In this document: piece by piece, positions 1 to 64,000 of the stretch
Layout of the letters: each line of letters opens with the position of its first letter
How positions within the stretch are numbered: the first letter of the stretch is position 1
Assembly (NCBI GenBank): GCA_018806915.1
Contig: JAGKQI010000095.1
Coordinates: 682,001-746,000, forward strand
Length of the DNA: 64,000 nucleotides
Source of the DNA: Phytophthora colocasiae
Lineage: Eukaryota > Oomycota > Peronosporomycetes > Peronosporales > Peronosporaceae
Reading direction: 5' to 3'
Notes under the pieces: model-generated
Database searches by the model: none
Told to the model about the DNA's origin: nothing
Seen by the model: the letters and a program-made list of their open reading frames with translations, nothing else
Made by a program: the position numbers and the translations under genes

Positions 1-1383
1 AAAAGAGGTTAATATACCAGAGAAAGTCTGAAATCGGTGTCTAAATATCACAAATCCAGAACCGAGATACCTGACTTTCAGAGATAAACAACCAATATAC
101 AGAGTTCGAAAATATACAAATATATACAGCCGTTCTTATTCTTTCTAGGCCCTTGAACGGTGGGCTAACACTCCAGGTCAAGTAGGGACTTGCTACCAGA
201 CACCTGGTCTGTCTGGTATCCCTTTACGTTCGCGCACCACCCTCTAGTATAGAGGGAAAATATAACCACTACAATCGGCTATATATAACAGTCTACCTTG
301 CACTCTGAAAACGACTGTCTAGTTTCCAGAGCCTGTCCAAATGAGCAATATGAAATGGGCTACCGCTAGAGACAAAACAAACGACCCAACTAGGATATGG
401 AATAGGCGGGTCCTTTCAGGTCTTTACGTTACCTGATCTCCACCTAAGGGGATTGAATTTGGTGGAGATCACACGACGTACGTGATGACGCAGTGGCTTG
501 AATACCTCTCAAGCGGACTTGTGCAGTAGCAAGCAAATTGAACTCTGTTTATCGTTTATCTTCCTCATAACTATCATATATCTCTGGTAACTTTCTTCTT
601 CTTGTCATCTTTTGCGTCCGTTGAGCAGTCAGTCTTCATATGTCAGGTACACTTGGCTCTTGTATATATAAGATATCTTGACTTGATCTCAGTATGCAGT
701 CTGTGCAGCCGATCTCGATGGGTTGACAGGTAGAGACGTCATTACGGGGGATATGCAGGTCAGTAATCACTTGAATGCGTGACTTGAACTTGGGTTCACT
801 TGGTTTCAGTATGGTCTTGGATCTTTAGCGGTTTCAGAGTCTGGTATCCTGGTTTTCAGAGTCTGATATCACTTGGTTTTCAGAGTCTTAGTCACTCAGA
901 GTTAGCGATACCAGAGTTTCGAGTAAGAAACCAGAGTACGGAGCACTAATGCTTCAACGTACACGAAGATCTTGAGGGTTGCGCGGGTGCGCGGCGTCCG
1001 GCGCGCGATACTTGGTCTCTGCGGGTATATGTTGTGAATCCTTGAACCATCCATCGTCGCGCTGGACGGTAACGGGATGAGGTCTCTCAGAGATACGTTC
1101 TTCTGAGAGACTTTCCGCCAGAACTTAGGCACTCATCGTCGGGGAAAGTCCGGTGACCAGACAGAGTGTAGTTGACCTTCAGAGTTGTGCACACTCTGAA
1201 GTACACTTCTGGTCCTTTGGGCCCCTTTACAGTCAGGCGAAGGTTTATCCACAATCTTCCACAGATGTCGCACGGGTGCGGCCGCGTCCCAAAATCCCTT
1301 TCGCTCATAACCCATAGTATAACCAATCACATCGTAACGTAATATCCACCTGTCGCTCGAAAATCGGAAATAACATCATGTCA
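1..1383 (-). repeat. E1 3' LTR (type A), truncated by window start
   Basis: Aligns along its length with 43943-45301 and ends in CA at 1382-1383, next to the polypurine tract. It contains no gene. It holds a TATA-like TATATATA on the minus strand at 280-288 and repeated TTTTCAGAGTCTG-like motifs around 853-890. Short ORFs here recur in the other LTR copies only because the DNA is repeated. Confidence 0.93.
280..288 (-). promoter_or_regulatory. TATA-like box of LTR type A
   Basis: A TATATATA stretch on the element's sense strand sits just upstream of the conserved CCCTCT...AGAGGG inverted repeat, where type B LTRs also have TATATAA. The other E1 LTR lacks it through a 17-bp deletion near 44226. 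The assignment rests on position and composition only. Confidence 0.5.
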
Positions 1384-1395
1384 ACCGCCCCTCCT
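1384..1395 (-). other. E1 polypurine tract
   Basis: On the minus strand AGGAGGGGCGGT directly abuts the 3' LTR start (TGACA). The same tract abuts the E2 and E5 3' LTRs. This is the expected plus-strand primer for reverse transcription. Confidence 0.85.
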
Positions 1396-1438
1396 GGTCA
1401 CGATCCATCAGTGCGGAACTTTCTCCAAGCTGTGTATC

Positions 1439-4400
1439 ATGGCCAGGCCTATCAAACATTCTGATAGACGGTTTTCAGAGCGTAGTGTAGCTGCAACTCT
1501 TTGCCAGTTGCCCGGTTTTCAGAGTCTCTGGTGCCCCGTCGCACAGTCTGATTCTCTCAGACTCAGAAACTTGAATTTGATTCGCCCAACGGGCGATCAT
1601 TTTCCAGTCTCCATCCTTTCGCTCATGACTGAGGAAACGAACACTTCCCTGAGCTCGAACGCCTCAGCGAGTGGGGTGGCAGGCGACGCCACAGGCACCT
1701 GTCCTGCTTCGGCAACTGCCAGTGTAGTGCAGGGTGGAGATGTTGGTTCAGCCACATCGCCAGGCGGCAGCTCTAGCGCCCCAGCCCGTGCGTCCGAGCC
1801 TAAGCATTCACAAGTCGATGATCTGGGTGAGAATCCTCCCGGTGGCACTATTGACTCGGTTGGCTCCGGTGATCTTTCGCCAACGGCTGTTTCACATGGA
1901 GGTTCCAGTTCTGAATTCTCTGAGGGAGCTCCTGGCGTTTTCAGACCGCGAGCTTTCGGCGCCCCACGGCTCTTGTCCACGGAAGAGGTCGATCGGCTGT
2001 TTCGTCAGGGTCTGGTGACGTCCACAGGAGACCAAGTCACAGCGTTGGGGGACTCTGATGTTCCCCAGAATTATATTGCTCCCATCGTCAAACCAGAGGG
2101 ACGTGCCTTTCTGGTGAGTACTCCTGCACGGGCTGAAGACTTCAGAAGAGGGCGTCACATAGCGAACGCGTATGGTGGCCCCTGTGTACTCGTGGGTTAC
2201 GAGACACTCACTGACGAAGACCTCCGAGAGCTGGAGCGGGTGATCCCAAGCTTCGAACCTGACGAAGTCGTGTCTCCGTGTGCTCAGACTCCAGACGTGC
2301 GTACTCTGGATGCTCTGACGCCGTCTGTGGAGGTTCGCCGTGAACTGGGATCTCTGGTTTCTCACGTCTCCCCCACTCGACTTGCCGAGAAAGTTTTTCG
2401 GACAGCTGGATGCTTGAAGCTCATGGCCGCTGCTCATCGCCGCCTTCGGGAACGCGTCGGTTCTCAGAACGGCGTCGCCTTGATAGATGCTGCAGCAGCC
2501 CGCTCCGAGTGTGAGGAGATCAAGCGCGAGTGGGTACTACACTGTCAATACTGGAAGCACGAGCTTAAGTGTGCCCAGCAAGACGCCGGTGTGGTAAAAG
2601 AACGCATGGCTTCGGAGACTCAGGACCTCAAGGCTCATTACCAGGACCAAGTGGAAGCTCTGAAGTCGGACAAGGCAACTCTAAAGTCCCAAGTTGCCGA
2701 CCTTCAGGCGCAGGTCTCGATCCTGAAGTCGCGTCCTGAAGTCAAGCCCACGGATCCATGGGGATTCTCAGAGTTCTTACAAGAGAACTCTGAAATCTCT
2801 GGTAATTGGGATCGGCTTCATGACCTTCTGGTGTCGTATCAAGAGGACACCATCGTCCCTGATAACTGGACGACTGTCATCAGTGTGACAGCCTTGGATG
2901 CGCGGAAGAAACCCGTTCCTGATTTCAAGAAACGGCTCTCTGAAGAGCGAGCTCGTCAGGCTGCTGAGAAGGCTGCGACAACCACCAGAGTTCTGGATCT
3001 CACTCGTCCAAGTGCTGAAGCCTCAGAGTCCAAGAGCGAGAGTCCACGGTCTCTGTCATACCCACCGAAGCCCCAGATTCTAAAATCATCTCCTAACCCG
3101 CCGTTCAAGTGGGACCTCAAGAATTTGCAGCGTCGTCCTTCCGGACACAAGCCCGTCGAAGACTCGGTGCTTTCGGCGAATGCAGGTTCCAAGGTGGCAA
3201 AGTCTGAAGTGCACAAGAGGCTCCCTGGTGATGTGGTCTGGAAAGAAGTCCGCCCTGACCTCCGCCAAGCTCTGCTGTCTGGGATCAAGTACGATAAGGC
3301 CATGGAGTGGTTAGCGTCGGACAAAGAAGCTCACAGCCTCTTCAGCAGTCCGGTTCTCGTCCAGATGTTGGTGAGTCTGGTGTTTTCTCGTCGTCTGGAT
3401 TCCACTCCTTGGGCTAAGTATGTCCCTGAGGATGGCTGACGAAGTGGTGGATCGCCATATCTCGGCTGGTACCGAGCCTGCGGCCTGGGGTGACCTGGAT
3501 GGTCACGTGAATTACCCGGAGAGTGATGTTGAGTCCACTGCCGACGACCCCAAGGACGACCCTGATTATAAAGATTCTGGTGCGGTCCAGTCTGGAGACG
3601 AAGATGACGACGGGAGCTCAGATGACGGTGCGTCTGACGACAGCGATTCCGAGAGCGACAAGTCTGAAGACAAGAAGTCTCAAGACAAGAAGTCTCAAGA
3701 CAAGAAGTCTGGTAGCAAGAACTCTGGGGACAAGAAGTCCGGGAGCAAGAAGTCTGGAGACAAGAAGTCTGATGACCACCCGCGTCCTGGTTCCAAGCGT
3801 CCCCGGGACTCTGATGACGACTCGGACTCTGATGATGGACCTATCATCCCCACCAAGAAGGCCAAGAGAAGTATCGCATCCGTAAAGGCCCATACCAGTC
3901 CCAAGTCTCGCCCGAAATCCACCAGTGGAAGTGGATCAAAGTTCAGGAAAAGCGCGGAGTCTGGTATCCAAGCCCTACAATTCCCTGACGTTCAAGGAGC
4001 TCCAGGTGGTGGAAACACCAGACAGTGAGGCATCCTCCTGGTTGTACTATGGCATCAGAGTACAGCGAGTGATCTCCACTAGGACCACCACTGGCCAGAC
4101 ATTGGGTTTCCCAGACTACGAGGTACACAAGCACTCATGTGCCATCCTCAAGAAGCGCTGGGACTCTGAGCGGTACTGTGCGGTCATCCGCAAGAAGCGC
4201 GCCCCTTGGGAAGTCATGTTCGACAACCGATTCTCAGAGTTTTACTTCCACAAGCAGGACGAACTGGGACCCATGGTGTTGGCTGACGTGGAAGACATCG
4301 TGCGCAGCATGAAGAAGCACGCTCAAGACTTCTGGGAGCGAACGCATTGGGTGACCATGGACGTCGAAGCTGACGATAAGTCTGTGGAGCTTCACAAGTA

Positions 4401-4752
4401 TCGGGCCATGCGTCGAGGGGCTATGATCCGTCAACACAATGCTCTCATCCGAAAGGTCTTGAAGCACAAGGACTTCCCAGAGTCGATACTCTCAGAGCCC
4501 GGCATCTGGGTGGTTCCTGACAAGTCCTGTCCCTGGATCTGGCAAGATCCCAGAGTCGCGGAGCTCGGTGGTCCCAAGTGTCTGAGTCTGGAGACGCAAC
4601 TGGGTGACTTGGATGCTGTTGAGCCTGCTCGGATGCAATGGGCCACGGTGAACGTGGACGAAGAGTGGCTCCAGTACGTCCCTGCTGAAATCAAGAAGGA
4701 CTTGCTGACGCCTACGGAGCGCTCTGAAAACCCGATCTCCCGTCGCTATTGA
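1439..4752 (+). pseudogene. E1 aORF: antisense accessory protein, unknown function, frameshifted
   Basis: This ORF runs opposite to gag-pol, starting 56 bp from the 3' LTR at ATG 1439 (protein begins MARPIKH). About 1100 codons lie in three frames: 1439-3439, about 3420-4028 and about 3925-4752, with indels near 3425 and 3955. In order it shows a Ser/Gly/Ala-rich N terminus, a conserved block around 2080-2420, a coiled coil around 2500-2740 and a conserved block around 3230-3420. An acidic Ser/Asp stretch follows, with KKSQD/KKSG repeats (3660-3780) and a basic PTKKAKR (about 3850). The C-terminal domain has SWLYYGI, GFPDYE, WERTHWV, LKHKDFP and CPWIWQDPR. Many residues match the E2 and E5 copies although the DNA has diverged, which suggests past selection. 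I recognise no known family; a nuclear or nucleic-acid role is only a guess. Confidence 0.75.
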
Positions 4753-5134
4753 AACTCAGATGTCTGTCACGGCACCCACGGGAAAACTGCAGCCTGAGAA
4801 GCCAACTAGTTGTCTGCATTCGTGACGTAAACCCGGCCTCAGCGTAGTCTCCTATCCCTTAACTTTTCAATATCACTTCACGTAATCAAATTTCTTCTCA
4901 TCATCTCATTGTTCATAACCTCGTATCCTTCAGCACTTAATTCTCCACAAACTCACTTCCATATTCACATTCACACAGTCGTTTTATATAAGCAGTAACA
5001 TGGTCGATCACATACCCAAGCACACGAATTTCAGAAATAGGCCTCTGAAAAACATGCACTCAGACTACTATTCTCTGAAAGTCAGAGTCTGAAATCCTTC
5101 AGATATCAGACTTCCAGATGTGTTCTCAGAGTCA
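4753..5134. other. E1 convergent spacer between aORF and pol stops
   Basis: About 380 bp, AT-rich, with no ORF of note. Both transcripts must end here or overlap. The part next to pol (5035-5125) is dense in CAGAGTCTG and TCTGAAA motifs typical of E1. The equivalent E2 and E5 spacers have nearly the same length (376 and 384 bp). Confidence 0.7.
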
Positions 5135-8100
5135 TTAGACTCTGGGGTGATCGTCTCCAGCCTGCATCGCCTGAAAACGAGCTCGTGCTCGTGCACTCTG
5201 GTTGAATTCATAAAGCAGTGCTCCACAGTTCAACTTCGATAATGGTAACCACTCAGTTTCATCGTAACCTTTCCACTTAATCAGATATTCGCGCAGGCGT
5301 TTGGACGTCCTGGTACGCTTGTTCCAGCGGGTATCCAGAATCTTCTCCACTTCATACTCGTCGTTTTCAGTATCAGGTTCCCAACTATCTTCTGGTAACA
5401 GGGCGGCGTCAAAGTCATCATCTTCTGGGATCTGAAGCTCTGCTGTTGGTCGTCTGGGAAACAGGGCTCTGGGCTTCAGGCGGCTCACGTGCACCCAGGG
5501 GTTTATGCGATAGCCGGTATCTTCAACCTTGAGTCGCACTCTGAAATCGTCCAGCATCTCCTCGATCCTGAAGGGTCCATGCCACATGTGCGCCAGTTTC
5601 CTGCTCAATCCCGTTTGTACCTTAGGGATGTAGAGCCATACGGCGTTGCCTATAGCGAAACCTGACTTCAGACGCTCTGATAACTCATTCCACTTTCTGG
5701 TCTGTTCTTCAGACCGATCATGTTTTGCCTTCTTCTGGAGATCTTCGGCACATGCCAGAGCATAACTATAGTCTCGTTGCATCTTCCTTCTCCACTCGTA
5801 AGCAGTCCGCTCCTGAGTCGTCGACGGCTTGGGTCCCAGCATGGCGGACACCGTCCCGTGAGCATCCCAACCATGTACCAGGTAGAAAGGAGTTTCTAGA
5901 CGGGTGGCATCGAATGACGTATTCAGGGCGAACATTAGACGTTCAGCATGATCGTCCCAATCACTCTGATCAGCCTCAGAGATATATGCCTTAATCGCGC
6001 GCACCACAGTCTGTACTGATCGCTCCTGCTGACCGTTGGCTTGAGGCCGGTATCCTAGAGTAGCTCGTTGTCTGCTACCCAAAAGCTCCCTGAAACACTT
6101 GAACACCTCACTCATGAAACGAGGATCTTGATCATGACGAATCAGAGAGCTAGCTCCAAAGTTTCTGAAAACGCGTTCCTCATACGCCTCTGCTACATCC
6201 TGAGCAGTGGTGACACTCATTGGCTTGCACATCACGTATCCTGAAAACATATCCTGGAACAGGAAGCGAAATGTGTTTCCACGTGCTGATTTCGGCATGT
6301 GGGTCACAAAATCCATAGACACCACTTCAAACGGCCGGCTGGGCTCAATATTTCCAGGGGACGGTCCAGGATTTGGGGGTCGCCCCTTGCCACTGGCACA
6401 GTCCACACATTCCTTCACAAATCTCTCCACATCGGCATACATACCCAGCCAGTAAAACTCCGAACTCAGCTTCTCAAAGGTTCTCCTAATTCCCTGATGT
6501 CCACCTTGGTAATCTTCATGAGCATAGTGCAACAAGTCTGGATACAAGTCTCTGGGAACCACCAGTCTGAGTTCGTCAACATTGTCCCGGGGCCGCTCTC
6601 GAGTAGCGCGACTCAGACGATAAAGTACATCTCTAGAATCCAGAACGAAGTCCTTAGCAACTCTGGCTTCCTGACTCGGGTCGTGGTAAATCTCCCACAT
6701 CGCCCTTCAGAAACTTAATGAGCTCAACCAAGTACGGGTCCTGGCTCTGATGCGCCTTAATCCGTCGCCAGCGTTCTGCCTGGAACTCCAAAGGCCCCAA
6801 AGGTTCTCGTTCGTCATCGTCCTCAGGCGGATTAGCATCAAGCGGAGCTTGGGCACGGGTTACGGCAACCAATATTCTAACCGATCGAGGCAGGGGTGCG
6901 GATTCCGGACCAGAAGCATCCTCAGATTCTGGTGACGCATTATGATTTTCAGAGTCTGGTATCTTTGACTCTTGAACTTCCATGTTCGGGACTGAGCGAG
7001 GCTTCATCAGTTTCTCATGAACTTTGGATACCAGTTGCAGGTGCATAAGTTCATCCTCATCTTGTACTTGCCAAGCTTCCCCAAGGGTCAAAGTCTTCGA
7101 GGTCAGGTAATCCGCCGCTTGGTTGAACTCGCGCTTCACATGCACCAACTTCAGAGTCTGAAACTTGGTTTTCAGAGACTCAAATTCGGCCAACCTCCGT
7201 TGCAAGTTAGGCTGATTGCAGTTGCGTGAGTCTCCCACAACCACCAGCTCCTGTATTTCGTGCTCGAGCGCCATCTTCAGACCATAATTCAGGCCACAGT
7301 ACTCTGAATCGTTCACCGTGACATCCGTCAGGGGAAATCCTCGGGCGTCCAGAACACTCCACCCCGGGAGTTCCCAGAGTATACACCCACAGCTTCCTAG
7401 ACGAGTAGATGTCTTTGCGGCACCGTCGAAACTCAGAACATAACCCTGATAATCTGCTTCCAACATTTCCACACTGATAGGAACTGGCGGCTTGACTCGC
7501 CCCTTGACTGGAATCAGATTTTCAGAGACTTCGTCCAGATGCTCCCTAGGAGTTGTGCCTGCGCCGAGTATAGCTGGGAGTCCGTCTACATCACGCTGAA
7601 TCCGGCGAATCTCCAAGTTCCACTGCGACAACTTCAGACCCCACTTGACGTTTCTGCCGTCGGTGGAATTCGATGTTAGCAGCCATTTCAAAACAGAGTA
7701 GTATAGACCACAATCACCGGACTTGACTCCACCAGAGCTCTGAAGTTTTCCAAAACTCTGAGGATCGCAATCACCTCCTTCTCAGCGATATGATACCTGA
7801 GTTCGACGTCATTCAGGACACGACCTGTGAACCGGACCGGGTGTATTATTCCCTCATATTCTTGTCCCAAAACTGCCGAAGCAGCCCAAGGGTTCGCATG
7901 CGGAATGACAACAAACGGTCTGGTTCGGTCTGGATGTCTGAGTAGTGGAGTAGAGACTATCTTGCGTTTCAGAATCTCGAATGCCTCTTTCGCACGAGTC
8001 AGGTCTCGTCCAGCACGAATCTGCTCGTCTGTCAGCTCATAGAGAGTAGCAGCGTTCACCGGTAAATCCTCAATAAACTTGTTGTAATAATTGAGGCTTC

Positions 8101-10799
8101 CCATGAAACTCTGAACTCCCTTCAACGTAGACGGAAATGGCAGTTCTTCAACTCCTTTGACGATCTTGGGTGTTGCCCTCAGACCCTCGGCACTGATTTC
8201 GTGGGATAGGTACGGTATCGACAACTTCCCGAACTCGCTCTTGGGCAAACTCACAGAAATGTTCCAATAGCGAAGCCTGAAAAGAAGGGCGTTCAAGTCG
8301 TCACATAGTTGGTCCCAAGTCGGTGCTCCATGTGCGATGTCGTCGATGTATGAACTCCTCCCCAGGACTGGGCCCATGCATGTGGGGACGGGAATATTCC
8401 TCTGAAAGACGGTCATCGTACTTGTGAGTGCTGGCATCTCTGAAATCGGAGTATGGATCTCAGAGTCTGAAAGGTGTTTTTCAGAGTTCTGAGGCTGGAT
8501 TTGCAGAAATTCCAGAACCTCCGCATCAACTTCAGCTTCTTCTTCCGGTGACAGTCTCACAAATCCCCACAGGCAATTATCCAACATAGCCTGATACACA
8601 AGAGGGGCGTTCTTCAGACCAAACGGCATCCTTACCCACTGAAAATGCCCAAACGGGCAAATGAAAGCTGATATCAGTCGTGCACGCTCCGTCATCCTGA
8701 TCGCCCAGAAACCGCTAGACATATCCAGGCTCATGAACCACATAGCGGCCTCAAAACCGATTAGGAGGTCGTCAATAAGAGGCAGGGGGTAGCGCGACAG
8801 TTGAATAAAGCCATTTACAATGCGATAGTCGATGCACATTCGTATGTCAACACCATTCTTCTTGAGGACGATCACAATAGGAGATGCCCACGGGGAGTTG
8901 GAGTACTCGATCAACCCTGTTTCCAGAAGTTTCTTGAGAAGCTCGTACACCTTCAGCATGAGATGGGGAGCGACGGATCTCGGACGCTGAGCTACCGGCT
9001 TGGCATCTCCCACATCCAGATCACAGACCACGCCCCTTGCTGGTGCGGGCGCCGCATTACCGTCTCCCAGGAATATTTTCCTGTGGCGTTTCAGAATATC
9101 ACGCAGTCTCTTCTCCATTTCTGGGGTCGTCTTTCCCGGTTCTCCAACATCGGCGCTATCAATATCACACTCAACTCTTCCAGCTCTGGTAGCATGACCA
9201 ATTGATCGCGTAATTGGGCGAGGAGTTCCGTGCCTTCTCGCATATACACACCTGGCTCCAGGTCTAATTCTTCGCTCGAAACGTTCATACACCGCTCGTA
9301 TTCCACTCGTAACTTTTTCATCGGCGTTCCAGGCATCCCCTGAATGGGGATATCCCAAGATTCATCCATTAAGTCGAAATCATCCGCGGGTAACTCAGGA
9401 GTCTGAGGGTCACCTAAGAGACACTCAGGCTTTGAGTCAAGGACGTCGTCGTCGATAGCAACGGAGGTGTCACCAGGGTCTGTATGCGAGGTATTTTCAG
9501 AGAATGTTTCCAATTCTCTGGTATCTGTACTGATGTCCGCACTTCCCGTTGATTCACCGTGACAACTATCCTCCGTCTGGGTGAACGAATCCAGGGCGAA
9601 GCGCACTCGCTTCACGGTCGGTGGTGAATCTGGTTTCACGAACTGCACTCGAGCGTTATCAAACCTTGGACGTTGCAGTATTTCAGTCGGCCATGGGTAG
9701 TCTGGGCGATCTACACACGGGGGTTGCGGCATCAGAGCCTCCAACTCCGCCTCTCTCCTCATACGTTTCTTAGTCTCTGGTGACGGGGTGCTTTCCAGAA
9801 TCAGAACTTCCCAGTCACGATAAGCAGCGGAACCTGGACGCACGAAACGTCCATGCCTTGGGAAGAAACCATATTCCACGATCCTCGCAACATCGGAGAG
9901 TTCATTGACCCACGTGTTCTTATCAGAGATATTTACCACGCGAACGGCCACAGGCCAAGATCGAGCCGCATAGATCAGCTGGGTAACCCAGCGATCACCG
10001 CGTCCGGCCCACACGACTTCCCTCTCGGGGTTCGTTGGGCCATAGTCAATTCGGACAATAAACTCCTCACCCGGACTCAGAAGGACAGCCTCGCTTGGTC
10101 TAACCGACCTGTTACGACCAATGTGATCACCAGGTTCCCAATTACACATCATCACCACTACCTCGTCTGGTAACGACACCAGACCTTCACGAGCGCTAAT
10201 TCTCACTCCAGCAGCAAACATAAAACCCATTCCCAGAAGCACGTCAATTCCTTCACAATATTCGCGACCCAAACATCCACAATATATACCACTCTTGGCC
10301 CAAGTGTCAATTTGATCTCAGCGCTGGCACCAATATATGTTGGAACACCACCCATTTCTGACACCTTGGTCTGCTTGTGCGACTTAAGTCTGAGTCCGAG
10401 CTTACGCACAAAGTCGTAACTCAGAATGTTTATGGTCGCACCAGTATCCAAGAGAATCTTGGTCCGATGGTCATTCACAGCACCATACACCATCACCACA
10501 TCCCTCTTTGACCGATCAGGGTAGTTGTCCTCCCACCAGCCATAACACTCGCCATCCTTCAACATGAACGACACTGTGTCGTCTGGTGTCTGGTCGGTGT
10601 TTTCGGCGATCTCAGGTAACTCGTTCCCTGAGTTTCCAGAAGGTATGGTCGATTCTTGGGCAAAAGTAGTCATGCATTGTTGAATGTTATCTTGAGTCTT
10701 TCTCAGCTCTGGTCCTACACACACTAGAACACACAACTCTGGGGTAACGCCATGCCCGGCGCGTTTCGGATCCCCATCCGACGGGCATATTAGTTTAAC
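5135..10799 (-). pseudogene. pol: E1 pro-pol polyprotein (PR, RT, two RNase H domains, IN, chromodomain), frameshifted
   Basis: Read from the frameshift heptamer at 10799 down to the stop at 5135. Protease has LLDTGATINIL (about 10435). RT has a YIDD active site (8339-8350) preceded by an unusual insertion. A degenerate retroviral RNase H follows, then a second RNase H with FDG (about 7427), SEY and GDSR. This copy has lost about 10 residues just after GDSR. Integrase shows an HH-CC zinc region (CVDC) and the D, D, E residues in SMDFV, HDQDPRF and GQQERS. The chromodomain (about 5240-5380) reads YEVEKILDTRW to KWKGYDETEWLPLS. Frames break near 10230, 9170, 7700 and 6680, so this copy could not make a full polyprotein as assembled. 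Confidence 0.88.
10755..10799 (-). promoter_or_regulatory. Predicted -1 frameshift signal at E1 gag/pro junction
   Basis: The heptamer GTTAAAC (10793-10799, minus strand) ends two codons before gag's stop and is followed directly by TAA. A few bases on come stem GCCCG with inner hairpin TCGGAT-GGGG-ATCCGA and closing CGGGC. The -1 frame is open through it into protease and keeps the peptide PSDGDPKRAG seen in E2 and E5. Confidence 0.65.
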
Positions 10800-11302
10800 G
10801 GCTTCCCAGAGTCTGCCTCATCACCCAGGAGTTTCTCCCGTAGGTGGTTCGGCATGTCCTTGAGTGCGCCTTGTCGAGCGAGTTGCTTGAGTGCTTCCAG
10901 AGTTCCAGGGTGCACTCTTCCACATACTTCACAGGGTGGCATCCGACACATTCGACTCGGGTGTCCCTTCTCCTGACATCGGTCACACGTGACGTCTCTC
11001 CAGCAATCTTCCTCTGAGTGTCCTGAGCGTTGACATTTTTCACAGAACTTGTTCCAGTAGCCACTATTCTCATTACGCCTCTGGTGGAATCCTTGACCTG
11101 ACGATCCAGACGGGGAGTGGAGCGGCGGACGCCATCCCATGTTATCCAGCCCTCGATTTACCTCATTCGTCAGAGTCTGCGTCCAATCTGCACTTGGTGG
11201 AGTCTTTGAATTGTTCGAAGATGCCTGCACAGTACTTTCATCACGGGTAGACTCTGAAGTCGCACTTGGAGTTCTGGAATCACCCGTCTTATCTCTGGTA
11301 TC
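10790..11302 (-). pseudogene. gag: E1 gag C-terminal exon-like remnant (zinc knuckles), cut off by E2
   Basis: This is the 3' end of E1 gag, separated from its 5' part (39842-43547) by the E2 insertion. Removing E2 and one TATC copy restores an uninterrupted frame across the junction (residues SNQ, D, TRDK). It carries two CCHC knuckles, C-x2-C-x4-H-x4-C, as CEKCQRSGHSEEDC and CDRCQEKGHPSRMC. A third Cys-rich motif, CEVCGRVH, has lost its last Cys relative to E2. It ends LN-stop at the frameshift heptamer. Confidence 0.88.
11299..11302. repeat. E2 target-site duplication, left copy (TATC)
   Basis: TATC here and at 39842-39845 flank the TG...CA termini of E2. Both lie in E1 gag, and one copy restores the gag frame. 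Confidence 0.85.
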
Positions 11303-13164
11303 TGTCGCGAAGTCGGTGCAACTTTTACCGCGGTGCAGGGGCGTACAGCGAACCTGGAAGTGTGACTACCGGTAGTGATACCAGAGTCGCACAGCAAGGT
11401 GGGCGTGTGTTACCTTGTGCTGTCCTCGTAGGTTCGTTGTCTTGGTAATGAGACCCTCGCCGGGGTCGTGAGAGTTTGTGTGAGAGTGAGGGTTCCTTGC
11501 GTAGACCGTCGGATGTCCTTCTGGTCCTCACAGGAGCGCTTGAGAGTCGAACGTTTTCCGGTGAACACTTGTGTACACCAGAGATTTCTGAAGGCAAAAG
11601 AGAAATTAATACAATGGGAAGTCCTGTCACTAGACTTCCGAGATAACCGCAATATAGAGTTCCGATATACAAATATGTAGCTGCTCTTATTCTTTCCTGG
11701 CCCTTGAGCAGTGGGCTAGTTCTCCCAGGTCAACTAGGAAATGTTCACCAGACACCTGGTCTGTCTGGTATTCCCGTAACTTTCGCGCACCACCCTCTAA
11801 TGTATAGAGGGAAAATAAACCAATACACTATCAGTTATATAACAGTCTACCGAGCGTCTTGAGAGCGACTGTCTAGCTCCCAAAACCTGTCCAAACGTAC
11901 AATATGAAATGGGCTACCGTTAGAGACAAGACAAACGACCCAACTAGTAAATGGAATAGGTGGGTCCTCTCAGGTCTCTACGTTACGCTGATCTCCACCT
12001 AAAGGGGCTTGATAGGTGAGAGATCACACGACTCAAAGCTTTGTCGTTTTGGCCTAATACTTACAAGAAGCAGCAGGCAGATAGACTTGTTCGTGACAAG
12101 ATAAATTGAACTCTGGTTACATATCTCGTATCTCTCTGTCTTCTATCTTCCATATTCTCATATACACTTGGTCTCAGTATAACTCAGGAATCTTCACTTG
12201 GGCTCACTATGGTAGTCGGTACAGCGGATCTTGTCGAGTCGACACTTAATGATGTCATTACAGGGATGAGTGGGTTGCATTTCACTTGATTGCGTGAGGT
12301 CGTGTTGGGTACACTTGGTTTCAGTATGGGGTGGACTTCAGATTGTCAGAGTCTGGTATCCTGTTCATCAGGGTCTGGAATCATGTGCGTCGGAGACATG
12401 TTCATCGGAACCATGTACTCCGGAATCATGTACATCAGAGTTGTAATACCAGAGTCGTGACACTTGGGTCTGTTCATCGGAGTCTTGTACGTCGGAGTCT
12501 GTTCATCGGAAACTGGTAAATGTCTGGAATATTGCTTGTATAGGCCGGACACATCAGACTTGTTTACCAGAATCATGTTCGTCAGACTCATGTACGTCGG
12601 ACTTCATGTACGTCGGACTCATGTACGTCAGACTTCATGGTGTGATATCAGAGTTTCCATGCGTGATACCAGAAATCCATGAGTGTTTTTAGGGTGCGGA
12701 GCACGTATGCTACAACGCACGAAGCCCAGTTGGGATATGCGCGGGGTGCGCTACGTCCGGTGCGCGATACTTAGTATCTTGTGGGTATAACATGTATTCC
12801 TTGAACCATCATCGTCACACAGGACGGCAACGGGATGAGGTCTCTCAGAGATACCTTCTTCTGAGAGACTTTCTGCCAACCTTTAGGCACTCATCGTCGG
12901 GGAAAGTCCGGCGATCAGACTGAGTGTTGTTGTCTCTCGGAGTTTGTGCACTTTTCCGAGGAACACTTCTGATCTCTTGGGCCCCTTTGCAGTACAGGTG
13001 AAGGTTAATATATATATAGCAGTTTTCTTCCACAGATCCATCATTGTCGCACGGGACATAACCTCGTCCCACATCTCCCTTTCTCCCACAATCCAGTGTA
13101 TATCCAATCACATCACAGCGTAACGTCCATATCCACTCGAAAAATCGTAATTAGCAACGTGTCA
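11303..13164 (-). repeat. E2 3' LTR (type B)
   Basis: 1862 bp, starting TGTCGCGAAG and ending GTGTCA on the plus strand. Matches 35128-35501 plus 38340-39841 and, inverted, 46530-47636 and 61357-63214. It contains a degenerate array of CATGTACGTCGGACT-like units (about 12355-12640) and no gene. The first and last tens of bases resemble LTR type A. Confidence 0.93.
12574..12635 (-). repeat. 15-16-bp tandem array in LTR type B, four units
   Basis: Units of the form CATGTACGTCGGACT(T) repeat head to tail. The other E2 LTR (39238-39314) and the E5 3' LTR (61874-61950) carry five units, so copy number changes between LTRs of a single element. The array lies in presumed U3. Confidence 0.85.
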
Positions 13165-13176
13165 ACCGCCCCTCCT
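13165..13176 (-). other. E2 polypurine tract
   Basis: Minus-strand AGGAGGGGCGGT directly next to the 3' LTR, identical to the tracts of E1 and E5. Confidence 0.85.
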
Positions 13177-13219
13177 GGTCATAATTCGTCAGTGCGGAAC
13201 TTTCTCCAAACTGAGCATC

Positions 13220-14102
13220 ATGGCCAGGCCAGTACGTCAGAGGTCCCGTGAACATAGTGTAGCTGTGACGCTCTCAAAACTTCCGGGGTTTCAAAGTCTC
13301 TGGTGTCCTGTCGCTCAGTCTGATTCCATCGGACTCAGAAATAGCCAACTGTCGTATCCCACAAACGGCCACATCCCGATTTCCTTTCTGACACACACCT
13401 CAGAAGAAGATCCAGCAACGATGGGTTCTCCATTGGCTCCTACTAGTGGCAACGCCTCGGGCACTGGGCCCGCTTCGGCATCCACGGCATCGCGAGGTGA
13501 TGATAGCGGCAATGCCGCGTCATCTGGAGGCAGCTCTAGCGCCCCAGCCTCACAGTCGAGCGCGTCCGCCGCCCCGAAGCAGGGCGTTGATGCTGCTGAC
13601 GGCGATGAGCACGTGAACATGCCGGACACATCTGTGGCTTCTGCCTCTGCGAATCCTCCTTCTGGCGTCGCAGTTTCGTTCCCCAGAGGGCCACATATCC
13701 TCTCTACCACCGAGGTAGACGATCTGTTTGGGCCCGGGCAACAACCGTTGGACGAAGAGAAGTCTAACGTCCCTTCCGACTGGGTGGATCCTGAGCCAAG
13801 ACCTGAGGGACAGCCCTTTCTGGTTGGTGTTCCAGCGCTCGCCGAGGATTTCCGTGTGGGCAACCACATCGCGAACATCCATGGTGGGCCTGGTGTACTG
13901 GTTGGCCTCGAAGGCTTCACACCGGCGGACATCTCGGAACTTGAGCGTGTTATCCCCGACTTCACCGAAAGTCAGATGCTCGTCCCTCACGTGGACAGCC
14001 GTAACAGGCTGAGTCTGGAGGCGCACATAGGGTCCGTTGATGTTCTCCGGGAATTGGAGGCAATCCTCCTGCACCTCCCTCATCAGCGTCTCGCCGAGCG
14101 GG
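13220..14102 (+). pseudogene. E2 aORF, 5' part (interrupted by NE)
   Basis: Starts at ATG 13220 (MARPVRQRSR), 55 bp from the 3' LTR, antisense to gag-pol. It encodes the Ser/Ala/Gly-rich N terminus and the conserved block with PHILSTTEVDDLF, GNHIANIHGGPGVLVG and ERVIPDF. Near 14000 it keeps the segment SRNRLSLEAHIGSVD, which E5 has lost through a small deletion. The frame is open up to the NE insertion at 14103 after ...HQRLAERV. It continues at 22329. Confidence 0.8.
14098..14102. repeat. NE target-site duplication, left copy (GCGGG)
   Basis: GCGGG here and at 22329-22333 flank NE. The uninterrupted site is visible in E5 on the minus strand near 60430. Confidence 0.92.
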
Positions 14103-14561
14103 TGTAACGGGGTTACACGTACAAGTGGTTGTACCACTTGTAACTCTAACAGTTAGGATAACTGTTAGAGGTTGGAAATGGGCCTCAGACTTGGTGTGCT
14201 GTACACACCAAAGGATACATGGGCGAACCACATTATTGGATGGTTCGTGTGCATTTGTGCATATTATTGGTAGAAAGTAACGGATTTCTACCAATCACTG
14301 AGCAGAGTTTCTGCCAACCACACGTTGGCAGACCCTTTAGAAATAGATAACAAACAGTTTTAGGAGGTCCATAATTGGCTTATGCCAAATTCAATAACAG
14401 TTCTCATTTTACGGTATTTTGCAGTTTAATTTAGTTATATTTGATTTAATTATACTTATTTAAATAAGTATACTTAAATTAAGTTTATTCTAATTGCACG
14501 CTTCCTCATACACGTAAGCGCACGTGTACGCCACCTAATAGGTCTAGGTAGACCCATTACA
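14103..14561 (+). repeat. NE 5' LTR
   Basis: 459 bp, TGTAAC to TTACA. It consists largely of consecutive hairpins, for example arms TACAAGTGG/CCACTTGTA, CTCTAACAGTT/AACTGTTAGAG, TTGGTAGAAA/TTTCTACCAA and TCTGCCAAC/GTTGGCAGA. It also holds the 20-bp palindrome ATACTTATTTAAATAAGTAT. Confidence 0.95.
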
Positions 14562-14563
14562 CC

Positions 14564-14582
14564 TGGTAGCACTTTGTAGTCC
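14564..14582 (+). other. NE candidate primer-binding site
   Basis: TGGTAGCACTTTGTAGTCC begins two bases after the LTR. TGG is the expected complement of a tRNA CCA end. I cannot assign the tRNA. Confidence 0.5.
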
Positions 14583-14610
14583 GTCCCACGACCGACTGCT
14601 GTTCGTTCGT

Positions 14611-15598
14611 ATGGAGTCATACGAACGCGGGGTAGAGAACTCCCCAATGGATGAGGGATCCGCTGGGACCCCTCACATGTCCGTGACGCGCACGGACTGT
14701 GCCCACCTGTCAGATCCAGAGTGGGAAGCTCTCCAAAGACTTTCACAAGTCATTGGAGAGGCAGCGGTAGCGACGATGCTTCGTACGCTATCGCCGACAG
14801 AGCAACACGGTGTTGCTCTGGGGTACATTGTTAAGGAGCAACGAGATGTTGCTGCCTCGGTGGCTTCCCCTAAGCCACGCGTGGAGTCGTTGAAACTCCA
14901 CGTGAGTACCTACACGGGGAAGGAGGACGAGACCCTCCTTCGTTGGCTTGTCGAACTTGACACAGCCGTTGCGGCTCGACGTATCGTCGATCCGATGTCG
15001 AAGGTCGCGTTCGCCATGTCATGTCTTGGCGGACGTGCGAGGAGTTGGGCCTATGGGCGCCGACTCTCGGATCCTACGTGCTTCAGCACGTATGAGGTGT
15101 TCAAGGAGGAACTCAAACTTGCGTTTGAGCCTCCGAAGAACGAGTTCAGATCGAGAGCGGAGTTTCTCGATCTGCAGCAGGGCAAGGATGATGTTCACAC
15201 CTTTGCCCAGCGTGCTCGATACTTGGTATCGAACATAGTGGCCAACCCGATCGACGAGGCGACCAAGGTCGTCACGTTCATGAAGGGACTAAGAGATGGT
15301 CCCGTCAAGACGTATCTCTTCCGAGAGTATTCGGATACTCTCGAAAGAGGCGATCAGCCTTGCAATGCAAGAGGAGTTTAGCCGGCGTCAAGCTAAACTC
15401 CATGCGAACGCGCCGAAGCCGGCGCGTCCTGTTGTGAAGACGGGAGGTCCGGAACCTATGGACCTCTCGAGTGCTACGACTGCTGGTCAACAGCAGCGTA
15501 GGAACAGCAAGGTTCGATGTTACAAGTGTAGTAACATCGGTCACTATGCACGCGAGTGCACAGCGGGCGGGCGTTCAAAAAACGCCAAGGACCAGTAG
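14611..15598 (+). pseudogene. gag: NE gag (capsid-like domain and CCHC knuckle), one frameshift
   Basis: Starts at ATG 14611 and ends at TAG 15596-15598. A retrotransposon gag-type capsid region (about residues 90-250: LLRWLVELD, ARSWAY, FKEELKLAF, TFMKGLRDG) is followed by a zinc knuckle CYKCSNIGHYAREC (about 15519-15560). An extra A in TCGAAAGAGG (15341-15350) shifts the frame, giving a stop soon after. Without that base the two parts join as one protein of about 330 residues. With almost identical LTRs, this could be a recent mutation or an assembly error. Most of the coding sequence also folds into short hairpins; the knuckle codons carry CGATGTTAC/GTAACATCG. Confidence 0.85.
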
Positions 15599-15618
15599 GC
15601 GCGGGGCGTCATACTGGT
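15577..15618 (+). promoter_or_regulatory. NE -1 ribosomal frameshift signal (gag to protease)
   Basis: The canonical slippery heptamer AAAAAAC (15577-15583) sits in gag's frame as A-AAA-AAC. A 7-nt spacer follows, then a hairpin with arms ACCAGTA (15591-15597) and TACTGGT (15612-15618). The gag stop TAG lies at the base of the loop. A -1 slip leads directly into the open protease frame. Confidence 0.75.
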
Positions 15619-16257
15619 GATGCAGTCTCGCGTGTCGAGCTTGGACACGCGACGATGAGGACTGCTGCCCCCAGCGAGAAGGTTTCTCGCTGTAAGCTGC
15701 AAGATGACAAGTCAGACCTTGTCATCCTGAACGTGATGTCGAAGAGAGTGAACTCTCTTCGTGCCCTAGTGGACTCGGGCGCGTCGAACAACTTTGTTCG
15801 ACAAGGAAGTCTTCGAAGGCTTGACTTCGAGGAGGCCGACACGCCTCGCGGCGTGTTGGAGGTGCGGTTGGCAACAGGTGCCACCGTGAGGACTGAGAAG
15901 CGCGTAGTCCGTGTGCGCTTCTCTTACAAACGAAGGACGTTTGTAGAAGATCTTATCGTCTTGGATCTAGACGATAAGTTCGACTTGGTATTAGGCATGC
16001 CGTGGCTTGCACGACATGACCCGGTGATCAACTGGGAGAAGCGTACACTCGTACGCTTCAACAACACATGCACAACAGAGAGCGATGGCCCTGTCAGTGC
16101 TGCACATGCACCGGCCGGTGCATGTGGATCCCCAGTTGAGGCAGCAGCGGCCGCCGCTGCCTCCGATCGCCGCCGGCGACCATCAACGACTCCGAGAGTC
16201 GTTGAAGAAAATGTGTGTCGACTCAGAAATCTGAGCCGAAGGGTCGCGGTCACATGA
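15577..16257 (+). CDS. pro: NE protease region (pro), 5' part of pol
   Basis: Entered by -1 frameshifting, so a start codon is not needed. A retropepsin-like aspartic protease shows the active-site motif LVDSGASNNF (about 15766-15795), with the flap and C-terminal motif DLVLGMPWL near 15985. The frame closes at TGA 16255-16257, and the downstream linker is read in another frame (from 16206). I see no canonical slippery site at this second shift, so this copy is probably mutated here. Confidence 0.8.
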   Translation, partial: KKRQGPVGAGRHTGDAVSRVELGHATMRTAAPSEKVSRCKLQDDKSDLVILNVMSKRVNSLRALVDSGASNNFVRQGSLRRLDFEEADTPRGVLEVRLATGATVRTEKRVVRVRFSYKRRTFVEDLIVLDLDDKFDLVLGMPWLARHDPVINWEKRTLVRFNNTCTTESDGPVSAAHAPAGACGSPVEAAAAAAASDRRRRPSTTPRVVEENVCRLRNLSRRVAVT

Positions 16258-16338
16258 GTGATGGTCAGGTGAATGTGAATCACCTGACGCATAAACATCT
16301 GAATGATGTTTGTCACATGAGTGATGGTCAGGTGAATC
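16251..16338 (+). repeat. 24-bp direct repeat pair in NE pol linker
   Basis: CACATGAGTGATGGTCAGGT and the next four bases occur at about 16251 and 16315, encoding HMSDGQVN twice. The copies are 64 bp apart and end in hairpin-forming bases. Confidence 0.8.
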
Positions 16339-16427
16339 GCATTCACCTGAAAGAAAGTAAAATACCGGTATTACCGGTATCCTTGGAGGTACTTCAAGCC
16401 CCCAAGGGTCGCGCCGACGACGTCGCG

Positions 16428-16690
16428 TCAACTCTGGGAGTTGACGAAGCAAATAATATTCGGGGAACCGAAAGGCGTGCGTCAGCTCTGGGAGCTGACG
16501 CCACTGGCGCTTCGCTGCTAGTTCCGGGAACTAGCGATCGTACATCCGCTCTGGGAACGGATGATATGTGTATAAGCGAACACTCGCTAGCGCAGGAAGC
16601 TAGCGAGAGCACGTCGACTCCGGGAGTCGACGATGCGGTTGCTTCATCCGCTCCGGGAGCGGATGGAGGCGCAGCGGTTCAGGGAATCGA
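16428..16690 (+). repeat. Array of hairpins with a CYGGGA-type loop in NE linker
   Basis: Successive inverted repeats share a central CTGGGA or CCGGGA: TCAACT/AGTTGA, TCAGCT/AGCTGA, CTAGTT/AACTAG, CATCCG/CGGATG, GTCGACT/AGTCGAC, CATCCGCT/AGCGGATG. Between them lies GCTAGC/GCTAGC. In frame they encode a degenerate ALGAD/TPGVD repeat. The arms vary while the loop and spacing stay alike. Confidence 0.8.
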
Positions 16691-19600
16691 CTGCGCGGCA
16701 GGAGGTGCTGGCGGTTGCAAACGCCCAGCACCCGAACAACCTGCGTGCTCACGTGCAGCAGCGCTGCACGCGATGAGCGGCACTCAAGCCGGGCTTGATA
16801 GTGCGAGTCAGCGGAAGGAATCCGCTGACGATAGCGATAACGTCCCGTCCAAGGTGCGATGCCTTGGACGTGGAGCACCTGGAGCCGAGCTCCATGGTAG
16901 ATCTTCGCGGCGCAAGCTCAGGGAGCTGCGCGAGTCTCAGTCCGGGACTGAGACGGGTGTATCTGCAGTGCAGACAGAGTGTCGAGACGTTGAACGTCTT
17001 GACACGTACTGGTACTGGGTTACAGTACCAGAGGATGCGGTTGGAGAATCCGCCGACGAGTGCGTCGGCGTTGACCGCACTTCCAACGATGAGTTGGAAG
17101 CGCTTCGCGCGAGACTTGTACGATGGACGCATCGAACAAATTTGCATTCTCTCGGATATCGAGAGAGTGGATCGCGAAGCCGAAGAGCTGAAGCAGCTCG
17201 TCGTCGATGGGATCACTGGGGGTGATGACTCCCTCAGTGCGAAGACTAAGAAGCAGCGCTTCGAAGAGCAGAGTTGGGACTCGTTGAGGTCGAGTCCCTA
17301 CTACGAAGTTCTGCGGGAGTACAAGGATGTACTCCCGGACGAGATTCCTTCGGAGCTTCCGAAGGACAAGGGCGTACAGCACGAGATTGATCTCGTGCCG
17401 GGCACGAAGTACTGTGTTACACGGCAGTGGCCACTGCCGCGTGAACAAGTGCAAGCGATCGACGACTTCTTTGAAAGTCGTCGTCTTGCAGGTCAAGTGC
17501 GGGAGTCAAAGTCCCCGCACAGTGCTCCAACGTTCTGTGTGAAGAAACCACAGGGCTGGCGCATCGTTCATGCGTATAACAAGCTGAACGATGCGACGAT
17601 ACCGGCGCAGACGCCGATACCGCGAAAAGATGTTATCATCGATTCGATGGCCTTGAGCACTATCTTCAGTGCTCTAGACCTGCGTGATGGATTCTATCAA
17701 ATCCTCATGCGTGAGAGGGACATCCCTCTCACAGCGGTAAGCACTCCAAGCGGTATGCTTTGGGAGTGGCTCGTCATGCCACAGGGGCTTGAGAACGCCC
17801 CTGCGACGTTCAATAGATGCGTGACACATCTATTGCGCTCGGTGCGCGACTTCGCACCGAGCTACTTCGACGACGTGTTCGTCCACAGCCGGGCTGTGAA
17901 CGGGAAGACGGACATTGAGATGCACAAGGTGCATCTCCGGAAGCTGCTAGAGCTTATGAGGAAACATAAGCTCTATGCGAACCTGAAGAAGTGTATCTTC
18001 GGGGCGAGCGAGATACCCGTGCTGGGGTGTCTCGTGGGGAAAGACGGCGTACGCCCTGACCCAGAGAAGGTCAGAGTGATCAATGAATGGCCCACGCCAT
18101 CCAATGTGAAGGAACTGAGGCAGTTCCTTGGGCTTGCCACGTACTTGTGCAAGTACGTGGAGAACTATGCGGGCAAGATTCGCCCGTTGTCACAGCTTCT
18201 TAAGAAAGAAGCTGAGTGGATTTGGACGACCGAGTGCGAGGAGGCATTCGGTGCAGTCAAGCAGGGCTTGACTGAAGCGCCGATCTTGGCCGTGGCGGAC
18301 CAAGATCGTCCATTCCACGTAGTGTGCGATGCATCCGACTTTGCAATCGGATGTGCATTGATGCAACACGATCACGAAGGGCGTGATCGTGTAGTCTATT
18401 ATCAATCGCGTCAGCTGAAGCCAGCTGAGCGTAATTATCCCGTACATGACAAGGAGCTCCTTGCCATGAAGTATGCACTCGCAAAGTTCCGAGTGTATCT
18501 ACTTGGGAGTAGACCATTCGTGGTCTATACAGACCACGCATCATTGCGTACGGCGATTAAGTCGCCGCACATCTCGCAACGTATGGCGAGATGGTTGTCC
18601 TTCTTCACGGAGTACAACTTCCGGGTGGAGTACAAACCCGGAAGACTCAATGTAGTGGCCGACGCGTTATCGCGTCGACCTGACTATGCGGAGACGGTCG
18701 ACGCCAACGCTGTTGGCGTCGTGAGGACAAGTGTGCCGTCGTCAACGTTGATTGACGACGTGAAGAACGCGTATGCAAGGGATGCAGACGCGAAGGGGCT
18801 GCTGGAGTTCCTCGCAGCACCTTCCGACGTGGCACGTCGGAAGCTAACCCCTCATCTTCGAGCTCGTGTACACCGCTATCGTGTACACGAAGGCCTACTG
18901 TTGTACAGTGCAGTAGACGACAATGCGGATCGCATTGTCGTTCCGAATGATCATGACCTCCGGTTGAGGATCATGTTCGAGTATCACGATGCCCCCACGG
19001 CAGGGCATCCGGGTCGTGAGAAGACATACACTCTTCTTACGCGTGACTTCTACTGGCACCACCAGTACAAGTGGGTGCGCAAGTACGTACGCGCTTGCGA
19101 GGTTTGTCAACGCGTGAAGCCTGCGCAGTTCTCGCAGGCTCCTCTTCAATCACTACCGACTCCGTCGGAGTGTTGGCAGTCCATGTCCATGGACTTTGTC
19201 TTCGGTCTTCCGCCTGACAGCAAGCGGAGGACGGGCATCGTTGTCTTTGTGGACAGATTCAGCAAGATGGTTCATCTTGCTGACGTCCCGGCTACTGTTA
19301 CAGCCGCGCAGACTGCGCGACTGTTTGTTGACATGGTGTTCAAACACCATGGCATGCCGCTCGACATTGTGTCGGACCGTGATCCACGCTTCACAGCGCG
19401 GTTCTGGCAAGAAGTGTTTACACTTCTTGGTTCACAGTTATCAATGTCGACTGCGGATCATCCGCAGACGGACGGACAGACCGAACGTGTCAACCGTGTA
19501 TTGGGTGACACGTTGAAGAGCTACGCTCACTCGTTCCCGCATTGGAGCGAGTGCTTGCCGATGGCAGAGTTTGCCATCAACAACTCGGTGCATGCCTCGA

Positions 19601-20224
19601 CAGGGCATACACCGTTCTACGTGAACGCCATGAGGCATCCACGATTGCCGAGCATGCTCGGCGGGGTAGCTTCCTCCTTAAGTGGGGGAGGATCTACGGT
19701 TGCGTCCGAACAACCGCAGAATGCAACTGATAGCAGCACACTATCAGCTGCGGTGACGCGTGCGACGTCTCGTTCGAGCAGGAACGAGCGCGCGATGTCT
19801 GTGCCGGGCACAGACATAAGAGATGATAGCGAGCAGGCAGGGCCTGCTGCTGACAAGGGCGACAAGCTGAAAGGATTCAGCTCGGGTGCGCTAGACTTTG
19901 TCCAGCGAAGACAAGCCGTCATACGGTTTGTCCAGGATGCTATCGCAGCTTCTGTCGATCGACAGAAGCTGAACGCTGATACTGTTGGTAGAGGCAACAC
20001 AAATGAATTCGACAAGGGTTCATTAGTTTTGTTAGCTACACAAAACCTACCTAGACATGCAGTGTCTGACTTTGGAGCAAGCAAGCTTGCTCCAAGATTC
20101 ATTGGGCCGTTCAAAGTACTTGAACGGCATGGTAACGCGTACAGGCTGGACATACCGTCCAGCATGAGGCTCCACCCGACCTTCTACGTCGGGCGGTTGA
20201 AGCCGTACGTGCAGCACGGACTAC

Positions 20225-21768
20225 CTAAGGCTGGTAGTCCGACTGAGGAGTGCGAGAGGTCTGGAAGGCCTTCTCGAGACCGTCGACACGGTCGATCAAT
20301 CGGTTCACTCTCGTCCCAAGACCGGACGAGAGGTTCGAGGCAGTCTGAGCTGCCTCGCAGACCTCAGCACGGAGGACACGAACCTCCTGCTTCAGAGCAG
20401 CTATCTCAGCGCTCTGTGTCTGCTCCAGCGCAGCAACTCGATCGTGCAGGGCACGATCGTCATGGTCATAGCGTTGACCATGCGGAGGAGTGTTCCCACC
20501 CTCCGCCGCCGTTGCGCGACGCGCGTGGAGCGATCCGCTGGATTGTTGAGCGGATTGTGGCTCATAAGAGAACGAACTCTCAAGGGGTTCGTTTTCGTAT
20601 TCGTTGGAGAGGATTTCCTCCCCATCGAGATACATGGGAGCCGCGGAACGTCCTGATGGAGGACGTTCCGGAAATGGTGAGGGCGTACGAAGCCCACCAT
20701 AACTTGCAGGGTTAAACCCTGCACGAGGAGTGCTGCGGTCAGCCACAGCACTCGGAGCTTCGCGTGGCACAATACGACCACGGAGCTCCTTGATGTGATC
20801 GGGTACACGGACGACCGTGTACCCCAGGAGATCACTTTCGGTAAGGCGTGTTGCCAAGGGTGGGCAACACGGACAGGGTGTGCCAAAAGGAACGGCACAT
20901 GGGATCCCCGCTTCCATGGACTGATCATGGAGGCGTTCACACTTACCACGTGTAGTGTAAGTGTAGTAGCGATCGCGAGCCCCAGCAACGCGATCGCGAT
21001 ACGCCTTCGGGTCTTTGTTGAAGTTATCAACAAAGGCATTCCACGACTGACAAAGTGCCTGCCACTCTGGCACTTTGCTCTTGCGCGAAGTCTTCTTCGC
21101 TGCATAGTATCGGAGTCATGGAAGAGCCCGATATAGTAGTCGCGTCTTTGAGTCTCGGACTCAAAGACAACCTTAGCGGCGACGTCGTCGTCGTTGATAC
21201 TGTTGCATGAGTACAACAGTATCGGATTCGGTGGTGAACTAGCACCGAACCGGTCATGGATTTCTGCCTCAGTAGGCATCCATGGTGTGCGCACTGGCGG
21301 ATCAGTGCGCGGGGCAGTGAGCGCCCTTGACATGGGGGACGCTTCATCATCACTGCGCGGACGCTTCGAGCTTGAAGCGTCCGAGGCCTCATCACGAGGT
21401 CGTCGAGATCCCACGGGTGGGTCTGACGTGTCTTCAGACGAAGACACGGGAGCGGGAGCCTTGACATCAACCTCCCCCTCCTCGACATCCTCCTCGTAGT
21501 CGAGGATGTCTCCGTAGTCCTCTCCAAAGAGTTCTTTGAGAGGGAGAGCAGGATTCTTAATCTCTGCTAGAGAAGAAGACTTCTTCTTCTTCTCATGCTT
21601 CTCCTTATGGAGAGCATGGTACTTGATGACAGAGAGCTTCTCTGTCGGACCGCTGGAAGCAGCAGTGCTAGTGGGCACTGCTGAGGTCGTTGTTCCTGCT
21701 GCAGAGGCAGCAGGTGAGTCTTGCGCGTCCGCAGAAGCGGACGGAGACGTGGGCGTTGGCGAGTCCAT
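20225..21768 (-). pseudogene. NE antisense accessory ORF, unknown function, one frameshift
   Basis: Starts at ATG 21768, 102 bp from the 3' LTR, and runs against pol to a stop at 20225, overlapping pol by about 490 bp on the opposite strand. About 515 codons in two frames meet near 21085. It has a Ser/Thr/Ala-rich N terminus, a Lys-rich patch (KEKHEKKKK), an acidic patch (DILDYEEDVEEGEVD), a basic SSKRPRSD and a middle region with PTEAEIHDRFG and DRYYTYTTRGKCERLHDQS. The C terminus is a clear heptad coiled coil (RVAALEQTQSAEIAALKQEV). I see no similarity to the E1/E2/E5 aORF except position and orientation. Confidence 0.65.
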
Positions 21769-21856
21769 TGCGAAATGAACTCGGATTTCTCTCGGGAACT
21801 TGACGGTCTTGTCAAGTTCTGTTGATTGACGTATCGAGACCGATACGTCGAATCTT

Positions 21857-21869
21857 AACGGGGGGATGG
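21857..21869 (+). other. NE polypurine tract
   Basis: AACGGGGGGATGG directly precedes the 3' LTR start TGTAAC at 21870. Confidence 0.85.
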
Positions 21870-22328
21870 TGTAACGGGGTTACACGTACAAGTGGTTGTA
21901 CCACTTGTAACTCTAACACTTAGGATAACTGTTAGAGGTTGGAAATGGGCCTCAGACTTGGTGTGCTGTACACACCAAAGGATACATGGGCGAACCACAT
22001 TATTGGATGGTTCGTGTGCATTTGTGCATATTATTGGTAGAAAGTAACGGATTTCTACCAATCACTGAGCAGAGTTTCTGCCAACCACACGTTGGCAGAC
22101 CCTTTAGAAATAGATAACAAACAGTTTTAGGAGGTCCATAATTGGCTTATGCCAAATTCAATAACAGTTCTCATTTTACGGTATTTTGCAGTTTAATTTA
22201 GTTATATTTGATTTAATTATACTTATTTAAATAAGTATACTTAAATTAAGTCTATTCTAATTGCACGCTTCCTCATACACGTAAGCGCACGTGTACGCCA
22301 CCTAATAGGTCTAGGTAGACCCATTACA
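21870..22328 (+). repeat. NE 3' LTR
   Basis: 459 bp, same length as the 5' LTR. I noted only two substitutions (near 21918 and 22252). One of them breaks a base pair in the CTCTAACAGTT hairpin. Confidence 0.95.
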
Positions 22329-24718
22329 GCGGGTGTACAAGACATCCGGCTATCTGAAGCAGATGGCCGGGCGCCCACCGTCGGCTTCGGCTTCAAGTTG
22401 AGTCCCAGGGCAACACATCTCTGGTGGACACGGCCGCTATCCAGAACGAGTCCGAAGATCTCAAGCGTCAGTGGGTCTTCAACTGCCAGTATTGGCGTCA
22501 CGAAGTGCTGGACGCCCGGCGTACTGCCGGTGAAATCGAAGATCGTGTGAATGCGGAGTCCAAGAACCTCGCGTCGCACTATCAAGACCAGATAGATGCG
22601 CTGGAGGCCGAAAAGTCGGCCTTGGAAGAACGCCTGGAAGACTCTCGAGCGCGCCCCACGACCACAGCCACAGACTCCTGGGGTTTCCTGGAGTACTTGT
22701 TTGAACACGGGGAGTTGAATGGCAGCTGGGTGGGTCTCCGAGAGCTTCTGGTGAACTTCCAAGAAGGCAAGGCACCTCCAGGAGACTGGGACACCATTAT
22801 CAACGTGACCGCGATGGATCAGCGCAAGGCGGAAATTCCTGACTTCTCCAAGCGTCTGGCGAAAGTTCGCTTCAATCAAGCTGCGGAGGCCAAGAAATCG
22901 GCCAAAGTGCTGGATCTAACGGGTGCTGGCAACGCTGTGACGGTCTCCGGTGAGCATGCTGGCGGCCCCGAGAAGTCAGACACTCGCCAGGTGAACAAGT
23001 CTGGGTCGCCCACCAGGTCGACTAAATCTTCCGGTTCTCCGCCGCTCAAGCCTAACAGGCCTTCTGGGAAACATCAGGTTCGTGTCCCTCAGGATCGCCC
23101 CAAGAACTACACGCCTGGCATCGATTCGGTGCGTCCGGCGAACGCTAAGTCTCCGGTGTCCAAGGACGCGGTTCATACCACGTTACCGGCTGGAGTCGTC
23201 TGGGAGGAAGTTCGTCAGGACTTGCGCTTGGCTCTGCTCGCGGGCATTGCTTACGAGACTGCAATGAAGTGGCTTCGCACGGACAAGCCTGCCCACAGCC
23301 TGTTCACGGGGCGCCCCTTGGTACAAATGCTAGTGAGCATGATGTACTGGCGCAAGCTGAATCAGACCCCGTGGACTTCGTACGTCCCAGAGACGTATTA
23401 CAAGATGGCTGAGGAGGAACTGCGCCGTCTTCAGAAGAACGATGTGGAGCCACCGGTCTGGGAGACACTGGACGCTCACGTCCCGTATCCTATCAGTGAG
23501 CCTGAGTCCACAGAGGATGACCCTCAGAAGGACCCGGACTTCGAGGAGTCTGGTGAACAAGAATCTGTATCCAGCGAAAGTGAATCTGACGACGAAAAGT
23601 CAAGTGGCAACAGCGATGACTCTGACGACGATGAGTCTGACGGTCATTCGCATGCCGGTAACAAGCGTCCGCGAGACTACGAGTCCAGCGATTCAGACGA
23701 CTCGGGTCCGATAATCCCCACCAAGAAATCCAAGCGGGGTAGTGTACACGAGACATCCCGATCCAAGTCAGGCAGTCAGAAGTCCGGTGGCACTTCCACG
23801 TCAAGTCTCAAAAGCAAGAAGTCCGGTGGTTCGCCCAAGTCGAGCTCCAAGGACAAGAAGTCTCAAGACTCCAAGTCGCCTAAGAGTTCTTCGGGCAAGC
23901 GACCTTCTGGTAAACTCCGGAAGTCACGTCTGGTGTCCAAGTCGTACAAGTTGCTGACACCAAAGGAGTTGCTCACGATCGAGGCCCCGGACACACATTG
24001 TTCGTCGTGGCTGTACTACGGTATCCCGCTCCAGCCGACCAGGGATACCAAGACGGCCATCGGGCAGACTCCCGGGTTCCCAGACTTCGAGCCCCACAGA
24101 CACAGTTTGGCGCGTCTGAAGAAACGCTGGAATTCCAAGAAATATCAAGCTCTGCTGGACGAAGTGCCAGCGCCCTGGGACGTCATGTACCAGAACCGCC
24201 GGACCGAGCTGTACTTTCACCGGCGTGAAGACCTCTGTCCCTTGGTTCAGGCGGACATCGAAGAACTCGCGTCTCTCATGCGCAAGCACGCCCAAGCGCT
24301 GTGGGAACGCACTCACTGGGTGATAATGGATCCCGATTATGACCTGCTGTCCGGTGAACAGCACAAGGAACGTGGGCTCCGACGTGCGTCTCTACTACGC
24401 CAATATCGAGGGACAGTATCCAAGATTCTGAAGCACAAGGATTTTCCGGAGACGCTCATGTTCGAGCCTGGCATCTGGAAGATCCCGGACAAATATTGCC
24501 CATGGATCTGGCAGGACCCACGTGCACGTGACATCGGAGGTCCCAAGTGCCTGAGCTTGCGTAAGCAACTCGAAGCTATCGACTCAGCGGAACCGGCGCG
24601 CACGCAGTGGGCCACAGCGTCTGCCGACAAGGACTGGATGCAATTCGTGCCATCCGATCTCCGGAAGCAAGCTCTGACGCCCGCTGAACGCGCCGAAAAT
24701 CCTGTCTCTCTGAAGTAA
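22329..24718 (+). pseudogene. E2 aORF, 3' part
   Basis: Continues the aORF after NE. An extra G in GGCCGGGCGCCC (about 22361-22371; E5 has one fewer) shifts the frame. From about 22390 it is open to the stop at 24718. It encodes the coiled coil (ESEDLKRQW to ALEERLEDS), the WEEVRQDLRLALLAGI block, the Ser/Asp-rich stretch, a KRPRDYESSDSDDS plus PTKKSKR basic patch, and the C-terminal domain with SWLYYGIP, GFPDFEPHRHS, WERTHWVIMD and YCPWIWQDPRA. Compared with E5 it lacks seven residues (EVRLLKA) after the coiled coil. Function unknown. Confidence 0.8.
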
Positions 24719-25094
24719 GTACGCCAGAAGTCTGGTGTACTCTTCACGACATCTCCGGAGAACTACACTTCTTCTTCCAGAACAACTTAGTCGTCTGCAT
24801 ATCGTAGCGTAGTAACAATTCCAAATATAGTTCCCCGACGACCTTCTCCTTTAACATCCTCACATGTCGTTCAGTAATCTTCTTCTCATAGCATCATCGT
24901 AATCCACTCGTAAAATTCCATCATACACACAAAATCATCTCCATACAAATTCACATAACAATCACCATCTCTGGGAGTCACGTATCCCCGAAATCACATT
25001 TCCGAAAGACATGCCTCTCAGACACCTCATCTCTGAAATACATCGTCTGGTGATCAGTGATGTTCACCAGAGTTCTCAGAATAAGTTTTAGAGT
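24719..25094. other. E2 convergent spacer between aORF and pol stops
   Basis: 376 bp without a gene, expected to hold 3' ends of both transcripts. Near pol it carries GTTCACCAGAG and CTCAGA motifs of the E2 type. I see no defined terminator. Confidence 0.7.
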
Positions 25095-28000
25095 TTAAAC
25101 TCTGGGGTGATCGTCTCCAGCTTGCATTGCTTGGAAACGAGCTCGCGCTCGTGCGCTCTGATTGAATTCATATAACAAAGCGCCACAGTTCAGCTTTGAC
25201 AAGGGTAGCCACTCTGTCTCGTCGTACCCCTTCCACTTGACCAGGTATTCGCGAAGTCTCTTGGAGGTCCTGGTACGTTTGCTCCACCGAGTGTCTAGTA
25301 TCTTTTCCACTTCGTATTCATAATTCTCGGTGTCGGGCTCCCAGCTGTCTTCTGGCAACAGCGCTGCATCAAAGTCATCATCCTCATGGACATCGAGTTC
25401 CACAGTCGGTCTTCTGGGAAACAAGGCTCTCGGTTTCAGGCGACTTATGTGAACCCAAGGGTTCACCCGATACCCGGTGTCCTCAACCTTCAGTTTCACA
25501 CGAAAATCATCCAACATCTCTTCAATCCGGAAAGGACCATGCCACATGTGTGCGAGTTTCCGACTCAACCCCGTTTGTACTTTGGGGATGTATAGCCACA
25601 CGGCATCACCGACGGCAAATCCAGACTTCAGACGTTCCGACAACTCCTTCCACTTTCGGGTCTGTTCTTCGGAACGCTCCCGCTTGGCCTTCTTCTGAAG
25701 TTCTTCCGCACAGGCTTGAGCGTAGCTGTAATCTCGTTGCATCTTCCGACGCCACTCATAAGCGGTGCGCTCTTGTACACCAGAAGGTTTTGGACCAAGC
25801 ATCGCGGACACAGTCCCATGAGCATCCCATCCGTGCACCAGGAAAAATGGTGTTTCCAGACGGGTCGCGTCAAAGGAAGTGTTCAATGCGAACATCAGAC
25901 GTTCGGCGTGGTCGTCCCAGTCACTCTGGTCAGCTTCGGCGATGTAGGCCTTGATGGCGCGCACGACCGTCTGAACAGATCGCTCTTGTTGGCCGTTCGC
26001 CTGGGGGCGGTACGCCAGAGTCGCTCGCTGTCTGCTTCCCAGGAGGTCCCGGAAACACCTGAATACTTCACTCATGAACCGAGGATCTTGATCATGGCGT
26101 ATCAGGGAACTAGCTCCGAAGTTCCGGAAGACACGTTCCTCGTAGGCCTCAGCGACATCTTATGCCGTAGTAATACTCATAGGCTTGCACATCACATAGC
26201 CTGAGAACATGTCTTGGAACAACAACAGGAACGTGTTGCCTCTGGCGGACTTTGGCATGTGCGTCACGAAATCCATGGACACCACTTCAAAAGGTCGACT
26301 GGGCTCGATGTTGCCGGGCGACGGTCCAGGATTCGGGGGACGCCCCTTACCACTTGCACAGTCCATACACTCCTTGACGAACCTTTCCACATCAGCGTAC
26401 ATACCAATCCAGTAGAACTCGGAGCTCAGCTTCTCGAACGTACGTTTGATTCCCTGGTGAGCACCCTGGTAATCCCCATGAGCATAGTGCAGCATGTCAG
26501 CATGCAAGTCTCTGGGAACCACAAGTCTGAGTTCATCAACCATGTCTCTCGGACGTTCTCTGGTAGCACGGCTGAGGCGATACAAAACGTCTCTGGAGTC
26601 CAAGACGAAATCATCGGCAATCCTGGCAAGCTTCCTTACTCGGGGTCGTGGTAGATCTCCCACGTCATCCTTGAGGAACTTGATGAGTTCTGCCAGATGG
26701 ACATCTTGAATCTGGTGAACTTTGATCCGCCGCCAGCGTTCTTCATGAAACTCCAATGGGCCCATGGGTTCACGAGCTTCTACATCGTCTGGTAGGTTTA
26801 CTTCTTCCTGATTGCGCGCACGAGTGATGGCAGCAAACACCTTGGCAGCATGAGGTAGGGGTGCAGACTCTGGCCCTGGGTCATCCATCTCCGGTGTGCA
26901 ATCGTGTTCACCAGAGGTCTGGTGAACATCGTCCGGGGTTTCAGAGGACATCCCTTCGGGAGGCTTCATCAACTTCTCTGGGATCTTGGACACCAGTTTC
27001 AGATGAGTCAGTTCGTCAGGGTCTTGGACCTGCCAGGACTCGCCAAGAACGAGGGTCTTGGACGTCAAATAATCCGCTGCTTGGTTGAACTCACGCTTCA
27101 CGTGCACTAGCTGCAGAGACTGGAACTTGATCTTCAGAGACTCAAACTCGGCTAATTTCCGCTGCAGGTTGGGCTGATTGCAATTGATCAGTCCTTGAGC
27201 TTGCTGGATAGCGATACGGGAGTCTCCGACAACCACTAAGTCTCGGATACCACGTTCCAAAGCTATCTTCAATCCATTGATCAAACCACAGTATTCTGAG
27301 TCATTCACTGTGACGTCTTTCAGAGCGAACCCTTGGGCTTCCAGGATATTCCACCCCGGGAGCTCCCAGAGCACACATCCGCAGCTTCCCAGGCGAGTGG
27401 ATGTCTTGGCGGCACCATCAAAACTCAGAACACAACCTCGGTAGTCAGCCTCTAGCATCTCCACACTAATGGGCGCTGGAGGTTTGACTCGCCCCTTGAC
27501 GGGGATGAGGTTTTCAGAGACCTCATCGAGGTGTTCACGGGGCGTGATGCCCGCTCCAAGAATAGCTGGGAGACCGTCTTCATCTCGTTGGATTCGGCGA
27601 ATCTCCAGGTTCCAATATGACAACTTCAGTCCCCACTTCACGTTCCGACCATCAGCCGAATTGGATGACAGGAGCCATTTCAACACCGAATGTCTGGTGT
27701 ACACCGTGATCACGGGACTCGTGTTTACCAGAGCCCGAAAGTTCTCCAGAACCCTGAGAATCTCCTTCTCTGCGATGTGATACCGGAGTTCTGCCTCATT
27801 CAGCACACGTCCAGTGAACCGTACGGGGTGTATCACTCCATCGTACTCCTGTCCCAAGACGGCTGAAGCAGCCCACGGGTTCGCATGAGGTATAATAACG
27901 AAAGGTCTAGTGCGATCTGGGTGTGTGAGGAGCGGTGTCGAGATAATCTTGCGCTTCAGGATCTCAAAGGCTTCCTTCGCTCGAGCCAAATCTCGACCGG

Positions 28001-30821
28001 CGCGAATCTGTTCATCGGACAACTCGTAGAGCACAGCAGCGATCACCGGTAAGTCTTCGATAAACTTGTTGTAGTAATTCAAACTTCCCATGAAACTCTG
28101 TACTCCCTTGAGTGTCGATAGAAACGGCAATTCTTCCACTCCTTTGACGACCTTCGGCGTGGCTTTCAGTCCTTCAGCACTGATCTCATGCGACAGATAA
28201 GGAATCGTCAGCTTCCCGAACTCGCTCTTGGGCAGGCTCACAGAAATGTTCCAGTATCTGAGTCTGAAGAGCAAGGCGTTCAGGTCTTCACAAAGTTGAT
28301 CCCAGGTAGGCGCCCCATGAGCAATGTCGTCAATGTAAGAACTTCGACCGAGTACCGGTCCCAAGAAGGACGGGACTGGGATGTTCCTCTGAAAGACGGT
28401 CATTTGGTCGGTGAGCACCGGAACCTCTGGCATGTGTTCATCAGAGTTCTGAAGTTGTTCACCAGACATCAGACCATGTACATCAGAGTTCTGGGGTTCT
28501 AACTTCAGGAATTCCAGCACATCAGGATCAACATTGGCCTCTTCTTCAGGTGACAATCGCACGAACCCCCACAGGCAGTTATCCAGCATAGCCTGGTACA
28601 CAGAGGGGCGTTCTTCAGACCGAAAGGCATCCTCACCCACTGGAAGTGTCCAAAGGGGCAGATGAACGCTGAGATCAGACTTGCACGCTCCGTCATTCGA
28701 ATAGCCCAAAAACCACTCGCCATATCCAGACTCATAAACCACAGTGCTGCCTCAAATCCAATCAACAGATCGTCTATCAGGGGCAACGGATAGCGCGACA
28801 ACTGGATGAAACCATTCACCACTCGATAATCAATGCACATGCGTATATCCACACCATTCTTCTTGAGAATAATCACTATTGGTGATGCCCAGGGCGAAGT
28901 CGAATACTCGATGAGTCCGGTCTCCAGGAGCTTCTTCAACAGTTCATACACCTTGATCATCAGGTGAGGAGCAACGGACCTCGGACGTTGGGCAACAGGT
29001 TTAGCGTCTCCCACGTCCAAGTCACAGACCACGCCCCTTGCCGGGGCAGGTGCGGCATTGCCGTCTCCCAGAAAGATTTTCCGGTGATACTTCAGGATGT
29101 CCCTGAGTTTCTTCTCCATCTCCGGCGTCGTTTTCCCGGGAACTCCGACATCAGCCTTGTCGATGTCGCATTCAGGAGTCAAATCTTCCAGTTCAGGTAG
29201 CATAACCAGCTGGTCACGTAATTGAGAGAGTAGGTCTGTCCCTTCCCGTATGTAGACACCGGGTTCCAGATCCAATTCCTCATTCGTGACTCGCATGCAC
29301 CGCTCGTACTCGGCTCGGAGCTTTTCCACAGGGGTGCCTGGCATACTCTGGATTGGAATGTCCCATGAACAGTCTGTCGGATCCTCATCTCCCATGAACA
29401 GCTCACCAGAAACACTCAGGGTGACTTCATCCTCGACCATGTTACTCGGAATTCCAGACGTGGTTCCAGAGTCTTTCGGCGTCGTTTTCTCTGACGACAA
29501 TTCCAGATCTCCGGTACCACAGCGGTATCTCGGGTCTCCTCTTCTCCGGCACCCACCCAGGCATCTGTCTGCGTAGCCACATCCAAAGCGAAACGAACTC
29601 GTTTTGTTCGTGGGACCGAAGTAGACCTCACAAACTGTACTCGAGCATTGTCCAGCCTTGGGCGCTGTAAGATCTTAGTTGGCCACGGGTATACCAGGTG
29701 ATCCACACACGGAGGTTGGGGTATCAAATCCTCCAAGTCAGCTTCAGCCTTCAAACGTCTCTTCGTTTCTGGTGACGGAGTGTTCTCCAGAATCAAAACT
29801 TCCCAGTCACGGTAAGCTGCAGAGCCTGGCCGTACGAAGCGACCATGTCGTGGGAAAAATCCATACTCCACAATCCTGCAACGTCAGAAAATTCATTCAC
29901 CCAAGTTTTCTTGTCAGAGATGTTCACCACGCGCACCGCCACAGGCCATGACCGGGCTGCATAAATCAATTGAGTCACCCAACGGTCTCCACGTCCCACC
30001 CACACGACTTCTCGTTGTGGGTTCGTCGGACCATAGTCAATGCGAACAACAAATTCTTCACCCGGCCTCAGGAGTACAGCTTCACTTGGTCTGATGGACC
30101 TGTTCCTGCCGATATGATCACCAGGCTCCCAGCTGCACATCATCACCACGACTTCGTCTGGCATAGATACCAATCCCTCACGAACGCTGATCCTCAGACC
30201 AGCGGCGAACATGAATCTCATTCCTAATAGCACGTTAATATCTTCGCCGATATTCGCAACCCAGACATCAACAATGTAAACCACCCTCGGTCCGAGAGTC
30301 AGCTTGATTTCAGCGCTGGCACCAATGTACGTCGGAACGCCTCCCATCCCAGACACCCTTGTTTGTTTGTGTGACTTGAGCCTGAGTCCGAGCTTACGCG
30401 CAAAGTCGTAACTCAGGATGTTGATAGTCGCACCGGTGTCCAGGAGAATCTTGGTCCGATGATCATTGACAGCGCCATGTACCATAACCACATCACGCTT
30501 TGCAGGATCAGGGTAGTGATCCTCCCACCAGCCATAACATTCCCCGTCTTTCAGACGAAACTGGACTGTGTCGTCCGGAGGCGGTTCATTGTCCTTCAGA
30601 AAGTCCGGTGAACAGTCTCTCGGAAGGTCCGATGAACTGTCTCTCAGACGCGGAATTTCTGAAGACATGGCTGATTCTTGAGCTAAAGCGGTCATGCAAT
30701 GTTGATTTTTACGTTGGGTTGTTTTCAGCTCTAGTCCTACGTACACTAGAACACATAACTCTGGGGGTGTGCCTTGCCCGGCGCGTTTCGGATCCCCATC
30801 CGACGGGCTTGCTAGTTTAAC
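25095..30821 (-). pseudogene. pol: E2 pro-pol polyprotein, three frameshifts and one stop
   Basis: Runs from the frameshift heptamer (30821) to the stop at 25095. Order: protease (LLDTGATINIL, about 30440), a long linker, RT with YIDD (28327-28338), degenerate retro RNase H (PHAN and TRH where D residues are expected), intact second RNase H (FDG about 27416, SEY, GDSR, AADYL), integrase (D, D, E), and chromodomain (about 25190-25320). Compared with E5, frames break near 29876 (one A lost), 29517 (one base lost) and 28598 (one C lost from ACACCAG). CAA becomes TAA near 26162, inside the integrase. All four damages are single-site and recent. Confidence 0.9.
30776..30821 (-). promoter_or_regulatory. 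Predicted -1 frameshift signal at E2 gag/pro junction
   Basis: GTTAAAC (30815-30821, minus strand) is followed at once by the gag stop TAG (30812-30814). After a 6-nt spacer comes a two-level hairpin (GCCCG/CGGGC enclosing TCGGAT-GGGG-ATCCGA). The -1 frame is open into protease. Confidence 0.68.
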
Positions 30822-33800
30822 TGTTTCCCAGAGTCAGCCTCGTCACCCAGGAGTTTCTCCAGTAGGTGATCCGGCAGGTCCTTCAGTGTACCTTGACGGG
30901 CTAGTTTCTTGAGGGATTCCAGAGTCTTGATGTCTTCGCATGGTCTCCCAGAGTGCACCTTTCCGCAAACCTCACACGGCGGTACTCGGCACATCCTGCT
31001 CGGGTGACCCTTCTCCTGACAACGGTCGCAGATGATGTCTCGCCAACAGTTCTCTTCTGAATGACCCGAGCGGCGACACTTCTCACAGAACTTGTTCCAG
31101 TAGTCAGGGTTGTCCCGACGTGTATGTTGGAAGTCTTGACCTGATGATCCTCTGGGAGACTGGGGCGGCGGTCGCCATCCCATGTTGTCCATGACCCGGT
31201 AGACTTCGTTTGTCAGAGTCTGAGTCCAATCAGCACCACCAGGTGCTTGAGAGGCAGCTTGTACACCAGACGAAGATTGTACACCAGACGAAGATTGTAC
31301 ACCAGATGTTTCTCGGTTATACTCTGACGTCGAGGTTCTGGCGTCCCTCACTTGAGTTCGGGCGTCAGCGTCTTCATCATCCAAGTCATCTGAGTCTGCT
31401 TCTCGGGCGACGTAAGTCTTCCCCATACGCTTTGGCTTAAACTGTCCGCGTGGGAGATTGTCCGCTCGGAAGTCCCGATGTCTGGTGGTCGTAGTATCCT
31501 GATCAGCAGTTCGCCAGACATCTTCGTCCTGTTGCAGAGCATATTCCAAGTCCGAGATACTCCTGAACTTTCGGCCTTGTAACGCGATCTTTAGACGCTC
31601 GTCCTTCAGCTTGGTGATGTACCTCAGAACGTGTTTCTCCAGACGTCTGGAGGATTTTCTGAAGTCCACCTCAGCTTTCCCGGAGTTCAGGCGATAGAAG
31701 AAGTCCAACGGAGTCTCGGTACTCTTCATTTCCATCGTGAAGTATCTCTCGGAGTATGATGACCGAGCTTTACAATAGCGTCTGCGGAACTCCGATGATA
31801 ACTCCTTCCAGTCACGGGAAACACTCTTTGGGAGTTGGTTAAACCAATCTCTGGCAGACACCGGGAGCTTCAGCTTGAGCTCTTGAATGCGGGTCTTGTT
31901 CGTCCATGCTCCCTGAGATGCCATGTTCACGAAGCGCTCCCACCAGTGAACACGCTCCCGTAGTGTCGCTCGGGGATCAAATTCTCCGATGATACTGGAG
32001 TTTATGAATGGCTTCATAGTCAACAGGGTCGCTCCAACTTGTCCCTGGGACGCAGAAGTCAGGTTTACAATCCCCGGAGGGTCCAAGTCATCAGACGACG
32101 AGTTGCTGGAGTCCGAGCTTGAATCACTGGAGCTTCCACCCGGGTCTGGCTCATTCCTGCGTCTTCCAGGCCTTCGAGGAGCGTCCCGGCCATCTTCGGA
32201 GCGTCTTTCACTCGATTTCCGGTGTCCTTCGCGCCTGGGAGTCGCTGGGCGCCTTCCTTCAGTCTTGACCTCGGTCAGGGGAGCCGCTTGAGCCGTCTGG
32301 GTCGTCATAGTGGCCGTGGTGGCCGCGCCATGCCTTCCAGCCTTCGCGCGCTTGGTGTCGGTCGATATCCGTAGGGGAAGAGGCGTATGGAAGGCCTTCG
32401 TCGTTTTAATGGGTGTAACCCTACCCCTACTGGCGACTCCTTCTGATCCCCTAACCCCAGGTGTGCAATCTCCCGTATCCCGACTGTTCACCAGAGGTCC
32501 GGTTGCCGGTTTAGGGTCATGTTCATCAGGGATCCGACTTGAAGTTGCTACCTCAGGGTAGGCGACCCCTTGAACTTGGGACAATGTTGCACGAAGGTTC
32601 CTCAATTCTGCGGCCTGGAAGCGCTGAATGTTCTGGGAACTCTCTCGCTCCCTGTCGCGCTCCGATTCAACGTCGTGCACCCGCTGTCGAAAGGTCTCCA
32701 TTTGCGAAATCCAGTCACGTTTCAGCTCGTCTGCCCAACGTGCGCGTTCGGCTTCGGCCTCGGCTTCCCGTTGTTTCCAGCGATCTGCAAACTCGGTCTC
32801 CAGACGCTGTACGTCGGAAAACCGTTCACCAGAGCCTTGTTCGTCGGACACCTGTCTCTCAGACGATTTCGAATGGTACTTGAGCTTGGACTCTGACGCT
32901 TGACTCCGACGTTCTTCCAAGTCATCCACGCGTCTATGGGCTTCCTGTCTGGCGCTCTCAGACTCAAGTAGTCGGTCGGTAAGTGTCTGGATCTGCTGGC
33001 GCGTATCAAGTTCCCGTTGTTCACGTCGACGTTCACGCTCCATGGATTCCAGACGTTCCCTGGCCAGAAATTCCTTCTGCTCCTGTTCCATTCGACGCTG
33101 CCATTCCTGTTGCTGCCGCATAGCGTTCAGTTCGATCTGCGCTGGGCCTGATCTCTGGGAACTTCGTGTGCGGCTTGACGCAACGGAACTCAAGCGTCTG
33201 GAAGACACTTTCTGGTGATCTTCGTTCTTCAGACTCTGATGTCTGCTCTGGTGACTTCTCCCATGACTCGAGACGGACGATGATGGAGCTTCCGGCGTCC
33301 GGTGAACAGAATCTCTGGTAGACAACTGTCTCTCGGACTTCACTTCTGGAAACTCCGGCTTCTCTTCCAACATCTCGAAGTCTTCGGGCTCCGACTTCAC
33401 CGGCATCAGTGTTCGTGTCACGTGGATTCCCATAGACTCTCCGGCGACCATTCCTCCGGCATCAGTACCTTGGGCGATCATCGCCAGACCTCCGACAGAC
33501 AACGGCAAATGTGCAGATGCCCCTCGACTCATGGTCAGCGACGAGTCTGTGGAACTTCCACGAGAGGTCTGGAGTCCCGACGAGTGATCATCAGACGTAC
33601 GCGAGGTCCCAATAACACATGGCACAGGCGCATCAGTCGTCACAGAGCTACCTCGATCTTCCGACATTGGTACACCAGACTTCAAGCGAGTGCTATCAGA
33701 GTGACTCTCGTATACCGGCAGCGAGCTCAGCGACGGCGACGACAGTGCAGATGGTGTCGACGAGACTTGCGGGCGCGGCGGATCATGCTGCAGGCGCTTG

Positions 33801-35035
33801 GACTGCGGCGGTTCTCCACTGCTGGACCCGTCGGAACTATGTGTGACTCTGAGTCCGGTCACCCGGAGTCTCATAATCAGCTGTCGTCCTTGTAGGTCAG
33901 CCTTCCCATCGCGTAATAAACCATCAGCTTCGCCTTGACGTGCTTCGTTGCCTGCTTTTGTGTCTTCTGGGAGTCGATTGACCTGTGACCTTGCGGTCAC
34001 AGTGGCCCACTCAACCAGTTCTTCAGAAAGTCGGCTCTGAAGCTCCGTCGCCACACTGCGCACTTGAGGTTCGAAGATAGCAGACGCTTGGGTCTGAGAC
34101 CACCTCGGTAGCAGGTTCTGGAACTCAAATCCCGCTTCATACAGCATCGTTTGAAGGACAGCGACGCATTCAGGTGCCGTCAGAGTACTCATCGAGATCT
34201 CGACGTACGACAAGTCTTGGACTCGGCCAAAACTATGGCGCCTCAAGCAGAACTCCGATATCCACATGTCTTCTGGAAATACTGAAGAACACCGCCACTT
34301 GATGTAGTCGCCCGTCGCTGCCGCAGCCTTCTGAAAGACATTTGCGTCAGGCTTCGCTGTTCGCCAGGCGTATTCGACATTCGGCGGAACAATTCTTCCA
34401 GCGTCCATGTCCCTCCAGCGGCGGAACTCACGGCGTACATACCTCAGGGCACGTTCTCCATCCAGCGAATCGGCCCTCCCAGACTCATCAGACGGTGTCT
34501 TCAGAGAATCTTCGGACTTCATCGGCATGTCATCGGACATCGGAGTGTCTTCGGACTTTGGAGTCTTCGAGACACGTTCATCAACCAGTCCGGGTTCCGT
34601 CTTCACTTCTCCCACGGACTTCCCAGAAGCCGTCGACTCAGAACACAAGTCAATGACCTCCGGGGACTCAACCACGTCGGCGCCTCCCTCAGACGCCTCA
34701 TCACCACCCTCACGGGCAGTGGCCACCTCGTCACCAGAAGCTTCAGCTTCGGACGGACCTTCCTCAGAACCTTGTTCGCCAGACACATTGGGTGTCTCTT
34801 GGGCTTCAGGCTCCGCAGCAGGCTGGTCTTCGACCGCCGGTTCCGGGACGTTCACCTCCTCGACTGTTTCCTTTTCACGTGCAGCCTTCCTCTTCTCGCG
34901 TGCCGCCTTCTGAACAGCATCCAAGTCGGGTTGTTCGTCAGGCGGAAGACCTTGAAGACGCTTCGACTGACGTGTCGCCATACTGCGACCACCGCGTCCC
35001 CGACGTCCTCCTCTCGTAGTTCCATGTGAAGCCAT
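30812..35035 (-). CDS. gag: E2 giant Gag protein, intact
   Basis: 1407 residues from ATG 35035, chosen because it follows the primer site and is conserved in E1 and E5; upstream in-frame codons lie in the LTR. This is the only uninterrupted gag in the window. It begins with an Arg/Gly-rich patch (RGGRRGRGGRS) and a charged Glu/Pro/Ser region. A conserved block follows (RALRYVRREFRRWRDMD to DYIKWRCSSVFPEDMW), then Ser-rich stretches and a long coiled coil (about residues 635-820). A retrotransposon-gag capsid-like domain lies at about 1015-1180 (WWERF, RDWFNQLPKSVSRDWKEL, FFYRLNS). Two CCHC knuckles and a third Cys/His motif lie at about 1315-1365. At three to four times the usual Ty3 Gag length, the N-terminal 1000 residues are unusual. 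An 18-bp tandem repeat near 31260-31310 encodes SSGVQ units. Confidence 0.9.
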   Translation of the reverse strand: MASHGTTRGGRRGRGGRSMATRQSKRLQGLPPDEQPDLDAVQKAAREKRKAAREKETVEEVNVPEPAVEDQPAAEPEAQETPNVSGEQGSEEGPSEAEASGDEVATAREGGDEASEGGADVVESPEVIDLCSESTASGKSVGEVKTEPGLVDERVSKTPKSEDTPMSDDMPMKSEDSLKTPSDESGRADSLDGERALRYVRREFRRWRDMDAGRIVPPNVEYAWRTAKPDANVFQKAAAATGDYIKWRCSSVFPEDMWISEFCLRRHSFGRVQDLSYVEISMSTLTAPECVAVLQTMLYEAGFEFQNLLPRWSQTQASAIFEPQVRSVATELQSRLSEELVEWATVTARSQVNRLPEDTKAGNEARQGEADGLLRDGKADLQGRQLIMRLRVTGLRVTHSSDGSSSGEPPQSKRLQHDPPRPQVSSTPSALSSPSLSSLPVYESHSDSTRLKSGVPMSEDRGSSVTTDAPVPCVIGTSRTSDDHSSGLQTSRGSSTDSSLTMSRGASAHLPLSVGGLAMIAQGTDAGGMVAGESMGIHVTRTLMPVKSEPEDFEMLEEKPEFPEVKSERQLSTRDSVHRTPEAPSSSVSSHGRSHQSRHQSLKNEDHQKVSSRRLSSVASSRTRSSQRSGPAQIELNAMRQQQEWQRRMEQEQKEFLARERLESMERERRREQRELDTRQQIQTLTDRLLESESARQEAHRRVDDLEERRSQASESKLKYHSKSSERQVSDEQGSGERFSDVQRLETEFADRWKQREAEAEAERARWADELKRDWISQMETFRQRVHDVESERDRERESSQNIQRFQAAELRNLRATLSQVQGVAYPEVATSSRIPDEHDPKPATGPLVNSRDTGDCTPGVRGSEGVASRGRVTPIKTTKAFHTPLPLRISTDTKRAKAGRHGAATTATMTTQTAQAAPLTEVKTEGRRPATPRREGHRKSSERRSEDGRDAPRRPGRRRNEPDPGGSSSDSSSDSSNSSSDDLDPPGIVNLTSASQGQVGATLLTMKPFINSSIIGEFDPRATLRERVHWWERFVNMASQGAWTNKTRIQELKLKLPVSARDWFNQLPKSVSRDWKELSSEFRRRYCKARSSYSERYFTMEMKSTETPLDFFYRLNSGKAEVDFRKSSRRLEKHVLRYITKLKDERLKIALQGRKFRSISDLEYALQQDEDVWRTADQDTTTTRHRDFRADNLPRGQFKPKRMGKTYVAREADSDDLDDEDADARTQVRDARTSTSEYNRETSGVQSSSGVQSSSGVQAASQAPGGADWTQTLTNEVYRVMDNMGWRPPPQSPRGSSGQDFQHTRRDNPDYWNKFCEKCRRSGHSEENCWRDIICDRCQEKGHPSRMCRVPPCEVCGKVHSGRPCEDIKTLESLKKLARQGTLKDLPDHLLEKLLGDEADSGKQLN

Positions 35036-35107
35036 CTTGAATATAGACGCTTGACAGGAAACCCTATCCTCAAACTCTCTTAGATCCGGTGATATCACGA
35101 TACCAAG

Positions 35108-35125
35108 ATCCGGGCACGCGCACCA
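35108..35125 (-). other. E2 primer-binding site
   Basis: TGGTGCGCGTGCCCGGAT on the minus strand starts two bases after the 5' LTR. It is complementary to a tRNA 3' end of the form ...CGGGCACGCGCACCA. E1 and E5 have the identical site. The tRNA is not identified; an arginine tRNA is only a guess. Confidence 0.7.
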
Positions 35126-35127
35126 GT

Positions 35128-35501
35128 TGTCGCGAAGTCGGTGCAACTTTTACCGCGGTGCAGGGGCGTACAGCGAACCTGGAAGTGTGACTACCGGTAG
35201 TGATACCAGAGTCGCACAGCAAGGTGGGCGTGTGTTACCTTGTGCTGTCCTCGTAGGTTCGTTGTCTTGGTAATGAGACCCTCGCCGGGGTCGTGAGAGT
35301 TTGTGTGAGAGTGAGGGTTCCTTGCGTAGACCGTCGGATGTCCTTCTGGTCCTCACAGGAGCGCTTGAGAGTCGAACGTTTTCCGGTGAACACTTGTGTA
35401 CACCAGAGATTTCTGAAGGCAAAAGAGAAATTAATACAATGGGAAGTCCTGTCACTAGACTTCCGAGATAACCGCAATATAGAGTTCCGATATACAAATA
35501 T
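35128..35501 (-). repeat. E2 5' LTR, part adjoining gag
   Basis: First 374 bp (plus-strand order) of the LTR, interrupted by the DNA transposon at 35502. It is the presumed R/U5 side, downstream of the TATA-like box in the element's sense. A transcript from the LTR would therefore cross the transposon before reaching gag. Confidence 0.9.
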
Positions 35502-38339
35502 GAGACTGCGTCAAACAAAATAATACTAATGAACCTAAGTACGAATCGCGATTTAAGGGTACCATTCGAAAGAAGGGTGTCTCCTCTTCGTTTTGAGACC
35601 ATGTAGAGCTCCAGGAACCAAATACGAACCGAGCAGTGCCCTGTTAAAAAATATATCTCCTGTCCCAGACCAAAAACACGATTTTTTTTATTGGCTACTT
35701 AGATGTAAAATTACACGGCGGAGCCAATGGTAATGCTGTTTTCTTCAGATTCGTATCAGAACATTGTTAAATTTTGAATTACGTGCTGATTTTCAGAATA
35801 GTGACACTGGTCTCGATAAGTATCATTTTGTTTTCACCCTGAACACTAGCATCATTTTGGTTGAGCCTGCTACAGAGACACCGATCTTCACTTGCGTGAC
35901 TTCTTCGGCGTAGGGCGAGCATCAATATCAGTCTCCCTGCCACGTCGATCCTGGTTCGCCTTTGCGCTGGCAGCCATAGCAGCACGGTGCTCTCGACGAG
36001 CTTGTTTGGCTGTTTTTGCATCTACTTTCTCCTGATCACTTGGTGCAGCGTAGATCCAATTTGCTTGGTGCTCTTCAGGGACGTAGGGTCCGATTTTGCT
36101 ATGCAGCTCCAGCATTTTCTCAGTATTGCGAGGGGGAGGACTCAAGTCTTCCAAGAAGTGTGTGAACATCCGTGCCACTTTCTCAGGCTCCGTGAGGCGT
36201 CCGTCAACTTTACGCCGTAGATTTTGTACCACAGGTTCATTGTCCGGTCCTTTGCGACACAATACAACTCCAGGTTGGTCTTGAACTGCCGTAAATATCT
36301 GGTACTGCTGTACCCCCACCAGCGTCTTGTATAATTCAGCAACCAGTGGTTTGTAGCTCTTGAAAAACGTATTTCCACGCGAAATGTGCACCGTAGTGTT
36401 GGTTGTAGCCGAACCGTTCACAGCAGAGACGATGTCGTCCAAAATCCAGCAGTCTTGACGAGCTACATGCTTCCTAATGTGGCCGAAGCCACGGTCACAA
36501 GAGTTTTTTGTATGGCCTTTCACAAAAAAATTTGTAGTCGAACCGCTCAAGGACACCCATGTGGACTTGCGCCAGTAAAAACTTGATAACGTGATTGTTC
36601 TTGTTCTGGCCTGAGCAGTTGTCCTCGTAGACAATAAGTCGTTTCTTTCCGGCTGGAAGCAGCACAGTACGGATGAAGTGCTGTAGCATCGAGTTTATTT
36701 GGTCGCTGCCTTTCCCACTGGCAAACTCGTCGTAGACATAGTTGGTCTGCGTCCCTTCATTCTCATAAAAGATGCCAAAGACGCTCACAGCAAGCAATGA
36801 ACAAAAATACCACTGCGATGGTGTTGACGTGACCGACGGAACCGTCAAATTCTGCGAGAAGTCCATGACGATCACAGCCAAATCCTTGCTGATGTCACCC
36901 TCTTTATGGATGTCACCTTTGTCCTTCTTGTACTCTCGTCTAATGTTTATAGTAAATCAAATTGATATTAGTATCCAAACGCAAATCAAAATGATACCTA
37001 TCGCTACTTACCTCATTCGACGTGCAGACTCTGTGTGTCGACCCAACTCTTCAGTTTGCTCTGCGGTTGCTCCGTGGCGCATGCGTGTCTGGTACACGGA
37101 ACACAGATCGCAGACGTTTGACTGTGCGGACCGGATCTTGATCTTAGGGCAGTGGATGGACAAAAGCTTCCTAAACGTTGAACGGGCGGGCTCATTGACA
37201 CGTAGACCTTTAGCCACGTACTTGTGCATCTCATCGTAGAAAACGTCCCAGGTAAAGGTAGGTGGTAGAAGGGTGTAGTCTTCTCGACTGTAGTATTTGT
37301 TCACAACGCCGTCCTTGGTCTTCTGCATGCGAACTCTTACGGGCACCACCTCGCCAACCTCAGAAGCGAACTCCTTGAACCACCGCACGAGCCACACTGC
37401 GTCGATGGTGGACGCGTTCTTGTTCAGCTTGTTACCGTGCTCCTTTGTGGCTATGTTCCCTTCACGGACGCGGCGCTTGTAGCGTTGCACAGTAAGTGGC
37501 TGCACGCCAAGACAGTGGGCAAAAGCGGTACGGCAAACATGGCCTACGAACGGCAGATAGAAGTGGAACTTCTCGCGCTCACCAGTACCACGACGTCTTG
37601 ATGCAGTATCCGTCTGCATTAGGACGCCTATAAGGGTTAGAATGCAGGTAGTCTTCTCGGCCTTGGTCATTTGACCAAGGGAACACGTCAGCCACTCAAG
37701 CTCCTTGGCCTTCCCCTCAAGACAGCGCCGCTTGCACTTGTCTGCGCTAATCAGGCCTGCAACTTGCTGCTGAAGATCGACGTCGTACAAATTGATGCTA
37801 ATGTCCTCTTCCTCAGCTTTACTTCCAACGCTCTCCCCAGTCACCACATCATCCGCTTCCATATCCTCGCTGCCACTCCAGTCCTCGTCATCACTGTCGT
37901 CAGGCTCGTCGACATCTTCCTCTCCGCTTGCATCATTGGCGTCTTCACGCTCGGTGGACAGCTCTAGCTCTGTGTCCTGCGCGAGCTGGATGCGAACAGC
38001 TTGAGAGTCCTCTGAAGGGCTGCTGAAGAGTACAGAAGTTAGCGCATCTGTTCCAGAAGGGCTGCTGGTTAGTGGCGCTTCCGGAGAAGCAAACTCTTGA
38101 GAGGGCGAAGGCGGACGTGGTAGTTGACGGATCATCTTGCGCGGAGACTAGTATCTTGTTGTTGGGTCTGTTAGAACAATGAGAGAGCTCAGTTTAGTGA
38201 CAGTTTGGATTTTCAAATCACTAATCGCTTGATTTCTCGAAACTTCGTTTAAATCCGAAAAACGATGGCCTAACTTTAAACACGATTATCTCGATAACTC
38301 TAAATGGCGCATTAGTATCATTTTGTTTTGGACGGTCTC
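35502..38339 (-). mobile_element. TIR DNA transposon (2.84 kb) in E2 5' LTR
   Basis: Ends GAGACTGCGTCAAACAAAAT and, inverted, GAGACCGTCCAAAACAAAAT; both continue to ...GATACTAATG or AATACTAATG, giving imperfect TIRs of about 30 bp. It is flanked by ATAT (35498-35501, 38340-38343). Alternatively the ends are TGAGAC...GTCTCA with a TA duplication; the flanks cannot separate these. It encodes one transposase on the minus strand. The 386 bp left of it and 204 bp right of it hold only AT-rich subterminal sequence with further ATCATTTTG motifs. A 4-bp duplication would fit Sola-like elements, but the superfamily is uncertain. Confidence 0.85.
35888..38135 (-). pseudogene. Transposase, two exons, one frameshift
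   Basis: Exon 1 is 38135-37012. A 72-bp intron (37011-36940) begins GTAAGT and ends TTAG, and splicing keeps the frame. Exon 2 is 36939-35888. About 724 residues. The N terminus is Ser-rich, then strongly acidic (DEPDDSDDEDWSGSED). A middle region has CKRRCLEGKAKELEW and HCLGVQPLTVQRYKRR, a possible DNA-binding part. A Cys motif NVCDLCSVYQ precedes the intron. The catalytic-like core has VMDFSQN, YEDNCSGQNKNN and KGHTKNSCDRGFGH, typical of a DDE-type transposase group found in many eukaryotes; I cannot name the superfamily. A run of seven A (36524-36530) breaks the frame; six would restore it. The C terminus is Lys/Arg-rich. Confidence 0.75.
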
Positions 38340-39841
38340 ATATGTAGCTGCTCTTATTCTTTCCTGGCCCTTGAGCAGTGGGCTAGTTCTCCAGGTCAAC
38401 TAGGGAAATGTTCACCAGACACCTGGTCTGTCTGGTATTCCCGTAACTTTCGCGCACCACCCTCTAATGTATAGAGGGAAAATAAACCAATACACTATCA
38501 GTTATATAACAGTCTACCGAGCGTCTTGAGAGCGACTGTCTAGCTCCCAAAACCTGTCCAAACGTACAATATGAAATGGGCTACCGTTAGAGACAAGACA
38601 AACGACCCAACTAGTAAATGGAATAGGTGGGTCCTCTCAGGTCTCTACGTTACGCTGATCTCCACCTAAAGGGGCTTGATAGGTGAGAGATCACACGACT
38701 CAAAGCTTTGTCGTGGCCTAATACTTACAAGAAGCAGCAGGCAGATAGACTTGTTCGTGACAAGATAAATTGAACTCTGGTTACATATCTCGTATCTCTC
38801 TGTCTTCTATCTTCCATATTCTCATATACACTTGGTCTCAGTATAACTCAGGAATCTTCACTTGGGCTCACTATGGTAGTCGGTACAGCGGATCTTGTCG
38901 AGTCGACACTTAATGATGTCATTACAGGGATGAGTGGGTTGCATTTCACTTGATTGCGTGAGGTCGTGTTGGGTACACTTGGTTTCAGTATGGGGTGGAC
39001 TTCAGAATGTCAGAGTCTGGTATCCTGATCATCAGGGTCTGGAATCATGTGCGTCGGAGACATGTTCATCGGAACCATGTACTCCGGAATCATGTACATC
39101 AGAGTTGTAATACCAGAGTCGTGACACTTGGGTCTGATCATCGGAGTCTTGTACGTCGGAGTCTGTTCATCGGAAACTGGCAATGTCTGGAATATTGCTT
39201 GTATAAGCCGGACACATCAGACTTGTGTTGCCAGAATCATGTTCGTCAGACTCATGTACGTCGGACTCATGTACGTCGGACTTCATGTACGTCGGACTCA
39301 TGTACGTCAGACTTCATGGTGTGATATCAGAGTTTCCATGCGTGATACCAGAAATCCATGAGTGTTTTTAGGGTGCGGAGCACGTATGCTACAACGCACG
39401 AAGTCCAGTTGGGATATGCGCGGGGTGCGCTACGTCCGGTGCGCGATACTTGGTATCTTGTGGGTATAACATGTATTCCTTGAACCATCATCATCACACA
39501 GGACGGCAACGGGATGAGGTCTCTCAGAGATACGTTCTTCTGAGAGACTTTCTGCCAACCTTTAGGCACTCATCGTCGGGGAAAGTCCGGCGATCAGACT
39601 GAGTGTTGTTGTCTCTCGGAGTTTGTGCACTTTTCCGAGGAACACTTCTGATCTCTTGGGCCCCTTTGCAGTACAGGTGAAGGTTAATATATATAGCAGT
39701 TTTCTTCCACAGATCCATCATTGTCGCACGGGACATAACCTCGTCCCACATCTCCCTTTCTCCCACAATCCAGTGTATATCCAATCACATCACAGCGTAA
39801 CGTCCATATCCACTCGAAAAATTGTAATTAGCAACGTGTCA
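38340..39841 (-). repeat. E2 5' LTR, outer part
   Basis: Continuation of the LTR after the transposon, ending GTGTCA at 39841, followed by the TATC duplication. It contains the TATA-like box region (about 38500-38515) and the five-unit 15-bp array (39238-39314). Confidence 0.92.
39238..39314 (-). repeat. 15-16-bp tandem array in E2 5' LTR, five units
   Basis: Same CATGTACGTCGGACT-type unit as at 12574-12635, with one unit more than the 3' LTR of the same element. Confidence 0.85.
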
Positions 39842-42800
39842 TATCCTGATTGGATTTCAGAGATTCCTTATGATTTTCAGAGTTTTCAGAGTCATAGTCT
39901 TCAGAATCCATATCTCTTGCGACATAAGTCCGATGCACACGCTTGGGCTTGAACTGTCCTCGCGGAATATTGTCAGCCCGGAAATCTCGAGACTTGGCAG
40001 GGGTCATCTCTTGGTCACCAGTTCGCCACACGTCTTCATCTTGCTGCAACGCATATTCCAAGTCTGAAATTCGTCGCAATCTCTGACCTTGCAGCGACGT
40101 TTTCAGGCGTGCATCCTTAAGCTTCGTGATGAATCGCAGTACATGCTTCTCAAGACGCTTGGACGACTTCCGGAAATCGATGTCGGCTTTCCCAGCGGCA
40201 GAATTAAGTCGGTAGAAAAATTCAAGCGGAGTCTCAGAGTCTTTCATAGCCATAGTGAAGTATCTCTCAGAATACGATGACCGAGCTTTGCAATAACGTT
40301 TCTTGTACTCTGAAGACAGCTCTTTCCAGTCACGGGACACACTTTTGGGAAGCTGGTTAAACCAGTCTCGCGCAGACACAGGGAGCTTCAACTTAAGTTC
40401 CTGGATGCGCGTCTTAGTCGACCAACCTCCTTGAGAAGCCATATTCGTAAACCGCTCCCACCAGTGGACAAGTTCCCTGAGTGTAGCTCTGGGGTCGAAT
40501 TCTCCAAGGTTGTTGGAGTTCATGAACGGCCTCAGTGTCAGAAGTGTGGTTCCGGCCTGTGCTTGAGTTGCTGCCGTCAGATTCACCACTTCACCTGGCT
40601 CCGAGTTTTCTGATGACGAGCTCGCAGAGTCTGAGCTCGAGTTATCAGAGTCTCCGCCAGAGTCTGGCGCTCTATCATGACGTTTCTCTCTGCGAGACGC
40701 TCTTCGATCTCCATTAGGCCGTCTAGCTTCAGTTTTCTGCGGCGGATCTCGTCTCGGAGTAGGCGCACGTCTAGTATCACCCTTGGTCTCTGTCACCAAG
40801 GTCGCTTGAGTCACCTGGGTGGCCGTAGCAGTAGTAGCGCCGCCATTCCTCTCGGCCTTCACTCGCTTCGTCCCCGTGCTTCGTGCAGGGGTGCCCTGCT
40901 GGAAGGTCGCAACCTCTCGAGATTCCGTCTTGAGGACCAGTGAATGTGACATGGGTTCAACCCCAACCCTACTTGCGTCACTTCTGATTTCCGACCCTGA
41001 TACTGGATACATAGTTGCAACTTCAGGGTTGCCGGTATGTAACACTTGGTTTGAAGTTGCTGAATCAGGGTGACCAACCCTTCGCGCCTCTTGAACTTGG
41101 GATAATGTCGCTCGAAGGTTTCTCAACTGACCGGCTTGGAATCGTTGCATGTTCTGAGAACTTTCTTTCTCCCTGTCGCGCTCGGCTTCCATGACTTTCA
41201 TTCGCTGCTGTAAGGCTTCCATTTGAGAAATCCAGTCTCGTTTTATCTCGTCAGTCGCACGCGCACGTTCGGCCTCAGTCTCAGTCTCTCTTTGTCGCCA
41301 CCGTTCATCAAACTCTGATTCCAGACGTTGGTTTTCAGAGTTCCGAAGTTCCGATTTCAGAGTTTCCAACTCTGCCACGCTGCGATTCCTGAGTTTGTTT
41401 TCAGATACCAGACTTCTGCGTTCTTCAGCGTCGTCGGCACGTCTCTCAGCTTCCAGCCTCGCATTTTCGGACTTCAGCAAGCGCTCAGTGAGCGTCTGAA
41501 TCTCGCGTCTTGCCTCCAAGTCACGTTGCTCTCGACGACGATCGCGTTCCATGGACTCCAAGCGTTCTCGGGCCAAGAACTCCATCTGCGCTTGCTCCAT
41601 CCGGCTTTGCCACTCCTGCTGTTGCCTCATGACGTTCAACTCGATCTGGGCAGGTCCTGATCTCTGAGAACTTCGAGCTTCAGACTTCGTACGACTCGAC
41701 GCGATGGAACTCAAGCGTCGGGACGGTGGTTTTGGAAGGTCTTCACTCTTCACACTTTGGCGGTGGCTCTGGTGACTTTCGCTTCGGGTGGAGACAGATA
41801 CAGGCGGAATCTCCGGAGTCAATTGTCTGAAATCCCGTGAAGAACTTCCGACAGACACCTGGTTTCCAGACTTCGCGTCCGGCACCTCTGGTTTCTCTTC
41901 CGGCATGTCGACATCTTCGAACTCTGGTTTCACTGGTAACAGCGTTCGCGTCACTTGGATCCCCATGCCTTCAGAGACTGTTCCTCCCACATCAGCGCCT
42001 TGAGCGATTAACGCCAGACTTCCTGTGGACAGCGGCGTATGTGATGCCGCCCCTCGACTCATGGACATCAAGGACGAGTCCGTAGAGCTTCCGCGTGAAG
42101 TCTGGAATCCCGACGACTGGTCATCTGAGGTCCCAATGACACTGGGAATTGGTACATCCGACATCCGAGTCTGAGAAGTACTGTGATCTTCAGACATTGG
42201 AGTTTCAGACTCCGGTCGCGTGTTATCAGAGCGACTCTCATACTGCGGCAGTGAAGACAGCGATGGCGTCGATAAAGCTGAAGGTGTCGACGGGATTTGT
42301 GGGCGCGGCGGTCTCTGCTGTAAGCGCTTGGACCGCGGTGGCTCGTCACTGCTGGAACCATCGGAACTGTGCGTCACTCGGAGTCCGGTCACCCGGAGTC
42401 GCATGATCAGTCGTTGTCCTTGTAGGTCAGCATCCTTGTCAGGTAATACACTGTATGCTTCGTTCTTGCTTGTTGTGTCTTCTTGCTTCATGCTTTCTGG
42501 GAGTCGGCAAACTTGTAACCTGGCGGTCACTGAGGCCCACTCAACCAATTCCATTGCGAGTCGACTCTGAAGTTCGGACGCCACACTGCGTACTTGAGAC
42601 TCAAAGACGGCTGACGCCTGCGTCTGAGACCAGGTTGGGAGGAGGTTCTGGAATTCAAAACCCGCCTCGTACAACATTGTCTGAAGTATTGCCACACACA
42701 CTCTGGTGCTGTCAACGTGCTCATCGGGATCTCTACGTATGAAAGATCTTGTATCCGGCCAAAACCATGACGCCTCACGTGAAATTCTGAGATCCACATA

Positions 42801-43547
42801 TCCTCAGGGAGGACAGAGGAACATCGCCACTTGATGTAGTCGCCGGTCGCTGCAGCAGCTTTCTGGAAAGCATCAGCACTAGGCTTCATCGTCGGCCACA
42901 TATATTCGATGCTTGGCGGGACGACCTTGCCTGTGTCCATATCTCTCCAACGGCGGAACTTACGGCGCACATACCTCAGAGCTCGTTCCCCGTCAAGCGA
43001 ATCAGCCCTCCCAGACTCATCAGACGGTGTCTTCAGAGACTCTTCGGACTTGATCGCCGTGTCGTCAGACATTGGTGTGTCTTCAGACTTTGGGGACTGT
43101 GGAACATGTTCTTCAGAGAGTCCGGGTTCTGGTTTCACTTCATCCACGGACTGGCCGGAAGTTGCCGAATCTGAACACGGATCGATCACTTCCGGGGACT
43201 CAACCATATCGGCGCCTCCCTCAGACGCCTCATCACCACCCTTACGGGCAGTGGTCACCTCGTCACCAGAAGCTTCGACCTCTGACAGGCCTTCAGAACC
43301 TTGTTCACCAGAGACAGCAGGTGTCTCCTGAGCTTCTGGTTCCTCAGCAGGCTGGTCTTCGACCGCCGGTTCTGGGACGCTCACATTCTCAGCTGCCTTC
43401 TTCTCTCGCGCAGCTTTCCTCTTCTCGCGGGCCGCCTTCTGGATAGCATCCAAGTCTGGTTGCTCTTTGTAGACGCTTGGATTGACGTGTCGGAATACTC
43501 CGACCTCGACCACGGCGTCCTCCTCTCGTATATCCTGGCGTAGCCAT
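39842..43547 (-). pseudogene. gag: E1 gag, N-terminal and central part
   Basis: Starts at ATG 43547 (MATPGYTRGG) with the same Arg/Gly-rich start as E2. The frame breaks near 43465, where part of the QGLPPDE segment is also missing. It breaks again near 42705, where an extra GT in a GTGTGTG run is the likely cause. From 42700 to 39842 it is open, covering the Ser-rich region, the coiled coil (about 41660-41080) and the capsid-like domain (WWERF, RDWFNQLPKSVSRDWKEL; about 40500-40040). E2 interrupts it after SNQD, and the rest is at 10790-11302. Confidence 0.88.
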
Positions 43548-43620
43548 CTTGAATATAGACGCTTGACAGGAAACTTTCTCTTCTTGTACTCTCAAATCCG
43601 GTGATATCACGATTCCAAAG

Positions 43621-43638
43621 ATCCGGGCACGCGCACCA
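43621..43638 (-). other. E1 primer-binding site
   Basis: TGGTGCGCGTGCCCGGAT on the minus strand, two bases from the LTR, identical to E2 and E5. Confidence 0.7.
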
Positions 43639-43640
43639 GT

Positions 43641-45301
43641 TGTCGCGAAGTCGGTGAAACTTTGGTCGCGGAGCAGGGGGCGTATAGTGAACCCTAGTTA
43701 TACGACTACTGAAAAGGGGTTTTCAGAGTCGTACAACGGTAGGTTGGCGTGTGGTACCTTGCGGTATCCTCGTGGGTTCGTTGTCTTCAGAAATATGACC
43801 CTCGCCGGAGTCTTAGAATGTGTTGTGAAGAGAAGTTGGGGTTCCCTTGGAGTCTGGTGTCGGTATTCAGGAAATCCTTCCAGGAGCGTTCGGGAGTCGG
43901 AATCTCTGGGAACCAAGATGGTTTCCAGGAAGTCGGTGGTCGAAAAGAGGTTAATATACCAGAGATAGTCTGAAAATCGGTGTCTGAATATCACAAATCC
44001 AGAACCGAGATACCTGACTTTCAGAGATAATCAACCAATACACAGAGTTCGAAAATATACAAATATATACAGCCGTTCTTATTCTTTCTAGGCCCTTGAA
44101 CGGTGGGCTAACACTCCAGGTCAAGTAGGGACTTGCTACCAGACACCTGGTCTGTCTGGTATCCCTTTACGTTCGCGCACCACCCTCTAGTATAGAGGGA
44201 AAATATAAACCACTACAATCGGCTATGCACTCTGAAAACGACTGTCTAGTTTCCAGAGCCTGTCCAAACGAGCAATATGAAATGGGCTACCGCTAGAGAC
44301 AAAACAAACGACCCAACTAGGATATGGAATAGGCGGGTCCTTTCAGGTCTTTACGTTACCTGATCTCCACCTAAGGGGATTGAATTTGGTGGAGATCACA
44401 CGACGTACGTGATGACGCAGTGGCTTGAATACCTCTCAAGCGGACTTGTGCAGTAGCAAGCAAATTGAACTCTGTTTATCGTTTATCTTCCTCATAACTA
44501 TCATATATCTCTGGTAACTCTCTCCTTCTTGTCGTCTTTTGCGTCCTTTATGCAGTCAGTCTTCATATCTCAGGTACTCTTGGTCTTTGTATACATCTGG
44601 TACTTTGACTTGGTCTCAGTATGCAGTCTGTGCAGCCGATCTCGATGGGTTGACAGGTAGAGACGTCATTACGGGGGATGTGCAGGTCAGTAATCACTTG
44701 AATGCGTGACTTGAACTTGGGTTCACTTGGTTTCAGTATGGTCTTGGATCTTTAGCGGTTTCAGAGTCTGGTATCCTGGTTTTCAGAGTCTGATATTTCA
44801 GAGTCTTAGTCACTCAGAGTTAGAGATACCAGAGTTTTGAGTAAGAAACCAGAGTACGGAGCACTAATGCTTCAACGTACACGAAGATCTTGAGGGTTGC
44901 GCGGGTGCGCGGCGTCCGGCGCGCGATACTTGGTCTCTGCGGGTATATGTTGTGAATCCTTGAACCATCCATCGTCGCGCTGGACGGTAACGGGATGAGG
45001 TCTCTCAGAGATACGTTCTTCTGAGAGACTTTCCGCCAGAACTTAGGCACTCATCGTCGGGGAAAGTCCGGTGATCAGACAGAGTGTAGTTGACCTTCAG
45101 AGTTGTGCACACTCTGAAGTACACTTCTGGTCCTTTGGGCCCCTTTACAGTCAGGCGAAGGTTTATCCACAATCTTCCACAGATGTCGCACGGGTGCGGC
45201 CGCGTCCCAAAATCACTTTCGCTCATAACCCATAGTATAACCAATCACATCGTAACGTAATATCCACCTGTCGCTCGAAAATCGGAAATAACATCATGTC
45301 A
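43641..45301 (-). repeat. E1 5' LTR (type A)
   Basis: 1661 bp, TGTCGCGAAG to ATGTCA. Aligns with 1-1383 from 43943 onward. Near 44226 it lacks 17 bp (ATATAACAGTCTACCTT) present in the 3' LTR, which removes the TATA-like box. It contains TTTTCAGAGTCTG motifs near 44765-44815 and no gene. Confidence 0.92.
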
Positions 45302-45311
45302 CTAGTTTAAC
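45302..45311 (-). promoter_or_regulatory. Candidate frameshift heptamer at the end of the older gag
   Basis: GTTAAAC (45305-45311, minus strand) followed by TAG, the same arrangement as in E1, E2 and E5. E1 replaces whatever structure followed, so only the heptamer can be seen. Confidence 0.4.
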
Positions 45312-46087
45312 ATCTTCTCCACCTTGTCGGGGAACAATCCGGCATGTCGGGTCGGATCGTACCACTTGTGGATCTGGTTGTAGAATTCTTCCATGGGGCA
45401 TTCTCCAGCCTCATGGATCTCCCCACAACCGCGGCAGGTATATAGACAGCGATCCGTTGGATGACCCCTCTTCCCGCACTTATCACACAGTCAGGCCAGC
45501 CAGTACTAATCTGTTGTCTTCAGTCACGGCAAGGTATATTCTCCGGAGATCGCCTTCAGAATTGGATCCGTCCGATCCGGATATCTCTTCCGATTCCGAG
45601 CTTGGATCTTGGGTTTGGATAGCCCGTACCACCGCTCGGGTGGGTGCTTCCGGGGCGCTAGCTGGCACCTTCTGTCTGTACCTCAATCCAAACGCAGATT
45701 TGTGCTGTCTGCCTTTCGCCCGTTCCCGGACACGAAGTACCTCTTCATGTTCGTCGACGTCGTTCAGTCGGAGTAGGGTCAGCCGATCCGATAACTCAGG
45801 ATCTGCTAATGTCTCGCTATAGTGGTCCACATGCTCCCGGCGGGCCTTAGGGTTCCCATTCTTGATCTTCAGTCTAGCACGTAAGGCTGCCACGTTGAGC
45901 CGGTAGAGATAATCGAGAGGAGTCTCTTCCGATCGCTTGCGAGCGCGATAGTATTGCCACGGGATCGACATACCCAACCCACAATACTGGGTCTGGAAAC
46001 TGTCCAACGGATTTGCCCACTTTGTTTTCGTTGTTCGACTGAGCTGTCTATACCAATTCTTTGCCGGTCCAACCATCCGATCTGCAA
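45302..46087 (-). pseudogene. gag: gag fragment of an older, different Gypsy element
   Basis: Minus-strand fragment running from a capsid-like region (NWYRQLSRTTKTKWANPLDSF, PLDYLYRLNVAALRARLK; 46076 down) to a CCHC knuckle (CDKCGKRGHPTDRC, about 45485-45445) and the C terminus KVEKMLN-stop at 45302. A frameshift near 45485 separates the two parts. It is only distantly similar to the gag of E1/E2/E5. Like them it ends TTAAAC-TAG. E1 is inserted directly after its stop codon and a truncated LTR cuts its 5' side. Confidence 0.82.
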
Positions 46088-46529
46088 TGTAATGGGTCTA
46101 CCTAGACCTATTATGTGGCGTACACGTGCGCTTACGTGTATGAGGAAGCGTGCAAGTAGAATAGACTTAATTTAAGTATACTTATTTGAATAAGTATAAT
46201 TAAATCAAATATAACTAAATTAATACTGCAAATACCGTAAAAATGAGAACTGTTATTGAATTTGGCATAAGCCAATTATGGACCTCCTAAAACCGTTTGT
46301 TATCTATTTCTAAAGGGTCTGCCAACGTGTGGTTGGCAGAAACTCTGCTCAGTGATTGGTAGAAATCCGTTACTTTCTACCAATAATATGCACAAATGCA
46401 CACGAACCATCCAATAATGTGGTTCGCCCATGTAGCCATTGGTGTGTACAGCACACCAAGGTTTGAGGTCCCTTTTCACTCTAACAGTTATCGCAACTAT
46501 TAGAGTTACAAGTGGTGAATCCACTTGTA
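46088..46529 (-). repeat. Truncated NE-type LTR
   Basis: Inverted relative to NE, starting TGTAATGGGTC and lacking only about 17 bp at its far end. It is clearly more diverged than the two NE LTRs. Several hairpin arms are kept although loops differ, for example TACAAGTGG/CCACTTGTA with loop TGAAT instead of TTGTA or TACAA. It is probably a solo LTR in the older gag. It is joined directly to the broken E5 LTR. Confidence 0.88.
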
Positions 46530-47636
46530 GGTTCCGATGAACATGTCTCCGACGCACATGATTCCAGACCCTGATGAACAAGATACCAGACTCTGACATT
46601 CTGAAGTCCACCCCATACTGAAACCAAGTGTACCCAACACGACCTCACGCAATCAAGTGAAATGCAACCCACTCATCCCTGTAATGACATCATTAAGTGT
46701 CGACTCGACAAGATCCGCTGTACCGACTACCATAGTGAGCCCAAGTGAAGATTCCTGAGTTATACTGAGACCAAGTGTATATGAGAATATGGAAGATAGA
46801 AGACAGAGAGATACGAGATATGTAACCAGAGTTCAATTTATCTTGTCACGAACAAGTCTATCTGCCTGCTGCTTCTTGTAAGTATTAGGCCACGACAAAG
46901 CTTTGAGTCGTGTGATCTCTCACCTATCAAGCCCCTTTAGGTGGAGATCAGCGTAACGTAGAGACCTGAGAGGACCCACCTATTCCATTTACTAGTTGGG
47001 TCGTTTGTCTTGTCTCTAACGGTAGCCCATTTCATCTTGTACGTTTGGACAGGTTTTGGGAGCTAGACAGTCGCTCTCAAGACGCTCGGTAGACTGCTAT
47101 ATAACTGATAGTGTATTGGTTTATTTTCCCTCTATACATTAGAGGGTGGTGCGCGAAAGTTACGGGAATACCAGACAGACCAGGTGTCTGGTGAACATTT
47201 CCCTAGTTGACCTGGAGAACTAGCCCACTGCTCAAGGGCCAGGAAAGAATAAGAGCAGCTACATATTTGTATATCGGAACTCTATATTGCGGTTATCTCG
47301 GAAGTCTAATTACTGGACTTCCCATTGTATTAATTTCTCTTTTGCCTTCAGAAATCTCTGGTGTACACAAGTGTTCACCGGAAAACGTTCGACTCTCAAG
47401 CGCTCCTGTGAGGACCAGAAGGACATCCGACGGTCTACGCAAGGAACCCTCACTCTCACACAAACTCTCACGACCCCGGCGAGGGTCTCATTACCAAGAC
47501 AACGAACCTACGAGGACAGCACAAGGTAACACACGCCCACCTTGCTGTGCGACTCTGGTATCACTACCGGTAGTCACACTTCCAGGTTCGCTGTACGCCC
47601 CTGCACCGCGGTAAAAGTTGCACCGACTTCGCGACA
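46530..47636 (+). repeat. E5 5' LTR (type B), 5'-truncated
   Basis: Matches 62112-63214 and ends GCGACA at 47636. The tandem 15-bp array and outer U3 are missing, but the TATA-like box remains. Confidence 0.92.
47098..47104 (+). promoter_or_regulatory. TATA-like box of E5 5' LTR
   Basis: TATATAA in sense orientation, about 30 bp upstream of the CCCTCT...AGAGGG inverted repeat (about 47129-47147). It is repeated at 62680-62686 in the 3' LTR. Assignment by position only. Confidence 0.5.
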
Positions 47637-47638
47637 AC

Positions 47639-47656
47639 TGGTGCGCGTGCCCGGAT
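47639..47656 (+). other. E5 primer-binding site
   Basis: TGGTGCGCGTGCCCGGAT, two bases after the LTR, identical to E1 and E2. Confidence 0.7.
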
Positions 47657-47728
47657 CTTGGTATCGTGATATCATCGGATCTAAGAGAGTTTGAGGATAG
47701 GGTTTCCTGTCAAGCGTCTATATTCAAG

Positions 47729-50700
47729 ATGGCTTCACATGGAACTACGAGAGGAGGACGTCGGGGACGCGGTGGTCGCAGTATGGCGACACGTCAGTCG
47801 AAGCGTCTTCAAGGTCTTCCGCCTGACGAACAACCCGACTTGGATGCTGTTCAGAAGGCGGCACGCGAGAAGAGGAAGGCTGCACGTGAAAAGGAAGCAG
47901 TCGAGGAGGTGAACGTCACGGAACCGGCGGTCGAAGACCAGCCTGCTGCGGAGCCTGAAGCCCAAGAGACACCCGATGTGTCTGGCGAACAAGGTTCTGA
48001 GGAAGGTCCGTCCGAAGCTGAAGCTTCTGGTGACGAGGTGGCCACTGCCCGTGAGGGTGGTGATGAGGTGTCTGAGGGAGGCGCCGACGTGGCTGAGTCC
48101 CCGGAGGTCATTGACTTGTGTTCTGAGTCGACGACTTCTGGGAAGTCCGTGGGGGAAGTGAAGACGGAACCCGGACTGGTTGATGAACGTGTCTCGAAGA
48201 CTCCAAAGTCCGAAGACACTCCGATGTCTGATGACATGCCGATGAAGTCCGAAGATTCTCTGAAGACACCGTCTGATGAGTCTGGGAGGGCCGATTCGCT
48301 GGATGGAGAACGTGCCCTGAAGTATGTACGCCGTGAGTTCCGCCGCTGGAGGGACATGGACGCTGGAAGAATTGTTCCGCCGAATGTCGAATACGCCTGG
48401 CGAACAGCGAAGCCTGACGCAAATGTCTTTCAGAAGGCTGCGGCAGCGACGGGCGACTACATCAAGTGGCGGTGTTCTTCAGTATTTCCAGAAGACATGT
48501 GGATATCGGAGTTCTGCTTGAGGCGCCATAGTTTTGGCCGAGTCCAAGACTTGTCGTACGTCGAGATCTCGATGAGTACTCTGACGGCACCTGAATGCGT
48601 CGCTGTCCTTCAGACGATGCTGTATGAAGCGGGATTTGAGTTCCAGAACCTGCTACCGACGTGGTCTCAGACCCAAGCATCTGCTATCTTCGAACCTCAA
48701 GTGCGCAGTGTGGCGACGGAGCTTCAGAGCCGACTTTCTGAAGAACTGGTTGAGTGGGCCACTGTGACCGCAAGGTCACAGGTCAATCGACTCCCAGAAG
48801 ACACAAAAGCAGGCAACGAAGCACGTCAAGGCGAAGCTGATGGTTTATTACGCGATGGGAAGGCTGACCTACAAGGACGACAGCTGATTATGAGACTCCG
48901 GGTGACCGGACTCAGAGTCACACATAGTTCCGACGGGTCCAGCAGTGGAGAACCGCCGCAGTCCAAGCGCCTGCAGCATGATCCGCCGCGCCCGCAAGTC
49001 TCGTCGACACCATCTGCACTGTCGTCGCCGTCGCTGAGCTCGCTGCCGGTATACGAGAGTCACTCTGATAGCACTCGCTTGAAGTCTGGTGTACCAATGT
49101 CGGAAGATCGAGGTAGCTCTGTGACGACTGATGCGCCTGTGCCATGTGTTATTGGGACCTCGCGTACGTCTGATGATCACTCGTCGGGACTCCAGACCTC
49201 TCGTGGAAGTTCCACAGACTCGTCGCTGACCATGAGTCGAGGGGCATCTGCACATTTGCCGTTGTCTGTCGGAGGTCTGGCGATGATCGCCCAAGGTACT
49301 GATGCCGGAGGAATGGTCGCCGGAGAGTCTATGGGAATCCACGTGACACGAACACTGATGCCGGTGAAGTCGGAGCCCGATGACTTCGAGATGTTGGAAG
49401 AGAAGCCGGAGTTTCCAGAAGTGAAGTCCGAGAGACAGTTGTCTACCAGAGATTCTGTTCACCGGACGCCAGAAGCTCCATCATCGTCCGTCTCGAGTCA
49501 TGGGAGAAGTCACCAGAGCAGACATCAGAGTCTGAAGAACGAAGATCACCAGAAAGTGTCTTCCAGACGCTTGCGTTCCGTTGCGTCAAGCCGCACACGA
49601 AGTTCCCAGAGATCAGGCCCAGCGCAGATCGAACTGAACGCTATGCGGCAGCAACAGGAATGGCAGCGTCGAATGGAACAGGAGCAGAAGGAATTTCTGG
49701 TCAGGGAACGTCTGGAATCCATGGAGCGTGAACGTCGACGTGAACAACGAGAACTTGATACGCGCCAGCAGATCCAGATACTTACCAACCGACTACTTGA
49801 GTCTGAGAGCGCCAGACTGGAAGCTCAGAGACGCGTGGATGACTTGGAAGAACGTCGGAGTCAAGCGTCAGAGTCCAAGCTCAAGTACCATTCGAAATCG
49901 TCTGAGAGACAGGTGTCCGACGAACTAGGCTCTGGTGAACGGTTTTCTGACGTACAGCGTCTGGAGACCGAGTTTGCAGATCGCTGGAAACAACGGGAAG
50001 CCGAGGCCGAAGCCGAACGTGCGCGTTGGGCAGACGAGCTGAAACGTGACTGGATTTCGCAAATGGAGACCTTACGACAGCGGGTGCACGACGTGGAGTC
50101 GGAGCGCGACAGGGAGCGAGAGAGTTCCCAGAACATGCAGTGCTTCCAGGCCGCAGAATTGAGGAACCTTCGTGCAACATTGTCCCAAGTTCAAGGGGTC
50201 GCCCACCCTGAAGTAGCAATTTCAAGTCGGATCTCCGGTGAACATGACTCTAAACCGGCAACCGGACTTCTGGTGAACAGTCGGGATACGGAGGATTGCA
50301 CACCGGGGGTTAAGGGATCAGAAGGAGTCGCCAGTAGGGGTAGGGTTACACCCATTAAAACGACGGAGGCCTTCCATACGCCTCTTCCCCTACGGATATC
50401 GACCGACACCAAGCGCGCGAAGGCTGGAAGGCATGGCGCGGCCGCCACGACGACCCAGACGGCTCAGCGGCTCCCCTGACCGAGGTCAAGGTTGAAGGAA
50501 GGCGCCCAGCGACTCCCAGGCGCGATGGACACCGGAAACCCAGTGAAAGACGCTCCGAAGATGCTCCTCGGAAGCCTGGAAGACGCAGGAATGACCCAGA
50601 TCCTGGTGGAAGCTCCAGTGACTCAAGCTCGGACTCAAGTAATTTGTCTTCTGATGACTTGGATCCTCCGGAGGTTGTCAACCTGACTTCTGCTTCCCAT

Positions 50701-51920
50701 GGACAAGCTGGAGCGACTCTGCTGACTATGAGGCCCTTCATAAACTCAAGTGTCATCGGGGAATTTGATCCCCGAGCGACATTACGAGAACGGGCTCACT
50801 GGTGGGAGCGCTTCGTGAACATGGCATCTCAGGGAGCATGGACGAACAAGACCCGCATTCAAGAGCTCAAGCCGAAGCTCCGGTGTCTGCCAGAGATTGG
50901 TTCAACCAGCTTCCGAAGAGCGTATCCCGTGACTGGAAGGAATTGTCATCACAGTTTCGCAGGCGCTATTGCAAGGCCCGGTCATCATACTCCGAGAGAT
51001 ACTTCACGATGGAAATGAAGAGTTCCGAGACTCCGTTGGACTTCTTCTATCGCCTGAACTCGGCCGCCGGGAAAGCTGAGGTGGACTTCAGAAAATCCTC
51101 CAGACGCCTGGAGAAACACGTTCTGAGGTACATCACCAAGCTGAAGGACGAGCGTCTGAAGATTGCGTTACAAGGCAGGAAGTTCAGGAGTATCTCGGAC
51201 TTGGAATATGCTCTGCAACAGGATGAAGATGTCTGGCGAACTGCTGATCAGGATACTACGACCACCAGACATCGGGACTTCCGAGCGGACAATCTTCCAC
51301 GCGGCCAGTTTAAGCCAAAGCGTATGGGGAAGACTTACGTCGCCCGAGAAGCAGACTCAGATGACTTGGAAGATGAAGACGCTGACGTCCGAACTCAAGA
51401 GAAGGACGCCAGAACCTCGGCGTCAGAACATGATCGCGAGATGTCTGGTGTACAATCTTCGTCTGGTGTACAAGCTGCCTCTCAAGCACCTGGTGGTGCT
51501 GATTGGACTCAGACTCTGACAAACGAAGTCTACCGGGTCATGGACAACATGGGATGGCGACCGCCGCCCCAGTCTCCCAGAGGATCATCAGGTCAAGACT
51601 TCCAACATACACGTCGGGACAACCCTGACTACTGGAACAAGTTCTGTGAGAATTGTCGCCGCTCGGGTCATTCAGAAGAGAACTGTTGGCGAGACATCAT
51701 CTGCGACCGTTGTCAGGAGAAGGGTCACCCGAGCAGGATGTGCCGAGTACCGCCGTGTGAGGTTTGCGGAAAGGTGCACTCTGGGAGACCATGCGAAGAC
51801 ATCAAGACTCTGGAATCCCTCAAGAAACTAGCCCGTCAAGGTACACTGAAGGACCTGCCGGATCACCTACTGGAGAAACTCCTGGGTGACGAGGCTGACT
51901 CTAGGAAACAGTTAAACTAG
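47729..51920 (+). pseudogene. gag: E5 giant gag, two frameshifts
   Basis: Starts at ATG 47729 (MASHGTTRGG) and ends LN-stop at 51920. Very similar to the intact E2 Gag, with the same N-terminal RG patch, coiled coil, capsid-like domain and knuckles (51640-51795: CENCRRSGHSEENC, CDRCQEKGHPSRMC, CEVCGKVH). Two 1-nt losses break it: one A in CTCAAGCGG near 50466 and one C in GCTCCCGG near 50880. The 18-bp SSGVQ-coding repeat near 51450 has two units where E2 has three. Confidence 0.9.
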
Positions 51921-51956
51921 CAAGCCCGTCGGATGGGGATCCGAAACGCGCCGGGC
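51911..51956 (+). promoter_or_regulatory. Predicted -1 frameshift signal at E5 gag/pro junction
   Basis: GTTAAAC (51911-51917), then TAG (51918-51920). After a 6-nt spacer, GCCCG (51924-51928) pairs with CGGGC (51952-51956) around the inner hairpin TCGGAT (51929-51934), loop GGGG, ATCCGA (51939-51944). The -1 frame continues into protease as VKLASPSDGDPKRAG. E1 and E5 differ here mainly at synonymous sites, as expected if the stretch is translated. Confidence 0.68.
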
Positions 51957-54900
51957 AAGGCACACCCCCAGAGTTATGTGTTCTAGTGTACGTAGGACCG
52001 GAGCTGAAAACAACCCAACGTAAAAATCAACATTGCATGACCGCTTTAGCTCAAGAATCAGCCATGTCTTCAGAAATTCCGCGTCTGAGAGACAGTTCAT
52101 CGGACTTTCCGAGAGACTGTTCACCGGACTTTCCGAAGGACAATGAACCGCCTCCGGACGACACAGTCCAGTTTCGTCTGAAAGACGGAGAGTGTTATGG
52201 CTGGTTGGAGGATCACTACCCTGATCCTGCAAAGCGTGATGTGGTTATGGTACATGGCGCTGTCAATGATCATCGGACCAAGATTCTCCTGGACACCGGT
52301 GCGACTATCAACATCCTGAGTTACGACTTTGCGCGTAAGCTCGGACTCAGGCTCAAGTCACACAAACAAACAAGGGTGTCTGGGATGGGAGGCGTTCCGA
52401 CGTACATTGGTGCCAGCGCTGAAATCAAGCTGACTCTCGGACCGAGGGTGGTTTACATTGTTGATGTCTGGGTTGCGAATATCGGCGAAGATATTAACGT
52501 GCTATTAGGAATGAGATTCATGTTCGCCGCTGGTCTGAGGATCAGCGTTCGTGAGGGATTGGTATCTATGCCAGACGAAGTCGTGGTGATGATGTGCAGC
52601 TGGGAGCCTGGTGATCATATCGGCAGGAACAGGTCCATCAGACCAAGTGAAGCTGTACTCCTGAGGCCGGGTGAAGAATTTGTTGTTCGCATTGACTATG
52701 GTCCGACGAACCCACAACGAGAAGTCGTGTGGGTGGGACGTGGAGACCGTTGGGTGACTCAATTGATTTATGCAGCCCGGTCATGGCCTGTGGCGGTGCG
52801 CGTGGTGAACATCTCTGACAAGAAAACTTAGGTGAATGAATTTTCTGACGTTGCAAGGATTGTGGAGTATGGTTTTTTCCCACGACATGGTCGCTTCGTA
52901 CGGCCAGGCTCTGCAGCTTACCGTGACTGGGAAGTTTTGATTCTGGAGAACACTCCGTCACCAGAAACGAAGAGACGTTTGAAGGCTGAAGCTGACTTGG
53001 AGGATTTGATACCCCAACCTCCGTGTGTGGATCACCTGGTATACCCGTGGCCAACTAAGATCTTACAGAGCCCAAGGCTGGACAATGCTCGAGTACAGTT
53101 TGTGATGCCTACTTCGGTCCCACGAACAAAACGAGTTCGTTTCGCTTTGGATGTGGCTACGCAGACAGATGACTGGTGGATGCCGGAGAAGAGGAGACCC
53201 GAGATACCGCTGTGGACACCGGAGATTTGAAGTTGCTGTCAGAGAGAGTGACCCGGAAACATTCTGAGACCACGTCTGGAATTTCGAGTAACATTATCGA
53301 GGAGGAAGTCACCTTGAGTGTTTCTGATGAACTGTCCATGGGAGATGAGGATCCGACAGACTGTTCGTGGGACATCCCAATCCAGAGTATGCCAGGCACC
53401 CCTGTGGAAAAGCTCCGAGCTGAGTACGAGCGGTGCATGCGAGTCACGAATGAGGAATTGGATCTGGAACCCGGTGTCTACATACGGGAAGGAACAGACC
53501 TACTCTCTCAGCTACGTGACCAACTGGTTATGCTACCTGAATTGGAAGATTTGACCCCTGAATGCGACATCGATAAGGCTGATGTCGGAGTTCCCGGGAA
53601 GACGACGCCGGAGATGGAGAAGAAACTCAGGGACATCCTGAAGTATCATCGGAAAATCTTTCTGGGAGACGGCAATGCCGCACCTGCTCCGGCAAGGGGC
53701 GTGGTCTGTGACTTGGACGTGGGAGACGCTAAACCGGTTGCCCAACGTCCGAGGTCCGTCGCTCCTCACCTGATGATCAAGGTATACGAACTCCAGAAGA
53801 AGCTCCTGGAGACCGGACTCATTGAGTACTCGACTTCGCCTTGGGCATCACCAATAGTGATTGTTCTCAAGAAGAATGGTGTGGATATACGCATGTGCAT
53901 TGATTATCGAGTGGTGAATGGTTTCAACCAGTTGTCGCGCTATCCGTTGCCCCTGATAGACGATCTGTTGATTGGATTTGAGGCAGCACTGTGGTTTATG
54001 AGTCTGGATATGGCGAGTGGTTTTTGGGCTATTCGAATGACGGAGCGTGCAAGGCTGATCTCAGCGTTCATCTGCCCATTTGGACACTTCCAGTGGGTGA
54101 GAATGCCCTTCGGTCTGAAGAACGCCCCTCTGGTGTACCAGGCTATGCTGGATAACTGCCTGTGGGGGTTTGTGCGATTGTCACCTGAAGAAGAGGCCAA
54201 TGTTGATCCTGATGTGTTGGAATTCCTGAAGTTAGAGCCCCAGAACTCTGATGTACATGGTCTGATGTCTGGTGAACAACTTCAGAACTCTGATGAACAC
54301 ATGCCAGAGGTTCCGGTGCTCACCGACCAAATGACCGTCTTTCAGAGGAACATCCCAGTCCCGTCCTTCTTGGGACCGGTACTCGGTCGAAGTTCCTACA
54401 TTGACGACATTGCTCATGGGGCGCCCACCTGGGATCAACTTTGTGAAGACCTGAACGCCTTGCTTTTCAGACTCAGATACTGGAACATTTCTGTGAGCCT
54501 ACCCAAGAGCGAGTTTGGGAAGCTGACGATTCCTTATCTGTCGCATGAGATCAGTGCTGAAGGACTGAAAGCCACGCCGAAGGTCGTCAAAGGAGTGGAA
54601 GAATTGCCGTTTCCATCGACACTCAAGGGAGTACAGAGTTTCATGGGAAGTTTGAATTACTACAACAAGTTTATTGAAGACTTACCGGTGATCGCTGCTG
54701 TGCTCTACGAGTTGTCCGATGAACAGATTCGCGCCGGTCGAGATTTGGCTCGAGCGAAGGAAGCCTTTGAGATCCTGAAGCGCAAGATTATCTCGACACC
54801 GCTCCTCACACACCCAGATCGCACTAGACCTTTCGTTATTATACCTCATGCGAACCCGTGGGCTGCTTCAGCCGTCTTGGGACAGGAGTACGATGGAGTG

Positions 54901-57638
54901 ATACACCCCGTACGGTTCACTGGACGTGTGCTGAATGAGGCAGAACTCCGGTATCACATCGCAGAGAAGGAGATTCTCAGGGTTCTGGAGAACTTTCGGG
55001 CTCTGGTAAACACGAGTCCCGTGATCACGGTGTACACCAGACATTCGGTGTTGAAATGGCTCCTGTCATCCAATTCGGCTGATGGTCGGAACGTGAAGTG
55101 GGGACTGAAGTTGTCATATTGGAACCTGGAGATTCGCCGAATCCAACGAGATGAAGACGGTCTCCCAGCTATTCTTGGAGCGGGCATCACGCCCCGTGAA
55201 CACCTCGATGAGGTCTCTGAAAACCTCATCCCCGTCAAGGGGCGAGTCAAACCTCCAGCGCCCATTAGTGTGGAGATGCTAGAGGCTGACTACCGAGGTT
55301 GTGTTCTGAGTTTTGATGGTGCCGCCAAGACATCCACTCGCCTGGGAAGCTGCGGATGTGTGCTCTGGGAGCTCCCGGGGTGGAATATCCTGGAAGCCCA
55401 AGGGTTCGCTCTGAAAGACGTCACAGTGAATGACTCAGAATACTGTGGTTTGATCAATGGATTGAAGATGGCTTTGGAACGTGGTATCCGAGACTTAGTG
55501 GTTGTCGGAGACTCCCGTATCGCTATCCAGCAAGCTCAAGGACTGATCAATTGCAATCAGCCCAACCTGCAGCGGAAATTAGCCGAGTTTGAGTCTCTGA
55601 AGATCAAGTTCCAGTCTCTGAAGCTAGTGCACGTGAAGCGTGAGTTCAACCAAGCAGCGGACTATTGACGTCCAAGACTCCTGTCCTTGGTGAGTCCTGG
55701 CAAGTCCAAGACCCTGACGAACTGGCTCATCTGAAGCTGGTGTCCAAGATCCCAGAGAAGCTGATGAAGCCTCCCGAAGTGATGTCTTCTGAAGCCCCGG
55801 ACGATGTTCACCAGACCTCTGGTGAACATGATTGTACACCGGATATGGGTGACCCAGGGCCAGAGTCTGCACCCCTGCCTCACGCTGCCAGGGTGCTTGC
55901 TGCCATCACTCGTGCACGCAATCAGGGAGAAGTAGACCTACCAGACGATGTAGAAGCTCATGAACCCATGGGACCATTGGAGTTTCAGGAAGAACGCTGG
56001 CAGCGGATCAAAGTTCACCAGGCTCAAGATGTTCATCTGGCAGAACTCATCAAGTTCCTTAAGGGTGACGTGGGAGATCTACCACGACCCCGAGTAAGGA
56101 AGCTTGCCAGGATTGCCGATGATTTCATCTTGGATTCCAGAGACGTTTTGTACCGCCTCAGCCGTGCTACCAGAGAACGTCCGAGAGACATGGTTGATGA
56201 ACTCAGACTTGTGGTTCCCAGAGACTTGCATGCTGACATGCTGCACTATGCTCATGGGGATTACCAGGGTGCTCACCAGGGAATCAAACGTACGTTCGAG
56301 AAGCTGAGCTCCGAGTTCTACTGGCTTGGTATGTACGCTGATGTGGAAAGATTCGTCAAGGAGTGTATGGACTGTGCTAGCGGCAAGGGGCGTCCCCCGA
56401 ATCCTGGACCGTCGCCCGGCAACATTGAGCCCAGTCGACCTTTTGAAGTGGTGTCCATGGATTTCGTGACGCACATGCCAAAGTCCGCCAGAGGCAACAC
56501 GTTCCTGTTGTTGTTCCAAGACATGTTCTCAGGCTATGTGATGTGCAAGCCTATGAGTATCACTACGGCTCAAGATGTCGCTGAGGCCTACGAGGAACGC
56601 GTCTTCCGGAACTTCGGAGCTAGTTCCCTGATACGCCACGATCAGGACCCCCGTTTCATGAGTGAAGTGTTCAGGTGTTTCCGGGACCTGCTGGGAAGCA
56701 GACAGCGAGCAACTCTGGCGTACCGTCCTCAGGCGAACGGCCAACAAGAACGGTCTATTCAGACGGTCGTGCGCGCCATCAAGGCCTACATCGCCGAAGC
56801 TGACCAGAGTGACTGGGACGACCACGCCGAACGTCTGATGTTCGCATTGAACACTTCCTTTGACGCGACCCGTCTGGAAACACCATTTTTCCTGGTGCAC
56901 GGATGGGATGCTCATGGGACTGTGTCCGCGATGCTTGGTCCAAAACCTTCTGGTGTACAAGAGCGCACTGCTTATGAGTGGCGTCGGAAGATGCAACGAG
57001 ATTACAGCTACGCTCAAGCCTGTGCTGAAGAACTTCAGAGGAAGGCCAAGCGGAAGCGTTCTGAGGAACAGACCCGAAAGTGGAAGGAGTTGTCGGAACG
57101 TCTGAAGTCCGGATTTGCCGTCGGTGATGCCGTGTGGCTATACATCCCAAAGGTACAAACGGGGTTGAGTCGGAAACTCGCACACATGTGGCATGGTCCT
57201 TTCCGGGTTGAAGAGATGTTGGATGATTTTCGTGTGAAACTGAAGGTTGAGGACACCGGGTATCGGGTGAACCCTTGGGTTCACATAAGTCGCCTGAAAC
57301 CGAGAGCCTTGTTTCCCAGAAGACCGACTGTGGAACTTGATGTCCATGAGGATGATGACTTTGATGCAGCGCTGTTGCCAGAAGACAGTTGGGAGCCCGA
57401 CACCGAGAACGACGAATACGAAGTGGAAAAGATACTAGACACTCGGTGGAGCAAACGTACCAGGACCTCCAAGAGACTTCGCGAATACCTGGTCAAGTGG
57501 AAAGGGTACGACGAGACAGAGTGGCTACCCTTGTCAAAGCTGAATTGTGGCGCTTTGTTGTATGAGTTCAATCAGAGCGCACGAGCGCGAGCTCGTTTCC
57601 AAGCAATGCAAGCTGGAGACGATCACCCCAGAGTTTAA
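51911..57638 (+). pseudogene. pol: E5 pro-pol polyprotein, one stop and two frameshifts
   Basis: Protease LLDTGATINIL (about 52291). RT: NAPLVYQAML (about 54120), a long insertion, then YIDD (54396-54407). Degenerate retro RNase H (about 54825-55200): HAN and TRH replace the usual DAS and TDH. Second RNase H (about 55305-55680) with FDG, SEY, GDSR and AADYL intact. Integrase: HH-CC with CMDCA, then D, D, E in SMDFV, HDQDPRF and GQQERS. Chromodomain about 57415-57545 (YEVEKILD to EWLPLSKL). Damage: TGG to TAG at about 52829, one base lost near 53175, one T lost near 55665. It would otherwise encode about 1900 residues. Confidence 0.92.
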
Positions 57639-58022
57639 ACTCTGAAACTTATTCTGAGAACTCTGGTGAACATCATTGTTCACCAGACGATGTATTTCAG
57701 AGATGAGGTGTCTGAGAGACATGTCTTTCGGAAATGTGATTTCAGGGATACGTGACTCCCAGAGATGGTGATTGTTATGTGAATTTGTATGGAGATGATT
57801 TTGTGGTTGTGTGTGTATGATGGAATTTTACGAATGGATTACGATGATGCTATGAGAAGAAGATTACTGAACGACGTGTGAGGATGTTAAAAGAGAAGGT
57901 CGTCGGGGAACTATATTTGGAATTGTTACTACGCTACGATATGCAGACGACTAAGTTGTTCTGGAAGAAGAAGTGTAGTTCCCCGGAGATGTCGTGAAGA
58001 GTACACCAGACTTCTGGCGTAC
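57639..58022. other. E5 convergent spacer between pol and aORF stops
   Basis: 384 bp without a gene. It includes the palindrome with arms CTGGTGAACA/TGTTCACCAG (near 57662-57687), an AT-rich stretch and no clear terminator. Confidence 0.7.
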
Positions 58023-61000
58023 TTACTTCAGAAAGATAGGATTTTCGGCGCGTTCAGCGGGCGTCAGAGCTTGTTTCCGGAGATCGGATGGCACGAATTG
58101 CATCCAGTCCTTGTCGGCAGACGCTGTGGCCCACTGCGTGCGCGCCGGTTCCGCTGAGTCGATAGCTTCGAGTTGCTTGCGCAAGCTCAGGCACTTGGGA
58201 CCTCCGATGTCACGTGCACGTGGGTCCTGCCAGATCCATGGGCAATATTTGTCCGGGACCTTCCAGATACCAGGCTCAAACATGAGCGTCTCCGGGAAAT
58301 CCTTGTGCTTCAGGATCTTGGATACTGTCCCTCGATATTGACGTAGTAGAGACGCACGTCGGAGCCCACGTTCCTTGTGCTGTTCACCGGACAGCAAGTC
58401 ATCATCGGGATCCATTATCACCCAGTGAGTGCGTTCCCACAGCGCTTGGGCGTGCTTGCGCATGAGAGACGCGAGTTCTTCGATGTCCGCCTGAACCAAG
58501 GGACAGAGGTCTTCACGCCGGTGAAAGTACAGCTCGGTCCGGCGGTTCTGGTACATGACGTCCCAGGGCGCTGGCACTTCGTCCAGCAGAGCTTGATATT
58601 TCTTGGAATTCCAGCGTTTCTTCAGACGCGCCAAACTGTGTCTGTGGGGCTCGAAGTCTGGGAACCCGGGAGTCTGCCCGATGGCCGTCTTGGTATCCCT
58701 GGTCGGCTGGACCGGGATGCCGTAGTATAGCCACGACGAACAATGTGTGTCCGGGGCTTCGATCGTCAGCAATTCCTTTGGTGTTAGTGACTTGTACGAC
58801 TTGGACACCAGACTTGACTTCCGGAGTTTACCAGAAGGTCGCTTGCCCGAAGAACTCTTTGACGACTTGGAGTCTTGAGACTTCTTGTCCTTGGAGCTCG
58901 ACTTGGGCGAACCACCGGACTTCTTGCTCTTGGGACTTGACGTGGAGGTGCCACCGGACTTCTGACTGCCTGACTTGGATCGGGATGCCTCGTGTACACT
59001 ACCCCGCTTGGATTTCTTGGTGGGGATTATCGGACCCGAGTCGTCTGAATCGCTGGACTCGTAGTCCCGTGGACGCTTGTTACCGGCGAGCGAATGACCA
59101 TCAGACTCATCGTCGTCAGAGTCATCGCTGTTGCCGCTCGACTTTTCGTCGTCAGACTCACTGTCGCTGGATGCAGATTCTTGTTCACCAGACTCCTTGA
59201 AGTCCGGGTCCTTCTGAGGTCATCCTCTGTGGACTCAGGTTCGCTGATGGGATACGGGACGTGAGCGTCCAGTGCCTCCCAGACCGGTGGCTCCACATCG
59301 TTCTTCTGAAGACGGCGCAGTTCCTCCTCAGCCATCTTGTAGTACGTCTCTGGGACGTACGAGGTCCACGGAGTTTGATTTAGTTTGCGCCAGTACATCA
59401 TGCTCACCAGCATTTGTACCAAGGGGCGCCCCGTGAACAGGCTGTGGGCAGGCTTGTCCGTGCGAAGCCACTTCATTGCAGTCTCGTAAGCAATGCCCGC
59501 GAGCAGAGCCAAGCGCAAGTCCGGACGAACTTCCTCCCAGACGACTCCAGCCGGTAACGTGGTATGAACCGCGTCCTTGGACACCGGAGACTTAGCGTTC
59601 GCCGGACGCACCGAATCGATGCCAGGCGTGTAGTTCTTGGGGCGATCCTGAGGGACACGAACCTGATGTTTCCCAGAAGGCCTGTTAGGCTTGAGCGGCG
59701 GAGAACCGGAAGATTTAGTCGACCTGGTGGGCGACCCAGACTTGTTCACCTGGCGAGTGTCTGACTTCTCGGGGCCGCCAGCATGCTCACCGGAGACCGT
59801 CACAGCGTTGCCAGCACCCGTTAGATCCAGCACTTTGGCCGATTTCTTGGCCTCCGCAGCTTGATTGAAGCGAACTTTCGCCAGACGCTTGGAGAAGTCA
59901 GGAATTTCCGCCTTGCGCTGATCCATCGCGGTCACGTTGATAATGGTGTCCCAGTCTCCTGGAGGTGCCTTGCCTTCTTGGAAGTTCACCAGAAGCTCTC
60001 GGAGACGCACCCAGCTGCCATTCAACTCCCCGTGTTCAAACAAGTACTCCAGGAAACCCCAGGAGTCTGTGGCTGTGGTCGTGGGGCGTGCCTTCAGTAG
60101 TCGGACCTCCGCTCGAGAGTCTTCCAGGCGTTCTTCCAAGGCTGACTTTTCGGCCTCCAGCGCATCTATCTGGTCTTGATAGTGCGACGCGAGGTTCTTG
60201 GACTCCGCATTCACACGATCTTCGATTTCACCGGCAGTACGCCGGGCGTCCAGCACTTCGTGACGCCAATACTGGCAGTTGAAGACCCACTGACGCTTGA
60301 GATCTTCAGACTCGTTCTGGATAGCGGCCGTGTCCACCAGAGATGTGTTGCCCTGGGACTCAACTTGAAGCCGAAGCCGACGGTGGGCGCCGGCCATCTG
60401 CTTCAGATAGCCGGATGCCTTGTACACCCGCTCGGCGAGACGCTGATGAGGGAGGTGCAGGAGGATTGCCGCCAATTCCCGGAGAACATCAACGGACCCT
60501 ATGTGCGCCTCCAGACTCAGGGCTGTCCACGTGAGGGACGAGCATCTGACTTTCGGTGAAGTCGGGGATAACACGCTCAAGTTCCGAGATGTCCGCCGGT
60601 GTGAAGCCTTCGAGGCCAACCAGTACACCAGGCCCACCATGGATGTTCGCGATGTGGTTGCCCACACGGAAATCCTCGGCGAGCGCTGGAACACCAACCA
60701 GAAAGGGCTGTCCCTCAGGTCTTGGCTCAGGATCCACCCAGTCGGAAGGGACGTTAGACTTCTCTTCGTCCAACGGTTGTTGCCCGGGCCCAAACAGATC
60801 GTCTACCTCGGTGGTAGAGAGGATATGTGGCCCTCTGGGGAACGAAACTGCGACGCCAGAAGGAGGATTCGCAGAGGCAGAAGCCACAGATGTGTCCGGC
60901 ATGTTCACGTGCTCATCGCCGTCAGCAGCATCAACGCCCTGCTTCGGGGCGGCGGACGCGCTCGACTGTGAGGCTGGGGCGCTAGAGCTGCCTCCAGATG

Positions 61001-61301
61001 ACGCGGCATTGCCGCTATCATCACCTCGCGATGCCGTGGATGCCGAAGCGGGCCCAGTGCCCGAGGCGTTGCCACTAGTAGGAGCCAATGGAGAACCCAT
61101 CGTTGCTGGATCTTCTTCTGAGGTGTGTGTCAGAAAGGAAATCGGGATGTGGCCGTTTGTGGGATACAACAGTTGGCTATTTCTGAGTCCGATGGAATCA
61201 GACTGAGCGACAGGACACCAGAGACTTTGAAACCCCGGAAGTTTTGAGAGCGTCACAGCTACACTATGTTCACGGGACCTCTGACGTACTGGCCTGGCCA
61301 T
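58023..61301 (-). pseudogene. E5 aORF: antisense accessory protein, unknown function, frameshifted
   Basis: About 1090 codons from ATG 61301 (MARPVRQRSR) to the stop at 58023, on the strand opposite gag-pol. Frame 1 runs to about 60525, where E5 has lost 8 bp present in E2. Frame 2 (to about 59215) carries the coiled coil with the EVRLLKA segment and the WEEVRPDLRLALLAGI block. One C lost near 59218 shifts to frame 3, with the Ser/Asp-rich region, PTKKSKR and the C-terminal SWLYYGIP to CPWIWQDPRA domain. It shows where NE landed in E2 (around 60430) without an insertion. Confidence 0.8.
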
Positions 61302-61344
61302 GATGCTCAGTTTGGAGAAAGTTCCGCACTGACGAATTATGACC

Positions 61345-61356
61345 AGGAGGGGCGGT
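61345..61356 (+). other. E5 polypurine tract
   Basis: AGGAGGGGCGGT immediately before the 3' LTR start TGACAC at 61357. Confidence 0.85.
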
Positions 61357-63214
61357 TGACACGTTGCTAATTACGATTTTTCGAGTGGATATGGACGTTA
61401 CGCTGTGATGTGATTGGATATACACTGGATTGTGGGAGAAAGGGAGATGTGGGACGAGGTTATGTCCCGTGCGACAATGATGGATCTGTGGAAGAAAACT
61501 GCTATATATATTAACCTTCACCTGTACTGCAAAGGGGCCCAAGAGATCAGAAGTGTTCCTCGGAAAAGTGCACAAACTCCGAGAGACAACAACACTCAGT
61601 CTGATCGCCGGACTTTCCCCGACGATGAGTGCCTAAAGGTTGGCACAGAAGAACGTATCTCTGAGAGACCTCATCCCGTTGCCGTCCTGTGTGACGATGA
61701 TGGTTCAAGGAATACATGTTATACCCACAAGATACCAAGTATCGCGCACCGGACGTAGCGCACCCCGCGCATATCCCAACTGGACTTCGTGCGTTGTAGC
61801 ATACGTGCTCCGCACCCTAAAAACACTCATGGATTTCTGGTATCACGCATGGAAACTCTGATATCACACCATGAAGTCTGACGTACATGAGTCCGACGTA
61901 CATGAAGTCCGACGTACATGAGTCCGACGTACATGAGTCTGACGAACATGATTCTGGCAACACAAGTCTGATATGTCCGACTTATACAAGCAATATTCCA
62001 GACATTGCCAGTTTCCGATGAACAGACTCCGACGTACAAGACTCCGATGATCAGACCCAAGTGTCACGACTCTGGTATTACAACTCTGATGTACATGATT
62101 CCGGAGTACATGGTTCCGATGAACATGTCTCCGACGCACATGATTCCAGACCCTGATGAACAGGATACCAGACTCTGACAATCTGAAGTCCACCCCATAC
62201 TGAAACCAAGTGTACCCAACACGACCTCACGCAATCAAGTGAAATGCAACCCACTCATCCCTGTAATGACATCATTAAGTGTCGACTCGACAAGATCCGC
62301 TGTACCGACTACCATAGTGAGCCCAAGTGAAGATTCCTGAGTTATACTGAGACCAAGTGTATATGAGAATATGGAAGATAGAAGACAGAGAGATACGAGA
62401 TATGTAACCAGAGTTCAATTTATCTTGTCACGAACAAGTCTATCTGCCTGCTGCTTCTTGTAAGTATTAGGCCACGACAAAGCTTTGAGTCGTGTGATCT
62501 CTCACCTATCAAGCCCCTTTAGGTGGAGATCAGCGTAACGTAGAGACCTGAGAGGACCCACCTATTCCATTTACTAGTTGGGTCGTTTGTCTTGTCTCTA
62601 ACAGTAGCCCATTTCATATTGTACGTTTGGACAGGTTTTGGGAGCTAGACAGTCGCTCTCAAGACGCTCGGTAGGCTGTTATATAACTGATAGTGTATTG
62701 GTTTATTTTCCCTCTATACATTAGAGGGTGGTGCGCGAAAGTTACGGGAATACCAGACAGACCAGGTGTCTGGTGAACATTTCCCTAGTTGACCTGGAGA
62801 ACTAGCCCACTGCTCAAGGGCCAGGAAAGAATAAGAGCAGCTACATATTTGTATATCGGAACTCTATATTGCGGTTATCTCGGAAGTCTAGTGACAGGAC
62901 TTCCCATTGTATTAATTTCTCTTTTGCCTTCAGAAATCTCTGGTGTACACAAGTGTTCACCGGAAAACGTTCGACTCTCAAGCGCTCCTGTGAGGACCAG
63001 AAGGACATCCGACGGTCTACGCAAGGAACCCTCACTCACACAAACTCACGACCCCGGCGAGGGTCTCATTACCAAGACAACGAACCTACGAGGACAGCAC
63101 AAGGTAACACACGCCCACCTTGCTGTGCGACTCTGGTATCACTACCGGTAGTCACACTTCCAGGTTCGCTGTACGCCCCTGCACCGCGGTAAAAGTTGCA
63201 CCGACTTCGCGACA
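61357..63214 (+). repeat. E5 3' LTR (type B), complete
   Basis: 1858 bp, TGACACGTTG to GCGACA. Carries the five-unit 15-bp array (61874-61950) and TATATAA at 62680-62686. It contains no gene. Confidence 0.94.
61874..61950 (+). repeat. 15-16-bp tandem array in E5 3' LTR, five units
   Basis: Inverted copy of the CATGTACGTCGGACT-type units, same number as in the E2 5' LTR. Confidence 0.85.
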
Positions 63215-63978
63215 ACTCCCGTATCGCTATCTAGCAAGCTCAGGGACTGATCAATTGCAATCAGCCGAACCTGCAACGGAAATTAGTCGAGTTTGAGTCT
63301 CTGAAGATCAAGTTCCAGTCTCTGAAGCTAGTGCACGTGAAGCGTGAGTTCAATCAAGCAGCGGACTATTTGACGTCCAAGACTCTTGTCCTTGGTGAGT
63401 CCTGGCAAGTCCAAGACCCTGACGAACTGGCTCATCTGAAGCTGGTGTCCAAGATCCCAGAGAAGCTGATGAAGCCTCCCGAAGTGATGTCTTCTGAAGC
63501 CCCGGACGATGTTCACCAGACCTCTGGTGAACATGATTGTACACCGGATATGGGTGACCCAGGGCCAGAGTCTGCACCCCTGCCTCACGCTGCCAGGGTG
63601 CTTGCTGCCATCACTCGTGCACGCAATCAGGGAGAAGTAGACCTACCAGACGATGTAGAAGCTCATGAACCCATGGGACCATTGGAGTTTCAGGAAGAAC
63701 GCTGGCAGCGGATCAAAGTTCACCAGGCTCAAGATGTTCATCTGGCAGAACTCATCAAGTTCCTTAAGGGTGACGTGGGAGATCTACCACGACCCCGAGT
63801 AAGGAAGCTTGCCAGGATTGCCGATGATTTCATCTTGGATTCCAGAGACGTTTTGTACCGCCTCAGCCGTGCTACCAGAGAACGTCCGAGAGACATGGTT
63901 GATGAACTCAGACTTGTGGTTCCCAGAGACTTGCATGCTGACATGCTGCACTATGCTCATGGGGATTACCAGGGTGCT
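63215..63978 (+). pseudogene. pol: E6: pol fragment (second RNase H to start of integrase)
   Basis: Follows the E5 LTR and matches E5 55513-56272 closely, from the GDSR codons of the second RNase H to HYAHGDYQGA of the integrase zinc region. A CAG to TAG change near 63232 stops it. Unlike E5 it keeps TTT in GACTATTTGACG, so the RNase H/linker frame is open. This is the target into which E5 inserted. Confidence 0.88.
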
Positions 63979-64000
63979 CGGTGTTGAAATGGCTCCTGTC
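63979..64000 (+). pseudogene. pol: Jump back to upstream pol sequence at window end
   Basis: Bases after ...CCAGGGTGCT match E5 from about 55049 (codons SVLKWLLS), about 1.2 kb upstream in pol, instead of the expected integrase codons. Only 22 bp are visible. Confidence 0.7.

What the first reader, a model, noticed from the sequence alone, without database searches (positions are those of the whole stretch)
14103..22328. An entire retrotransposon tiled with short hairpins, coding regions included
Reading NE end to end, short inverted repeats follow one another in LTR, gag, pol and antisense ORF. Examples: arms AGAGCAACAC (14799), CAGATCGAGA (15147), GGAGTTTAGC (15373), CAGCGAGAA (15675), GATGACAAG (15704), GCACGAGAT (17379), CGGAACGTCC (20644) and the 18-bp palindrome at 17422-17439. 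Between 14650 and 15600 I traced about twenty with arms of 6 bp or more, ten of them 8 bp or more. For arms of 8 with loops up to 17, about 0.25 is expected by chance in that length. E1, E2 and E5 do not look like this. Possible causes: selection for a compact structured RNA genome or for escape from small-RNA defence, or repeated template-switch correction of imperfect palindromes during reverse transcription. I know of no description of such tiling.
Basis: seen in the sequence. Interest (0 to 1): 0.92.

Follow-up and report, generated by a model that had tools for sequence, protein, structure and literature searches.

The report
Jumping gene tiled with tiny hairpins
A young, many-copy jumping gene in what looks like a Phytophthora (water mould) genome is written almost end to end, protein-coding parts included, as a chain of short perfect DNA palindromes; its nearest relatives share this property but mostly not the same palindromes, and why it exists is not known.

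Summary
The element (14103-22328, TSD GCGGG) is a Ty3/gypsy chromovirus-type retrotransposon with 116 perfect inverted repeats of arm >=8, against 2.25 in Markov shuffles. In pol, 50 are seen against 2.0 in shuffles that keep protein and codon usage. Seven other long ORFs of the window are near chance. All 30 pieces of copies fetched (the window's own among them) are tiled. In a survey of 27 sequences, the 7 rows at least 48% identical to NE are enriched (one weakly); the other 20 are not. On a tree these form one group, moderately supported. Hairpin positions mostly differ between subfamilies.

G.U is not favoured and both strands fold far beyond shuffles, which argues against folding of the sense RNA alone. 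Widely shared variants are depleted in stems, singletons are not, so stems seem to be kept during replication. Loop flips (5 of 14 multi-base loop alleles, 0.28 expected) show that template switching occurs, but a crude simulation of it alone undershoots density and stem conservation.

Best reading: a clade-wide, selected hairpin lattice fed by template switching. The benefit is untested.

The parts
14098..14102 (.). target-site duplication GCGGG, left copy (right copy 22329-22333)
   Evidence: read directly from the sequence
14103..14561 (+). 5' LTR (459 bp, TGTAAC...TTACA); U3 part carries six hairpins with arms 7-12 in 14120-14332; the 3' part is thinly tiled
   Evidence: direct repeat, LTR matches, hairpin list, region densities
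14611..15381 (+). gag open frame (stop-to-stop 14548-15381; gag domain), tiled
   Evidence: Pfam PF03732 E 9.3e-14; 8 hairpins of arm >=8 against 0.25 codon-shuffled in 14548-15381
15518..15559 (+). zinc-knuckle C-x2-C-x4-H-x4-C, in another reading phase than the gag frame 14548-15381
   Evidence: read directly from the sequence
15535..16257 (+). aspartic protease frame, tiled
   Evidence: Pfam PF08284 E 3.1e-9; 12 hairpins of arm >=8 against 0.80
16091..16780 (+). linker with an array of hairpins encoding S-[TA]-[LP]-G-[VAT]-D units in which the two variable residues mostly covary so that the palindrome stays perfect
16777..20715 (+). pol: RT, RNase H, integrase, SH3 and chromodomain, tiled throughout
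   Evidence: Pfam hits; 50 hairpins of arm >=8 against 1.98 codon-shuffled
20401..21879 (-). antisense open frame (492 codons here; 519-565 in 74 of 89 places matched by a P. sojae relative), a protein family conserved in Phytophthora, tiled
   Evidence: 19 hairpins of arm >=8 against 0.70 in 20719-21879
21870..22328 (+). 3' LTR, nearly identical to the 5' LTR (recent insertion)
15322..15343 (.). hairpin CGAGAGTAT-loop-ATACTCTCG; loop TCGG in this copy, its reverse complement CCGA in 27 copies
16328..16350 (.). 10-bp hairpin whose loop is CGC in 11 copies and GCG in 8
18699..18721 (.). 10-bp hairpin with loop alleles GCT/AGC and GCA/TGC (two inversion pairs)
19408..19429 (.). 10-bp hairpin with loop TT in 27 copies, AA in one
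14103..22328 (.). whole element: 156 non-overlapping perfect inverted repeats, arms 7-13 (mode 9), loops mostly 0-11, spans peaking at 23 nt, mean centre spacing about 53 nt

Best explanation
A young, high-copy Ty3/gypsy chromovirus-type retrotransposon belongs to a clade whose nucleotide sequence is held, over most of its length, in a state of dense short Watson-Crick palindromes. SHOWN: density, restriction to one clade among the families surveyed, folding excess on both strands, mostly different positions between subfamilies, depletion of widely shared variants in stems, and occasional loop flips. INFERRED: (1) new or improved stems arise partly by short fold-back template switching, possibly in the element's own reverse transcription; (2) they persist because copies with broken stems leave fewer descendants; (3) the benefit is that every single-stranded form (sense RNA, antisense RNA, both cDNA strands) is locally self-folded, which would limit pairing with opposite-strand RNA or small RNAs, or compact the nucleic acid in the particle. 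Step 3 is a guess.
For: Density 116 vs 2.25 and pol 50 vs 1.98 with protein and codon usage kept. No G.U preference: one-mismatch stems with >=8 pairs have A.C 14, G.T 11, other 11; shared stem variants of the G.T-leaving and A.C-leaving types are 15 and 17. Folding excess on both strands (pol z -20.0 sense, -21.2 antisense; gag -15.2 and -10.9); G.U share of predicted pairs 7%, against 12-14% in one codon shuffle. Variants shared by >=3 copies: stems 22/1454, elsewhere 101/3103, loops 28/356; at pol third codon positions stems 2/279 vs 41/729 (P 1.7e-4), while singletons do not differ. Six further copies all have lower stem than outside divergence (stems there were defined on the window copy, which biases this way). 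Longer stems are AT-richer, rho -0.27 against +0.06 in shuffles. In the linker, amino acids mostly covary so the palindrome stays perfect. Clade restriction; the 3' end of subfamily D is tiled too (14 of arm >=7 against 1.45). Template switching: 5 of 14 multi-base loop alleles are exact reverse complements, 0.28 expected.
Against: Paired (compensatory) changes are rare among copies: 7 of 730 stem pairs have two Watson-Crick types. Most of these sit in the repeat-like linker, and the two single-copy cases I looked at (L018, L008) each have another broken pair in the same stem. At four-fold sites alone the stem depletion is not significant (1/144 vs 12/374, P 0.12); heterozygosity, which includes post-insertion changes, falls less (0.0108 vs 0.0297 at pol third positions). 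At stricter thresholds one-mismatch stems lean to A.C (12 vs 6, then 8 vs 1), so the strands may not be quite equal; that lean would favour the antisense or first cDNA strand. Depth is low: the copies differ by 1-3% from the window copy. Untiled gypsy families persist in the same genome, so tiling is no general need. An antisense gene does not seem to track tiling: long antisense frames lie beside the untiled E1, E2 and E5. The stem length-GC relation could also come from AT-rich seeds needing more pairs before a template switch. No RNA, cDNA or small-RNA data were available.
Confidence: 0.42

Rival explanations
1. Purely mutational: the element's reverse transcriptase (or host replication) so often folds back and copies one arm onto the other that imperfect palindromes are steadily perfected; nothing selects for hairpins.
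For: Exact loop inversions, two of the alleles carried by several copies; no G.U preference and folding on both strands, as copying predicts; clade restriction, as an RT property would give; positions mostly not shared between subfamilies. The same signatures, arm homogenisation and spacer inversion, are described for host DNA replication in yeast (PMC8604942, abstract and passages read) and template switching is proposed to create and maintain stems in RNA genes (PMC8794818, passages read).
Against: A crude, partly time-capped simulation filtered only by protein held 28-33 hairpins of arm >=8 in pol (50 observed) and predicted stem/outside third-position divergence of 0.58-0.93, against 0.13 for variants shared by >=3 copies and 0.36 for heterozygosity. 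Paired changes are rare. Loop flips also occur in ordinary hairpins in yeast, so they may be a consequence of hairpins, not their cause.
Confidence: 0.27
2. Selection for a structured sense RNA genome (like genome-scale ordered RNA structure in RNA viruses), for packaging, stability or translation control.
For: Very strong sense folding excess, for gag larger than antisense; thin tiling in 14341-14603, which would include the 5' leader.
Against: No G.U preference, antisense strand also strongly structured, hairpins not at homologous places in A and B (partial overlap in subfamily D, 11 of 26 against 5.3 expected).
Confidence: 0.15
3. Escape from small-RNA silencing: both guide and target of any 21-26 nt small RNA fold on themselves, with arms short enough to escape Dicer.
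For: Folding of both strands is what this needs; spans peak at 23 nt; arms rarely exceed 11 bp (3 of 156). P. infestans small RNAs fall in 21, 25/26 and 32 nt classes, and those on its two commonest gypsy elements map throughout in both orientations (PMC3522703, passages read).
Against: Not tested; only one of the surveyed clades has it, although other gypsy families share the host.
Confidence: 0.2
4. Chance, base composition or codon usage.
For: None found.
Against: Markov and codon shuffles.
Confidence: 0.01

Closest known systems
Ty3/gypsy chromovirus-type LTR retrotransposons of Phytophthora
   Same: gag, protease, RT, RNase H, integrase with SH3 and chromodomain, LTRs, TSD; among the 120 listed RT relatives most Phytophthora proteins are 80-92% identical over the query (lowest 71% over 76%)
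   Different: No description of hairpin tiling in the listings of my searches; DNA of the other species was not available to me, so whether they are tiled is unknown.
Genome-scale ordered RNA structure (GORS) of positive-strand RNA viruses (search listing and abstract openings only)
   Same: dense secondary structure across coding regions of a replicating genome, clade-dependent
   Different: Here perfect Watson-Crick stems without G.U preference, on both strands, in a reverse-transcribing element with a DNA phase. That GORS uses G.U pairs and mixed stem lengths is recalled.
Template-switch mutation at inverted repeats (PMC8604942, abstract and passages; PMC8794818, passages)
   Same: perfect arms of 7-16 bp, spacer inversion, multi-base changes in coding DNA
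   Different: There, tens of genes scattered over a host genome; here about 150 palindromes in 8.2 kb of one element.
Mobile short hairpin elements (for example double-hairpin elements of fungal mitochondria; recalled, from no call)
   Same: many small palindromes in one genome
   Different: The arms listed are nearly all different and show no common unit, apart from the GGG-type core of the linker array.

Membership tests
Ty3/gypsy LTR retrotransposon (chromovirus type) | LTR pair and target-site duplication | tested here: met
   direct repeat; TSD GCGGG read
Ty3/gypsy LTR retrotransposon (chromovirus type) | domain order gag-PR-RT-RH-INT with chromodomain at the INT end | tested here: met
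   Pfam
Ty3/gypsy LTR retrotransposon (chromovirus type) | placement on an RT/INT tree with named chromovirus clades | not tested
   only families of this genome were put on a tree
Genome-scale ordered RNA structure | folding energy of the genomic strand far below shuffles across the coding region | tested here: met
   z -15.2 gag, -9.2 protease, -20.0 pol, sense
Genome-scale ordered RNA structure | structure specific to the genomic RNA strand, with G.U pairs tolerated | tested here: not met
   antisense z -10.9, -7.5, -21.2; G.T not above A.C
Template-switch palindromes | exact inversion of spacers between copies | tested here: met
   5 of 14 multi-base loop alleles, 0.28 expected; 0 of 6 in subfamily B, none to test in A and C
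Template-switch palindromes | multi-base homogenisation of one arm to the other on a branch | tested here: inconclusive
   two Watson-Crick types in 7 of 730 pairs, mostly in the linker array, none a clean arm conversion
Conserved functional RNA motifs | the same hairpins at homologous positions, or a match to a known family | tested here: not met
   positions at chance in A and B; C 2 of 4, too few; partial overlap in D; no Rfam match at the gathering threshold

The most novel reading that the evidence does not exclude
A whole clade of retrotransposons keeps its genome in a genome-wide hairpin state on both strands as a heritable trait, selected because every strand it ever makes (sense RNA, antisense RNA, both cDNA strands) must fold on itself, with the element's own fold-back reverse transcription writing the palindromes. 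Amino-acid sequences of its linkers have been bent to fit the palindromes.
Probability: 0.25. Interest if true: 0.95.

Novelty: new variant of a known kind. Interest (0 to 1): 0.86.

Why it matters
If selection keeps the tiling, nucleic-acid shape constrains an entire mobile element, coding regions included, and competes with synonymous choice over much of its length. If reverse transcription writes it, this would be an extreme case of template switching shaping a genome, and a natural system for measuring its rate and patch length. Either way it can be tested now: tiled and untiled gypsy families sit side by side in one genome, so small RNAs, RNA folding and mutation spectra can be compared within the same cell.

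Tried and rejected
Chance and composition: rejected. Mobile hairpin insertions: rejected, the arms show no common unit outside the linker array. Known RNA families: none at the gathering threshold. Sense-RNA folding alone: disfavoured. Conserved functional hairpins: rejected for A and B (C gave 2 of 4, too few to judge); D overlaps partly (11 of 26), perhaps because the same conserved motifs permit the same palindromes (my reading of SKMVHLA and VVYTDH). Codon-register preference: no strong signal (pol 20, 19, 11). Donor/recipient asymmetry of arms by amino-acid conservation: 5' arms 0.73, 3' arms 0.75, outside 0.79, inconclusive; the planned near-relative class had no usable codons. Deep compensatory test across subfamilies: weak signal only. 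Antisense gene as cause: not favoured, since long antisense frames lie 3' of pol beside untiled elements too (that they belong to those elements is inferred from position), and D has one without BLAST similarity. A first MAFFT pass ignored strand and was discarded. The second had misaligned stretches in L002, L007, L008, L016, L018 and L020, so its counts (shared variants in stems 5.4%, loops 13.5%, other 7.8%; 39 pairs with two Watson-Crick types) were dropped in favour of the BLAST-mapped ones, which point the same way with smaller numbers. L016 (a 5' block is inverted) was set aside in reading; searches used mapped positions. The last Fisher line (6 of 6 vs 0 of 18) used rough row numbers; I rely on the rows (7 and 20) and. 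DNA relatives in viral and prokaryote contigs: none.
Full report
What it is. The window lies in a 92.5-Mb assembly of 105 contigs. Its RT region matches Phytophthora proteins at up to 92% identity and its antisense frame matches a P. citrophthora protein at 79% over 93%, so the host is very probably a Phytophthora; the species was not identified. The element at 14103-22328 has 459-bp LTRs, a GCGGG duplication, gag, protease, RT, RNase H, integrase, SH3 and chromodomain, and an antisense open frame before the 3' LTR. This copy looks frame-disrupted: its gag, protease and pol frames are broken up (14548-15381, 15535-16257, 16777-20715) and the zinc knuckle lies in another phase, whereas other copies show open frames up to 1753 codons around RT. 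RT matches were scored at 86 places, the window's own among them, and the best 40 full-length LTR matches are 99-100% identical, so the family is young.

Is the tiling real? Yes. 116 non-overlapping perfect inverted repeats with arm >=8 and loop <=30 against 2.25 in 8 Markov shuffles; arm >=10, 42 against 0; only 3 have arm >=12. With arm >=7 there are 156, with arms peaking at 9 and all but 3 at most 11, loops mostly 0-11, and spans peaking at 23 nt. Keeping protein and codon usage, pol has 50 against 1.98, gag 8 against 0.25, protease 12 against 0.80, antisense part 19 against 0.70; seven other long ORFs of the window have 0-2 against 0.28-1.30. Thirty 5-kb pieces (29 other copies and the window's own) have 12.8-16.0 per kb.

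Who has it? I surveyed 27 sequences of this genome (20 new loci plus NE, E1, E2, E5, A, B, C). The seven rows at least 48% identical to NE are enriched: NE 28 (0.60 expected), subfamily D 12 and 11 (about 0.7), B 13 (1.2), A 11 (1.1), L069 4 (0.63), C 4 (1.0, weak). The other 20 rows have 0-3; E2 with 3 against 0.53 is the highest, and none of the 20 shows a clear excess at arm >=7 (0-3 against 1.1-2.9). Eight of the 20 are near copies of one another. On an RNase H-integrase tree of 25 rows the 8 enriched rows lie on one side of one branch (support 67/91, 65% of bootstrap trees, 0 of 500 label shuffles as low). The survey is a choice by profile hits, not a genome census. Family D has mostly arms of 7-8; a further 1.3 kb of it is tiled as well (14 of arm >=7 against 1.45).

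Are the hairpins the same ones? Mostly not. Projected on NE's protein, hairpins of A and B fall on NE hairpins at the chance rate (1/10, 1/12, 0/10, 2/14; expected 14%); C has 2 of 4, too few. D overlaps more (11 of 26, expected 5.3, 95% range 2-10). So the density is shared while individual hairpins largely turn over.

Which molecule? The search itself asks for perfect stems, so the test is what happens at mismatches. Stems with one mismatch and >=8 pairs have A.C 14, G.T 11, other 11; at >=9 pairs A.C 12, G.T 6; at >=10 pairs 8 and 1. Variants in stems show no excess of the type that would leave G.U in the sense RNA (singletons 53 vs 49, shared 15 vs 17). Folding excess is found on both strands (pol z -20.0 and -21.2, gag -15.2 and -10.9, protease -9.2 and -7.5), with about half the G.U share of one codon shuffle. 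Selection on sense RNA alone should tolerate G.U; the pattern fits DNA, or both RNA strands, and the A.C lean leaves room for a stronger role of the antisense or first cDNA strand.

How is it kept? I mapped 29 copies to the window copy and took stems present in at least 5 of the 30. Sites with a variant in >=3 copies (mostly inherited through replication): stems 22/1454, other 101/3103 (P 5e-4), loops 28/356. Pol third positions: 2/279 vs 41/729, P 1.7e-4. Singletons (mostly after insertion) do not differ between stems and other sites (10.6 vs 12.0%; P 0.18). Four-fold sites alone are not significant (1/144 vs 12/374), nor are first and second positions (2/549 vs 12/1465). In stem pairs changed on both sides relative to the window copy, 14 of 14 cells (6 distinct) are Watson-Crick; in eight slid controls 1-5 of 3-20 are. 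Six further copies gave no doubly changed pair (0 of 1389 cells), and their stems differ less from the window copy than the rest does (0-2.6% against 2.1-3.9%). On the stricter set, 7 of 730 pairs have two Watson-Crick types; most sit in the repeat-like linker, and the two single-copy cases (L018, L008) have another broken pair in the same stem. So compensatory change is hinted at, not shown. In the linker array (and once at 19795), S-x-[LP]-G-x-D units read TC...GA palindromes in which T goes with V, A with A, V with T; the one common unit that breaks this (SALGTD) also breaks the hairpin.

Is template switching at work? Among 99 hairpin sites with loops of 2-12 nt, 14 loop alleles differ by 2 or more bases and 5 are exact reverse complements (CCGA/TCGG, CGC/GCG, GCT/AGC, GCA/TGC, TT/AA; 0.28 expected, P about 1e-5); subfamily B has 0 of 6, A and C have no multi-base loop alleles. 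Two inverted alleles are carried by 8 and 3 copies, so they were inherited or recur. The same signature is known for host replication in yeast, there seen only in repeats with arms over 9 bp (PMC8604942, abstract and passages), and template switching is proposed for RNA genes (PMC8794818, passages). In a crude forward simulation of fold-back copying filtered by protein only, hairpins of arm >=8 in pol stood at 28-33 with accepted switches at 0.6 to 5 times the point changes, and stem third-position divergence stayed at 0.58-0.93 of outside, against 50 hairpins and a ratio of 0.13 (shared variants) or 0.36 (heterozygosity) observed. The model is simple (innermost seed of at least 4, arm cap 11, 15% free codons, the run with most switches limited in time), so this is a lean, not a proof.

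Stem length and GC are inversely related (rho -0.27, P 0.0016, n 139; shuffles +0.06), as expected if stability matters, though a seed-stability effect could do the same.

Reading. Density, clade restriction among the families surveyed, two-strand folding and the stem depletion are shown. Template switching is shown to occur at loops; that it builds stems is inferred. Selection is inferred from the contrast between widely shared and single-copy variants. The benefit is a guess; keeping all strands self-folded against small RNAs or opposite-strand RNA is the version I would test first, because P. infestans small RNAs have 21 and 25/26 nt classes and cover its two commonest gypsy elements in both senses (PMC3522703, passages). 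The antisense gene itself does not seem to explain it, since long antisense frames lie beside untiled elements as well.

Literature. Nine searches of the held library listed no report of hairpin tiling along a retrotransposon. I saw titles and abstract openings of the top 1-20 of each list only, and subscription papers are mostly missing from the library.

Noticed in passing
window 20401-21879 (-): The antisense frame belongs to a protein family seen in Phytophthora (64 of 65 hits; the other is an unnamed metagenome protein; one hit carries an RNase H domain, the rest none). In 74 of 89 places matched by a P. sojae relative the open frame is 519-565 codons; I did not check that each lies in an NE copy.
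   Followed up: partly
window 1343-3439 (+), 22358-24718 (+), 59027-60802 (-): Long open frames antisense to pol lie 3' of pol beside the untiled gypsy elements, without a Pfam match above cut-off; antisense genes may be general in these elements.
   Followed up: no
window 16400-16680 and 19795-19817: The peptide motif S-x-[LP]-G-x-D with a GGG-type core recurs as perfect palindromes, also far away at 19795; in the linker its units differ between copies.
   Followed up: partly
window 14435-14495 (LTR): AT-rich imperfect palindrome of roughly 42-55 bp in the 3' part of the LTR, matching its own reverse strand at 85-90% in the LTR copies.
   Followed up: no
L016 (G000:C48): The 5' part of this copy (roughly 0.9 kb of gag-protease) is inverted in place.
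   Followed up: no
loops of hairpins, window 15000-20000: Loops carry shared variants about 2.5 times more often than sites outside hairpins (28/356 vs 101/3103), most clearly at first and second codon positions of pol (6/135 vs 12/1465), only partly through inversions.
   Followed up: partly
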